Position numbers and translations under genes: made by a program | Source of the DNA: Cokeromyces recurvatus | Lineage: Eukaryota > Mucoromycota > Mucoromycetes > Mucorales > Mucoraceae | Assembly: GCF_025118155.1 (NCBI RefSeq) | Contig: NW_026251404.1 | Coordinates: 186,001 to 250,000 of the forward strand | Length of the DNA: 64,000 bases | Direction of reading: 5' to 3' | Shown here: positions 1 through 64,000 of the stretch, piece by piece | How the letters are laid out: each line of letters begins with the position of its first letter | Numbering within the stretch: the first letter of the stretch is position 1 | The notes under the pieces: generated by a model | What the model saw: only the letters and a program-made list of their open reading frames with translations | What the model was told of the DNA's origin: nothing | Database searches by the model: none

Positions 1-2002
1 AAAAAGCTGATTTGGGAGGGTGAGAAGGCTTTTTTATTTAATATCGGAAGCTTGTCTTGTACATCTCCACTATCCTCCTTTGTTGAAAAGTAAACTCGTT
101 GATCATTCATCTTGTGGTTATTTCTGTAAGTAAAAGCTTTTCGTATTAAAACAAAGAGAGTCTTTTCTTTTTCTTTGTCTTTTTTTTAGTTTTGTATATG
201 ATTATTTTGTATCATTTATTCTATGTAAAATAATAATAAAAATAAACAATATTGTACTTTAATTCTGAATAACTATTAACTCTATTATTATAAGATATTA
301 ATTATCGCGAAAGATTATATGCATATAATAATAAGGAATAAAATGATCAAATCGAATAGATTGATACTATTAATTGCGTACAAATGAACAAGGTAATGAA
401 GTGTTTTCAACGAGTTGAACAGCGTTTCGCTTTTGATTATTTAGAGCTTCGACTGTTTGTTTTATAAACTCTCTTCCTTTCCAAGTAGCTTTCAGAAATA
501 GAATAAAATCCACAGCGATGTTAGTCAATGAGCAAGGGAATTTTAGCTTGTTTGTCCTGGTGATTCTAGTGATGGAAGACCCCACAGGTTCAACGAAAGG
601 TAGCTTAAGATTTAGCAATGGAATAAAAAGAAAAGAAAAGAAAATAAGATACCGATAACAATAAGTTTGATCGTTGACCTTAAATACAGAAGATAGAAAG
701 AAGCTAGTAATAAGCATTCATACTTTGATTATATCAGTACAGCTGGATGAATCAACCTCAGTAATAATCATTTGTCAGAAGTTTGTCCCTCTACTCACAG
801 CTTCACCTTCAACATTTATTATTATTATTATTTTCCATCAATAGAAAAAAAAAAATACTTGAATGGTAACAGGAAATTTTGAATGCACTAAAAAAATACT
901 TGATTGGCTGGCTAAAAATTTGAATTTTATTATCCAGAATCTTAAATTTCAAACGCAAATCACTATACAGCATCATTTCAATTCTAATTAAAATTGTGTA
1001 AACTAGTTCTAGCGTGCAATAAAGGTGTACTAAAATGGTGGTAACAGTCAAGAGATTTTCTTGGGTTGTTATTAGCTTCTTACGCTTTCGAGACTTCCTT
1101 CTAGATGGAACCTCTTACTAAATTGATACAACAACATTAACAAATGAAAAATAAAGGACTACACCTATGCTAAATATTTCGAGGCTAATGCAAACAAGCA
1201 ATATATTGTTTCTACATAATATATTATATATGTACACATATATGCGCATATGTCGTTGTATTATTTAGTTAAAATATTGGAATTTTATTACTTTAATGAC
1301 TTTTATCAATCTTTGATGCATGATAGCAATGTCAATTATATTGACCTGTTAAGACTTTATTTGTTAAAAAGTGCCTTAGGTTATTGTCACATTTATTTTG
1401 CTGATGGAATATACTCAGTAGAAATGAGCCTATATATTTATGGTAGTTTTATCTTTAGTATGTGTATGTGTACCTCGAAAACCCTATAACAGAAAAATTC
1501 ATGGTGGGGAGTTTTTTTTTTTTTTTTTTTCTTGACCGTAACATCTTTACCATTTTGCTGACGTTTATTGTTGTTGATCGCACTTGCAAACTGTTTGTAA
1601 TAATCATACCACCCAAATTAATTTTCAAGTAATATGAGTTATATAGTACTATTATGACGCGCTTCGTAGAAGGCATTCATACAATAGTGGCAGTATCCCT
1701 CCTCCACCCTCTCCCCTCTTCAGGACACAAGCAAGTAACACAGAGAATGATAAATTTTGTGCAAATATCAATAGCTCTGCTTACCTCAATAGGTTTGTTT
1801 AATGCTTTGTTGGAAAGCCTTCTAGTCCGCATTTCCTCCGTGTCCAGTAACGCAATTGATATCCATCTTGTTCTCTTTCTCTTTACTTTTTTTTAGGACG
1901 TTTTATCTTAGAAGCTAAGTCGAGAAGACCCCCTTTAGGTTTTGTTCAAAAATCTTGAATGTCCACTAAAAACTTGTAAAGCTCTTTAAAAAATAATAAA
2001 AC

Positions 2003-2042
<40 letters not shown>

Positions 2043-3012
2043 GAAGAAGAAGACAAGTCATTTAAAACGGTTTAATCTGAAATAAGTAAACTGGCCCTGA
2101 TTTAAAACTTTTTTTTTATAAACTAACCAAATTGAATCAGTCACAATATGATCTATGTTTCCAACAACATGTATCAAAAGAATCACTTTTTTTTTCTTTT
2201 CCTTAGGCCAAATTAATTTTGCGTGCCCTATCATGATAAGCCAAGATGACTACCAAGTTTTATAAAACTTTAACTGTTAAACTAAAGAAAAGAAAATCCC
2301 TACCGAAAATAAAGAATAGCTCTGTTAAATTTCGGTAAGGAAGTATGACTACAACATTATAGAATTGTAGAACTCCTAAATACATACATGTAGATACATA
2401 TATAAAAGGGCACATGATATTATTTTTCCTTTCCATATACAAATATATTTATACAGGAGTATTAACATATTGCATCTTGTGTATACTCACATCTATATAA
2501 TATGATGTAGCTCATCATATGTAGTACATTCATATCCTAATTGTTAAAATAATAATTCCTCCCCCTTTTTTTTCCCTTTCCAATAATTTCTGTCAGTTTA
2601 TACACAGTTCCTAAATTTGGAATGGTTAAAAGTACAAATTTTAGTTGTTTATAAAAGAGATGTTACAGTAAATAATAAGTGTCGAAAATAATCTACTTTA
2701 AAGAACGGTAGAATGAATACTTTAACAGCAATTAACCAAATGTTATTCATATAAATAAATCTATATACATATATTCTTTTTTCTTTATTTATAAAACAAA
2801 GTCTATATAGACTTTTATTAAAAAAAAAAAAAAAGAGATGTGATATAAACTTTAACTTTTGAATATCAAACGTATTACACATGACGGTCTTTTTTTGTAT
2901 GATATGCTTTTTTTTCTTCTTTTAATCTAATAAAACTTAACCAACTTTATTTCTTTTTTTTCTTTCTCTCTCTTTTGTGTATGTATGTACGTGTTTATCC
3001 TATGTAAACATT
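1..3012. other. Region without a convincing gene
   Basis: AT-rich DNA with homopolymer runs and an (AAT)n microsatellite around 1999-2041. The longest open frame (370-717, minus, 115 aa) has no recognisable domain; its second half has protein-like composition and may be an old relic. A minus-strand stretch near 1780-1880 looks exon-like, with a GTAAGC donor, but runs into a stop. The last few hundred bases are T-rich and form the probable promoter and leader of the bZIP gene that follows. Confidence 0.5.
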
Positions 3013-5209
3013 ATGAAGGAAGTATTAAATAATACAATAAGCCAAGCTTATGAGATAGATAATGTATCAACTACAGTAGAAAGGGCCTTATTAGGTTCAA
3101 CTATTACTGTTGCTGCTGCTGCTGCTACTACTACTAAACTCAGCTCGTTAAATAGCATTGAGAATACAATGTTAGATTTGAACCCATTTTTTCATGATAA
3201 AAGGAAATGGGATGATTCGTTTACAGTTGCAGAGAAAAAGCAATTAACAGGAAATATTGTTAAAGCAGCAAGTAACTATTTATTTGTATTTAGAATAGAC
3301 TCTATTTGGGAGAGAAGCTTATTTTATTTTATTTTATTTTATTTTATTTTATTTTATTTTATTTATTTATTTATTTATTTATTTATTTTTTTTACTCACG
3401 CTTTATGTACATTGTAGAAGATAATGATGGTGAAACAAATGTTACTTTACAGAAAGAAGAATTTACTTTACCAAAGTTATCACATGAAGAAGAAGAAGAC
3501 AGCAGTCAGCAAGGTATTATAGAAATTTGATACTTTTTATAAAGAAAAAAAATTATTAATTTTTATAATAATTATTAGACAGTGACGATTTTATTAGTAT
3601 TTATACTAAAAAGCCAGGTAGGAAGCCAATGTCTAATGAAGAAAGTCTTTCAGACGTAAGTGTACAGATCTTTTTTTCTTGGATAATAAAAGTTGAAACA
3701 TACATATATAAATATGTATACAGATATATGTATAAATAAACATTTTGTTTTGCACCTTATGTATAGTTAGATCAAGATCCAAAAATTAAAAGAAAGGCTC
3801 AAAATAGAGCAGCACAGAGAGCATTTAGGGAAAGAAAGGAGCGTTATGTTAAAGAGCTTGAAGCAAGATTAAAACAAGTTCAAGATACCTATTTAATTGT
3901 TACAACTGAACTTGTACAGGAAAATCAACAACTCCGGGATGTTATACAAAGATTGGATGCAGAAAACTGTGTATTAAAAGGAAGTATTCCAGTCTCTTCT
4001 TCTTATCCGTTCAATGAGAATATCTCGAGTCAATTTCCAAATATGAACCCTCTTTTATCTATTACAAATCATCCATCATCCATTGCTTCTTTACCTTTTT
4101 GTCTTTTATCAACAACAGCTTCTTCTACTCTATCAAGTAATTCTATAAAAACATTAGCTAGTAATGATCCTTTACAGCCCTATTCTTCTATTTCATCATC
4201 TATTCATATGCAGAATAAAGACCATGACCTATCTTCCTCTATAACTAAATCATTACCAACTAGTCTACCAGTAAAAAAGATACTATCAAAACCATCTTCT
4301 TCTTCTTCTACCGCTACTACTACTACTACAAATCAACCATTAGAGTATACATTTTCAATTTCTACTCCTGCCTCTTTGAGGCCTACTGAAAGATCAAAAG
4401 CAACAAAACAACCATCAGAGCCTATAAAACTTGTTCAATTATATCCTCCAAATGAATCTCTACAGAGTATCAAGTCTAGAAGAAAAGGAAATAATAATGA
4501 TAATGCAACAGTCATGAAAAAGTCATTACCAAACAAAACAGTTTCAATAACTAATGGTACAAAAAAGGAAGTTATGAATCATAATAAAGAAGCAGATAAA
4601 ATTCATAATATGAATGATAATCAAATGTTTACCACCAACATAGCATCCTCTTCTAATAATATAATTCTGCAGGATAATACAAGTAGTATCAATCATGATA
4701 ACTTCACAACGCATTCACAATATAAAGGAATGCAACAACTTGAATCAAGCATGTTAGATTGTCATATTGATATAGAACGGCATTTGTTTTGTGAAAAATT
4801 ACGATATGAAGTCTGTGGGGGTCAATTGGATCCATTATCAGATCAAAAGGGAAAGTTAAATAAATCAATTCCAACACAACATGACCCCCTTCAGCCATTC
4901 TTGAGTAAAGAAGAAAACAAAGATAGTCTTAATGATGACAATCATACTCTAATCGATCGTTTATTGTTTAATAGTAATGATAATGAAGGCTTAATGATAA
5001 ATATCGAAAAGAAGAATAAAAGCCAACGATTATTAACATCAACTGAAATTTGGTATGCTTTAAATCAACATGGCCAGTTTCATAAATTTACTAGAGATGA
5101 GCTTTGTCAAGCTATAAAGAAATTAGCAAGATGTACTTACAACGGTCCTGTGATTAAAGAAGTTGATTTTTATCAAATCATATCTAAAATGGATGAAGGT
5201 CATCTTTAA
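3013..5209 (+). CDS. Yap1/Pap1-type (AP-1-like) bZIP transcription factor
   Basis: Four exons, 3013-3271, 3418-3513, 3579-3655 and 3767-5209, keep one frame and give 624 aa. Intron 1 holds TTTTA and TTTA repeats. A KKPGRKP element precedes the bZIP. The basic region (about residues 150-171) contains QNRAAQRAFRERKE, the hallmark of the fungal Pap1/Yap1 family, which binds TTACTAA-like sites and drives oxidative-stress and drug-resistance genes. A leucine zipper follows from about residue 172. The middle (about 225-450) is Ser/Thr/Asn-rich. Two cysteine-rich domains resemble those of Yap1: an n-CRD with FCEKLRYEVCGG (C486, C494) and a C-terminal c-CRD with C591 and C600 at the same nine-residue spacing as Yap1 C620/C629. 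The position matching Yap1 C598, directly before the conserved EIW, is Ser569. In Yap1 these cysteines control Crm1-dependent nuclear export. ATG 3013 is preferred; an in-frame ATG at 2977 would add 12 residues. Family assignment is firm; target genes are unknown. Confidence 0.9.
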
Positions 5210-6084
5210 CATTCCATATCAATATTGACAGGAAAAAAAAAGCCTCTCTCTCTCTCTCTCTCTTCTATTATATATTAAATTTTGCAACAAGTTACTTTCT
5301 TAAATAAAATTAAATATTTACTATTTTAAGCATAATGTAGAATTCGCTGTTGTTATGGAAATCATTAAACTCATTTTTTATTCCGCGGAATCAATCAACA
5401 ATACTAGTTTGATCGCTCGGATAAGAGGTTACTAAATTTAGAAACAAAAAACGTCCCTAATAATTATCAAATTTTGTATTGACCCTTATTTTGATTTAAG
5501 AAAGTTTATATTTATAAAAAAAAAAAAAAAAACTCAGTTCCTTTTTTTTTTTGTCTTATATATTCTCAAACTAAAATTAATATACAATGAATATTTATTA
5601 ATTATAAGCGAGAAAATTACGAAAAAAAACACAGTAGGCTTTCATTAATATGAATTGCAAAAAAAAAAAAAAAAATTCGAAACAGTGCTATAGAAATTTA
5701 TATGTTTGATTACCAAAATCGGAAGAATTAATCAATAATAGCCAGCAGTAAGAGATTAACTACTGCTCTTCTTCATTGTAGCTTTATTATGACAATTGTT
5801 CCACAAATGCAGTCATTTCTTCCTCTTCCATTATTATGCGTTAATCATTAATCGTATAATAGTTTGTTTCTTTTACATATAAAGTGATTTATTAGCTTTT
5901 ACAAATAATCTTCCGCGGTTATCGAAGAGGTTAAAAAAAAATACATCCCTAGAAAAGTACAAAACGTTAGTTTCATATCGTTTTTTGAAAATAATATAAA
6001 AATAAATCAATACATTTTTTTTTTTTTTTTTTTTTTTTTTACTATTATTACTTTTTTTTTATTTCTCTTTGTAAAAAAAAAAAA
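5210..6084. other. Intergenic region between bZIP gene and UNC93-like gene
   Basis: 875 bp, AT-rich, with several A and T runs and a T-run of over 20 bases ending about 45 bp before the next ATG. It contains one TTACTAA (5429-5435), the textbook Yap1/Pap1 site. It also holds two CCGCGG-centred sites, TTCCGCGGAA (5381-5390, a perfect palindrome) and TTCCGCGGTT (5911-5920), of the CCG/CGG type bound by fungal Zn2Cys6 factors. It likely carries the terminator of the bZIP gene and the promoter of the transporter. Confidence 0.5.
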
Positions 6085-7535
6085 ATGCTTATACATGATC
6101 ATTTTAATACACCTGTTGTGCAAGTCATATTATTGGGCTTTGTTTGTCTATGTTGTCCTGGTATGTTTAATGCCTTATCAGGTCTGGGTGCAGGTGGATC
6201 TATGAGTTCGGATGTGGGTCTAACAGATGCTGCTAATGGTGCGCTTTATGGTTGTTTTGCAATTGTAGGGTTCTTTGCTGGTTCAATTACAAATACGCTT
6301 GGTGTCAAATATACATTGACAGTAAGTATTCCCTATTGTATATACTTGTTTATTGTTTATTTCTTTTTTTTTCTGTTATTCATTATCTTATATAGATCGG
6401 ATCAATTGGCTATGCCATTTATTCAGCTGCATTCTGGGTTTATGATCGTAAACATGTTTCTGGATTTGTCGTAGCAGCTGGTGCTATCCTTGGATGTTTA
6501 GCAGCCATCTTCTGGTCTGCTCAAGGCGCGATCATGATGTCCTATCCTGAAGAAAAGAATAAAGGTAAATCTGTAGCTATATTTTGGGCTCTCTTTAATT
6601 GTGGTGGTATCATTGGATCCTTGATTACACTTGGAATGAATCTAAAGAATACAAATAAAGGAGGTGTCTCTACTGGCACCTATACGGCATTTGTCATTAT
6701 TATGTTGGCAGGTGTCTTATTTTCATTCACATTAGCAAATCCCTCTAAAGTGATTCGATCTGATGGTACACGTGTTGTTGTTTCGAAATCTGCTGATTGG
6801 AGAACTGAAGTTAAAGGTGTTGTGAAGGTATGGAAGGAATGGCGTATGCTTGCTTTAGTCCCTGCTTTCTTGGCTTCCAATTGGTTTTATGCTTATCAAT
6901 TCAAAATCAATTCAATTTATTTTGATCCTTCAACAAGAGCCCTGAACGATCTTCTCTACTGGGCTATGCAAGTGACTGGATCTGGCTTGCTTGGTTATTT
7001 ACTAGATCTTCAATCACTTAAACGTCGTACACGTGGCTTAATAGCTCTCTGTATTTTATTTTTAGTCTTAAATATAGTATGGGCAGGTGGTTTCGCTTTC
7101 CAATTAACGTTTGATGCTTCGACTTATTCTGACCCTATTCACTGGACGAGTCATCGTTTTGGAGGACCCTTTGTGTTATTCATCTTTTACGGGTTCTCGG
7201 ATTCCATCTATCAAACTTATTTATATTGGTTAATGGGGGCCATGTCCAATGACCCTGCTCTCTTGGCTCGTTATGCTGGATTTTATAAGGCTGTACAGTC
7301 AGCGGGTGCAGCGATAGCCTTTGGCATTGATGCATCCTCTGTTCGTCTTCGTTGGGAGTGTCTGATTTGTTGGATCCTTGTCTTTATCTCGTTTCCATTT
7401 ATTTTCCTAGTAGCAAATAAGATTAAAGATACCAACATCTCTCTGATAGTAGAAGAGAATGATTTGAAGGAAGAAATATCAACTCCTTATCAAAATGATA
7501 CAAAAATCACAGATCCATTAGAAAAAGCTTGCTAA
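6085..7535 (+). CDS. UNC93-like major-facilitator membrane protein
   Basis: Two exons, 6085-6321 and 6396-7535, joined in phase 0 with a 74-bp intron, give 458 aa. The protein is a chain of about 11-12 hydrophobic helices. The start (VQVILLGFVCLCCPGMFNAL) followed by a glycine-rich stretch is typical of fungal UNC93-like/DUF895 members of the major facilitator superfamily. The loop after helix 4 carries QGAIMMSYPEEKNKGKS, close to the family loop motif. The tail (about 425-458) is acidic and cytosolic in feel. The substrate is unknown; fungal members are poorly characterised and some are annotated as ion or drug transporters. It lies 875 bp downstream of the AP-1-like gene and is convergent with PHO88. 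Confidence 0.8.
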
Positions 7536-7897
7536 AAAAAAAAACTCCCCTCCTACTTTTTTGTTCTAATATCTTTCATTGTAAATAATTCATATTCTAT
7601 TCTATTCTATTTGATTATGTAATAATAAATTAAACTGTAAATATTTATTCTTTCATATTATAATCTTTAAGTCTCCTTAATTTTTATATCGCTTGATTAC
7701 AGCTCGAGCAAAACTGATGCATTTAAACATGTCTTGTACTCTATTGGGAGACATTATGTAAAAAAAAAAAAAAAAAAAAAAAAAAGTAGGCTGATAAAAA
7801 TGCAATAACTATTTTTTTAATAAAACATCTAAATTAATATATTTATTTTTTCTTTTTTCTTTTTCTTTTTTTTTATAAAAACACTTTGGAGTATTAT
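7536..7897. other. Intergenic, convergent 3' ends
   Basis: Shared 3' region of the UNC93-like gene and PHO88. AT-rich with AATAAA-like signals and an A-run of about 25 bases near 7760-7785. No gene seen. Confidence 0.5.
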
Positions 7898-8668
7898 TTA
7901 TTCTTGATGAGAGTGTTCATTATTGGTAGAAGCAGTGGTAGTGTTAGCAGCAGGAGCAGCAGCGTTATTATTTCCGCCACCAAACATATTAGTAAGAGCA
8001 CCAAGAGGATTCTCGGCAACAAAAGGTCTAGCAAGATTACCTTCAGGAGCATCACCCCAAAGATGGATCAAAGATTCCTTATGAGTCAACAAGTTTTTAA
8101 TAGGCATAATAGATTGCATTAAAAGAGGTTGAGTAAACTTGAATTGGAAATGCATCACAGAGATGATGACAATAGAAGTTAAGGTAGATTGAATGAATTG
8201 TTTAACTTGTTCAACATCATAATCTCTAACGGTTGTAGTAATGGTTTGAGGAGCAGATGAATCACCAGACATACTGGGCCTTTGAGGAGCATTATATGTC
8301 AAGACAGTAGTGTCTATTATATAATTCATCATCAATTTACATGTACTCAATCATTTCATGCACTATTCTATATTCCCAATCCCCCCGCTCTCTCTTCCTA
8401 CCTCTCTCTCTCTCTCTCTCTCTTTTTTTTTTTTTTTACGTGTTTTTTTTCAAAAAAATAAATAATATCACTTACCATTCTTTTTCTTAATAAGGGTAAT
8501 CAAACCGTATGCCATTATAACAACAAGCACTTGGGCACCATAATAACCCATTCTGGCATAAGTTACAACATTGGGGTCGTTCCAATCAACCTTTTTAGCT
8601 AATTGCATAGAAACCAAAAGGAAGCCCATGTTGAACATGGGATTGGTAAGAATACTAGGAGAGCCCAT
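7898..8668 (-). CDS. PHO88: PHO88/SND3 family ER membrane protein
   Basis: Exons 8668-8476 and 8313-7898 are joined in phase 1 (202 aa); the intron is 162 bp with a (CT)n tract. The start is the ATG at 8668; the open frame extends upstream only through a TTG. Residues 10-65 hold two hydrophobic segments with MQLAKKVDWNDPNVV, matching the Pho88 N-terminus. The splice restores KKKNDTTVLTY, as in the family. Exon 2 has ITTTVRDYDVEQVK and FKFTQPLLMQ, the conserved core, then a Gly/Asn/Ala-rich tail. Yeast Pho88 (Snd3) is an ER membrane component of the SRP-independent SND targeting route and was first found through phosphate transport defects. The role here is inferred from the family. Usual length in fungi is about 185-205 aa, so the gene looks complete. 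Confidence 0.9.
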
Positions 8669-10790
8669 TTTAATTGACAAAGATGATGGAAAAGAAAGAT
8701 TGAGAAAGAAAGAAAAAAAAAAAATAGCCCTTTGTTAATGTTGTACAGGATTTTAACTTACGAAGAGCTGGTTGCAAAAATTTTCAAAGATAATTGGAAA
8801 ATTTTATTGGACGAATTAGAGGTCATTGCGGAAAAAAAGAGAAAATGTTGGAGGATATTTTAAAAACCATTGTTAGACACTTTTCAAGAGATTATTACGA
8901 GACTTCAGTATATATGTATATGTGTATATATTTCAAGCCATAAATGGACTGCACTAAATATGGACTATTATTATCCTGAAAGTCAAACAAAAGTCATGGG
9001 ATTAGCTTACGAACATAGCAAAATCACTACATTGACTGATTTCGACTTTCCCTCTTCTGGTTCATGACATTCATATGAAAGAGAACTTGAAGGAAAACTT
9101 GGAAAAAAGTTAGGAGGTGCTTACTAATGTTTTGAGCGTGATTTCTGTTCTCTGATAACAAGAGAAAAGAAGAATAAACACGACCCTGAGCAAATCCACC
9201 GCTATATTGAAATTTTTGCAGGAAAAAAGGAGTAACAGTTCCTGTAGCTGCATGATTCTGCATAGTGTAGCATACAAAGTGTTTACTAAATTCAAAGCTA
9301 GCAATGGTTTTATTTAAAGTAGAACGTAAATTGAGAAACAGCAAAAAAAAAGATCATCATAGTTCAAACCTACCAGACAAAACAATTGTTCTGTTTCCTT
9401 AAATCATACAGAAGTATTAGCTTTATTAAGAAAGATAATTACTAAAGTGTTTGAGACTAATCGATCAGTAAATCGTGCTTCTATATGTAACAAACTAGTC
9501 ACAAAAGATAATAGCAAGAATATACTAGTTTATGGTTTTGAACTTCACGTTCATTATATTGCTGCAAATGTTGGAAGTATTGGTGTTTACATGACTGTGA
9601 CAAGGGATACAAACAACAGCAACAAAATAATATTTATTATGCGAACTTGAAACGAAGCAGAATAAAATATCTAAATGTATTTAATAGCAAAGGTTAACAA
9701 AGATCCATCTCGTAAAATCTAACTGTATTATGTAAAGCTTTATCATTCATATCTTTTATATATATATGTATATACATATACATACATCCGCCTCTTTATT
9801 ATGCTCCTAATAACCATGCTCATTTTATATTTTGAGGCAAACACAGAATACACTACTGCTTGTTGTCTAAATGACCATACAATGATACAAAATGAAAGGA
9901 GATATACAGTTGATGTTTAACAGACAATGACTTGTAAATAAACAAACATATAAACGATTAGCCGAACAAAATTAGAATGATACCTAGTATATCATAGTTT
10001 TTTTTTAAATTACTTAAAAACTAATACTTTATCAGGAAACAATCATTAAGGCAATATAATACTAGCAAAGAATGTGTTACCATCTTCCTCCTTCTGTTCT
10101 AAATAATTTTATTTCATCCTAAAGTTTGTGAGCAATGATATGATGATAAGTCGACTTTCTGATTTCAACGCCTTGAAGCTGATTGTCATCAAAGCATGTG
10201 CAATATTTCTATTAATATTATAGTAGTCATCAACAAGTTAAAAGTCATACAGAAATAGGAAGAAGAATATACATAATCAATGAATGAACAAACAAACAAG
10301 ATTCTCTCTTTCCTCATTTTCTTCAAATAACTTTATAGCTTCACTTTTAGTGAACGCAGCCACACTACAGATAAGTTACATTATAGCAACTATATACCAT
10401 AATTTATTTTATTTGTATATTGCTTATTTCATTCTTCCTAGTATAGTATATTTTATATAACCGCAACTTTTTCATTTCATATGATATATGACTTTACATT
10501 ATCACTCTATATATCGCAACATAATCATATGATGCTTAGCTTACATAAAGTACATTGCTCATTTCAACATGCCCATTATAATCTTCACAGAAAAGCATAA
10601 CTCCCACCTGGAAAGGGGGCAATGTCACCATGTAAAATGAAGTAAAATTTTATAATAATTCGACGATATTCAAAATAAGGTAAACAGGGTTAATTACTCT
10701 AAATTTAAAGTACCTGGACAAAATATAAAAAAAGGGATTTCAGCTTATTTATGTTCAGTCTCATTGAATTTACTAGTCTTTTTATTATTA
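8669..10790. other. Long region without a convincing gene
   Basis: About 2.1 kb. It starts with the PHO88 promoter. The open frames inside (for example 9027-9344 minus and 9447-9650 plus) show no domain, no consistent splice pattern and no similarity I recognise. Composition stays AT-rich throughout. It ends at the TA that flanks the Tc1/mariner-type element. Confidence 0.45.
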
Positions 10791-10792
10791 TA

Positions 10793-10945
10793 TTGTATTT
10801 TTCAGCAAATAAGAGAAAATTTCAGAAAAAATAAGAGAAAATTATTGGACAAATAAGAGAAAATTATTGGATAAAATAAGAGAAAATTATTGAACAAATA
10901 AGAGAAAATTTTAGGTCAATTAAGAGAAAAAAAAATGGCAATTAG
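10793..10945 (+). repeat. Left terminal inverted repeat with subterminal motif array
   Basis: Contains about five copies of AATAAGAGAAAATT plus one AATTAAGAGAAA variant, in direct orientation, ending at GGCAATTAG. Such arrays are usually transposase-binding sites. Confidence 0.85.
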
Positions 10946-10970
10946 CAAAAAATTTACTTATACTTAAATC

Positions 10971-12353
10971 TCATAAGTTTTTCTCCAGGGCTAAACACTT
11001 TTCAAAGAATCTGAGAGAATGGCGAATCCAGCCCTGGCAGTCTTTCTTAGTTACTTTGGAGCAGGCATCCATTATTCTGGGTGTGAGTGTCTCACCAGTT
11101 TCGAAAGGGCTTCTTTTGACGCCATACTTCACCTTCGACCAGAATAGCTCAATTGGGTTTAGGAATGGTGAGTACGGCGGAAGATATGCACACTTATAGC
11201 CTCTGCTTTCTATTAAGTTTCTTACTGTAGCTGGCTTATGTATGGGAGCATTATCCATTACCAAGTAAAAGCCCTTCATATTATTTCGGTCAAGAACATC
11301 CATCACATTACTCAAGTAATTTAAATAGTGCTCAGTCCTAGTTCCAACCTTAGCTGTCGTTGTAACAATCTTCCCATCTATTCTTCTCTTCTTAGCTCCC
11401 GAAACTAATATTGGCTTTCTCAAAGAGATGTCAATAATGCCGGCGCTAGAGATGGCACCAAGAATGGTTATTGTGGTGCCTTTTGAAGCAGGGACAGTTG
11501 TTTTAGCAGGTTCTCCTATCTTGGACCAGCCACGAGTGCGTGTCATGTGTAAATTGAACCCTACTTCATCCAAAAAAACGCAATTATTCTCAAAGTCCAT
11601 ATTTTTATCAGCTAGCCATTGAAGGATGGTCTCCTTTCTCTTCTTAAGAGTTTCTTCCGAGTTTCTAGCAGATGAAATTTTCTCCAACTTCTTCATAGAT
11701 AGTGCACAGCTGGTTCTAAGATGTCTGTATACTGCGGATGGGCTCACGGAGAGACTTGGAAATTCTTTGAGCAACAACTCGTGTATTCCAGCTACAGTTG
11801 CAGTTGAACACTCATCAACAATGTCGGTAATAAACTTTGTGTGTTTTTCAGTAAGCTCAGAGACAGTTCCCATTTTGCGCCCTCTTTTTTTCTGTTGAGG
11901 TATTTCCCCTGTTTTCTGCCATTGCGATTTGAAACGGTAAGCTGATTTCTCATTTATTCCTGTTTTTAAAGCTGCATCTTTTACAGGAACCTGTTCAATT
12001 AACAGGGAAATAAGCTTGTTGATATCTTGCTGAGTGTACACACGTCTAGCATTGCTAGCGGCGTCTTTTTTTTCGGCCAGATCTCTGAGAGGCTTCTCTT
12101 CTTTCAAATCGCTCTCACTACCCTGTACATCAGCTTCATTTTCCTCCTTATCCGAGCTATTGCTGGCCTCATCACCCTCGTACCCTTCCTTCAGCTCCAT
12201 CGTCGCATCTTCATCTAACTCCATGGCTGATGCAGTGATGTTGTACTCCCACTTCTTTCTCATCATTGACATTACGCTGACAATGATTTCAGGTACAGCT
12301 TCAATGTCATCGTCGCGTAGAGAAATTTCGTTCATATCAAAGTCAATATCCAT
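10971..12353 (-). CDS. DD34E transposase (IS630/Tc1/mariner superfamily)
   Basis: A single uninterrupted frame of 460 aa with an ATG at 12353. Residues 1-100 are an unusual acidic extension. Residues about 105-160 form the helix-turn-helix region (DAALKTGINEKSAYRF), followed by a basic KKRGRKMG segment at about 155-162. A second HTH-like part lies around 165-215. The DDE catalytic domain runs from about 255 to 405, with D262 (VFLDEVGF), D367 (LVMDNAPIH) and E402 (PFLNPIELFW). There are 34 residues between the second D and the E, the classic Tc1 spacing. It cuts and pastes its own element at TA sites. No stop or frameshift is visible. Whether it is expressed is unknown. Confidence 0.93.
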   Translation of the reverse strand: MDIDFDMNEISLRDDDIEAVPEIIVSVMSMMRKKWEYNITASAMELDEDATMELKEGYEGDEASNSSDKEENEADVQGSESDLKEEKPLRDLAEKKDAASNARRVYTQQDINKLISLLIEQVPVKDAALKTGINEKSAYRFKSQWQKTGEIPQQKKRGRKMGTVSELTEKHTKFITDIVDECSTATVAGIHELLLKEFPSLSVSPSAVYRHLRTSCALSMKKLEKISSARNSEETLKKRKETILQWLADKNMDFENNCVFLDEVGFNLHMTRTRGWSKIGEPAKTTVPASKGTTITILGAISSAGIIDISLRKPILVSGAKKRRIDGKIVTTTAKVGTRTEHYLNYLSNVMDVLDRNNMKGFYLVMDNAPIHKPATVRNLIESRGYKCAYLPPYSPFLNPIELFWSKVKYGVKRSPFETGETLTPRIMDACSKVTKKDCQGWIRHSLRFFEKCLALEKNL

Positions 12354-12387
12354 TTTTTGTTAATAATAGTGAGAAAAGTGCTTTCTA

Positions 12388-12561
12388 CTAATTGCCATTT
12401 TTTTTCTCTTAATTTTTCTTGGACTTTCTCTTAATTGACCTAAAATTTTCTCTTATTTGTTCAATAATTTTCTCTTATTTTATCCAATAATTTTCTCTTA
12501 TTTGTCCAATAATTTTCTCTTATTTTTTCTGAAATTTTCTCTTATTTGCTGAAAAATACAA
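12388..12561 (-). repeat. Right terminal inverted repeat, one motif unit longer than the left
   Basis: Reverse complement of the left repeat with the same AAGAGAAAATT ladder. It contains one extra internal unit of about 22 bp next to TTAAGAGAAA, so the two ends are not the same length. Confidence 0.85.
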
Positions 12562-12568
12562 TAATTAT

Positions 12569-12809
12569 TATAATATTAAAGATGCCAATAGTAGTCACTC
12601 GTGTAACATTTCATTATAAAACAATATAAAAGGCACGAATGTTTAATTGCCCTCTTTTTTTTCTTTTTTTTCCTTTTTTTTTTCAGAAATGTGGGGAGCC
12701 TGTTTTAGGCCGGGCTATGAATAGCACTGAAAATCGCCCCGTCTGTATAGTGCCTCCCATGGCTGATGGAAGGTAACACAGGCTCATAGAATGTTTATTG
12801 ATAATAAGA
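12569..12809 (+). repeat. Two-copy repeat, copy A, with TATA-like flank and conserved core
   Basis: Matches 16906-17161 in the same orientation. The 5' part (about 85 bp, containing AATATAAAAGG) differs from copy B at about one base in eight. It is followed by a T-rich tract ending in CAG, then a 108-nt core that is identical in both copies, then about 17 more shared bases. It starts only about 6 bp after the right end of the DNA transposon. Confidence 0.85.
12685..12792 (+). ncRNA. Candidate structured RNA, copy A (108-nt core)
   Basis: The core is identical base for base to 17038-17145 although its upstream flank has diverged by about 13%. It is GC-richer than its surroundings. Predicted pairings by eye: closing stem GAGCCTG (12696-12702) with CAGGCTC (12779-12785); hairpin GCTAT/ATAGC (12714-12725); GCACT (12724-12728) with AGTGC (12749-12753); and CCAT/ATGG (12757-12769). 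A rival hairpin GCCT-GTTTT-AGGC (12698-12710) overlaps the closing stem. There is no long ORF: the first ATG gives 11 codons. I do not recognise it as an snRNA, SRP, RNase P/MRP or hammerhead. It could also be the body of a SINE or part of an LTR. Confidence 0.4.
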
Positions 12810-13023
12810 ACGTGACTGCGCTCACTAAAAAATGAAGTTATCAAGTTATTTGGGAAAATTGAGGAAAGATATTCATTTATATTTTTTTTAATATGCATAA
12901 AATTGTTTATTTGCATATTTTCATAATAAATGCTCTTGTCTAGTTTCTGAATAACATTTAACTTGTTGATGGCTACAATAATATTATACTTGGGTAGGAT
13001 AGAGTAGTATATACATATATACT

Positions 13024-14513
13024 TTATTTGATTCTTTTAGATTTGTAACTAGCATTGTTACAACGACACTTTTGTTTATTGTTATCATTATTATTAGGTC
13101 TGTCATTAGTAGATACAAGGCTAGCTTCATTTGAAGGCGTTTGTTCATTACGACGTGCCCAATATTTTCTAATAGGAGAGAGAGAGTAGTCATGGAAATT
13201 ACTAGCAGACTCCCAAGTAATCATCGCTTTCACCATAACCTTTTCCATCTGACTTGGTATAAGTAATTACCAGGAGTATCCTTATGGTTGATTACTACCT
13301 CAACTTCATAAGTATCAGTTTCAGTATTGGCCAATTTAACTTTACGCGATATCACTTTAATATGGGAAGGAGGTACGTCTCTTGGTAAGAGTGGACCTGT
13401 ACCATCAACCAATACATTGCTTCCACCTTGAGTTTTTCTTTTGACAGTATAAACGTTTATAGATGATGGACTTTGTTTTTTAGACACCCAGTGTTCGACT
13501 ATACTATTTGCACGAGGATGATAGCTTGTTACAAGCCGATAGTTGATACCAGAGTGTTCAATATAAAGTCGTACTATTTTATTTACGTATTCTGTACCAT
13601 TATTGCTTTGGATGATTTTAGGTCTTCCCATTAGAGATAGATAGTGTATTTCTTTTCGTAAGTGCTATTGTTAAGGATAATTTATCAGGGATTGCCCCAA
13701 GTACACAAAATCTAGTAAATACACCAACAACTAGAAGGATGTAGTTATTTCCTTGTAAAGATATTGTTATAGGGTCCAGCGGTGTCAATATAAATGTGAT
13801 CCTATGGAGCATTAGCATAAATTGATTTTAATGGATGATATCCATGTTTTGACAATCGGGACAGTTTTTTACTGTGTCAAGAGTATCTTCTTTAAGCTTT
13901 GTTCAATGAATTCATTCACTATGTAAAGCTGTTACCATAGCTTGAGCATCACGATGTCCTTCTAAATGAGTTTTTATCAGTAGATTTAATCCTTCTTCCA
14001 GTGCTGGTGTTATTAAATCAGCAGGGCATCATCACACGAGATGTAAGAATAGATCCATCGTCGTTGACAATTTGTAAAGTAATAATGGTTTTAGGAGTTT
14101 TATCCTCCACTAGCATTTTTTTTCAGGTTCGAAAAGACGCGATAAAAGAATCTGGAAGTATATTGTAAATACCAGGTCTGTGAATAATTTTAAAGTCATA
14201 ATCCAAGATGGTATCAAGCCAATTGATCATCATAGAATTGGCAGTGGGTTGAGTATGGAGGAAAGTAAGAGCTTTATGATCTGTATATAAGGCAGAAGGA
14301 TTTCCCCCATAAGAATGGATGAAACTTCTTTAAAGCGAATATGATACCAAGTAATTCTCTTTTTGGTAGTTGAATAATTTCTTTCAGAAGCAGAAAGTGA
14401 ACGAGCCATGAAACCAATATATCTTGTTTGGTAGTCAATGACCTGATATAGAACAGCGTTAGTAGCAATGTAAAATGGCTGTTGAAGATTGGGATAATGA
14501 AGGACTGGAGCCG
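13024..14513 (-). mobile_element. Decayed Ty3/gypsy chromodomain retrotransposon (RT end, RNase H, integrase)
   Basis: Reading the minus strand in shifting frames gives a collinear Ty3/gypsy pol relic. The order is a connection/RNase H segment with SASERNYSTTKRELLGIIFA and NSMMINWLDTILDYDF (about 14510-14110), an integrase zinc-binding remnant and core with DHIYIDTA and GNNYILLVVGVFTRF (about 13880-13640), GRPKIIQSNNGTEYVNK and SYHPRANSIVEHW (about 13630-13490), and a C-terminal chromodomain with YLYQVRWK and TWESASNFHDYS (about 13300-13150). Several frameshifts and stops break it, and the second integrase Asp reads Asn. Gag, protease and the RT palm are missing. The element is dead. Confidence 0.85.
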
Positions 14514-14847
14514 TGTGATATTACTAGTAAAATTTCCAAAAAAAAATATATGTATATTATAATAAAAAGACAAAAAAACGTCAACGAGACCGAACAATAG
14601 TTCTAAAGTCAATCACTTTATTTATGAATTTAAATTGATGGGGGTATTTATAAGAATTGTTAAAGAAGTTTGAGATAAGATGTGAGTCAGAAAAGTGCTA
14701 GTTACGACCTAATAAGATATATTATAGATAATGAAATGTTAGAAATTTCAATAATATTTGATAAAGTGGATCAAGAGAGTTTCAGGAGAATTTAGATAGA
14801 ATTCCTTCATTTGCATGTTTAATCAAGAAACATGACATTATAAGTCA
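14514..14847 (-). repeat. LTR of the gypsy relic, joined directly to the RT end
   Basis: On the minus strand it begins TGACTTATAATGTCATG and ends AATATCACA. It contains TATAAATACC and an AATAAA-type signal, as expected of an LTR. A diverged copy in the opposite orientation lies at 45456-45773. Directly after its CA end the sequence enters RT/RNase H coding, so PBS, gag and most of RT were deleted. No matching second LTR is seen beyond 13024. Confidence 0.75.
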
Positions 14848-15482
14848 GCTGATGACAATTACATTGAAAAACATATAATATGAACCCGATAACAGTGAAA
14901 ACTACACACAAAAAGGACCTGATGTCATGGTTGTAAGATTTGTAACTTAATACAACAAGATAAATAGTCATAATAGAACATATAGTGCACTTCTGTCTCT
15001 ACACATATTAGGTATATTTACTCTTGTATAGAAAAATAATTAATAAAAGTCTTACATCTAACTTTACAAGTCAAGCTGTGGATAAACTAAGAACAACACA
15101 AATACGCGTAATAATTGATTTCACTCAAAGTACACATATTAGCTATAAAAATAAATGTATACTAAAGACATGAATATACATCTATAACAATTAAATAATC
15201 ATTCTCTTCCATGATTACGTCATCAAATAGAATTTATCATATTATTATTCCACAAAATATATAAATACTCTTACATTATTAACCCTTATTTTGTATAATT
15301 TGAACATAATTGAAACATGGAACATACTTGAATTAATTCATTTTTATCTTAATAAAACTTATTGACAAGTCTCAACGTACTTCTTCTGTCTATTTTCTTT
15401 TATTTCCCTTTTTATTCTTTTATTTTATTATATTCTTACCTGTAAATCACAACACCACATCATCAAGACATCACCATTTCAC
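14848..15482. other. Intergenic with LTR-like or promoter-like sequence
   Basis: AT-rich. Near 15258 there is ATATAAATACTC, then AATAAAAC, then a pyrimidine-rich stretch leading into a CATCATCAAGACATCACC leader just before the ATG at 15483. This resembles a promoter or the U3-R part of another LTR. No gene seen. Confidence 0.4.
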
Positions 15483-16372
15483 ATGCATTTATCAGATGCA
15501 AAACATGTTGAACTGTCTAAACCCATTACCAATGTGATAGGTAAAGACTGGATCCAATTTCCACAACTCAGGTATGCCATTCCACAACTTTTTTCTAAAA
15601 CAGTGATTATGGATGGATCTGCAGCGCTGTTGTTAAATGGCTTAGAGCCCTATGGCAGGTTACGAACTGTTCTGCTCATTTTGAAAGAAGAACCAAATCA
15701 ACATTACATCAGTCGTCATTCCCTAGAAAAGAAAACAAATATGGGTGGATTACAACCGTTGCTGTTGAAAATGATAATACAACTAAAGTGAAAATAGGTC
15801 TTTTGATATGTAATTTGTTAGTTACTTCCAGTTTACGAATTGATAGTCATGCGGTAACAACAAACGGAGTGGTGGAATTAGGCCCGAATACCAATAATTT
15901 CTTTCCTAAGGATATCGTTTCGATTTATTTGAATGAAGAATCTATAAAGCTTGCCAAGATTATGATCAAAAACAAGGCAACAACGTTGATCAATTCGTGG
16001 AACTACCTGGTGCAGTTACGTCAGATACGCAGTAAGTTCCACTGTTTGTCAACGTACACCCTTTGTAGGTCTTTTAATTCAATTTCTACTGATATCACTT
16101 TCCAGCCATATACCATATGGTTTCTGTATTATTATGACTCAAACCAGAGTTTGGAATCACAATCACAAAAGTTATCACTGATGTTCCAACGTATCGCTCT
16201 TTCTGTGATGGTAGATGGTGCTGCTGTTCGTCTAGAAATGAATACTTTCAAAAATCTATACAGCCAATTGAATGAGAATTACATAAAAAATACAATCAAA
16301 CCGATTTTAGATCTGGAACAAGGTGAATCAATATTCATAATCAACAATACCAAGCTTAGCCAAAGATTATAA
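15483..16372 (+). pseudogene. Unrecognised two-frame coding region
   Basis: Two open frames abut: 15483-15791 (102 aa) and 15788-16372 (194 aa). Reading from 15604 in a third phase gives a longer sensible stretch that flows into the second frame. This would need either a 32-bp intron (15572-15603, GTATGC...CAG), very short for a fungus, or a frameshift. A second break occurs near 16030-16110, where a GTAAGT donor and several AG acceptors occur. The last part has VMVDGAAVRLEMNTF and ends in a hydrophobic IFIIN segment, faintly like the C-terminal half of Hsp70-like ATPases, which I cannot support. No domain is assigned. It is likely a decayed gene, or a retroelement gene, between repeats. Confidence 0.35.
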
Positions 16373-16905
16373 AAATTAGCTGATACCATGACAGCCTGCA
16401 TCTCCAACGCAAACAAAACGACAAAAGAGTTATTTACTAAACATTTATCAAAATAAATGTTCACCATTGAATAGCTATTAACTTGCCGATTTATGATCAC
16501 TTTTCTCATTTACATTCTTCATGATGCCTATTCTTAGTTTCTTAAATCATAAAGTTTCTGTTTATTTTTACATTGATTTATAAAACCAAATTTGAAGCAA
16601 ATAAAAATTAATAAAATGCATTAGGCAGTCTTATTTTCACAATATGCCTGACATAGAAAAACTTGACTCAAATAGAAATTTTGATAACACATATAGACAG
16701 CAGTTAAACTAGACCTTTGATTCATAAAAAAAAAAAATAAAGATTAATAGCAACTGCTTGAATACATAGTGCTAGAATATGCTGTATTGTCCTAGTCGGT
16801 CAATAAGTAAAAAGTATCATTAACCTATCTCAAAGCAAAGTCGAAAATCTATCTAATAAAACATATAAAATAAAATATTAGCAAATGTTTAGGTGTAATA
16901 TTCAT

Positions 16906-17161
16906 TTATAATATTAAAGATGCAAGTAGTAGCCACTCGTGTAACATTTCATTATGAAAAGATATAAAAAGGCATGCATGTTTAATTTCCTTCTTTTTTT
17001 CTTTTTTTTCCTTTTTTTTTTTTTTTTTTTTTTTTTTAGAAATGTGGGGAGCCTGTTTTAGGCCGGGCTATGAATAGCACTGAAAATCGCCCCGTCTGTA
17101 TAGTGCCTCCCATGGCTGATGGAAGGTAACACAGGCTCATAGAATATTTATTGATAATAAG
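16906..17161 (+). repeat. Two-copy repeat, copy B
   Basis: Same unit as 12569-12809, in the same orientation, with GATATAAAAAGG as the TATA-like box. Its T-tract is about 20 bases longer and ends in TAG instead of CAG. Similarity to copy A stops after ATTGATAATAAGA. Confidence 0.85.
17038..17145 (+). ncRNA. Candidate structured RNA, copy B (108-nt core)
   Basis: Identical to 12685-12792 over all 108 bases. The same stems apply. Perfect conservation against diverged flanks suggests selection or recent gene conversion limited to the core. Confidence 0.4.
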
Positions 17162-17974
17162 AGTAGTCATTAATTACGAACAATATTTAGTTCATTATAT
17201 ACAAACAAATAATCATATTTGGCTGTAAATGACACTTTTTTGCGACTTATACTTAATCACAGATACCTTTTAATTTAAAATAAAATGCTTGACTATTGTT
17301 CGATCTTATTTTAGTGAGATAAATTGCTTCAAACCTTCTTCTTTGGCACAGTACTAATAATGCGGAAGTTGGTTACAATTTAGTTAATTTCATCTTTAAT
17401 GAATAGGCATAAGTATTTGAATCCCTAGGCGTATCTGACTGGATACCTTCCATATCGTGTCATCTAAATAACGTATTAGAAGTTCCTTATCGTATTTTTT
17501 TTTTCGCAATGACCTCTAATAAAATATTGTATCTTTTTACAAGAATACTTGATTAGCATAGTTAATATAAATAAACTTACAGTTTCATAAATGCATATAA
17601 CTTTAAGTTGGGTATTTCTATTAAGTTGTGATTACTAAGAATAGAAAAAAAAAACATAAAATTTGACCGAATTCTGTCGACGAAAAAAAGGTGAATGACA
17701 GCCAGACTAGGATACAACTATAATAAGGTATTTTATAATAACTATGTTTCTTCTTTAACATCACAGCTTATGTTATAAATTACATTTTTTATTATGTCTA
17801 TCATATTTGTAGATAGCGATATAAAGTTAATTTAGATAATACATTATTTTTTTTCTTTTATAACCACTCTATATGACATGCCTCTTTTATCTAGAAATAC
17901 GTATATTTATATCTGATAATTTTGATATACTGTTTATATCTAATTCATCAATTTCAAATGTAACAGAAGTATGT
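17162..17974. other. Intergenic region
   Basis: About 810 bp of AT-rich DNA downstream of DCN1. I see no gene, no repeat shared with the rest of the window and no RNA signature. Confidence 0.5.
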
Positions 17975-19070
17975 CTAACATGTTTGCTGCTGTTGCTGCA
18001 TATATTCTACAAACTAATGTATATAAAGGTAAATAATAATAATTCTATTGTCTCTCTCTCTCTATTTTTTTTCCTTATATTACCTCATCAATCAAAATTG
18101 GCCAAGCTCCTTCAGAATCATAGTTCTGAATATCCAAATCTTCTTGGCTTGCAAAATCAAGAAACTATGTAATGTGAATAATACTTGTATATAAATGGAC
18201 CAATTCTACTTACCAAATACCATGTATCGCGAGAAATTGCTTTGCCATGTTTTTCCTAGAAAAAAAAAGGTGTCAATAAGCTAGCTTGTATTTTTGTTTA
18301 CAAAATTCTATACTTCTAAAAATTTTATCCATTCTTCTAATAAACTAAATCTATGACTACTTAATAACAATCTCCATAATTCAATCGCTGCTTCTAAAGC
18401 TAATAAAAAATAAATAAATAAATAGATTATTATGCTTTAGTTTTATACTTACATAAATTTTTTTGTCCTGTTTGTCTACCAAATAAGAAGGCATAATTAT
18501 AAACCTTTCTAAAACCTTGTTCTGTTTGAAATTGTTCTTTCAAAGTTGTGTTCAAGGCTCTTTTTAATTTTTCGATAGAATCCACTTTTAATTGAAAGAA
18601 TCCTTTGATGAATCCTTCACGCGTAAATTCACCCATTCTTTCAGATCCTAATTGATGTGACAGTAATAAAAATTCAAGTTGTGTTGGCTCAATACCGAGA
18701 TCTTGACATAATTCCATAGTACCATCCACGTTGATCGAGTCTTTTTTTTGGTCATCTATATATTGAAAGTTAATAACGTGATTACAATTTTTTGTTTTTT
18801 TTCTTTTCTTTTTTTTTTTTTTTTTTTTACCTTCATATTTATCAAATAATCTATTCAAAATTTGAGTGTAAGCTTTGGTTGGTTTATTGTTTTTTGTTTG
18901 CTGTTGTTCATAGATATTATTTAGAGCCAGATTGACATCCCAGTTAGATGATTTTAGTATCTTTATGCATTCTCTTTCACTAAAATAGACTGAGTTACTT
19001 GATGGAGACGTTTGTATATTTTATTTTACCTTAATTGAGAGAAATCCATTAATTGTTTGATTTTATCCAT
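17975..19070 (-). CDS. DCN1: DCN1-like cullin neddylation protein
   Basis: Seven exons in order: 19070-19030, 18979-18831, 18755-18453, 18399-18314, 18255-18214, 18164-18084 and 18013-17975. They keep phase and give 246 aa. Residues 1-45 form the UBA-like N-terminus (MDKIKQLMDFSQLS, then SSNWDVNLALNNIY). The PONY/DCUN1 domain follows, with VDGTMELCQDLGIEP, SERMGEFTREGF, VYNYAFLFGRQTGQKNL, AIELWRLLL, KAISRDTWYL and DSEGAWPILIDEFVEYM. Dcn1 is the scaffold-type E3 that brings Ubc12-NEDD8 to cullins. The protein ends with a short glutamine run. It is divergently arranged with AIM24, 253 bp apart. One intron contains a T-run of over 20 bases. Family and completeness are clear; exact exon ends rest on splice signals and phase. 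Confidence 0.9.
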
Positions 19071-19323
19071 AGATTGTTGATGCTATTTTGTATTATTTTA
19101 TTTAATTTAATGTAAACGAGAAAGTAAGTACATTTGAAAACTTTACATTAGCCATTTTATTTTATTTTATAGATTTGTGTAATTAAAGAATAGAAAAAAT
19201 AAAAATAAAAATAAAATTGAAATTGCGCTATAAAAAAAAAAAAATAATGCACCGGGGTTAAAAAGGCATCACTATATGGCTATGTTTTTTTTTTCTTTTT
19301 TTTTTTTTGTTTAAATTTATAAA
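19071..19323. promoter_or_regulatory. Divergent promoter region DCN1/AIM24
   Basis: 253 bp between two divergent starts, so it must hold both promoters. It is A/T-rich with T-runs on the AIM24 side and a small GC island, CACCGGGGTTAAAAAGGC (about 19250-19268), about 60 bp before the AIM24 ATG. No known factor site is assigned. Confidence 0.5.
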
Positions 19324-20943
19324 ATGTATAGACGTGTTTTATTCAATAATTTAAAACCAACTTATCGTCGTAACTATGTTGGATTGGCATTTAATGAACA
19401 AAAACAGCAACAAGCGATTGATCGTTCTTTGAAACCATTTCAACATGTCGTGAATGGACCCACAGAAACTATTTCAGAAATTGGCAAAGGTAATACTATC
19501 TATTCTATAACTGATAACATAAACTGAAAAAAAAAAGTAACAGATGTTCATACGGAAAATGAAAAGGAGCCTATTTTTGAAATTATATCTTCTGGCGTTG
19601 GTAAGTTGTAATGATGTAGTTTTTAAATTGTGAACTAACTATAATAATAAAATATAGGATCAGCACTTTTGATTAAGGTAGGAATGATCACCAATATTGT
19701 TAAAGTAATTCAGATTATATATATATGTATATGTGTTTTTCCTTTATAGTTACCTGCAGATACAGAAATTATTACAACTACTGGATCAGCTATTGGATCT
19801 TCGAACCGAGTCAATTCTAAATTGACACTTGATAAAAACATTACTAAATCTATTGGCAAAAAGCTGGTTGGCGATGCTATGTTTTATCAAAAAGTATGTC
19901 AAAATGTTATATAGTATGTTTATATGACCAAAAAAAATTTTTTTTTCTTATTGATTTTTTGTTAGCATTATACCAAAAATGCTCCAGGAGATCTATTATT
20001 GACACCTCAGCGTTTAGGAGAGATTGCTATAATTGAATTAAAAAACAGTTCAAAATATATCTTAAGACGTGATGCATTTTTGGCAAAAACAAACAAAGTT
20101 ACTATGGATTTAGGCATAAATTCTAGTGAAAATGTAAATATATTTGTACTATCAAGTAACACTTCAAAAAAAATAGTAACTGATAAAAGATATATTTTAT
20201 GGTTAGGGTTTAATAAATAAACTAGTTCATACTGTGAGTGGACCAGGTACATTAGCTATTAGTCATTATGGCGGCATTTATCGTATTTCACTTGCAGCAG
20301 GGGAAGAGTATAAGGCTAATCCTCGTAATTTAATTATGTGGGATAAACGTACAAATCCAACTCAATTACATTCAAAGCAATCTATTGTACCTTCACCTCG
20401 ATCTCATTTGAGAAAATATGAAGTATTTAGAAACATTGTTGATAGCCCTTCACTTCAACCAAAATTACAATATGTACAACGACTTTCCAGATATATTTTT
20501 AATCTTATTTTGGGAACACCTGTAAGTTGTGTGAAGGATATTTAGAAAATAGAAGAAAAATAAGCTTAAATTTTATGTATATATCTACTAGGATTTTGTT
20601 AAATTAAAAGGTCCTGGTGACTTTTATTTAGCTTCTCGGGTTGAGCCTCGATTTGAAACATCTAGATTGTAAATTATGTAATTATTACTGTGTATATAAA
20701 TCACTCACCTTATTATTATTATAGAATGAATGCTTTGACTTCTATAAATGATTCTGCTCGTCAAATATTTGATCAACAAACTATTGATATGTTCCCTGCT
20801 CCTCCTTCAGACACAATTAGTCAGATTACTACCAAGAAAAAGCAACATCCAGGATATGCTCAAAAATCTTCTGTAGATGGATATCCATCTTATTATGCTG
20901 AAGTGCATAAAGGTGATGTAAGCTTTGTTCCAGCTAAACAAGA

Positions 20944-20947
<4 letters not shown>
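19324..20947 (+). CDS. AIM24: AIM24-family mitochondrial protein
   Basis: Eight exons: 19324-19489, 19544-19600, 19658-19677 (only 20 nt), 19750-19893, 19966-20133, 20207-20521, 20592-20668 and 20725-20947. They give 389 aa. The N-terminus (MYRRVLFNNLKPTYRRNY) is basic and free of acidic residues, as expected of a mitochondrial presequence. The core matches the AIM24 (TRAP-like) fold: SSGVGSALLIKLPADTEII, TGSAIGSSN and SGPGTLAISHYGGIYR. Yeast Aim24 is an inner-membrane protein needed for MICOS integrity and respiratory supercomplexes. The C-terminus (after about 300) is polar and less conserved. Usual fungal length is about 350-400 aa, so the model looks complete. The role is inferred from the family. 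Confidence 0.88.
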
Positions 20948-20976
<29 letters not shown>

Positions 20977-21358
20977 ACGCGTATACATCATAAATAACAC
21001 TTAATACATGTATGCATAATATATTTAATTTTAATTTCTAAAAACTGAGCTCTTCTATTTATAAATGCACAACTTAATATTAAAAGACAAAAGAAAAAAA
21101 AATTATATATCTTGCAGTAATTATTATGTTATATAGATCAGAATAGAATATATAATGTATGTTTTAGTATTAAATAGCAAATTCTTCGGCGCGAGCCGTG
21201 ATTGGTGGAGAAACTATTTTTCCGCTAAGAGTATAGACAGTATGTCAATTATTTTTCTTTTGTCTCTTTCTTTCCCTTTCCCTTCCTTTCCTCTTTTTTT
21301 TTTTTTTTTTTAATTACTATTCCTATTATTCATTTATTCTTTTTTTTTTAAAAAAAAA
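20948..21358. other. Intergenic region
   Basis: Terminator of AIM24 with a (TTTA)n run, then the promoter of the FUSC-like gene. A T/C-rich stretch (about 21255-21345) leads into the A-rich leader just before the ATG. It contains GGCGCGAGCCGTG (about 21189-21201), a small GC island of unknown meaning. Confidence 0.45.
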
Positions 21359-24300
21359 ATGAAATCAATTTTAAACTTTTTTAAAAATAAAAAAGAATTA
21401 TGGAAAACAATCATTAAATGTACAGTAGCTTATGAAATAGGCACCATTCTTGTTCTAATTCCTGCAGTCTATAAACATGCTGGAAAACCGCCATATCTTG
21501 TACCACTTGGTACCTTATTTTTTAATGCAAGCGGGACAGCCGGAAGTCAAATAGCTGGTATGCTTTTGAATATTCTGACAATGATCCCTTGTGCTATCTG
21601 GAGTGGATTTGTAGCTTATCTATGTTCACTTTATAACAATCAAGTTTATTATGTAGAACAGCAACAATCAATAGGATTGTATAAATATGGTGCGGGCGCA
21701 ATTGGTGCAATTGGTTTTGGTATCTGTGTCTTTATGATGGCTTATTTTCGACTTCGATACCCTCGACTTTATATACCAGCTTTACAAGGTTTTACAATGC
21801 CCTTCTTTATTATCACAGGTGGGATCTTTGATAGACATTATCAAGCTGCTTTTGCCATACAAACATTATATCCTGTTTTAATTGGTGGAGCCGTTGCATT
21901 GATAGTGAACTTGGTGCTTTGGCCAGAGACAGCTGCGAAAAAAGCAGAGTAAAGTGTAGGGAGAACCGAAAAAATATAATTGTATTACTAATTTTATATA
22001 CTTGTATATTTTTTTTTTTTAGAAAATCAATTGGACAGACAATTAATTCAATCAAAGATGTTTTATCATTTGTACAAGAGGATTTATTAAAAAATGATGA
22101 TTCGGGTGTTATGGCAGGCGATATTGCATCAAGTACAAAATTACAAAATTTAAATAATAAACTTCAAAAAGATATTGCTCAAATGATCTCTGCTCGACAG
22201 GATGCGAAATATGAAATCATTGTCTCTTATTATCCACCAGAGAGTTATCGACCTTTAGTCAACTCATTAAATCATCTCTCTGAAAACTTGCAAGGGTTTT
22301 CATTGGCTATCAAACGAGAAGTGAGGATCATGTTGGAAAAGAAGGTGAACGCTCATTTAAATCATTTAAGGAAACGATCCGTCATCATGAATGATGATGA
22401 GTATGAGAAACAAACGATTTCGACAGCCAACCATTATTATTATCATCAACTATCTAAACCCATCTTACCAACAACAACAACGTCATCATCATCAACAACT
22501 TTACCTGCAAGTCAGGATTTATTTCAAGCCAGTATCTTATCAGGGGATACTCTTGTCTTACAAGGTCGTGAATACAAAATCATTGATCGTTTACAATCCA
22601 CCATTCAACCCGCTCTAAAGCGATTCCTGGATGCCTGTACCATTACACTAGAACAAATTGAAAACCAACTTGTCGAACATAAGGCTATCTCCATGAACAC
22701 ATCTACAAAGAATCATCTTATTCATAGCAGTAAAACAAGAATTGATTTGAGGGCTGCTTTAAATGATTTTAAGGAAACTGAGCTTTTACTTCAACAAGAG
22801 TATGATCAATCCGATAGCGTCCCTAGTGAAGACCATTTTTTGGTCTTTACAGTTATCTTTACGTTGATTGAATTTGGTAAAGAATTAATTCAACTTCAGA
22901 CATATGCAGATGAATTAGTACTACAGACTAATTCCAAGAGATGGTGGATAAATCGAATTTATTTCCCAAGAGTCCCCTTACGAAGATGGCTCAGTAAAGG
23001 CTCCTCTGAAAATAAAGCTGCACAATCACTTTCAGAAAAAGTCGTTTTAGATAATCAAGAAAGGCTTCAACTGCAAGACATGCAACAACATGGGAATGGT
23101 CGTCAAAGATCCACACCCTGTCGCTCTACTGATATAATAAATAAGAATAAGTGTTCAGATGCTGATGATGATGATAATGATGATAATGGAGGTATTCCAA
23201 TATCTCGCCATATAAGTCGTATTGTATCCAGAATCGAAGTAAATCCTTATCAGTTTGAACAAAATGAACACCAAGAAAACAATCATGAAGAGCAATTTGA
23301 AATGGAAAACAACGAATTAGAGCCTTTACAACATGCGCAGGGGAAACATATTTGGAACCGATGGCTCTATCATCTTTCTAAATGGTTTCAATATCCACCT
23401 ACACGGTATGCGCTTAAATTTACGATTACAACTGAACTTTTAGCTTTAATGGCCTTTTTACCGATAGAGGGTCTGAACGATTTTTATAATAACAATCATG
23501 GTCAATGGGCTCTTTTGTCAGCCATGGTTGTCTTTAACTACACGGTAGGCTCTACTGCGATCCAGTGCTTTTATCGAGTGGTGGCCACAATAATTGGTGC
23601 CGTCTGTGGTTATCTTGCTCTCCTGGCCGGTCATCGAAATGAAAATCCTTACGTCGTTGCCGTCCTTGTTCTCGTCTTTCAAATCCCAATGTGGTATTTC
23701 CTGTTTAATACACCTTACCCGCGTATTGGCTTCATCTCTATCTTGACCTTGGCCGTGATCACGAACACAGGCTACACTGATTTTTACAAGGAATCCATCT
23801 TTAGTCCTGTCTGGAAAAGAACCGTTACCGCCCTTTTCGCTATTATTGTCGTCATGTTGGTGGATCAACTGGTATGGCCGGTATGGGCAAGAAAGCGGTT
23901 AAGGAAAAGTCTTGCTGATCTCTTGATTGCAACAGGTATTCAATACTCGCGTGTTGTGTCACTGGTATGCCAAGAGAACACAAACTCCTACCGTTATCGA
24001 TCTACATTTGAAGAATGCCAAAGAGATCAGGGGTTACTCATGAATCAACTACACGTGATCCAGGAAATGTTGGTCCTCGCTAGTACAGAGCCACGCTTAA
24101 CAAAGGGACCCTTCCCTATCAAGGAATACAGGGAGATCTTGGACCACGAGCGAATTATTCTCTATTGGATTCAACATATTCAAAAGGCACAATCGTTTAT
24201 CACCGAGAGTGTACGACGGACGATCATGACGCCTATCAACTCGTATCGTAAGGAGATGGCAGCTGCTGTTCACCTTTATTTGTTTACCTTGGCATGTTCG

Positions 24301-24600
24301 TTACGTACGAAATCTTCTTTACCTGCTTCTCTACCATCAGCTGAAATGGCAAGACGTATGCTTCAAACAAAACAGACAGCAGGATGGAAGAGGAACTATG
24401 AGGAGCTTTGTAAGTTGAGTGCCAAATCGGTAGCTAATCGACAAAGTGCAGAACATCAAGTATTTTGGCATACGTATGCAGCTGGGTCTGTTGAAGTTGT
24501 GGTTGAACAAGAGGCCATGGGTGATATAGTTGCGAGGTTAATGGGGCAACATGTTTTTAAAGCAGCAACAAAGGATTGGAATCGATATGAATCATCTTGA
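21359..24600 (+). CDS. FUSC/aromatic-acid-exporter-like membrane protein
   Basis: Two exons, 21359-21948 and 22023-24600, joined in phase 2 by a 74-bp intron, give 1055 aa. Residues 1-195 hold about six membrane helices (IGTILVLIPAVYKHAGK, then NASGTAGSQIAGMLL). A long soluble region (about 200-640) contains coiled-coil-like helices and Asp/Asn-rich loops. A second six-helix block (about 640-835) carries NHGQWALLSAMVVFNYTVGS and NTPYPRIGFISI, close to FUSC_2-type sequences. The last 220 residues are soluble. This two-module plan (ArAE_2_N, then FUSC_2/DUF2421) is common in fungi and is related to fusaric-acid resistance and aromatic-acid exporters. The substrate is not known. It likely sits in the plasma or vacuolar membrane. 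Confidence 0.82.
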
Positions 24601-24912
24601 TCTCCTTTCTTGCTACAAACACTCTTTGTTAATTCCTAAACGTACAATACGCAACATACACATATAAATAATCATCTATCCTCCTTAATAGAATAAAATA
24701 ATAGATATACATGAAAAAAAAAGAAAGAGAGAGATAAAAAGAGAGAGAGAAAGAGGGGTCACCTTCTATTAGTTGCAACTTTTTATTTTATTTTATTTTA
24801 TTTTGTTATCGTGTTATACTGATTCTAAATAATAATAAAAAAATTGTATATACTATTTACAAATATTTATATATAAAGCTTTTGAAGAAAGAAAGAAAGA
24901 AAAAAAAAAGCA
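24601..24912. other. Intergenic, convergent 3' ends
   Basis: Between the FUSC-like gene and RPC34. It contains a (GA)n-like purine run (about 24719-24755) and a (TTTTA)n run (about 24783-24803). No gene seen. Confidence 0.5.
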
Positions 24913-26217
24913 CTACCAGTCTAGCCAAGTATTAAAATATTCACAAGTAATTGGACTGATTGGACCATCTTCAACACAAAAGCTAAATACAGGGCATTTA
25001 CCACAGGGAGTTTCTGTTAATGCTTCAATGGGCAAACGAGTAGCTGCTTTTCTAACTGCTTTATATGACCATTGAATAGAAGCATCATCACCCTCATCTT
25101 CATCATCACTGAAATCATCCATGCCTACCATAAAAGGCAGCTTTTTTTCAACTACGCCATCATAAACCAAAACATCCAAGAGACTCGTGATATCTTTAAC
25201 AGATAAATCAATGGATGAAATACGAGATTCTGTAATAAACCGTCTAACTTCTGCAGCTGTAGGATAATGTTCGTGATCAGCACCAAACACAGCGTCAGGT
25301 ACACCTTCAATACGAGGAAAGCTCTTTTTTTTAAGAAATAAAATAAAATAAAAATGTTATAATTTTTTTTTTTTTTTTTTTTTTTTAGGTTCGCTATTTA
25401 CAACAACAACTTACTCTTGACATGATATATTTTAAACAAGCAGTTTTCAAACTTTCAATAAAATCAACATCTAATTCTTGATCTGTGTACCAAGCACCAC
25501 CTGTAACTTCGCTTGATGGAGTCACGTTAAATAACATGTAAATCTTACGAGTAGGATATTTGACATGTTTAACAGCTTTAATTTCATGCTTTTGTTCCAG
25601 AGACTTGAGTGTACGGTTCAAGACGATAGTATGAAGATTTGTTTTCTTTTTCAAATCTTTTGTCCAAATACCAGTATTTCCAGCAGCTCGAATGGCATTA
25701 TAAACTAAACGTGCATCGTCATTTAATTTACTCGCTCTATATATAAATATATATAACGTCAGTAATTGTATACATCCCCTTTCTCCTTTAAAAGCTTATG
25801 CTTACTTTTCTGCATCTCTTAGATCGATGGCCTTTAACATATTTTCCCCATTAAGGACAATAACTTCCAAAGTATTCTTTTTTTTTTTTTCAATATAAAA
25901 CACATATAACTTGGTATATATTAATTTTTTTTTAATAAAAATTATACAACTTACTTTTTTTAATAAAGCATTCATTGCTAAGTAAGCTTCTTGAACATCC
26001 ATGCCATCAGGACGATCTGTAAATTTAACGCCCTTACATAATTATAAATTTAATAAAATATCCTTAACTTAGAAAACACTTTTTTTTTTTTTTTTTTTTT
26101 TACCTTTGGAGAGTTACGAACATACTGATAGAATTTCCATTCATTTGAAGATAAACCAAAAGGTGCCTCTTCTCCATTAGGAACATCAGACATTGTTACA
26201 TCGCGTGCTTCATCCAT
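24913..26217 (-). CDS. RPC34: RNA polymerase III subunit RPC34 (RPC6)
   Basis: Five exons: 26217-26104, 26032-25955, 25876-25806, 25736-25415 and 25323-24913, giving 331 aa. RPC34 is the winged-helix subunit of the Pol III RPC82/34/31 subcomplex and acts in TFIIIB contact and promoter opening. Visible family blocks are FTDRPDGMDVQEAYLAMNAL, AGNTGIWTKDLKKKTNLH, RKIYMLFNVTPSSEVTGG and GAWYTDQELDVDFIESL, which cover the winged helices. The C-terminus carries four cysteines (C302, C305, C311, C322) in TPCGKCPVFSFC...C, the pattern reported to hold an iron-sulfur cluster in RPC34/POLR3F. Two acceptors (before exons 3 and 5) follow A-rich rather than T-rich DNA, so those junctions are less certain. 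Confidence 0.9.
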
Positions 26218-26422
26218 TTTATTCTTTAATGACCCCCCAACTTGTTTCTAACACAAGTAGTAATAATAAAAAAAGTTTTTGCTTATAATGAAGGATAAAA
26301 AAAAAAAAAAAGGTAAAATTACGAGTCACTTTTTTTTTGTTTTTTTTTAAAAAAAAAGAGTTCCTGATATGAATATTATTTATTTTAATTTTATAAGAAA
26401 ATATACAATTTAAACTAATAAT

Positions 26423-26701
26423 CTATTCCATTGGATTCGTCATTCCATCTTGTGGCTTCTTTTTATATTCTTGACCACGAGGATGATCTCGTTGAAGAGT
26501 TTCCTTGACATTCTCTTTTATATCATGTAAACTATCTTTAATGCTTTGAAGAGTAGACGTGTCAGCTGCATTATCAGAACCCATGGCAGCGTTTATTTCT
26601 TCCTCTTGTTTAGGATGGGATTGAAATGGTTTGCCTGGATCAGTTACTGTAGATCCACTTGTTGGGTTTTCCATAGGTAAGAAAGAACTTGAGGCTTGCA
26701 T
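26423..26701 (-). CDS. Small hydrophilic protein, function unknown
   Basis: Intronless frame of 92 aa starting at the ATG at 26701. It is very hydrophilic, without Cys or membrane segments, rich in Ser, Asp, Glu, Lys, Pro and Gln. It contains an amphipathic stretch, SIKDSLHDIKENVKETL (about residues 53-69). The composition recalls small stress or LEA-like proteins, but I recognise no domain. It lies between RPC34 and VMA12 on the same strand, with ordinary promoter-sized gaps on both sides. Confidence 0.55.
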   Translation of the reverse strand: MQASSSFLPMENPTSGSTVTDPGKPFQSHPKQEEEINAAMGSDNAADTSTLQSIKDSLHDIKENVKETLQRDHPRGQEYKKKPQDGMTNPME

Positions 26702-26913
26702 GTTGTTTTGTTTATAAATGATTAAAAGAGGGAAAAGGATAGCATAGTTTTATTGTATCTTGGTTTATATAATAATTACACTAATTTTTTTTTTCATTTG
26801 GTGGATGAAATATTTAATCTTATAAAAATGATATCATTGTGATAAAATAGATAAGGATGTTCAGTCGTATTACATAAGCATATCTCTATCTCTTCTTCTA
26901 GTAGCAACCCATT

Positions 26914-27737
26914 TTAGATACTCGTCATTTTTTCCTTTTTTGTCTTTTTCTTTTTAAAAGTAGCAGTAGATACATATTTAACATACAGAATGACCTCAAC
27001 TATTCCTATTATAAAAGCACCACCTAAACCAAACAATACTTGCTAAAAAGAAAAAAGGGGAATCAAATTTCAATCAATCCAGCACTTCACTTTTGTTTGT
27101 TTGTTATTACCAAACCAAAATCATTTACGATTGATTTTGATACTTTATATACGGCTGCATAAACAGCAATCATTGAAAATAAAATATTAAAGATCGTTGC
27201 AATATGACTGTTGATTTCTTTCAATTCATTAGGCTTGATTCCTAAATTAAATCTTTGATCGTCTGAAGAGACAACGTTTGCTACCATTTCTTTATATTCT
27301 CGTTCCTGTTGTTCAGCACGCAGTTTTTCCATATATGCCAGGAATTTAGGGTCCTGTTTTTTTTAAAAAAAAAAAATTAACGAGACATTCATTTCAAGTC
27401 AACTTGCAAATGTTACTTTCCTGTTTTTTAACTTGTTTTGGTGGAAAATAAAGACCACTACCAATAATTAATTCATGAAAATAAATATCTATATCATGTA
27501 TTCAATAATAGATTAGTTATAAAATGTTTGTATAGAAGTTTCAGTTTATATATGTATATAACCTAGTGATTTTGATACATGTTCAACTAAATCTATAGAA
27601 ACAGGATACTTTTCTTGTGCATCAAGTTTCAAGTCCTTTAATCGCTCGGCTTCCTCTTTATATTTGATAGGAAAATCAGGTTTCTTTAAGGCTAATCTGA
27701 TTGAGTCTTGGATAGATTGAGTAAGTTGGAAATCCAT
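26914..27737 (-). CDS. VMA12: VMA12/TMEM199-like V-ATPase assembly factor
   Basis: Four exons: 27737-27563, 27488-27433, 27353-27111 and 27042-26914, giving 200 aa. Family marks are a helical N-terminus, FHELIIGSGLYFPPK (matching the LHELL-GS block), DPKFLAYMEKLRAEQQEREY, and two membrane helices near the C-terminus followed by a lysine-rich tail (KKKKTKKEK). Yeast Vma12 forms an ER complex with Vma22 that assembles the V0 sector of the V-ATPase. The second intron needs a weak GTTAAA donor (after 27433) to keep the frame; a nearby GTAACA donor would break it, so this junction is uncertain. The family call is sound. Confidence 0.82.
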
Positions 27738-28258
27738 TTAAAATAAAAAAAAAAGAGAAGCATATTATTATTGGCCACATTATGAAAAAAATATGTAATA
27801 TAAAATATTATGTAATAATTTAAACGTCCGTTTTCAATTTTTTTTTTCTCCAAATATAAAACTTGAAACGGTTGACAACAATTACCAGTATCATGAAATG
27901 TTTGTTGCAATGTTCTCCTTGGAATGGATGAGCAGTAAATACAAATTCAATTAATTGAAATTCAGTCAATCTTCTGAGGTTAAATAAAAGAGGAGGCCCT
28001 GATTATTCTAATGACGATGGTCGACAACTGTATTATGAGGTTAAACTAAACACAGTTTTGTGAGATGGACATTAGATAATTCTTTATGAAATAATACAAT
28101 TATTCATGAACTAAGACTATCAAATCATCTAATAAAACGACTTACTTAAAAATAAAATAAAACCTGTTAGTCATTTCCTTTCAATAATTCAAGACTATAT
28201 CTTGGTTATTTTCATCGGACTATTCTATAATTAAACATTTTGATTTTTATTATTATTA
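27738..28258. other. Region upstream of VMA12
   Basis: Promoter of VMA12 followed by AT-rich DNA up to the left inverted repeat of the next island. No gene seen. Confidence 0.45.
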
Positions 28259-28266
28259 TTATAAAA

Positions 28267-28460
28267 CGAACCTATGGGCGCATCAATATCTTTGTTATAT
28301 TGTATTGCCCAGGTCAGCTCAGATTATGTGGAAAAAAAAAGTATCTAAAAACCCTCTTATGCGACAAGAGGTAAATAGGTAAAGGAAAGGAAGAAGAAGA
28401 AAAGATGAGAAAGAAAGGGGAAATATTGCTAACAAGTTTAAAGGGACAACCTGGTTGAGT
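28267..28460 (+). repeat. Left terminal inverted repeat of the island
   Basis: Pairs with 30685-30877 in reverse orientation with only scattered differences over almost its whole length. It contains GCCCAGGTCAG and a purine-rich block near the inner end. Confidence 0.85.
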
Positions 28461-28599
28461 CATTTCCTGCCTGGGTCAAGAAGTGGAGAGGGGAATTGTT
28501 TGTCGTGTAGTAAGTAATCCATTTCCTGTAGGAAAGCAAAAGTAGTTTATTATTGGCATATGCAAAACTCAAGCGCAAACATTTTTTTTTTTAAGTTTG

Positions 28600-28755
28600 T
28601 AATTAGTATTGTCTTTTTTGAGTAGCCTTTTTGCTTCTGTTTCGTTGCTTTTGGCCTCTTCTTCATTTGAAGCTCGTAAGATGCTTTTGATATATCCATA
28701 AATTATATTTGGGCCTCTGTCGGAATAGATTTCTCTTCCAAACAATTCTGCTTGT
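28600..28755 (-). pseudogene. Coding relic inside the island
   Basis: The minus strand reads about 50 codons without a stop, including AELFGREIYSDRGPNIIYGY and a charged Lys/Glu stretch. No start codon and no known family. It may be an exon of the original element gene. Confidence 0.3.
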
Positions 28756-28765
28756 AATAAGATTT

Positions 28766-29092
28766 ATTTTTATCTTTATTCTCTCTGAGCTGTCGCTGTT
28801 ACTAAAAAATAGACCCAATTATTATTTCTGGGGTAAGCAACGCGTTAATATTAATTCACAGTGAATATGCCACTATTATTATCATCATCCTCTAAGATGT
28901 TATTACATAACGATATTTAATATTATAGATGCATATATAAATAATTATGTAATCGAATATAGCAATCATAATCATATTGAATTCTCATTATCACATAATA
29001 CAACGAACATAATTATTATTTTAATACTCGAATACTCTAATAATGACCGCTATTAAAACTGAATGTTATATAATGAATATTATGCTGTGGCG
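28766..29092 (+). repeat. Dispersed repeat, about 330 bp, copy 1
   Basis: Matches about 45955-46285 in the opposite orientation. It contains the short palindromes ATTCACAGTGAAT and GTTATTACATAAC and ends in CTGAGCTGT (outer left) and ATGCTGT (right), so both termini read ACAGC outward. Class unclear: a MITE or LTR fragment. Confidence 0.7.
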
Positions 29093-29339
29093 TGTAATGC
29101 ACTCTTTACTATTTAATAAATGATTTTCTATTTCTATTAACTTAGTTTTTAATACAACTTCAATCATAACACACTTAATCGTTCTTCACATGTTTTACTG
29201 TAACATCTGTAGCATATCTTTTACAAATCAAAACACTCTTAATACTCATAATAGAGATCATCATTCTTCATCATTGAGGATTGTTCTTCCTAGTGGTATA
29301 TTAATCTATAGACTTTATTGAAAATGAATCTAGCATTAT

Positions 29340-29822
29340 TACAGGTGAAACGAGAATCATTTATAGACAGAGTAATTCAAAATGTTTATGTTTTTGTAAT
29401 AAACAATTTGAAACAACCAACGGTTTTCGTCGTCACTATTGAAGAAATAATTGCAAAGACACAAGCAATGTACAAGCGAGCATTCATGAAAATCCAGAAG
29501 ATACGGAAAATCTAACTAGCATAAGTGAGCCATCATCAAGCCAAGTAAAGGTATAGACCTGATGATCGATATGTTGATCTTCAATTTAGTAATTTTTTTT
29601 TTCTATTTTCAGGACATGGAAACTTCTGATAACTCCTCGGATGCAGTTAATGTTTCTTCTGGATCTTCAGAGAGGATTAAGCTATTAACGAATAGCTCCT
29701 TTGATATCTTCGATAACTGTTTTAAAAAAATGAAAGAAGATAAGAAATGGAAATTACGCTCTGAAAAAGTAGTTGAAGATATCCTTTATTCCTATGGATC
29801 TGATTTAGAACGAGAAAAGTAA
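29340..29822 (+). pseudogene. Decayed gene piece with zinc-finger-like exon
   Basis: One frame reads KCLCFCNKQFETTNGFRRHY, a degenerate C2H2-like finger, then hits a TGA. The same frame continues through HENPEDTENLTSIS to a GTATAG donor at about 29550 and resumes after CAG at about 29613 with DMETSDNSSDAVNVSSGSS, ending in KWKLRSEKVVEDILYSYG. The splice keeps frame, so this was once a spliced gene. The function is unknown. Confidence 0.4.
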
Positions 29823-29872
29823 AGTAATTCATTCAATTTAGCACAAGGTTTTTACTCATTAAAATCTTTTAC

Positions 29873-30073
29873 TTGAGTAGTGCTATACATTCGTTCATTT
29901 TTGATATATCTGACTCAAAAGTAAAAAGCCTTTTTACTGATGACGAATGGGCAGAAATTACAAGTGAAGGCAACAAAAAAGATGTTGCTTTATTAGAAGA
30001 AATACGTTCATTGTTGGAAGGCATGAACAAGGTAGTAGAGCATCAACATTTTTGTCTTTATAAATCAGGGTAA
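29873..30073 (+). pseudogene. Continuation of the decayed gene
   Basis: A further open piece with SAIHSFIFDISDSKVKSLF and DDEWAEITSEG, broken from the preceding piece by a stop at 29820. Together, 'W-L-S..VED-L..G' followed by 'HSFI-D' looks like one protein region. I cannot name the family with confidence. Confidence 0.35.
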
Positions 30074-30208
30074 CCTTTTTTTTTTAGACAAATGAGCAAT
30101 TTATTGAAACAAAATAAACTATTTTAAGCCAACCTCTCTTTCCAAACGTCTGTCCCAATAAATCATCTCAGCATGCCGTATCCAATCTTGACAAGTAGGG
30201 ACAGTACT

Positions 30209-30451
30209 CTACTTGAAAGCTTCAGCATAGCTACAAGGTATACCACATTGCTCTGCTTCTTTCGGTATTAATAAGCTAAACTCTTGAACTAAATTAATGA
30301 AATGGTCAACCTGGCCCTCTCCATATTTTTTGTATCTCTGAGATATTATGATGGCAACCTCTTTGAAAACCTCAACAAGACTGTCTACTACTTCTTCCAT
30401 CGTCACTGATTGTGTCTCATCCTCGACAATAATGTTGAACTCGCCGATCAA
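30209..30451 (-). pseudogene. Fragment resembling a Tc1-type transposase N-terminus
   Basis: The 80-aa frame contains QVDHFINLVQEFSLLIPKEA then EQCGIPCSYAEAF. This lines up with the helix-turn-helix of the intact transposase at 10971-12353 (QDINKLISLLIEQVPVKDAA, then LKTGINEKSAYRF). No catalytic domain follows. It is a fragment only. Confidence 0.4.
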
Positions 30452-30684
30452 TTCAATATTGCCATACTAAATCTAGTCTAAGAAAGACTCCTCAGTAGGG
30501 TTGTAGTGAATAAAGTTCATTTGATTTTAGAATTTAGACAAAAGAGATCTCAATAAATTGCTCACTTGTCTAAATAAATAATGATACATCTAAAGAAAAT
30601 ACATTTGTCTAAATTGAAAAGATCATTTAATCTAAAAAATAACACAAAATCGTTCTCAATTTCAAGTTAAAATACTGTAGATCA

Positions 30685-30877
30685 ACTAGGTTGTCCCTTT
30701 AAACTTGTTAGCAATATTTCCCCTTTCTTTCTCATCTTCTCTTCTTCTTCCTTTCCTTTACCTTTTTTTTACCTCTTGTCCCGTAAGAGGGTTTTTAGAT
30801 AACTTTTTTTTTTCGCATAATCTGAACTGACCTGGGCAATCCAATATAACAAAGATATTGATGTGCTCATAGGTTCG
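30685..30877 (-). repeat. Right terminal inverted repeat of the island
   Basis: Reverse complement of 28267-28460, differing by scattered substitutions and small indels. Confidence 0.85.
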
Positions 30878-30887
30878 CTTTATAAAA

Positions 30888-31333
30888 AATAAATAATAAA
30901 AAATAGAAATGTTTAATCGTAGTTAACTTTATGAGTTGTCTTTATTTGGCAAGAAGCGATGCATTCGAATTACTTTTCTTTACACAAAAGAAAAAAAAAA
31001 AACTGCCCTATACAACATTATTATTACTTTCAAAATAATGAATATTGAACTCATAATGATTCTATCTTTATAAAATAACTATTTCCTGATATTTCTTATA
31101 TGTAAGGAAAGCAAATCAATGTTTACTGTTATCTTCTTTCTTATATGGAAGCTGTAGTTTATATGAAATGTCATGAATTAAGTTATTTACAAAAGTGACT
31201 GTTGTAACAACATTTTTTTCATGTGATTTATTACAAAAAGTATTAAAGAATGAAAAGAAAAAAAAAAAAAAAAAAAAAAAAACCAACTTATACACTTTAT
31301 CTATTTATTAAATTTATTAACTAAATAACAAAA
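30888..31333. other. Intergenic region
   Basis: AT-rich promoter region with an A-run of over 20 bases at about 31258-31282 before the next gene. Nothing else seen. Confidence 0.45.
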
Positions 31334-32938
31334 ATGCTTCAAGACTGTAACTTCTTTGGTCCACTTATTTTACAAGAAAGTAAGAGATGTTAATTTCATA
31401 ATTAAACATTGTTTTCCCCTTTTTTTTTTCTTTTTTTTTAATTCATCAATTGCATTATAGAATGTAAAATGTATGAAGAAAAATTATTTAAAGGTATAAT
31501 TTTAATGCTTTAATAATATATGTGTTATTAACTATTTTTTTTAATCAAGATATTTGCATAAGCCCTGCTTGTCCTGATATTTCTGAGGAAGTGTATGAAG
31601 TTAAATTTAAATATGAGTCACTCATAAATATTGAGTCAACTAGACTTTTTAATGTTGATCATAACCGTTGGAAAGTGTATGTTGTCCTTCTTTTTTGCTT
31701 TTAATTCTTTTCTTTTCTTTTCTTCTCTTCTTTTCTTTTTTAATGCTTTTATAAATAGTACTCAGCTTGATGAGGATATTGATACGTTGAACTTTTTTTC
31801 AACTTTATTTAATGAAGGGGTAAAAAAAAAATTAAATTATAAATGCATATCATAATTGCTTATTTTTACTTTAGTTTAATCCTAGCGGTCAAACAAAAAA
31901 GGCTTTGTTTTTTGAAGTTTGCCCTGTAAATCGTAAGTATCCCCTAATGGGAAACTCCTATTTTTTATTTAATTAATACTTAAATTATTAGGTACAGAAG
32001 ATCATCCTATAAAAAAACCTCTTCCTTTAATCGTTTATGGTGATAATAAGGAAAGCGAAATCCAAATATATGCTCATTTTATGCTTCATGATTTTGATCA
32101 TTTCACTGCTTATGAAATGGCTAGGTTTGATGACTATCCTAATAGAGACAAAGAAGAAGACGCTCTATTTGATATCTTGGGTCCTGATAATTGCATTCGA
32201 ATTCCAAAATACATGGCTTCTTCTGCTGAAATCTTGCCTCCTTATAATAAAATTAAAGATATTGATCTTTTTGAAAGTATTGGTGAAGGAAGTGTAGGTC
32301 AAAAACGTGATTTGATATCAGAAGCTAAAAACGCATCAAAAAGACGTAAAACGATGTCTAGACAAAATAGTACGCGTCTTCAGTTTCCCTCCCTCTTTCC
32401 AACTGAACCGTCACAAATGACTACAACTGATAGCAAAATAAATCCAAGCCAGGTGACTGATGAAAGTCATAGATCCATAAAGTCACTACCATCAAAACAA
32501 AGATCCTCTTCAAAAGTGCACCCTTCTTCATCCCAAGATTCATGTCCTACTTCTTTACTATCATCAAAATATATACCCCCACATGAAGCAAAACATCCAT
32601 CTCCTTCTTCAGCGACAGTAGCAGAAGTATCTTCCATAGAACCACTATTGTCCTCTGTAAATGAACCAGAAGAAAAAAATAATTGTTTGCCAATTACTCG
32701 AGAAATTTATAATGAAAGAAAGAATGTAAGTAATTCATAATATTATTTATTTGTAGTTCTAATCTATTTTTTTTTTTTGCTATAAAAGCTTATCATTAAA
32801 ATGATCAAGGAAGAGATGATTAAGCAGGGCAAAGTAATAATAAAAGAAAATGAACCATTTTTTCAACAAGTATATGTCAGCATGCGCTATAATTATGTAA
32901 GTTTTCATTATTAAATAAAGTAAATCGAATACTAATAT

Positions 32939-32974
<36 letters not shown>

Positions 32975-33087
32975 TGAAAGTAATGAATGCTGACAAAGAC
33001 ATGGACCTGAAATGGCTACAGATCGTTATAAAAATGCATATCGATTTTTTCCTACAAATGGAAAAAATCGTAGATGCCCTTCTTTAA
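31334..33087 (+). CDS. Unrecognised 426-aa multi-exon protein
   Basis: Eight exons keep one frame: 31334-31379, 31461-31493, 31550-31676, 31759-31819, 31875-31932, 31992-32725, 32789-32896 and 32974-33087. All use standard donors and AG acceptors, so the gene is very probably real. The N-terminal half (about 1-180) is folded-looking, with FFGPLILQE, ISPACPDISEEVYEVKF, KPLPLIVYGDN and AHFMLHDFDHFTAYEMARF. The middle (about 195-345) is Ser/Pro/Lys-rich and likely disordered, with a basic KRRKTMSRQNS patch. The last 75 residues form a conserved-looking helical tail (MIKEEMIKQGK; MDLKWLQIVIKMHIDFF). I do not recognise the family. The basic patch and disordered linker fit a nuclear protein, which is only a guess. 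Confidence 0.75.
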
Positions 33088-33592
33088 ATAAAAGTAGAAG
33101 GGCAGTATTATGAATTGAGACATAATGTAGGAACAGTCAATAGTTGAGAAAAGGTTAGTTGGGAGCTATAGCAAATATCTCATGTTGTTCCTTGTTATTT
33201 AGAAAGCTGCAACTGCAATAATTAAAGTAGAATTGAATTAATAAATACCAGTACTTCAATATCCTTGATCTCTATGTTGTTGAGAGAAAAGGGTAGAATT
33301 CCCCAGTTACTCTGTTCAAGGATCCTTTTGTCTTTGTAAAAATTTGAAGGTAGGGCTGGTTTTTTTTTTGTACTGTTATTTTTATTTAAAATGCCCAAGT
33401 TAATAACAATTTACATGTCAAGACATCATTCCCTTTTATATTCACTTTTTTTTTTTTTTTTTTGTTTTAATAGCAATAATAATAAAATCTAAATATGAAA
33501 CTAAGTTTACTTATATAAAAAAAAAGAAAGCAAATAAAATGCATTAAAATATATATATATATAATATTGGTGTTTATAATCGCTGTGTATAT
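33088..33592. other. Intergenic, convergent 3' ends
   Basis: 3' regions of the unrecognised gene and NOP2. It contains T-runs and an (AT)n tract near 33549-33562. No gene seen. Confidence 0.5.
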
Positions 33593-35652
33593 TTATTTCT
33601 TGAAGCCCTTCTTCTTCTTTTGCTTCAATTTGGTTTCTAATAAATAAATAAATGTGAATAACACAATTGTAGATTATGATTATTATTATTATTATTTTTT
33701 TTTTTACCTTCAATATATTTAGCATCTTCTTCTTCGTTGAATGCTAAAGATGCTTCTTCTTCTTTATCTTCCTTATTATCATTCTTCTTGTTTGTGGAAT
33801 CATCGTCCTTCACATTATCGTATTTATTATCTAATTTTTTGAACTTGGCAACATAGAAACCATCCATGTTATGTACATGAGGATAGAAACGACGTGTTAA
33901 TTTAAGACTAGGATGGAAATTCTTTCCGCGGTATGAAACGAATCCTTCTCGACCGAAATCAAGTGTAGTTGAAACCAATTTAACATTAGGTCGCTTTGAT
34001 AATGCATAATTAACGACAGCTTCATTCTCTTCTACCGTTACTGAACATGTAGAATAAACAATATAACCACCTGTCTTTGATTTGGCATCAACAGAATCGA
34101 TAGCAGATAAAATAAGTTGCTTTTGAAGGAATGGGATATCAATGAAATCTTTTTCAGTCTTATTCAACTTAACACCTGGATCTTTAGAGATAACACCTGT
34201 ACCAGAACAGGGTGCATCAAGTAAGACACGATCAAAACCACCAATGACTTTAGGGAATTCTCGACCATCATAATTACACACAACAGCGTTCTTGACACCC
34301 AAACGATGAATATTAGCAATTAAACTCTTTAAACGATCTTTAGTGGCATCATTGGCAAACACCATACCTGTATTCTTTTGTAAGGCTGCAATGTACGTCG
34401 TCTTACCACCAGGTGCAGAGGCCATATCGAGTACACGTTCATTAGGTTGTGGTGCTAATGCCATGACAGGTAAGAAAGAAGAAGCAGCTTGAAGCATATA
34501 ATGTCCTGCAAGGTATTCAGGGGTAGCACCAATGGGTACTTGTGAATCAAACACCTGAAGTCCCACTTTACTCCATTTACCAATAGGTTCTAAATTGACA
34601 CCACGATTAATTAATGCTTGTGCAAGATCACGACGACGTGTCTTTAAAGTATTTGTACGAATCGTCACAGGACGAGGTACTTCATTTGCCTCAAAGAATT
34701 CAATTGCCTCAGAGACGGGGAAAAGATGAAAGAGTTTCTCAGCCAAGAATTCTGAATAACCATAATAACTTGCAATATCTTTAATTAAACGATCTACGTA
34801 ATCTTGACGACTGCTCTTGGGATCACGAAGTCGCTTAAAGTCGTTAAGTACATGAACAATATCCTTCATACGTTGACTAACCACTGTAACATCAGCTATC
34901 AATTCATTTTCATCCCCTTCAGGCAAGGCATAACGTTCATCTTCTTCAAGTTCACTTTCTTGATTAGCTTGTTCTTTTAATTCTGCTTCAGCCTCTGCGG
35001 CAATACGAGCAGCACGAGCTTCAATCATACGAGATTTGCGTTCGTCAAGGCCCTCACCCTTAAATAAATAGATAATAGAGTTTAATATTTTTGATTACAA
35101 AAATACATGTCTATGTATATAATAGATACATACTTCAACTAAATCATCACTATCAAATTCATCTTGGTCGAATTCATCATTTTCTTCTTCTTCTTCTTCT
35201 TCTTCTTCTTCCTCCTCTTCCTCTTCTCCTTCTTCAGAATCAGAACCAAGGAAATTACCTTCAGCCTTGGGGAAAAGGTTTTGTTCCTCTTCTTCCTCTT
35301 CACTCTCCTCTTCAAGTTCTTCCTCTGAATTCTCTACTTGTTCATTCATTTCCTCATCATTAGAGTTTTCGAACTCGTCCATGTCAAATTCATCATCAAT
35401 TACATCGTCATCATCATCAGAAGCAATTTCAAGATTATCCCAAAGATCTTCTTCAGGTTCTTTAACGGCTTTTGTTGTCTTTACTTTTTTATTTTTCTGT
35501 GGTGGTTCATCGACATGTTGACGTTTATTTGTCTTTTTCTCTACAGCAGCTTTCTTATTAAGTTTGGCCTTTGCTCGTCTTGAAAGGCCATTCTTTTGCT
35601 TTTTTTCTAATGGTTCAGGATCAGGTTGCTTGTGCTTTGCTTTATATCCCAT
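33593..35652 (-). CDS. NOP2: NOP2/NSUN1-type rRNA m5C methyltransferase
   Basis: Three exons, 35652-35134, 35058-33708 and 33636-33593, give 637 aa. The N-terminus (1-183) is lysine-rich and then strongly acidic, with long Glu runs, as in nucleolar Nop2. The RsmB/NOP2 domain follows: RPVTIRTNTLKTRRRDL, the SAM-binding LDMASAPGGKTT (about 387-394), LLDAPCSGTGVISKDP with C457, and YIVYSTCSVTVEENE with C511. In this family the TC cysteine (C511) attacks C6 of the target cytosine and the PC cysteine (C457) helps release the product. Yeast Nop2 methylates 25S rRNA in the nucleolus and is essential for 60S assembly. The short last exon supplies a basic tail (TKLKQKKKGFKK). Complete by length. Confidence 0.95.
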
Positions 35653-36453
35653 CTTTTTTTTTTTCGAGTAATTAAAACGAAATGGTTAATTCAAAAAAAA
35701 AATAAAATAAAATAAAAATAAAAATTAAAAGATGTATGAGGACTTTTAAGGTTCAATGAAAATTACTTGCAAGATAAATCTAGTCACAAGCTAGTCACAT
35801 ATATCCACCTTTCGTGGCTTATTTCAAATTCATTGTTTCTGTAATGAACAGGAATAAGTCCATCAGTTTACTACTGCAAAAGCTAAAGTTTCATAATAAT
35901 CATAATTCAATTTTTTTTTTTTTAATAGTAGTATCCTTTACTTCACTAATGAAATAAAAAGAAAATGAACCTTTGTAAATTCTATTGTATAATAATAATA
36001 AACATGTGTAATGAATATAACCCTTTTTTTTTTTATTCGAGATAAATGGCAACAAATAATAACCACGAATAGATATAGATCGTATCTTTCCCTATTTTAT
36101 AAGGGAATATAGTACACCATTTTATAGTTTTGTTTATTAAATAAATGACAAGAAGAATGTAATAATACTAAATATGACGGATACCATTTTAATTTAAACG
36201 TTTATCTTTTTATTTTATTTTATTTTTTGTCTCTTTATTATATACATATTTGTATATAATATCATATATTTTTATACATGTACAAGATAAAATCTGATGA
36301 TGATGGTAATAACTTTTTTTTTTAATTTCTTTTTTTTCTTGGGGGGAAGGGAGGGAGGAAAGATAGAGAAAAGAATGAGTGAGGGGAAGTTACGTAGGAG
36401 TGATATTAGATAGATAAATGTGTATTAGTGGTTTATAGAACTGCTCTTATTTT
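35653..36453. other. Intergenic region
   Basis: NOP2 promoter and the 3' region of the perilipin-like gene. It contains (ATAAA)n near 35703-35725 and a purine-rich GGGGGGAAGGGAGGGAGG stretch at about 36341-36358. No gene seen. Confidence 0.45.
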
Positions 36454-37338
36454 TTATGCAGCAGCGATATAATTGAACCGTGATAGCAACCTGTCCTTGA
36501 CTTCATTAGCTAAAAGAGTTAAGCTAACATTCCTTTCGTCATCATGATCTTCTTCTTCTTTCTTTCCTTTTTTACCCTTTTTTGTGGCTGCGTCACCTTC
36601 TACTTTATTATTTTCATCTTTGTTGATAGGAGGAAGATAATAGTCAATCAAGGTTTGAAGACAATGGGTTGTACGAGTAACAGGAATAGAGGCCGCATGA
36701 CTGATACCATCCTTAATTTCAGTATAGACCTTGTGTGGAGATTCCTTCACGGTCGTCAAGATTTCAGTTGAAGTTTGTGTGACAATGGGAAGTTTGTTCT
36801 GGACTAAATCAAGAGATTGACAACCTAGATGGTCTACTTTTAAAAGTTGAGTTTTATACTTTTCAGTATAAGGAGAAACCATAGTAACAGCATAAGTAAA
36901 GGAGGACTCCAATCTATCTAAAGCATAGCGACTCAGTGTATTCTTGTTAGCATAGTATTGAACCATAGAAGAACCATCGCGAATCAAGGGAAGAGACATA
37001 AGACGTTTAAAGAAAGAAAATTCATCAGGTTTCTTATTTGCTTCAGAAGGCTGAACAACAGAATGATCTAATAAAAATAAATACGTTAGATTATATACTT
37101 GGTCCTTTCCTCCTCTTGTCACTCACTCACTCACTCACTCACTCTCACACACACACACACTCTTTCTATCTGTCTTTTCTCTTTTTTTACCTGGTACTTC
37201 TACATCATTTTCAAGTACATCATTTGGATTACTTGTAGGAATTGGAGCGGCCTTTTCAAGAACAGGCAAGGTATGATTTGTTTCATCCTTGTTAAGTTCG
37301 TTTACATTATTATTACGGCTATTCGTTTTTTTGGTCAT
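36454..37338 (-). CDS. Perilipin-like lipid-droplet protein
   Basis: Two exons, 37338-37191 and 37067-36454, joined in phase 1, give 253 aa. After a polar N-terminus (about 1-60) the sequence has LPLIRDGSSMVQYYANKN, FTYAVTMVSPYTEKYKTQLL and LDLVQNKLPIV, which fits the PAT/perilipin pattern known from fungal perilipins that coat lipid droplets. A Lys/Glu-rich segment (about 205-225) precedes the C-terminal helix. The intron (37068-37190) carries CTCA and (AC)n microsatellites. An upstream in-frame ATG at 37410 would add a Ser-rich, Lys-rich 24 residues; the start at 37338 is preferred because its leader is purine-rich and compact. The family call is probable, not certain. Confidence 0.7.
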
Positions 37339-37828
37339 TGTTTTTTTTTTCTTATTAAATGATAATGATGAAGAAGAAGAAGAAAGGGAAAAAAAAAGTT
37401 GATTTCGCATGTATTTTTATAATAACAACTTTTTTTTTCTTTTTTTTTTTTGGTCTCAGTTAGTTAGCATGAAGTCATTAACATGTGAAAATTTATTTAT
37501 TCAATTTTCTCTTATTTACGTTTATTTTGACGTTATCCCTTTCTTTAATCAAAATAAGTAAACACTTGAATCTAAAGAGTAATGATAAAGATATATCAAC
37601 TAGAATACATTCATGTTATAAACTACAACATTTTATTGTTTACTTTTTTCAAATAAAAGACAAAAAAAAGCAAACAAGCAAAACGAAAAAAATGGATAAA
37701 CAAATATGAAGTAAATATTTTTAGAATTGAATTCTACTTTATTATTATGACAAACTTCAAACATACATTCGGAGATTCTCTTTTATTTTGACATATGATA
37801 AAAGTAGTGGCACTCATCTAATTTTTTC

Positions 37829-37883
<55 letters not shown>

Positions 37884-40118
37884 AAAAAAAAAGAAAAAAA
37901 TTATATATACACATTATTTAAAAAGATAACATGTTATCAGAATTGCTGTTACACTATTTTCAAACTTCTTGTTTGTATACATGCATCGCCTTATCATTAT
38001 CATATGAATAGATGCATCCTATTTATTACACTGCTTATCTTCTCCACAAATAAAATTGCTTACTTTGGTTTTAGTATGAGTTTATTTTTTTATTTTATTT
38101 TCTTTTTTGACAAAAGATCTTTTCGGAGACGAATCAAAATTCTAACAATAGCATTTTTGAAAAGAAATCAAAGAAAAAAACTTTACCGTGTTCATAAATG
38201 ATGAAATTAAAAAAAAAAGAAAAAAAAGGAGGGAATTGATAATTTGCCCTTTCTTTTGCAACCTGAGATAAAAAATATCTTTACTAAGTTGAATGGTGTA
38301 CAACAGTGTCTGAGACCAATTTGTTCATTGTCCATAAAGATGTACGCTATATGAGTTAATTATGTCAGTTTTGGAACCTTCATAATTACAATTAAGGAAA
38401 TATCTCTTTTTCTTTCTTTTTTTTTAATTTCTTCAAGACAATTGTTTCTTTTTACTAAATGAGCCTCTATCAAGGGAGCCGTATCTTTCCATTTAAACAG
38501 AGTAGAGAGGTAATAAAATAAGTCTTGCAATAGTGATCTATAGATACAATGATTATGTATTCAGCAATAATTGAAGATATGAAGAAGGATCGGCAAACAT
38601 GATAAATGTCCTTGCATGTAAAGGATCCTATTTCTGTATAAATATATTTTGCATTTATGTAAGAGGACATCTTCCTTTGATGAATCATTAGAGATACAAA
38701 AAGGAGAGCAATGAATATTTTGAAAAAGTGCAATAAGAGCAAATTAGATACAAGTATGTATACCGTTGGCTCTTTTCTTTTAAAATCATCTTGACAGTCC
38801 GCGTTATATACATGTTTCATATACCCCATACTCTTTCCCTCTTCTCTTCTTTTCAAACCCAGTAACAGACAAACAATAGTCAATCTCCACTACTGTTCGA
38901 TGCCTCTGATAGAGTGATCAAAGGTGTATATTATTTACCCCTTGAATATATGACATTTTTACTATAAATTCAAGCTAAAAAAAAAATCATACATATTTGA
39001 AAATTAGGTATGTCTAGTGTTATTATGTAATATTTAATGCCAATGTAATTTCATAGCTTGACTGTGTATTTAATCGAGTTCTCTTTGTCAAGTCAGTTGT
39101 TCTCATAAGGAAAAGTAATCTAAAATCAAAATGTATTATTAATGTATGTTTATCATGAATAACTTTCCTTTCACATTCTTCCACACACATTATTGCAAGC
39201 AGTATACACTTTTTATGCACATTTCTATGATTTGTGTCAAGCATCCCTTCATGAGTAAATAATAGTGACAGTGCAACTCTGTGTCCTTTTTATTATATGC
39301 ATTCTACTAAAATATTGAATTTTAGAATACAGTCTTTTGATTGAATGTTTCTTTTTTTCTTCTTCTTCTTTGCAAATAATTGTCTATATTAGATCAAGTT
39401 ATTCTCTAGTTTATTACCGTCTATTGGCCAAGAGCCCTTATGATTATATTTATTATTGTTTGAATGAAAGCGAGTTAATGTTGTATATGATTAGAGCATA
39501 TGCATATACATTCTGTTCAAATAGTTATCCGCCTTCAACATTAATCTTAACAAGAAACTTTCTTCAGTCACTCCTCCTCTTTACCCATTTATTTATTTTA
39601 TTTTTTTTTGTTTCACCTCTAACTCTTTATGATACTTATTTTTGGTTTGTATTTTATTTCTCTATATTAATCTCTTTCGCAGCAGCAGCAGCAGCAGTAA
39701 TGATGTCCATTCTATTATACTGCTACGAAATTGCTTTAATTTTGAAAGTAAGCTAAGGACGAGAAAATAAATTTGTTCTCAACTACGGAAATAAGAAAAA
39801 ACTTTCAATATCCTTGTTGGCTACGCAAATAAAAACCACAAGAATATAATTTCGTCAACACTTAAGTAAGGTAAATCACTTTTCATATACCAACCGACTG
39901 TGTAGATTGTCTATGATATTTACAATGAATAGTAAAATTCAACCTACTACTCGTTCGCAGCAGCAGTTGGTGTTGTTATGGATTTATTTTTATTTTTATT
40001 TTTTTATTTTTTTATTTTTTTTTTTTTTTTGTTTCGGAAAAATTATGCGTCAAAATGTGGAGGAACAAGATTCATAATATCCAATCAATCATTCTAGTAT
40101 TAGTAACAAAAAAAAAAA
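37339..40118. other. 2.8-kb region without a convincing gene
   Basis: It contains a T12 run directly followed by an A39 run (37831-37881), then further A-rich DNA, a (GCA)n-like run near 39680-39700, and a T-run near 40004-40030. The open frames (38470-38883 minus, 39337-39756 plus and others) are low-complexity, lack splice or start support and match nothing I recognise. Confidence 0.45.
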
Positions 40119-40146
40119 TTCGAGCAAATTCTACATTAAAGTAGAA
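40119..40146 (+). promoter_or_regulatory. Heat-shock-element-like array
   Basis: TTC-ga-GCA-aa-TTC at 40119-40131 is a three-unit heat shock element with one mismatch (GCA for GAA). A further GAA at 40144-40146 falls on the same 5-bp grid. It lies about 110-140 bp upstream of the small heat-shock gene, just before a TATAAAA box. Confidence 0.55.
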
Positions 40147-40174
40147 GTTGGTAGAATAAGCGAGCAAGTAAAGA

Positions 40175-40181
40175 TATAAAA
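40175..40181 (+). promoter_or_regulatory. TATA box of the small heat-shock gene
   Basis: TATAAAA located 82 bp before the ATG at 40257. Confidence 0.6.
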
Positions 40182-40256
40182 AGCTCAAGTATCAAGTCGA
40201 TTCCAAAAAAAAATAGAATTCATCTTTGTTATTCTTTTATTTTCTTTAAAAAAAAA

Positions 40257-40883
40257 ATGTCGTTTATTAGTCAACGCTTGTTCTCAGATGCCTTCCGTGA
40301 TATGCAACGTGCTATGGCTGTATTTGACCATCCCTTTTTTAATACGACTCGTCGCTCATTATTAGGTAGCCCTTCTATCTTGATAAGTAGCAGTCCATCA
40401 AGAAGCGCTGGTTATTCTCATTTCTTTGGTAGCCACTATTATCCACCCACTGATATGGTCGAGACAGCTGATTCTTATGAATTAAGTGCTGAATTACCTG
40501 GTTTTGATAAAAAGAATATTAAAATTGAATTAGCAGACGATCAGACTCTTGTCTTGAGTGGTTCTGTTAACAACGAACAACATCAAGAATCAAAGTCAAC
40601 TGTTACTACTATAGAAGAAGAAGTAAAAGAAAATAATGAGAAAGTAGACAACAAGAAGGAAACTGAACAGACTGCTGCAGCAACAACAACTGATCGTGCT
40701 TCTTCTCCTCAATGGTGGGTTAAAGAGCGTGTTGTTACTGGTTCATTTTCTAGATCATTTGATTTCCCTACACCTATTCAAGCAGATACAATCAAGGCTT
40801 CATTTGAAAATGGTATTCTTAAGGTGACCATTCCAAAGCCCACACAACAAGATCAAGCCAAACAAGAAATTCATATTGAATAA
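40257..40883 (+). CDS. Small heat-shock protein (HSP20/alpha-crystallin)
   Basis: Intronless, 208 aa. N-terminal arm 1-60 with FSDAFRDMQRAMAVFDHPFF. The alpha-crystallin domain starts at PPTDMVETADSYELSAELPG (about 63-82) with DKKNIKIELADDQTLVLSG, and resumes at GSFSRSFDFPTPIQADTIKA then FENGILKVTIPKP. The C-terminal IEIH-type anchor reads QEIHIE. Between the two halves is a charged Glu/Lys/Thr insert of about 55 residues (about 104-158), as in several fungal Hsp20s. It acts as an ATP-independent holdase. Lack of introns fits a stress gene, and the HSE-like array upstream suggests Hsf1 control. Confidence 0.93.
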   Translation: MSFISQRLFSDAFRDMQRAMAVFDHPFFNTTRRSLLGSPSILISSSPSRSAGYSHFFGSHYYPPTDMVETADSYELSAELPGFDKKNIKIELADDQTLVLSGSVNNEQHQESKSTVTTIEEEVKENNEKVDNKKETEQTAAATTTDRASSPQWWVKERVVTGSFSRSFDFPTPIQADTIKASFENGILKVTIPKPTQQDQAKQEIHIE

Positions 40884-41021
40884 ATAATAATAATAAAATG
40901 ACTGTGGAGTTTGAATATAATAATAAAAATCATACTACTTATTCATGACTATGCCAAGATACTTTTAACTTTTTTTTTCTTTTTCTTTTTATTTTATTTA
41001 TTATTATTACCTTTATAAAAG

Positions 41022-41481
41022 ATGACCATTTATTATACACTTACCTTTGGCATATTAGTTACTGAGGTATATACATCACATTCTTTTTTAAAGATTGAAA
41101 ATAATAAAAACTTTCCATTTATTTATAAATGTAATCTAGATGATTCTTTTTGGTCTTCTCGTTGTAAGTTATAATATACAAATGAAGAGAAGAAATCTCG
41201 GTCATCAATCTCGAGAAAATTAATTAATTTTTTTTTCATTTTAATTATGTAAAATAGCTTCCTTTACCTTCTCGTTGGCGTCGTGCCATGCTTAAGTTTG
41301 CTTCGACATCTCCAGTTGTAAATTACATATTTATATATATTTTATTCTATTATAATGACAATATACATATTTATATATAATGGAATAATTAACGTTAAAT
41401 TTAATTTGTATGTATAGATGGTAAAGGGATTACATCTCCTCAAGATTATCTTTGGGCAAGTATAAACAAATGTTCATATAA

Positions 41482-41535
<54 letters not shown>

Positions 41536-42013
41536 ATTTGCTAATATCATATTTATCAATAGATTTATCTTTGTACTTTTTATTGGTAATTAAATTTATG
41601 AAACACATAACCAATACATATATACATGTATATTAAGATGAATATTAGATACTGTGAACCGTCTTCAGCGTATTGATACTGAAGCAGAAGAGGATAAACA
41701 ACATCATCATGATTATGGCTATGAAACTAGTGTTAAGGCTAAAAAGTTTTATACACAAAGAAATCTTTATTTGACTGGATTTACTCTCTTCTTGTCCTTG
41801 TAAGGAAGTTTACGATATTAATTTTTTTTTTTTTAATATTAATAATTCACATGTTATTTGCTATAATTGTGTAGAATTTTGGAAAGAACGAGTACATTAG
41901 TTTTAAACTTATTACAAAGAGAAGAAGAATTAAAGAAGGCTAAGAATGAGGTAAATTATTATTAATTTAAATCAACACGTAGTTATAAGCTTTAACTTTC
42001 TCTTTCTCTCTCT

Positions 42014-42055
<42 letters not shown>

Positions 42056-42296
42056 CATTTAGAACCTTGAATCAACTAAAGACCAACAAAAATTAATCGA
42101 AATGGAAGAAGAATATAAAAATAAGGTTGCTAATTTGACTGAACAAATCAAAGAATTAAAAAGACAAAAGCTTGACTATGAAACATTAAAGAAACAAGCT
42201 GATCAACAAGCTAAAGAATATAATCGTTTGGCTGATGAATTCAATCAATTAGAAAAGGAATTGTCTTCTTCCAACGAAGCAAAAAAGGATATTTAA
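41022..42296 (+). CDS. BAP31/Yet-family ER membrane protein
   Basis: Eight exons: 41022-41066, 41140-41163, 41258-41317, 41418-41455, 41563-41585, 41649-41799, 41875-41950 and 42063-42296, giving 216 aa. Three membrane helices lie in residues 1-130 (YYTLTFGILVTEMILFGLLV; KIIFGFIFVLFIDTVNRL; FTLFLSLILERTSTLVLNLL). A coiled coil follows, and the C-terminus is KKDI, a canonical KKxx ER-retrieval signal. BAP31 and yeast Yet1/Yet3 act in ER export and quality control of membrane proteins. Exons 2 and 5 are only 24 and 23 nt. Keeping the family sequence KIIFGFIFVLF requires that intron 4 begins with GC (GCAAGT at 41456) instead of GT. Intron 4 also carries an (AT)n(GT)n microsatellite. Confidence 0.9.
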
Positions 42297-42602
42297 AATA
42301 TACCACATTTGAATAGTAGGATATGTTTAAATAAAGATATTACGTAAAATAGTATATCTAATTAAAAATGAACATGTTTAAATATCATCCTATGCTTCAG
42401 TAATGAAACATAGATATGCTTTGAAAGAAATAAAGTAGTAGTAGTAGTAGACAATTATTTAAATTACAGAATAGAATTATACGTGCCCACTTTTGAGCTT
42501 ATTTCATATAAGATCTGACACAAACTTTGGCTAGTAGAAAGAAGAGAAAGCTAGATAACACGGTTGTTGTTATTGTAAAGCTGTCAATTCTACCGAAGAA
42601 TC
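42297..42602. other. Intergenic region
   Basis: 3' end of the BAP31-like gene with a (TAG)n run near 42434-42450. The promoter of the lipase gene is probably here. Nothing else seen. Confidence 0.4.
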
Positions 42603-42983
42603 ATGAATTCTAATTGGATACACGCTTTTTTTGTAGGTGTGCTAACTATCATTTATGAAACATTTTTTTTATATTAAATATGAACAATAAGAATTGGTTT
42701 CAATACCAATAAATGGATATAACACAAATCCTTTTTTTTTTTTTTTTAAATTATGTTTGTTCGGCCATTCACATCTATACCTAGCTTGATTATAACTTTT
42801 ATTATATTTTGGGCTGAATTCTTTATTCGTCTTATTGTAACATTCACCCCAAAATTTATTATTCTTTTCGCAGATTCCATAGTGAAAAGGTAATAGAGTA
42901 AAGTTAAAAAAAAAAAAGAGAGCGAGAATAATAGCCCAGTGTTTTGTTAACATGAATTCGCTGGCTATAGTATATTTCCACAG

Positions 42984-44445
42984 TTTTCTGAATCAGTCAA
43001 AGAACCTCATGTGAGTCCATTAGAACATGCAAACACATTTGAAGAAATGATTCAATTTTGGAATTATAACTATGAGGAACATTATGTTCGAACCCAAGAT
43101 CAATATCTTTTATGTCTTCACCGTATTAAAGAGCCTAAACATGCACACCATTTTGATACAACCATCTTGGAAAAGGGGGCAACCATTATTGATCGCTTGA
43201 ACAAGTTTAACAAGACGAAAAGATATCGAAAAGGGAAACCTGTTGTTTTGCTGTATCATGGATTAACATTAACTTCAGAGGTTTGGATTTCAAATATTAA
43301 AGAACAACGTAATTTAGCTTTATATCTTGTTGAGCATGGTTATGATGTATGGATGGGGAACGCTCGTGGAAATAAGTATAGTCAATCTCATTTAACAAGA
43401 AATCCAAAAAATGATGATTTCTGGGAATTTTCTATAAATGAATTTGCTATGTTTGATATGCCGGATACAATCAATGTAAGTAAATACATATATATAAAAA
43501 AAAATCTTTTCCTGTAATTTGTTGCTGCTAAACAGAAAGAAAGAAAAAAAAACTAACATTTTCCTATAGTATATTTTAAAACAAACAGGTGCACCTAGTT
43601 TAACTTATATTGGATTCTCTCAAGGAACAGCTCAAGCATTTGCAGCTCTTTCTATTGATCCAGATTTAAATGAGAAAGTAAACTTATTTATTGCACTTGC
43701 ACCAGCTGCTTCACCTAAAGGATTTTCTCATCCTCTTATAGATGGTTTTGTAAAAGCAGCTCCTTCTATTATTTATAGTTTATTAGGTCGTAAGATATTT
43801 TTAAAATCTGTCGTGTTTTGGCAACGCGTCATTAGCCCTCCTCTCTTTGTAAAATTAATTGATGGAGCTGTCTGTTTCTTATTTGGCTGGCATTGTAAAA
43901 ATATGACAGAGGATCAAAAATTAGTGAGTTATCAGCATTTATTCAGTATGACGAGTGTAAAGTCGATTGTGGTAAGTAAGTTAGTTATTAAATAAATAAA
44001 TAAATAGAATAGAATAGAATAGAATAATGAATAATATTGTTATATATAATATGAAAAGCATTGGTTTCAAATTATTAGTTCTGGTAGATTTCAAATGTAT
44101 GATGAAACACCTAGTATTTTACCTTATAGTACAATCAATTCTGTTATTGATCATTTACCTGCAAAGTTTCCTACAAAACAAATCAAGACACCTATCGCTA
44201 TCTTTTATGGATCGGGTGATACTCTAGTTGATATCGATATACTTCAAACTGATTTACCTCCATTAGCTTATGTTAAAAATATTCATGGATGGGAGCATAT
44301 GGATTTCTTGTGGGCTACTCATCTTGAAAAACAAGTATTCCCGGATATCATTAAACTACTTGATTATTTTAATAGTGGTAGTAAACATGAAGAAGTCACG
44401 GCTACTATTCAAGGAGAGAAAGGAAGGAAAAAAGCTGGAAAATAA
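42984..44445 (+). CDS. Acid/steryl-ester lipase (alpha/beta hydrolase), N-terminus uncertain
   Basis: Exons 42984-43475, 43570-43971 and 44059-44445 keep frame and give 426 aa plus a missing first exon. Family features are YEEHYVRTQDQYLLCLHRI, PVVLLYHGLTLTSEVWI, VWMGNARGNKYS, the nucleophile elbow YIGFSQGTAQ, the acid in FYGSGDTLVDIDIL and the His in IHGWEHMDFLW. This matches yeast TGL1/YEH steryl ester hydrolases and animal lysosomal acid lipase. Yeast members are anchored to lipid droplets or membrane by an N-terminal helix. A candidate first exon at 42603-42632 (MNSNWIHAFF, donor GTAGGT) splices in phase 0 but needs a 351-bp intron, long for this genome. The frame at 43011 opens only with GTG, so the start lies upstream. 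Confidence 0.87.
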
Positions 44446-45455
44446 CCTTACTGTGTAAATTATGATATCAGTCAATAACAACTTTTTTTTTTTTAAGGTA
44501 AGAAAGCAAAATATGCTTCATAATCATACCTTTCTGTAAACTCATTAACCAAATAAAAAGGACAATAAATAAAGAACATAAACAGCTACAGAGCTCATTT
44601 TGACTCTATTCTAAACATCATTAGACGACTCTTCTTCTACAAGTCATCAATAATTAGATTCATTATTATACAAAAATTTTAAAAATAGATATTTATTTAT
44701 TGATAATATGTGTGTTTTTTCATTTTTAATTAATAATAATAAAAAAGGGGTAATGATCCAATTAGCCAGTAGCTTCATTATATAATAAAAAAAGGCTACT
44801 GTTTCCAGAAGCAACCAATCGTGGAGGTTGATCATTATGTGCTTCCTTTCACAGTCTTATTTAACGAGAGACGCGAAAACTACAAATGAAACATACTCTC
44901 GATATTGGACAATAGAAATGACTATTATCCTCACAACGATATTAATGAATGTTTATTTAAAGTGACCATCATCATTAGAACTTCACTAAAGATTGTTTTT
45001 ATTTAAAGTGACCTATGTCTTTAAACTTCACTAAAGATTGTTGATTTAACGTGACCAATATCTTCAAAACTTCACTTTAACAAAAAAGAAGAAGAAGAAA
45101 AAAAAAAAGAAAAAACAAAAACGAGAGTGTGAAATAAAAATAGGAGAAGGAAAAAAAAATTTTTTTTTTTCACATAAACAAACGGTCTAATAGGTGCAAT
45201 GCTTTCCATGGAAGAGCATAATTGAACCTATTTGTCTTTGTTACACTTCGGATAGATCTTTCCTCTCTCACTCTCCTTTTTTCTTTATTATTATTAGTTG
45301 CCTCTTATAGAATTATAAATAATTTGTATACCGCTTTAACGGCTAAATCTAGTTGCAAGATATTCAAATATCAGACTATCCTTTATCAGTGAAGTAGTTT
45401 ATTCAATGTATGAATGAATAAAGGAAAAGAGAAAAACAGGATAAATATCAGGAAC
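44446..45455. other. Intergenic region with a short tandem repeat
   Basis: AT-rich. Apart from the tandem unit at 44951-45081, it holds only homopolymer tracts (for example A then T runs near 45158-45170). No gene seen. Confidence 0.45.
44951..45081 (+). repeat. About three tandem copies of a 46-bp unit
   Basis: The unit reads roughly TTTATTTAAAGTGACC, a short variable part, then CTTCACTAAAGATTGTT. The third copy is diverged and ends ACTTCACTTTAAC. GTGA and TCAC within a unit form weak inverted repeats. Confidence 0.7.
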
Positions 45456-45773
45456 TGACTTATAATATCATGTTTCTTGATTAAACATGCGGATCAAGGA
45501 ATTCTATCTAAATTCCCCCCTGAATCTCTCTTGATCCACTTTATCAAATAATATTAAAAACTTCTAGCACTTCATTGTCTATAACATAACTTATTCAATC
45601 GTTAACTAACAATTTTCCGATTCGCATCTTATCTCAGACTTCTTTAACGAGTCTTATAAATACCCTATCAATTTAAATTAATAAATAAAATCATTGACTT
45701 TTGAATGATTCTTTGGTCTCGTTAACTTTTTTTGTCTTTTTATTATGATGTTTTTTTATCAAGAAATATCACA
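45456..45773 (+). repeat. Solo LTR of the gypsy family
   Basis: Starts TGACTTATAATATCATG, ends AATATCACA, and contains TATAAATACCC. It aligns over its whole length with the LTR at 14514-14847 (opposite strand) at roughly 80-85% by eye. No internal retroelement sequence adjoins it. No clear target duplication is visible. Confidence 0.75.
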
Positions 45774-45954
45774 GACTGACCAAACTGGATTAACCGTAAT
45801 GACCAAACTAGATTGATTGGACTGACCGGATTGACTAGATTGGATTGACTATGTTACGATTGTAGTCGTCCTTACAACTAAGTTAATAGAAATAAACCAT
45901 CATTTGTTTACACAATAAAGAGGTTATTCAAATAAAACTAGTGTATTTGTACTT

Positions 45955-46285
45955 TACAGCATAATATTCATTCTATAACATTCAGTTTTAATAACAGGTC
46001 ATTGTTAAAAATAATCATATACATTGTATTATATAATAATAAGAATTCAATAGGATTATGACTGTTATATGTAGTTACATAATCACTTACATAAATCATA
46101 CATATTATATATACAATATACATCTATAATATTAAATATTGTTATGTAATAACATCTTAGAGGATGATAATAGTAATAATGGCATATTCACTGTGAATTA
46201 ATATCAACGTGGCACTTACCCCAGAAATAACCATTGGGTATATTGTTAGTAACAGCGACAGCTCAGGGAGAAATATGCATATTGC
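45955..46285 (-). repeat. Dispersed repeat, about 330 bp, copy 2
   Basis: Inverted copy of 28766-29092. Here it stands alone, without the 195-bp inverted repeats, so it is an independent mobile unit or fragment. Confidence 0.7.
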
Positions 46286-46439
46286 ATGCAGAATTACTCA
46301 GAGACAATATTTACACATAATGCTTTATTGTAGCAATATCCGCTTGTCCAAATCATACTTCTATTAATATCACTTACCTTCCAAAAACATATAAATAGCC
46401 CTTGTCATTTTTCCATATTTTTTTGTTGGTCTCTTCTTT

Positions 46440-47004
46440 TTGGTACGAACTGTTCGTCATAAAAAGCACTTTAACAAGGAAAACGAAGATCACTTTAGCT
46501 ATGATGATATTGAAAAAAATTGCAATATTGCCAATCTCAAGGATGATAATTTTGACCAGCAATCAAACATTGATCTAGAAAAAGGTAATACTATGAATGA
46601 AGATACTCAAACTAAGACGAATGAAACTGTCTATCCCGAGAAGACTGAGGTGGCTCCTCCTCCTGAAGAGAAGAATGAAGTAAACCAAGCTGAACAGAAT
46701 AATGATTCAGTTGCTAGTCAATTTATGCAGCGTATTAACTTTTTTTGAAAGCATAGCAATTGATTCAACACCAACGACTATAGTCACTGCTGCTGTTGAT
46801 GTTGTAATTGCTTCATCTTCTGTACCATTAGCCTGCTATCCTAATGAGGACTTTAAGAATAAACTTGAGTTCTTTGAAAACTTGTGTTCACAACAAGAAC
46901 GATTAGAAGAAACAAGTGACAGTGACAGTGACAGTGACAGTGACAGTTACTTATCTCCAATTAGTAGCATCACTAGTTTTTGGGGCTTTTACGATGGAAT
47001 GTAA
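46440..47004 (+). pseudogene. Unrecognised coding region broken at a T-run
   Basis: Two open frames (46440-46748 and one ending at 47004) overlap at the seven-T run 46740-46746; one base fewer would join them into about 185 codons. The first half is Asn/Asp/Glu/Lys-rich. The second ends in an SDSDSDSDSD run followed by a hydrophobic tail (ITSFWGFYDGM). The frame opens with TTG, and the first ATG is near 46591. Upstream, ATATAAATAGCCC (about 46389) looks like a TATA box. No domain recognised. Confidence 0.35.
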
Positions 47005-47577
47005 TATTTTAAAGTAAAAGAAAATAAAAAGAAAAAGAAGAAAGAAAGGGAACAAAAGGAAGTATAGTTTGAGACTATGTTTTATTCAATAAAGAAAAGT
47101 AAAATAAAAAAATAAGAATTGAAAGTTAAAGATTATTTTATGTCTACACAACTGTTTGTATTTATATTAATAAATCCTGAATCAAAGAAATAAAAAAGAT
47201 AAGTCATGAAACAGTGTTATTATTCAGATATATACGTCTTGTTGCTTCAAGAATCTGATTTATATGGATTATCTATTGGGTGTTATAATGATCTGATTAC
47301 GTTTTAAATAAAAAATTTATTGTTTGATCTGAGCTTAGGTTCCTGGTGTCTATTTAAGTGGATCAAAGACGACTTGAATCCTTTGTCAAGGTTATAAAAA
47401 TAAATATTTCAGAAATAATACGATGTCTTATAATTGATCCATCTAGACGATTGGATGTCAATAAGAAGTTTTATATTATTTACAAGATGTTATCTACAGA
47501 GTTTTATTTTATATTCAGGCTTATAGTTTATCCTTTATTATGTAATTCATCTATTATAATAATACTTATGCTTATAT

Positions 47578-47905
47578 CCAGAGCTTGTTCTATAACAGCT
47601 TTAACTATGAAGATGATGCTGAGAGTATTAAAGCTGACAAACTGGATACTCAAGTTAAAATCCAAACCAGTGATATTCTACCTCAAGAATATTTACCCAA
47701 TACTTATTTTGGAGTCCTTGATAGAAATGAACGCTGGCAAGAACATGGTCTATACTTTGGTAGTATGTCTACGATGTAATCGAATATTCAAACAGTCAGA
47801 ATCTCAAATGGCTCGACTGGTCTTTTTGCTAGTGCCCTTTCAAGAAACAATTTTATAAAGAATGAAGATGAGTTCTTGAGGATAAAATCTTGGAGTAGCC
47901 TATAG
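47578..47905 (+). pseudogene. Unrecognised coding relic
   Basis: An open stretch with YNSFNYEDDAESIKADKL and DILPQEYLPNTYFGVLDRNE has clear coding character, hits a stop at about 47778, and continues in frame with NIQTVRISNGSTGLFASALS. No start or splice plan is evident and the family is unknown. Confidence 0.35.
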
Positions 47906-48229
47906 TATCCCCAGTTAATTTGATTTTTGTAGGGGAAGACAGCAAAGCTGTTTCAAAATTATATTTAACGTCCCAATGGGACTAAAAAAATATATGAATG
48001 AAAATAAAATAAAAAATTTTGTTGAGAATTCGTTTTAAAAAGGAGAGAAAAAAAAATAAGAAAGTAACTTCGTTAGTAATGTTGAGCTCTTCAAAAAGAA
48101 TGTAGTGGTGAGATTATATGTCGACATTATTTTGAAAGTGTAATTGCCAAATGATGGCCGAGCAAAGAGGAAGAAGGGATATTAGAACTAAAAGGTTGAT
48201 CATCGAAAATCGATCGCCAATGATTTTTT

Positions 48230-49690
48230 CATAGACTGAATAAAATACAACCAACAACAGACAAACAGGAAACAGAAGAAGCCACAGGAGAGGTCAAATA
48301 TTTGAATCCCCTATAATCTAAAGAGAACAAAAAAGACAATAGCTGTTGAGAATTAGTTTGTACTTTGGGGGTAAAAAAGTAGTAATAGTTGTATTCCAGA
48401 TATTCCGTTTGACAGGGCATTCATAGATAAGATGCTTGAAAGTGTCCCCAGAATGATGACAATGAATGAATGCAGGTGATGGATAAGTATCTGGAATTAG
48501 ATAATTAAGTAGTCTTTTGGTGGGGATCTTACCGTGAACTGTTCGAAACTACACTGTATGGGCTGCTGGAGGAAGAGATGTACGCCAAAGTTTATTCCAA
48601 TGAGAAGGATTAAGTTTCGTAGTTGCTTGAGGAGGAAACAGAGTGTCATGTATTAAAAAACCAAGATGTTTAGGAGATTCGAATAAATGAATAAAAAAGG
48701 GCATTTGAGTTTCAACAATAGGGAATAAGTCAGCGTCTTGAAGATTAGGGGCAGGAAGTACAACATTCATGTAACAAAAAAAATTGTGCAAAAAGTCGAA
48801 TGTAATTTGAGCCAAAAGCGATACGAAATTTACGGAGTAATCTGGGATACCTTGTTTCACAATCAGTATGTTGTCGAAGCAAACCAGTTCCCAAGTCAAT
48901 AATAAAGAAATCCTTAGCTATTACTTTGGACATACCCGTGATATTTCTAGCGAATATCGTAGACATCAGCAACTCATTTTGTAAAATGAATGGAGTCTGG
49001 GAAGTTGAAGTAATAATGGAAGCTAAATCCAGATCTAACATAGTATCTAATGACAGATTGGTCTGATCGATATTACTTGGTGGCGATGAGTCTTGTAAGG
49101 AAAAAAAAACAGTTTAAATGATTAAATCCCTTTCTTCTTGTAGGAAATAATAGAGGCCATAAATAAGACGAGTAGCCCTTAGTAGCGATAAGAGATAAAC
49201 CGTATTTGATATACGGAACACTGGTGCGTAAAAATATTTTACTTATATATTGTGGTTGTTGTAGGATGGTTGGTGAAACAATGAGAACTGCCAACCAACG
49301 CCACCGCAGTTTTATTTGTTGGACCATTGGATCCAGAACTCCTATTCCATCATGATGTTTGTGTGGAACTAAATTACGATAAGCGATTCGAGGGAAGCGA
49401 GAAGCGTTAAGGAAGGAAGCACATATATCACGTATACGATCGGTCTATGTTAATAAGGTAGATATAAAAAGACAGAATAAGTCTGTATAAAACTTTTATT
49501 AAAATGAAAAAGAGTAAATAATTTGCTTTCGAATGACATGTAATTCTTAAATAATCATTTGATAATCTTAGTGTAAGGAATGTTTTAAAAGGAGAAGGAG
49601 GAAATAAAGATCGGCAATTAATTTTGGAACAATCTAGTAGATCCTGTCTAATAAAGTACCTTCTGTTCTGCCATGATCTGAGTCCATACA
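48230..49690 (-). mobile_element. Decayed LINE (non-LTR retrotransposon) 3' end
   Basis: In shifting minus-strand frames the relic reads RIRDICASFLNASRFPRIAY and GIGVLDPMVQQIKLRWRWL, typical of the region after the RT palm in fungal LINEs. It continues with HWNKLWRTSLPPAAHTV and HGKIPTKRLLNYLIP, and then a C-terminal zf-RVT-like segment (HCHHSGDTFKHLIYECPVKRNIW). Many stops and shifts are present. The 5' part (endonuclease, RT core) is not found upstream to 50.6 kb, so it is a 5'-truncated dead copy, as is usual for LINEs. Confidence 0.75.
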
Positions 49691-50630
49691 TACTGTCGAA
49701 TCAGCTTTAATCACGACATAGCCTTTAGAAGTAAGTCATACAACACTGGAAGATATAAACTACTCCAAAAGGGGACTTCTTGAATACACTATTTGAGTTG
49801 TATCCTTAAGGTTCATAGGATACAGCAACTGCACGCAACACACACACACACACAGAAAGAGAGAGAGAGAGAGAGATTTCAGGTAAAGAGTTAAACATCG
49901 CCGTATAGTTGGGAATGAGATAAAATAGAGTGTGTATTTGTACAAAGCGCGTGGTATGATTTGAGGCTAACTTCCCATTGCTATAGAGATTCATTCAGTG
50001 CTATAGAGATTCATTATAGACTTTTGTACATACATGAGATACATGTATTATCCATGACCTCAAATAGAGGATGAGTATCAATGAATATGCTATGTTTCAT
50101 TGTAAATTAAACATCTCTTAGCCAAAGCTTTCAAGCATATAAAGAAGAAAAAACGAGAAACGAAAGACTGGTACACGATTTGTAAACTTAAAAAAGACTA
50201 ATTGACTTTATAGTAAAAACACATAGAAAGAGAGAAAAAAAAAGAAACTAAAAGTATATACAGTTTTTATCCCTTAGATAGCTTTAAAGGGAACGCACAT
50301 GATATAAAGGGTATTTTATTCATATTGGTGTTTTTAATTTAAAAGGTTGGTTGTCTCAAGTTATTGTGCAGCGTTTAAAAGATCTAAGTTTGGCTGCTTT
50401 TTGAGCTTGTTAAAACCGTTTAAGATTGATTTCAAAACAAATAATACAGTTTATTGAACCAAGGCGGTCTGTATCTGAACTTTAGTATGTTATATCAAAT
50501 AGGTACTCAGATAATCTCATATACAAGGCCATGTTGAAGTTTAGTTTAATGTAATTATTGGTCTTTCTTCTGAGTCTTGAATCAATTTAGAACTTTAAAG
50601 TATATAAGCTTAAAGATGATGAAGCAAAAA
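49691..50630. other. Region without a gene
   Basis: AT-rich with an (AC)n(AGAGAG)n stretch at about 49838-49875 and a duplicated GTGCTATAGAGATTCATT-like phrase near 49978-50015. No gene or known repeat. Confidence 0.4.
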
Positions 50631-51061
50631 CAATTCCATTCGCAGCAATCCAGAGGCAGCACCGTAGTAATACGGCACCAACACAATTGACCGCATGGGG
50701 GGGTCGATGCAAGGGCAGCACCCTAGCTCCTAGAATTGTTACGGACTACCGGTTTCATAACCTTTCTTTGCCCTTCAACTATGCTCGCGGTAGGTGTCAC
50801 GTTGCAGCTAACAAAATAGCCACGCCGTCAAGTCCGTTCTTCATCTGGCATCTCACAATCCCATTCGCAGCAATCCAGAGGCAGCACCGTAATAATATGG
50901 CACCAACACAATTGACTGCATGGGGGGGTCGATGCAAGGGCAGCACTCTAGCTCCTGGGATTGTTACGGACTACCGGTTTCATAACCTTTCTTTGCCCTT
51001 CAACTATGCTCGCGGTAGGTGTCACGTTGCAGCTAATAAAATAGCCACGCCGTCAAGTCCG
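50631..51061 (+). repeat. GC-rich 225-bp tandem duplication
   Basis: Copies 50631-50855 and 50856-51061 are about 96% identical and distinctly GC-richer than all surrounding DNA. 225 is a multiple of three and one frame stays open across both (50687-51085, 132 aa), but the protein resembles nothing I know. The unit contains several short hairpins, for example CCGTA/TACGG, kept in copy 2 by a change to a wobble pair (CCGTA/TATGG). Confidence 0.8.
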
Positions 51062-51900
51062 ATTTTGGCGATGCCAATAGCTTAGATAGTTTCAGTTCAA
51101 TCTGTTTGCTACAAAATTTGAGTACATTTGCTCGTCATAATATAGATTATGCTATTAGTTGATGGCCTTTATTTTTTTTTCTTATAAGGAATAACTTACA
51201 TAAAACTTGCTTGATTCTACTACTGTATAGATGTTGTCAGAGAGATGAGACAACAAAAAAAAATGTATGGAAGTAGAAAAAAAAAAGAGAAAAGGAATGC
51301 AAAAACAAGAGAAGTGCGTAATCTATGCAAAAAAAAAAAAAAAAAAGTGACGTCAGCATTTAGTTATTATAGTAACCCAATGAACAAGTAATACTTGATT
51401 CCGTGGCCATCATAAAATGATTGATCATAAGCTCTAAAGATAATGGAATTAATATCATAGTGGATAGTATATACAACCCTAAGTTTTATTAACACATTAG
51501 TGTGTGTTTTATTGAATTGGATATGATGCATTAATTTGACTCTTCCCCCATCTGATTTTTCTCTAAATAACTGATGTAGATACAGTGGCTTCATCTCCAA
51601 AGCTCACTTTCCAATGAACTAAATTCGCTTTCTTTCTTTCTTTTTTTTTTTTTTTTTTTTTTCGAAAATGACAATCATTTCATAATAAATGGCTAAAAAA
51701 AAAAATGCGTGAGCCAAGCTACAGTAGTTTACATGAATGATAAAGTTTATTCTTTTGTAAGGAAAAAAAAATATAGATATACATATACACATACACACAC
51801 ATACATGCATACAATATGTATATACATATACCTCCTTTTCTTTTCTTTTTGGAAATGTTATGCACAAGAGAAATAGAAAATTAAAGATAAAAATAAAGAC
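51062..51900. other. Intergenic region
   Basis: About 840 bp downstream of UGDH, AT-rich, with T- and A-runs and a (CATA)n-like stretch near 51780-51825. No gene seen. Confidence 0.45.
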
Positions 51901-53524
51901 TTAAGCAGTTCCAGCAAGCTCAGTTTTACCAATAATATGAACCTTGAAACCAATTTTACGAAGTTCAGCAGCATTTAACATTAAACGACCATCAAATAAG
52001 AAAGCAGGCTTATTCATATTGTCATAAATTTTTTGATAATCAAGCACATCAGATTTAAATTCATCCCATTCAGTAACAATAACAACAGCATCTGCACCTT
52101 TTGTAGCTTCATAAGCACTTGAACAAATAGTAATACTCTTTTCTAATTGTTTACGAGTATCAACAATACCAGGTTCAGTTAAATCCATATAGATTTGTTC
52201 GTGTTCAACCTTAGGATCATAAATAGCAACATGAGCATTCTCTTGAATGAAGTCCTTGATTAGTGTAATCGCAGCTGATTCACGGGTATCTCCAGTATCT
52301 TTTTTAAAAGCAAAACCAAGGACAGCAATACGCTTATTAGTAATAGTATTAAAAAGGGTTGAAATAATCTTTTTAACAAAACGTTTCTTTTGGTATTCAT
52401 TCAAGGTATAAACTTGCTTCCAGTATTCAGCTACCTCAGGCAAGTTAAGTTGTGTAGAAAGATAAACCAAGTTAAGGATATCCTTTTGAAAGCATGAGCC
52501 ACCAAAGCCAACAGAGGCCTTTAAGAATTTGGAACCTAAACGACTATCACGACCACATGCATAAGCGACTTCATCCACATCAGCCCCTGTAGCTTCACAG
52601 ATAGCAGAAAGAGCGTTAATAGACGAAATACGTTGAGCAAGCATAGCATTAGCAGCCTATGAAAAACAAGATACATCAATGATAAGGCTATTATTTAAAT
52701 TCTCCAAGTCAAACAACTTACCAACTTTGAAAGTTCAGAAGACCAAAGATTAGTAGTAATAACACGATCCTTAGGAACCCAATTGGTATAAACTTCAGCT
52801 AAGGCTTGTTGAGCAGCAATACCTTCAGGGGTTTGAAGAGCACCAATTAAGACACGATCAGGATGAAGAAGATCCTTAATAGCAGTACCTTCAGCCAAGA
52901 ATTCAGGATTAGATAAGATATCAAAGCGAAGATCATGAGTAGAATTTGCTTCGAGAATTGTACGCATACTTTCTGCAGTACGACATGGGACAGTTGATTT
53001 CTCTACTACAATTTTTGAGCTCTTTGCTACTTCAGCAATACGACGAGTTGCACCTTCAATATAACTATAAAGTATATCAATATATATATATATACGTTAT
53101 AAATGAAATCAAACTTACGCAAGGTCAGCAGCCATACCAGCGCCTAAACCCGTTTTCTTTGTAGGAGTATTTACAGAGACAAAGATCAAATCAGCTTCTT
53201 GAATAGCAGCATCAATATTTGTACTAAAAAACAAGTTTTTACCGCGACGTTCGAATACGATTTCTTCTAAACCAGGTTCATAAATAGGAAGTTTATCCGA
53301 ATTCCAAGCGTCTATACGAGCTTGATTTAAATCGACAATGGTTACCTTAATGTGATGACATTTATAAGCAATGACAGCACAAGTGGGACCACCTATTTTA
53401 TTTTTAATTTTTTTTTTTTTATATGTATATGTATTGTTACTATCCAAAATAAAAAATACTTTAAAATTATAAACTTACCAACATAACCAGCACCAACACA
53501 ACAAATGTTCTTGACAGTAACCAT
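51901..53524 (-). CDS. UDP-glucose 6-dehydrogenase
   Basis: Four exons, 53524-53479, 53392-53119, 53064-52722 and 52656-51901, give 472 aa. The enzyme oxidises UDP-glucose to UDP-glucuronate with two NAD+, feeding glucuronate-containing cell-wall polymers; glucuronic-acid-rich walls are known in Mucoromycota. The Rossmann GAGYVGGPT lies at residues about 11-19, split by intron 1. [11 protein letters not shown] and [11 protein letters not shown] follow. The catalytic cysteine is C276 in [10 protein letters not shown]. The C-terminal UDP-binding domain has [18 protein letters not shown] and VIVTEWDEF. The length equals that of typical eukaryotic enzymes and nothing is missing. Confidence 0.97.
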
Positions 53525-53899
53525 AATATTTTAAGAAATAGACTAAAGAAAGGAGAAAAAGAAAAGAAAAGGAAAAGAAAAGAAAGAAATAGACATATTT
53601 ATATTATAGCAATATTATATGTGTACACAGATAATAATAAAATTATGCTTTCAACTCCGAATAAAAATAATACTAATTATTATAGCTTAAGCTATGTTCT
53701 TCTCCCTTCCCCCTTCCTCCAAAAAAAAAAAACGACGATCTTTTTTTTTTTTAACACGTGTAAAATGAGAAATAAATTTTATATATAAATTATGACGTCC
53801 TATATATAAAATGAAAGTGGCACAAATAATGATAGTTCTATGTCATTGGCCTTTACAAACGAAAGGAATTATTATTATTATTATATTTACAAGTAATTA
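53525..53899. other. Intergenic region
   Basis: UGDH promoter and leader (purine-rich GAAAAGAAAAGG run just before the ATG), then AT-rich DNA containing an AACACGTG E-box-like site at about 53752-53759. No gene seen. Confidence 0.45.
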
Positions 53900-54380
53900 T
53901 TATATTCTATAAAATACACCAAGTCTTTTACCACACCCAGGGCAATAATGGGCCACATCTAATATATTTTTATAGGTTAACTTTTCTTTCTTTCTTTAAA
54001 AAAAAAATGATTGTGAATGTACCTTTAAAATATTTAACATAAAAAGGCACCCAAAATAATATGATTGTACATAGTAATCTATAAAAATTACGTAATATTA
54101 CATAAATAGTATACTTTCTATTATTACATGTCATTACATACAATATGAATGATGTTAACCAAACCATACTCCCATTTCGATATCTAATTCTGGTTTCAAT
54201 ATATTTTTCACAGTACTCACAAAATACTTTTGTTTCGAAATCAGGTAAATTATGTTGCTTCATCATTAAACGAATTCTCTTTTGTCTTGCCATACTAAAA
54301 GCAGCAGTACTCTTAATACTTGCTGCGCTTGTTGTTTTCTTTTTATTAATATTAAAAAAGGACTGAGAAGAATTAAACAT
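53900..54380 (-). CDS. LITAF-domain membrane protein
   Basis: Three exons, 54380-54142, 54078-54023 and 53958-53900, give 117 aa. The LITAF/SIMPLE fold has two CxxC knuckles that share one zinc ion, separated by a membrane-embedded hydrophobic segment. Here C54 and C57 (VFCEYCEKYIETRI) form the first half, SFILLLCTIILFWVPFYV is the insert, and C104 and C107 (HYCPGCGKRLGVF) form the second half. LITAF proteins attach peripherally to endosome or lysosome membranes from the cytosolic side. The N-terminus (1-45) is Ser/Lys-rich. The two small introns restore the canonical domain exactly, which supports the model. Confidence 0.85.
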
Positions 54381-55357
54381 GAAATACGAATAAATATATA
54401 AATATATTGATTAATAAGTTCGTATTATAATATTAGGAGAGAGAGAAAAGAAAGAAAGAAAGAGAGAGAGAAGGAGGTAAGGGAGTTAACAAGTTATTTA
54501 TATGTACTACACTGTAATGTGATTTATATATGTCTTTACTTGCTTGTTTTAATATCAGATGATAGATGCAGCAATAATCCAAGATTATTTATATATCATA
54601 TGAAAAATGTTCTTTTTTTTTTAAAAATAGCAATACGCTTCATCTTTTATCATTACTCTTATTCGAACATATGGAATTGGACTATGAATCGAATGTACTT
54701 TGCTAATTTTTGACTTCTTACCTGTTATTACACTCTGTTCTTATAGCTGCATTGTCTTTAATAAAAATAATTTCACAAAAAAAAGGACATCTTCTTATCA
54801 ATGACACATGTGAACAAATTGATGCACTATTGTTATCGTCTCCTTTAGTAGCACTTTCGGATCTTATTTCCATAACAACCGAACCAGTGGAACGTCTATA
54901 TTGTTGCTGCTTGTTCACATCACGAGATTAAAAAAATTATCATCTTCATTTCTCTGCTCGTTTCTTTTTTAAACAAGTAATAAAAAGTAAGCGAGTAGTA
55001 TATCAAGTTACTTTTACATATTAGGTAATCTTTAAAATAAATTCTTATCCTTTTTTTTTTTTATTTTTTTTTTGCTGTTAGATGACAATACATGACAAAG
55101 AACAAAACTATAGTTTGATTATTTCGTTGTTGAATACAACATAAAGCTAGAGTGTATTCTTTTTTTTCTTTTACATATAAAAATGACAATAACTACTTTG
55201 AATTGGCTTGCAAAATAAGAAAAAAACTAGATATATGATGTGTAAAAGAAACTTTCTGACACTCAATAATTAAATAAATAAATTATTATACCTGTCCTTT
55301 TATTTTTATTTTATTTTATTTTTATTTTAAAATAAAAATCTTTATAAATATATCAAG
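54381..55357. other. Region without a confirmed gene
   Basis: A minus-strand frame (54718-54918) has coding-like composition and ends at a good donor (CAG|GTAAGA), but it opens only with GTG and no matching second exon is evident. It could be an isolated exon of an unseen gene. The rest is AT-rich, with (GA)n near 54437-54475 and the promoter of the next gene. Confidence 0.4.
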
Positions 55358-56379
55358 ATGGACGAGATTTGTCAAGATGATCAATGGTTTGAACAAGCTT
55401 TCACTTACATGAATGAACATGATATTCCTTTATCTAATGATAAAAAATTATATGTATGATCTGTAATCACAAATAAATTCATAATGATTCTTTCTCTCAT
55501 TCCCCCTCCCCCCCTTAAAAAAAAGTTTTATGGACTTTTTAAACAAGCTACTATAGGTGATTGTAATATTGAAAAACCAAGTTTATTCGATTTTGTTGCA
55601 CGTGCAAAATATGATGCTTGGAACGGTTTTAAAGGTCTTGGATTTCGAGAAGCAAGAAATTTGTACATTGAAGCTGTTGAGAATCTAAATGTGGGGTGGT
55701 CACGTCAAGGAGAATATGAATACATTCCTTCAGAAGAAGAAATCAAGGTAAACTATCACTGACACAGGACAATCCCGAGAGGATTTCTATTTTTTTTTTT
55801 TCGTTTTATTTATTATATATATAACAGAATGCAGAAGGTATGGCAGGTGGTAACTCTGTGAGCTCAATGGCGTTTGAAGAAGAACAGTAATGCTTTTAAA
55901 AAAAATGAGTCTTGTTATATATAATTTAAATTCTTAATTTTTATATATATGATATTAGGGAATCAGAGGATCTATTTGGCTTTACACGACTCAATAATGT
56001 AGATAAATTAATCAAATTGTTAGAAAGTAACCCTCAAGTGATTAATACAAAAGAAGAAGGTTTGACTGCTCTTCATATCGCTGCTGATAGGGGCTATACA
56101 GAGGTTGCTAAAGCTCTAATTGATTTTGGAGCAGATGTTAATTTACAAACAGATGATCAAGATAGTGCACTTCATTTAGGTAAGATTGAATAAACTTGTG
56201 AATAAAATGAGGTATAGATAACTGATCAATAAATGATAGCTTGTATATCAGAGCATTTAGATATTGCTAAACTATTAATTCAACATCATTGTGATAAATC
56301 ATTAATTGATTCTGAAGGTAAGACTGCCTTTGAGCAGGCTGATCCATCCTTTAGAGAACAACTTTTATCTATAATATAA
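55358..56379 (+). CDS. Acyl-CoA-binding protein with ankyrin repeats (ACBD6-like)
   Basis: Five exons, 55358-55453, 55526-55747, 55828-55886, 55959-56179 and 56240-56379, give 245 aa. The ACB domain (about residues 5-100) has YGLFKQATIGDCN and ARAKYDAWNGFKGLG, the acyl-CoA-contacting signature. A Gly/Ser/Glu linker follows, then two to three ankyrin repeats (about 130-235) with GLTALHIAADRGYTEVAKAL and HLDIAKLLIQHH. This architecture equals ACBD6, which binds long-chain acyl-CoA and, in animals, supports protein N-myristoylation and lipid remodelling. Size is normal for the family. It is convergent with UTP4, only about 75 bp apart. Confidence 0.92.
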
Positions 56380-56454
56380 TTTTTATTATTAAAAAAAAAA
56401 AAGTATGAAAGAAAAGAGAAAGAACAAAAAAAAAAGAAGTCCCCTCTTCTATTA

Positions 56455-58982
56455 TTATGCTGCACCAAAATGAGCTTTGTAGAAAGAAGGAGGTAAATTT
56501 TCAAGAACACTGAACTTGGGTCTTTCAATCATCACCATTTGATTTTCACCAATGAATCCAGCATAAAGGATTTGTTGATATTGATACGAAATTGAAATAA
56601 CTGGTAAATCTTGATTATTGGGTTGAGATTTTATTTCATTACTTGTACTATTCTTTCGCTTTCCCAATTGTTTTTCAACAGGTTTATCTTCAATATCTAC
56701 AAGACACATATATCCACTTCCATATAAGATCATTTTATTTTTATCTGCTGGATTATACATGACATTACGAATACGATCTCTTTGTTCTAAAAGTCGTGAT
56801 TTAGACATATCCTGATGTAAATTGGACCAGTTTGTTAATCGTTTATGTTCAACGTCATAAATATAAAATGCGTTTGTAGCTAAAGCAACAAGAAGTTCAT
56901 TAGGTCTGAAATCATTAAAAGATAAAGTTGTATGAGGAATAGATCCTCGAGGCAGTTGAAGATGATGCTAATAATAATAATACTGTGAGCAAATAAAGGT
57001 CAAATAGGTTTCTTTTTCTTTTTTTTTTTTTACCTTTAAATTATCCAAATTAAACACATGAATACGATTTTCATCATCACCTGTTGCTAACCATTGTCCG
57101 TCAGAACTCACACATAATGATGTAACAGTAGCAATTGCTTGATCGTCTGAACTATTTCCTTCGCTATCTAAACCACGATGATGACCAAATTCTCGTAAAA
57201 CTTCAAATGCACCTTCTTCCCATTTTGTAAGGTCTACAATAAGAATACGTGATTCAGGGGTAATAATAATTAATTTATCAGACCCAGGTGTAAATAAGAC
57301 ATGATGTCCTCCAGGTGCAGCATTCTGTGTTGCTAAATAATTATTTAATTCTCTATCAAATGATCTTTGTTTCTTTACTTCTAATTGTCCAGGTTCAGAC
57401 TATATACATGTGTATGAGTAATTTTTGTATATACATAAATATTTAATGAAAGAAAACACTTACACCTTGACTCACTCTAAAGAGTCTAACATTTTCAATA
57501 TCAGCAACAGCAATCCAATTTGCATCCTCAGATAAAGCACTTGAAGTAATATTACAATCAGGTTTTAATTTAAGTTCCAAAGCTAATTGATGAGGTTCAA
57601 CCATCTCGGGTAAAGCAGGTTGTTTAGCTGAAAGGTCTACATTAGTAGCTTTACCTAATCTCCAAAGTGAAATAGAATTAAAGAAAGTGGCCATAATTAA
57701 TTTATGAGATTTGGACATGGATACAATATATTTATGAGGGAAAGGAGGTAATCTGTTTTGAATAAGTTTAGGGAACTCCACTGCAGGACAAGCAATTAGT
57801 TCAACATCAACACCACCAGATACAATCGAGTTAATCTTGGGCCTTTCATCTAATGCAAGTGCTCTAATATCATGCCAATGGTATCGACGGCTACCCACAT
57901 TAATCCAGTCATTAACTATATCACCCGTTTTCTTTTTTGTTATACGTCGGAAGCATGTTATTTTACGATCTACACCTGCAGAAAATACTTGATTGCCATC
58001 TTTGGAGGCAGCAAGACAAAGAACATCAGCACCATGAGCACGAAACGTTTGTTTTGCTGTACCCATAGTAACATCCCAGAATGTAATGGTACCAAGTGAA
58101 TCTCCAGAAACAATTGTATTATTTCTATGAAGAAAGAGAGAGGCAAAGAAAGAAAGAAAAAAAAAGGAGAGGAAGAGGTATTATGATCTGAATTATAAAT
58201 TTGTATATTTATAAATAGATAGGTTGTGATTACTTACTGAAGTGCTGCAACTGCCCATACTAATGTTTGTTCTTTACGTTTTTTAGTTACTGTCATTCGT
58301 TGAATTGTACGTCCAGTATGAGGATTCCAAGTACGTATAGCTGAATCTGATCCACCAGAAACAATAAATTCATCATTAGGAGCCCAAGCAACTGATAATA
58401 CACGACCTTTTTGAGGTTCAAAGGTACGAATATATTCAAGGTTCCCATCTGCAATATCGAATAATCGAACACAACCATCTTCACAACCTGCGGCTAGTCG
58501 AGTGCCTTTACTATTAACAGCCAAGCACCAAACAGCACCACCATTTGTATCACAAGATTTCTATCAAAAAAAAAATCAAAAACTAAATAAATAAATAAAT
58601 AAATAAAGATAATTGTACTTACTTTAACAGTCATTGTTGTTGTATCCCATTCCATGATATAAGGGTTTAATCCAGAAGAAAAGAGACGAGGAGGTTGTGC
58701 CAATAAGATTTCCAACTCCTTAGCAAGATCTTCAGGATCGTCTTCGGGATCAGGATTGGCAATGACATTTTGATGAGCCCAAACAACACTTTCAACTGAA
58801 AGATCTTCACCACCTGGTAGGGTTTTAACAAGTCGATAATTATGAGTTGGATCCCAAATCTCAATGTTACCGTTGGCACGACCCACTGCTAATCGAGTCT
58901 CCTTGACTGTTGCTGGAGTAAAATCAAGTGTGTTAATAGCTGCTGGCTGGTATTCTACAAATCGACAACGATGAACTTCCAT
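56455..58982 (-). CDS. UTP4: UTP4/Cirhin, t-UTP component of the SSU processome
   Basis: Five exons, 58982-58623, 58560-58238, 58124-57464, 57399-57034 and 56967-56455, give 740 aa. It begins MEVHRCRFVEYQPAAINTLD, the conserved Utp4 start, and continues with two WD40 beta-propellers: RLAVGRANGNIEIWDP, RLAAGCEDGCVRLFD, FIVSGGSDSAIRTW, NTIVSGDSLGTITFWDV, then a second half with SLWRLGKATNV and WLATGDDENRIHVFNL. Utp4 belongs to the t-UTP subcomplex that binds nascent 35S pre-rRNA first and supports Pol I transcription. The length agrees with yeast (776) and human (686). Its promoter is confined to about 200 bp because of the palindromic element at 59184. Confidence 0.95.
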
Positions 58983-59183
58983 GGTGTTAAAGGAGATGAT
59001 CGATGAATTATATATTTTTTTAAAAAAAAAAATAAAAAAAAAAATAATAATAATAATAATAATGAAAGGTATACTATGCGGTAAGTTAATATGATGATAC
59101 AAAAAAATAAAAATCTTGTTAAAAATTTGTGCAGAAAAAAAAACGTGACGATTAAAGTGACAGTTGATTAACAGAAAGTAGTA
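58983..59183. promoter_or_regulatory. UTP4 promoter and leader, truncated by the palindrome
   Basis: About 200 bp of A/T-rich DNA with an (AAT)n run before the ATG. It ends at the TA that borders the fold-back element. Confidence 0.45.
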
Positions 59184-59225
59184 CTGGGTTTTGAATAAAT
59201 ATTTGGACACAAATTTATTTTTTTC

Positions 59226-59395
59226 TGAGACGATTTTTGATAAAGACAGAGACAAAATGAAAAAGTACGCTGATAACAAAAATCAGCCAACGAGACACTA
59301 ATTCTTTTTACTGAGATAATTTCCACAAGGGATGAGACAAATCAGGACTAAAATGAAATACAGTTAATTGAGAACGTTGTTTGAGACGAATTTTT
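59226..59395 (+). repeat. Subterminal GAGAC motif array (left arm)
   Basis: About six or seven spaced copies of (C/T)GAGAC or variants: CTGAGACGA, AGAGACAAA, CGAGACAC, CTGAGATAA, ATGAGACAAA, TTGAGAACG and TTGAGACGAA. The mirror array lies at about 63575-63744. It parallels the motif ladder in the ends of the intact transposon and may bind a transposase. Confidence 0.65.
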
Positions 59396-59950
59396 GAATA
59401 AAAAGATGATATGCTATATCTTATTTATGAAAGTTTTTTTTTTCCTTCTTTCAGGCACCATTCCCGAAAAGTGTCTGCGTACTTAATCCAGCCAATACAG
59501 TCTTTTATTGTAAAGTATCAGACTTATTGAGTTCGCATGCTTGGCTGGAGGATGACAGTGTTAGGTCAGATAAAACATGGTTGACATGGGAATTATATGT
59601 ACAATAGGATACTATGAATACCAAACACTGTAGATCTTAATTTAGTAGCTAGTGATACTTGCTTAGTGGATGCTAACACAGCTAAAGGCACCAAAAATCA
59701 ACAGAGGAAACTACACACAGCAGAGGATATACGTACCCTGCAAGAGAATACATACCCTGCAGAGATACATGCGTTCACTATTTCACACACACACACACAC
59801 ACACACACAAACCTCATATACAACGATAGCATCACTTAATATTAACGATAGTCAAATGTGTAATAAAAATTTTATTGAAGAAAAAAAGAAAAAAAAAATA
59901 AAAAAAAAGGCAGAGGGCAGAACCAAAAAGTTAGTTCTTGTTATTAGACT

Positions 59951-61123
59951 TTACACATACTTACACTTGATATGATAGGTGACCTTTAAAGTATTTGCGT
60001 CTTTGTATTTTTTAAAATAGCCATTGGCTCGTCCTTCATCATAGCACTCTCGCCAGTTCATACGCTTGTGGGTTTTCATGTATTTAGTGACGAATTCAGT
60101 TACCACATCTAAGTCATGCTCCCGCTTCTCTGGCTCAATTATAGAAAAAACTTCGACTTCTTGTCTTCCAACTAAAGTGTTGGGCTAACGTCTTCTGGTA
60201 GATCTAAAGGCTGCTTCATGAGTGATTCAGAAGAAGAACATTGTCGTTTATATTTGTGAAGGCAGGTCTCTGTATACATGATGCCCACACTTACATACTC
60301 ACGTGCCCGCGCAGAGGATGGCCCATCTTCGTCGATTGCTTCCAGAATTCTTTTGAACTGCTTTTGCATTTTTGTGCGCAGACATCAGTTAGCACATCAA
60401 TAATTGCTTCATGGGGACGGACTTCTCGGTCAAGTACTTCTTTAGCTACCAAATATAGCAGCTTGACTGTCGTATCGTCATTTCTTAATTCCAGGCCAAG
60501 AAGAGAGCATTTTTGCTTCATAAAAACATATTCTAACGCAACTAGAGGATCAAGAGGTTCGTTTAAATGACCATCTACAGTGGAAGGTGTCATAATCAAA
60601 TGTTGACTTGTCCAGTAGTCACTTCACTTGGTAACTTCTTCATAAATGGGCCCTTGTCAGTGTTTTGAAAATCCTTAGCCATCTCTGTCCTTGCCATTTT
60701 TATGCAGAAAGTCAATACAATTGGTTCAATGTTGTTGTGTTGTAGTTTTCATAAATGTGGTTACAATACTTTTGTAAGCGATGGATGAAAGGCTTGTCAA
60801 CAACATTTTGAATCTCCACGATTATGGGTGGAAGATAATTTGGACAGCGGTCATGATTGGTACATAGAGAACATCTAAGCGACAACCGTCTACCCACTCA
60901 CCGCTATGCGATGCATATTGGTCTTTAGCGTGGTCACCTAGATACTTTTATTATTAATGACACAAACTTTGGCTTTTTCAGTTTAAGCAACATCTACAAC
61001 TTACCAATAACTCTTGAAACAATGAGGTTTATTACACGCTTGTCTTGAAGTATTGCTTTTGACATGAGATCTGTTCCCGGCTTATGTTCTGATGGTATTG
61101 TAACACTTAAAAGATCATAGTCT
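59951..61123 (-). pseudogene. Decayed gene with PD-(D/E)XK-like motif, left-arm copy
   Basis: Mirror image of 61847-63019; all breaks are shared. See that entry for the content. Confidence 0.6.
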
Positions 61124-61259
61124 CTAAAAAAAATATAAGAGTTAATTTATCTTAAAAAAGATTAAAATTTGTTTTATTACCAGCAGCAATATAAGATATA
61201 ACAAGTAAGATTTGAGATTGATGTTTAAAAAACGGGAGGGTTGAAAAGAAAAATCGTTA

Positions 61260-61700
61260 AGGTTGAAAAGAAAAAAGGTAAGATTATCTTAAAAATTGTT
61301 AAGGAGACATTAAAAATTGTTAAGATTGAATCGTTAAGGTTACCTTAAAGATCGGTAAGATTGAATCGTTAAGGTTACCTTAAAGATCGGTAAGATTGAA
61401 TCGTTAAGATTACCTTAAAAATCGTTAAGATTGAATCGTTAAGGAGACATTAAAGATCGTTGAGATTGAATCGTTAAGGAGACATTAAAAATCGGTAAGA
61501 TTAAAGAGAAAAATCGTTAAAATTACCTTAACGATTCAATCTCAACGATCTTTAATGTCTCCTTAACGATTCAATCTTAACGATTTTTAAGGTAATCTTA
61601 ACGATTCAATCTTACCGATCTTTAAGGTAACCTTAACGATTCAATCTTAACAATTTTTAATGTCTCCTTAACAATTTTTAAGATAATCTTACCTTTTTTC
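61260..61700. repeat. Central array of about 35-bp units in inverted orientation
   Basis: Units resemble GTTAAGRTTACCTTAAARATCG followed by KTAAGATTGAATC, alternating with a GGAGACATTAAA variant. The left side has one more unit than the right. Inside single units TTAAGGTTACCTTAA is itself palindromic. The single-copy spacer is 61480-61525. Confidence 0.8.
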
Positions 61701-61846
61701 TTTTCAACCTTAACGATTTTTCTTTTCAACCCTCCCGTTTTTTAAACATCAATCTCAAATCTTACTTGTTATATCTTATATTGCTGCTGGTAATAAAACA
61801 AATTTTAATCTTTTTTAAGATAAATTAACTCTTATATTTTTTTTAG

Positions 61847-63019
61847 AGACTATGATCTTTTAAGTGTTACAATACCATCAGAACATAAGCCGGGAACAGA
61901 TCTCATGTCAAAAGCAATACTTCAAGACAAGCGTGTAATAAACCTCATTGTTTCAAGAGTTATTGGTAAGTTGTAGATGTTGCTTAAACTGAAAAAGCCA
62001 AAGTTTGTGTCATTAATAATAAAAGTATCTAGGTGACCACGCTAAAGACCAATATGCATCGCATAGCGGTGAGTGGGTAGACGGTTGTCGCTTAGATGTT
62101 CTCTATGTACCAATCATGACCGCTGTCCAAATTATCTTCCACCCATAATCGTGGAGATTCAAAATGTTGTTGACAAGCCTTTCATCCATCGCTTACAAAA
62201 GTATTGTAACCACATTTATGAAAACTACAACACAACAACATTGAACCAATTGTATTGACTTTCTGCATAAAAATGGCAAGGACAGAGATGGCTAAGGATT
62301 TTCAAAACACTGACAAGGGCCCATTTATGAAGAAGTTACCAAGTGAAGTGACTACTGGACAAGTCAACATTTGATTATGACACCTTCCACTGTAGATGGT
62401 CATTTAAACGAACCTCTTGATCCTCTAGTTGCGTTAGAATATGTTTTTATGAAGCAAAAATGCTCTCTTCTTGGCCTGGAATTAAGAAATGACGATACGA
62501 CAGTCAAGCTGCTATATTTGGTAGCTAAAGAAGTACTTGACCGAGAAGTCCGTCCCCATGAAGCAATTATTGATGTGCTAACTGATGTCTGCGCACAAAA
62601 ATGCAAAAGCAGTTCAAAAGAATTCTGGAAGCAATCGACGAAGATGGGCCATCCTCTGCGCGGGCACGTGAGTATGTAAGTGTGGGCATCATGTATACAG
62701 AGACCTGCCTTCACAAATATAAACGACAATGTTCTTCTTCTGAATCACTCATGAAGCAGCCTTTAGATCTACCAGAAGACGTTAGCCCAACACTTTAGTT
62801 GGAAGACAAGAAGTCGAAGTTTTTTCTATAATTGAGCCAGAGAAGCGGGAGCATGACTTAGATGTGGTAACTGAATTCGTCACTAAATACATGAAAACCC
62901 ACAAGCGTATGAACTGGCGAGAGTGCTATGATGAAGGACGAGCCAATGGCTATTTTAAAAAATACAAAGACGCAAATACTTTAAAGGTCACCTATCATAT
63001 CAAGTGTAAGTATGTGTAA
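61847..63019 (+). pseudogene. Decayed gene with PD-(D/E)XK-like motif, right-arm copy
   Basis: After a T-rich acceptor (61844-61846) an exon reads DYDLLSVTIPSEHKPGTDLM and RVINLIVSRVIG. A 67-bp intron (61966-62032) leads in phase to DHAKDQYASHSGEWVDGCRL. LDVLYVP, then PPIIVEIQ, fits the D...ExQ/K layout of Rpn/PD-(D/E)XK-type nucleases. Further blocks are MARTEMAKDFQNTDKGPFMK, DGHLNEPLDPLVALEYVF, FKRILEAIDEDGPSSARARE and MNWRECYDEGRANGYFKKY. At least four frameshifts interrupt them (near 62110, 62250, 62365 and 62595). The first exon is missing at the palindrome centre. I believe this is a multi-copy family in early-diverging fungi, but that is from memory. Confidence 0.6.
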
Positions 63020-63788
63020 AGTCTAATAACAAGAACTAACTTTTTGGTTCTGCCCTCTGCCTTTTTTTTTATTTTTTTTTTCTTTTTTTCTTCAATAAAA
63101 TTTTTATTACACATTTGACTATCGTTAATATTAAGTGATGCTATCGTTGTATATGAGGTTTGTGTGTGTGTGTGTGTGTGTGTGTGAAATAGTGAACGCA
63201 TGTATCTCTGCAGGGTATGTATTCTCTTGCAGGGTACGTATATCCTCTGCTGTGTGTAGTTTCCTCTGTTGATTTTTGGTGCCTTTAGCTGTGTTAGCAT
63301 CCACTAAGCAAGTATCACTAGCTACTAAATTAAGATCTACAGTGTTTGGTATTCATAGTATCCTATTGTACATATAATTCCCATGTCAACCATGTTTTAT
63401 CTGACCTAACACTGTCATCCTCCAGCCAAGCATGCGAACTCAATAAGTCTGATACTTTACAATAAAAGACTGTATTGGCTGGATTAAGTACGCAGACACT
63501 TTTCGGGAATGGTGCCTGAAAGAAGGAAAAAAAAAACTTTCATAAATAAGATATAGCATATCATCTTTTTATTCAAAAATTCGTCTCAAACAACGTTCTC
63601 AATTAACTGTATTTCATTTTAGTCCTGATTTGTCTCATCCCTTGTGGAAATTATCTCAGTAAAAAGAATTAGTGTCTCGTTGGCTGATTTTTGTTATCAG
63701 CGTACTTTTTCATTTTGTCTCTGTCTTTATCAAAAATCGTCTCAGAAAAAAATAAATTTGTGTCCAAATATTTATTCAAAACCCAGTA

Positions 63789-64000
63789 GTAAGCAAAGGT
63801 CCCTTAAAGACTAAAATGATTAATAGATTAGAGCTGAATTGAGAAAGACAGGATCAATTTTTCCCTTCTTTTTTTTTACATGACTACTGGTTTTAGAATG
63901 AGAGGGGTTTTTGTATAAATTTAAAAAGTAGATAACTGAGGTTTATGTTGACATAATGTTTATGATGAGAACAAATTGAAAAAAAAAGAAAGATTATATC
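63789..64000. other. Flank beyond the palindrome
   Basis: AT-rich single-copy sequence. No gene can be called in the last 212 bp. Confidence 0.4.

What the first reader, a model, noticed from the sequence alone, without database searches (positions are those of the whole stretch)
59184..63786. Giant near-perfect palindrome that behaves like a fold-back transposon
Two arms of about 2.3 kb are reverse complements with no difference I could find outside one 35-bp unit, with a 46-bp spacer and TA at both borders. Arms this long and this identical are rare because they are unstable in replication, so it is either very young, maintained by gene conversion, or an assembly artefact. If transcribed through, it would fold into a 2-kb hairpin RNA, an obvious Dicer substrate in a fungus with RNAi (inference).
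Basis: partly seen in the sequence, partly recalled or inferred. Interest (0 to 1): 0.75.

Follow-up and report, generated by a model that had tools for sequence, protein, structure and literature searches.

The report
Palindromic Tc1/mariner-type transposon derivative
A 4.6-kb stretch of a mould's genome reads almost the same on both strands, probably because one half of a decayed jumping gene, with a broken passenger gene inside it, was copied backwards onto the other half; similar changes are known from fly transposons, but this case is unusually complete.

Summary
Arms 59182-61479 (2298 bp) and 61526-63788 (2263 bp) have no mismatch; they differ by one 35-bp unit, with a 46-bp spacer. The genome is the deposited Cokeromyces recurvatus assembly. 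No other copy of the arms was found in it. The 29-bp terminus belongs to a family of 10 detected termini, control 0. One member carries transposase pieces matching Tc1/mariner-type (DDE_3) loci, and the palindrome's own arms hold a short transposase C-terminal relic. Each arm also holds the same broken copy of a mucoralean gene, possibly of PD-(D/E)XK fold, with five frame changes. The gene therefore broke before the duplication, or the arms were homogenised. Best reading: a non-autonomous Tc1/mariner-type derivative given a fold-back structure by an inverted template switch inside a 35-bp minisatellite. The Drosophila transposon Galileo is the nearest published parallel seen. Movement, hairpin RNA and single-molecule proof remain untested. 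New variant of a known kind.

The parts
59182..63788 (.). whole palindromic element including the flanking TA on each side (59184-63786 without TA)
59182..61479 (+). left arm, 2298 bp
61480..61525 (.). 46-bp asymmetric spacer; its first 24 nt continue the phase of the left 35-bp array
61526..63788 (-). right arm, 2263 bp, reverse complement of the left arm less one 35-bp unit
59182..59210 (+). 29-bp terminal sequence TACTGGGTTTTGAATAAATATTTGGACAC, left
63760..63788 (-). 29-bp terminal sequence, right
59179..59183 (+). TAGTA at left border (TA = presumed target duplication)
63787..63791 (+). TAGTA at right border
59227..59387 (+). five subterminal direct GAGAC motifs (starts 59227, 59249, 59292, 59334, 59383); mirrored at 63583-63743
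63465..63524 (+). transposase C-terminal relic, read outward in the right arm
59446..59505 (-). the same relic in the left arm
   Evidence: mirror of the above by the exact palindrome; frame listed
61851..63019 (+). broken mucoralean gene (possible PD-(D/E)XK fold), right arm, five frame changes; limits approximate
59951..61119 (-). the same broken gene, left arm; limits approximate
61253..61479 (+). 35-bp minisatellite, left arm
61526..61717 (-). 35-bp minisatellite, right arm, one unit fewer

Best explanation
It is a non-autonomous Tc1/mariner-type DNA transposon derivative that has taken on a fold-back structure. One half was copied in inverted orientation onto the other half and replaced it. 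That half consists of the terminus, GAGAC motifs, the last piece of a transposase, an already broken gene (possibly PD-(D/E)XK), and part of a 35-bp minisatellite. The likely step is a template switch inside the minisatellite during gap repair or replication: the arms stop exactly at the 10-bp word ATCGTTAAGG, which opens several of the repeat segments, and the left array continues in phase into the spacer. Copying ended at the opposite terminus, which has the same 29 bp. The two ends are expected to be recognised in trans by a Tc1/mariner transposase cutting at TA. Shown: anatomy, family of ends, transposase link of that family, gene damage shared by both arms. Inferred: the template switch, its direction, mobility in trans, recent date (or homogenisation of the arms). 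This explanation leaves open whether the element moved after becoming a palindrome.
For: Exact anatomy. Terminus: 10 termini in 28 Mb, control 0 and 0; 4 of the 10 were not used to build the pattern, one of these (C24) having been seen. The C45 member is a 608-bp element with both ends. The C4:480437 member carries pieces matching DDE_3 loci (helix-turn-helix piece best E about 2e-13, FIDESGFNLH piece best E about 4e-6, both against the 30 fetched DDE_3 loci only). The genome has at least 184 DDE_3 matches. Transposase C-terminal relic in the arms: 29.6 bits against a best of 24.6 in 300 shuffles, 55% identical over 20 aa to the C24 member, which has the same kind of terminus. Five GAGAC in 215 bp on one strand; none of 11,781 comparison windows has more than two. 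The gene damage is in both arms because the arms are identical there. Breaks at a repeated 10-bp word, which opens 5 of the 7 ATCGTTAA segments of the left array. Galileo precedent (PMC4168063, passages).
Against: No second copy of the arms was found, so no transposition of the palindrome itself is documented. No element with both these termini and an intact transposase was found. For the 30 DDE_3 loci fetched, the best TA-flanked inverted repeat printed was never this terminus, though that script was not a search for it. The subterminal DNA of the arm is most like the N-terminal end of the C45 member (z 4.7) and not its C-terminal end (z 0.9), although the relic in the arm is C-terminal; which end was duplicated is therefore unsettled. 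Exact GAGAC is near only 4 of the 8 other termini. The relic is short, with no Pfam hit. The 21-bp core search was noisy (11 matches, 4 in the control). A bare TA is weak evidence in DNA this rich in A and T.
Confidence: 0.72

Rival explanations
1. A narrower form of the best explanation (the two overlap, so the odds do not add): made in place and never moved as a palindrome. A resident Tc1/mariner-type derivative was converted on this spot by gap repair after excision or a break, the second arm being copied from the first and rejoined at the terminus. The TA borders are those of the older insertion.
For: No second copy of the arms; both termini identical, so rejoining by their homology is possible; gap filling is given as the main route for single-copy Pack-TIRs in animals (PMC8277862, passages).
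Against: None strong; it differs from the alternative only in whether the element jumped afterwards.
Confidence: 0.45
2. Assembly artefact: a chimeric or mis-joined read produced a false inverted copy, or a real but diverged second arm was overwritten by consensus.
For: Arms are identical to the base over 2263 bp; long palindromes are hard to assemble; no reads are available here.
Against: Both breaks fall exactly at the terminus of a dispersed family next to TA, and the two outer flanks are different DNA. The arms differ by a tandem unit and enclose an asymmetric spacer. A missed-adapter fold-back read would give mirrored flanks (own knowledge).
Confidence: 0.1
3. The arms are old and kept identical by arm-to-arm gene conversion, as in sex-chromosome palindromes.
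For: Gene damage is shared by both arms, and the only difference lies near the centre.
Against: A recent duplication explains the same facts with fewer steps; no allele or relative was available to date it.
Confidence: 0.2
4. A hairpin-RNA locus selected for silencing: read-through transcripts fold into a 2.2-kb dsRNA that Dicer cuts, silencing the terminus family or the gene family in the arms.
For: Two Piwi-domain loci in the genome; inverted-repeat transgenes silence through dcl-2 and ago-1 in Mucor circinelloides (PMC3720535, passages).
Against: No transcript data. The nearest relative of the arm gene found in this genome is 49% identical in the compared piece. Of the loci fetched up to then, only those of C12 and C62 share words of 21 nt or more with the left arm, simple sequence excluded.
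Confidence: 0.12

Closest known systems
Galileo (P superfamily, Drosophila), extended-TIR copies
   Same: TIRs extended by recruiting inner sequence, including the last piece of the transposase ORF, into both ends; foreign inserts shared by both TIRs; tandem repeats inside TIRs (PMC4168063, passages).
   Different: Galileo is of the P superfamily with 7- or 8-bp target duplications and many copies; this has Tc1/mariner-type ends at TA, one copy found, and arms that take in everything but 46 bp.
Fold-back (FB-like) elements such as Tetris of Drosophila virilis
   Same: Long inverted arms with a tandem-repeat domain and no conserved ORF (PMC4079207, passages).
   Different: Tetris has 8-10-bp target duplications and its authors suggest Mutator; here the ends are Tc1/mariner-type and a broken gene fills much of the arms.
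Tc1/mariner-type elements and a short internal-deletion derivative of the same genome (C45, 608 bp)
   Same: A close form of the 29-bp terminus at both ends, GAGAC motifs at one end, TA at one border and TG at the other.
   Different: C45 has short TIRs and two different halves; here the two halves are the same sequence.
Pack-TIRs (gene fragments captured between TIRs)
   Same: A host-type gene piece lies between transposon ends; template switching is the proposed route (PMC8277862, passages).
   Different: The captured piece is present twice, as a mirror image, and its source locus was not found in this genome (best relative 49%).

Membership tests
Tc1/mariner superfamily (as a non-autonomous member) | Terminal inverted repeats shared with elements that carry a Tc1/mariner-type transposase | tested here: met
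   Terminus found at C4:480437 with 2 mismatches to the degenerate pattern; that element has pieces matching DDE_3 loci
Tc1/mariner superfamily (as a non-autonomous member) | TA target-site duplication | tested here: inconclusive
   TA at both borders, but flanks share TAGTA and no empty site is available
Tc1/mariner superfamily (as a non-autonomous member) | DDE/DDD transposase or its remains inside | tested here: inconclusive
   Only a 20-aa C-terminal relic, 29.6 bits against a shuffle maximum of 24.6; no Pfam hit for it
Fold-back element (structural class) | Inverted arms making up nearly the whole element | tested here: met
   Arms 2298 and 2263 bp around 46 bp
Fold-back element (structural class) | Present in more than one copy, as sign of mobility | tested here: not met
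   No other copy of the arms found in this genome (the search skips very common words); only the ends recur. So only the structure is claimed, not family membership
Galileo / P superfamily | 7-8-bp target duplication and P-type transposase | tested here: not met
   Flanks share 5 bp at most; the related transposase pieces match DDE_3 loci; no P-type search was made
PD-(D/E)XK-type proteins (the broken gene in the arms) | Endonuclease-like core in an intact relative | tested here: inconclusive

The most novel reading that the evidence does not exclude
Tc1/mariner ends in Mucorales carry complete multi-kilobase palindromes, formed by snap-back template switching in a minisatellite. Such palindromes turn a DNA transposon into a natural hairpin-RNA source that silences its own terminus family, so a dying transposon supplies the trigger for its own control.
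Probability: 0.1. Interest if true: 0.7.

Novelty: new variant of a known kind. Interest (0 to 1): 0.42.

Why it matters
[quoted passage not shown] A Tc1/mariner-type case in an early-diverging fungus would suggest that TIR extension, up to a full palindrome, is open to other cut-and-paste elements. Its perfectly matching arms and repeat-word breakpoints make the template-switch step testable. In a fungus with Argonautes, it also gives a natural long inverted repeat on which to test small-RNA production.

Full report
What is there. The window lies at G000:C10:186001-250000 in a 28.05-Mb assembly of 64 contigs. A protein of contig C4 is 100% identical to a Cokeromyces recurvatus record whose longest contig has the length of C4, 810,766. 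Another C. recurvatus record, P0022 (BX663DRAFT_553206), has the contig length of C10, 596,925, and its sequence contains the arm gene's pieces. The organism is thus C. recurvatus (Mucorales), and the palindrome sits in the deposited assembly, partly annotated as a gene.

Left arm 59182-61479 and right arm 61526-63788 pair without a mismatch over 2263 bp; the left has one extra 35-bp unit; the spacer is 46 bp. Symmetry ends sharply at both borders, at TA, inside a shared TAGTA. The left flank is the start of UTP4: its ATG is at 58982 on the minus strand, and it matches solved Utp4 chains at E 1.4e-15. It is about 200 bp from the element.

The ends are transposon ends. The 29-bp terminus matches at 4 places with up to 3 mismatches, two of them the palindrome's own, control 0 and 0. 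A 21-bp core search with 3 mismatches is noisy (11 matches, 4 in the control), but among its matches was a 608-bp element on C45 with both ends. A degenerate pattern built from the five end sequences then in hand (palindrome, C12, C62, both ends of C45) gave 10 termini, control 0 and 0: the palindrome (2), C45 (2), C12, C62, C4 (2), C10:139535 and C24. Four of the ten were not used to build it. The pattern begins with TA but tolerates mismatches; one terminus (C45 left) has TG. I read the inner sequence of all 8 outside termini. Exact GAGAC repeats lie near 4 of 8. The first 215 bp of the palindrome arm have five on one strand, against at most two in 11,781 comparison stretches of the same window.

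Which superfamily. The C4:480437 element carries, inward of its terminus, a helix-turn-helix piece and a piece with FIDESGFNLH. Both match DDE_3 transposase loci of this genome (best E about 2e-13 and 4e-6 in a search of the 30 fetched loci). On Pfam the same pieces gave nothing above cut-off; a piece of the C24 element has a weak HTH_29 match below the curated cut-off (E 8.5e-4). The two C4 copies share about 1.6 kb of alignment at 91-95% identity at different sites. The palindrome's own arms hold, about 260 bp from each end, a 20-aa stretch read outward, KDCIGWIKYADTFREWCLKE. It is 55% identical to a stretch in the C24 element, and a 30-aa piece around it scores 29.6 bits against a best of 24.6 in 300 shuffles. 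In L060 the matching stretch lies just downstream of the DDE_3 match, hence C-terminal. The arm's subterminal DNA is nevertheless more like the N-terminal end of C45 (z 4.7) than its C-terminal end (z 0.9). Which end was doubled is therefore open; both may carry GAGAC motifs.

How it formed. Both arms stop at ATCGTTAAGG, which opens 5 of the 7 ATCGTTAA segments of the left array. The left array keeps its phase about 24 nt into the spacer (a repeat copy reaches 61503 at 85%). The simplest course is a nascent strand that ran through the array and switched to the opposite strand at this word. It then copied the left half back to its terminus and was rejoined at the identical right terminus, or moved afterwards as a unit. 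The missing unit is ordinary slippage between two identical units. Steps shown: sequence anatomy. Steps inferred: switch, direction, rejoining, later movement. Published parallels, all seen as passages: Galileo copies with the final piece of the transposase ORF in both TIRs (PMC4168063), gap filling and template switching at TIR elements (PMC8277862), and Tetris (PMC4079207).

Function. A long transcript through it would be a hairpin. The genome has 2 Piwi-domain loci, and Mucor circinelloides silences from inverted-repeat transgenes (PMC3720535, passages). Nothing here shows transcription. Trans targets look few: a whole-genome DNA search with the left arm up to 61200 found, outside the two arms, only three 34-40-bp A-rich matches (that search misses short matches such as the C12 terminus, which one search found).

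Verdict. A real feature of the assembly, most likely a real Tc1/mariner-type derivative with fold-back structure; an unusually complete example of TIR extension, and new for this superfamily and fungal group as far as the searches named in Tried and rejected can tell.

Noticed in passing
window 10791-12563: Tc1/mariner-type element with a DDE_3 match in a 462-aa open frame (C10:197085-197354, minus) and 162-bp inverted ends at 93%; several other loci in the genome have DDE_3 matches with the same frame length.
   Followed up: partly
L046 (C1:939748-943254): A gene of the same family as the arms' broken gene matches on both sides of a DDE_3 element (405-656 and 3364-3453), so a Tc1/mariner-type copy seems to have landed in it.
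   Followed up: no
L075:2263-2960 and L077:403-1140: The transposons with this terminus on C4 run into a stretch of which part also turns up in L046, L056, L062 and L064, so their second end may be lost or replaced.
   Followed up: partly
window 61851-63019 (+) and its mirror: At least two of the five frame changes look like 5-bp tandem duplications (by eye), the same length as the TAGTA shared by the element's flanks; chance or a trace of past insertions is open.
   Followed up: no
L076 (C10:137600-139700): Another terminus of the family on the same contig, with two GAGACGA motifs and no transposase remains recognised by eye.
   Followed up: partly
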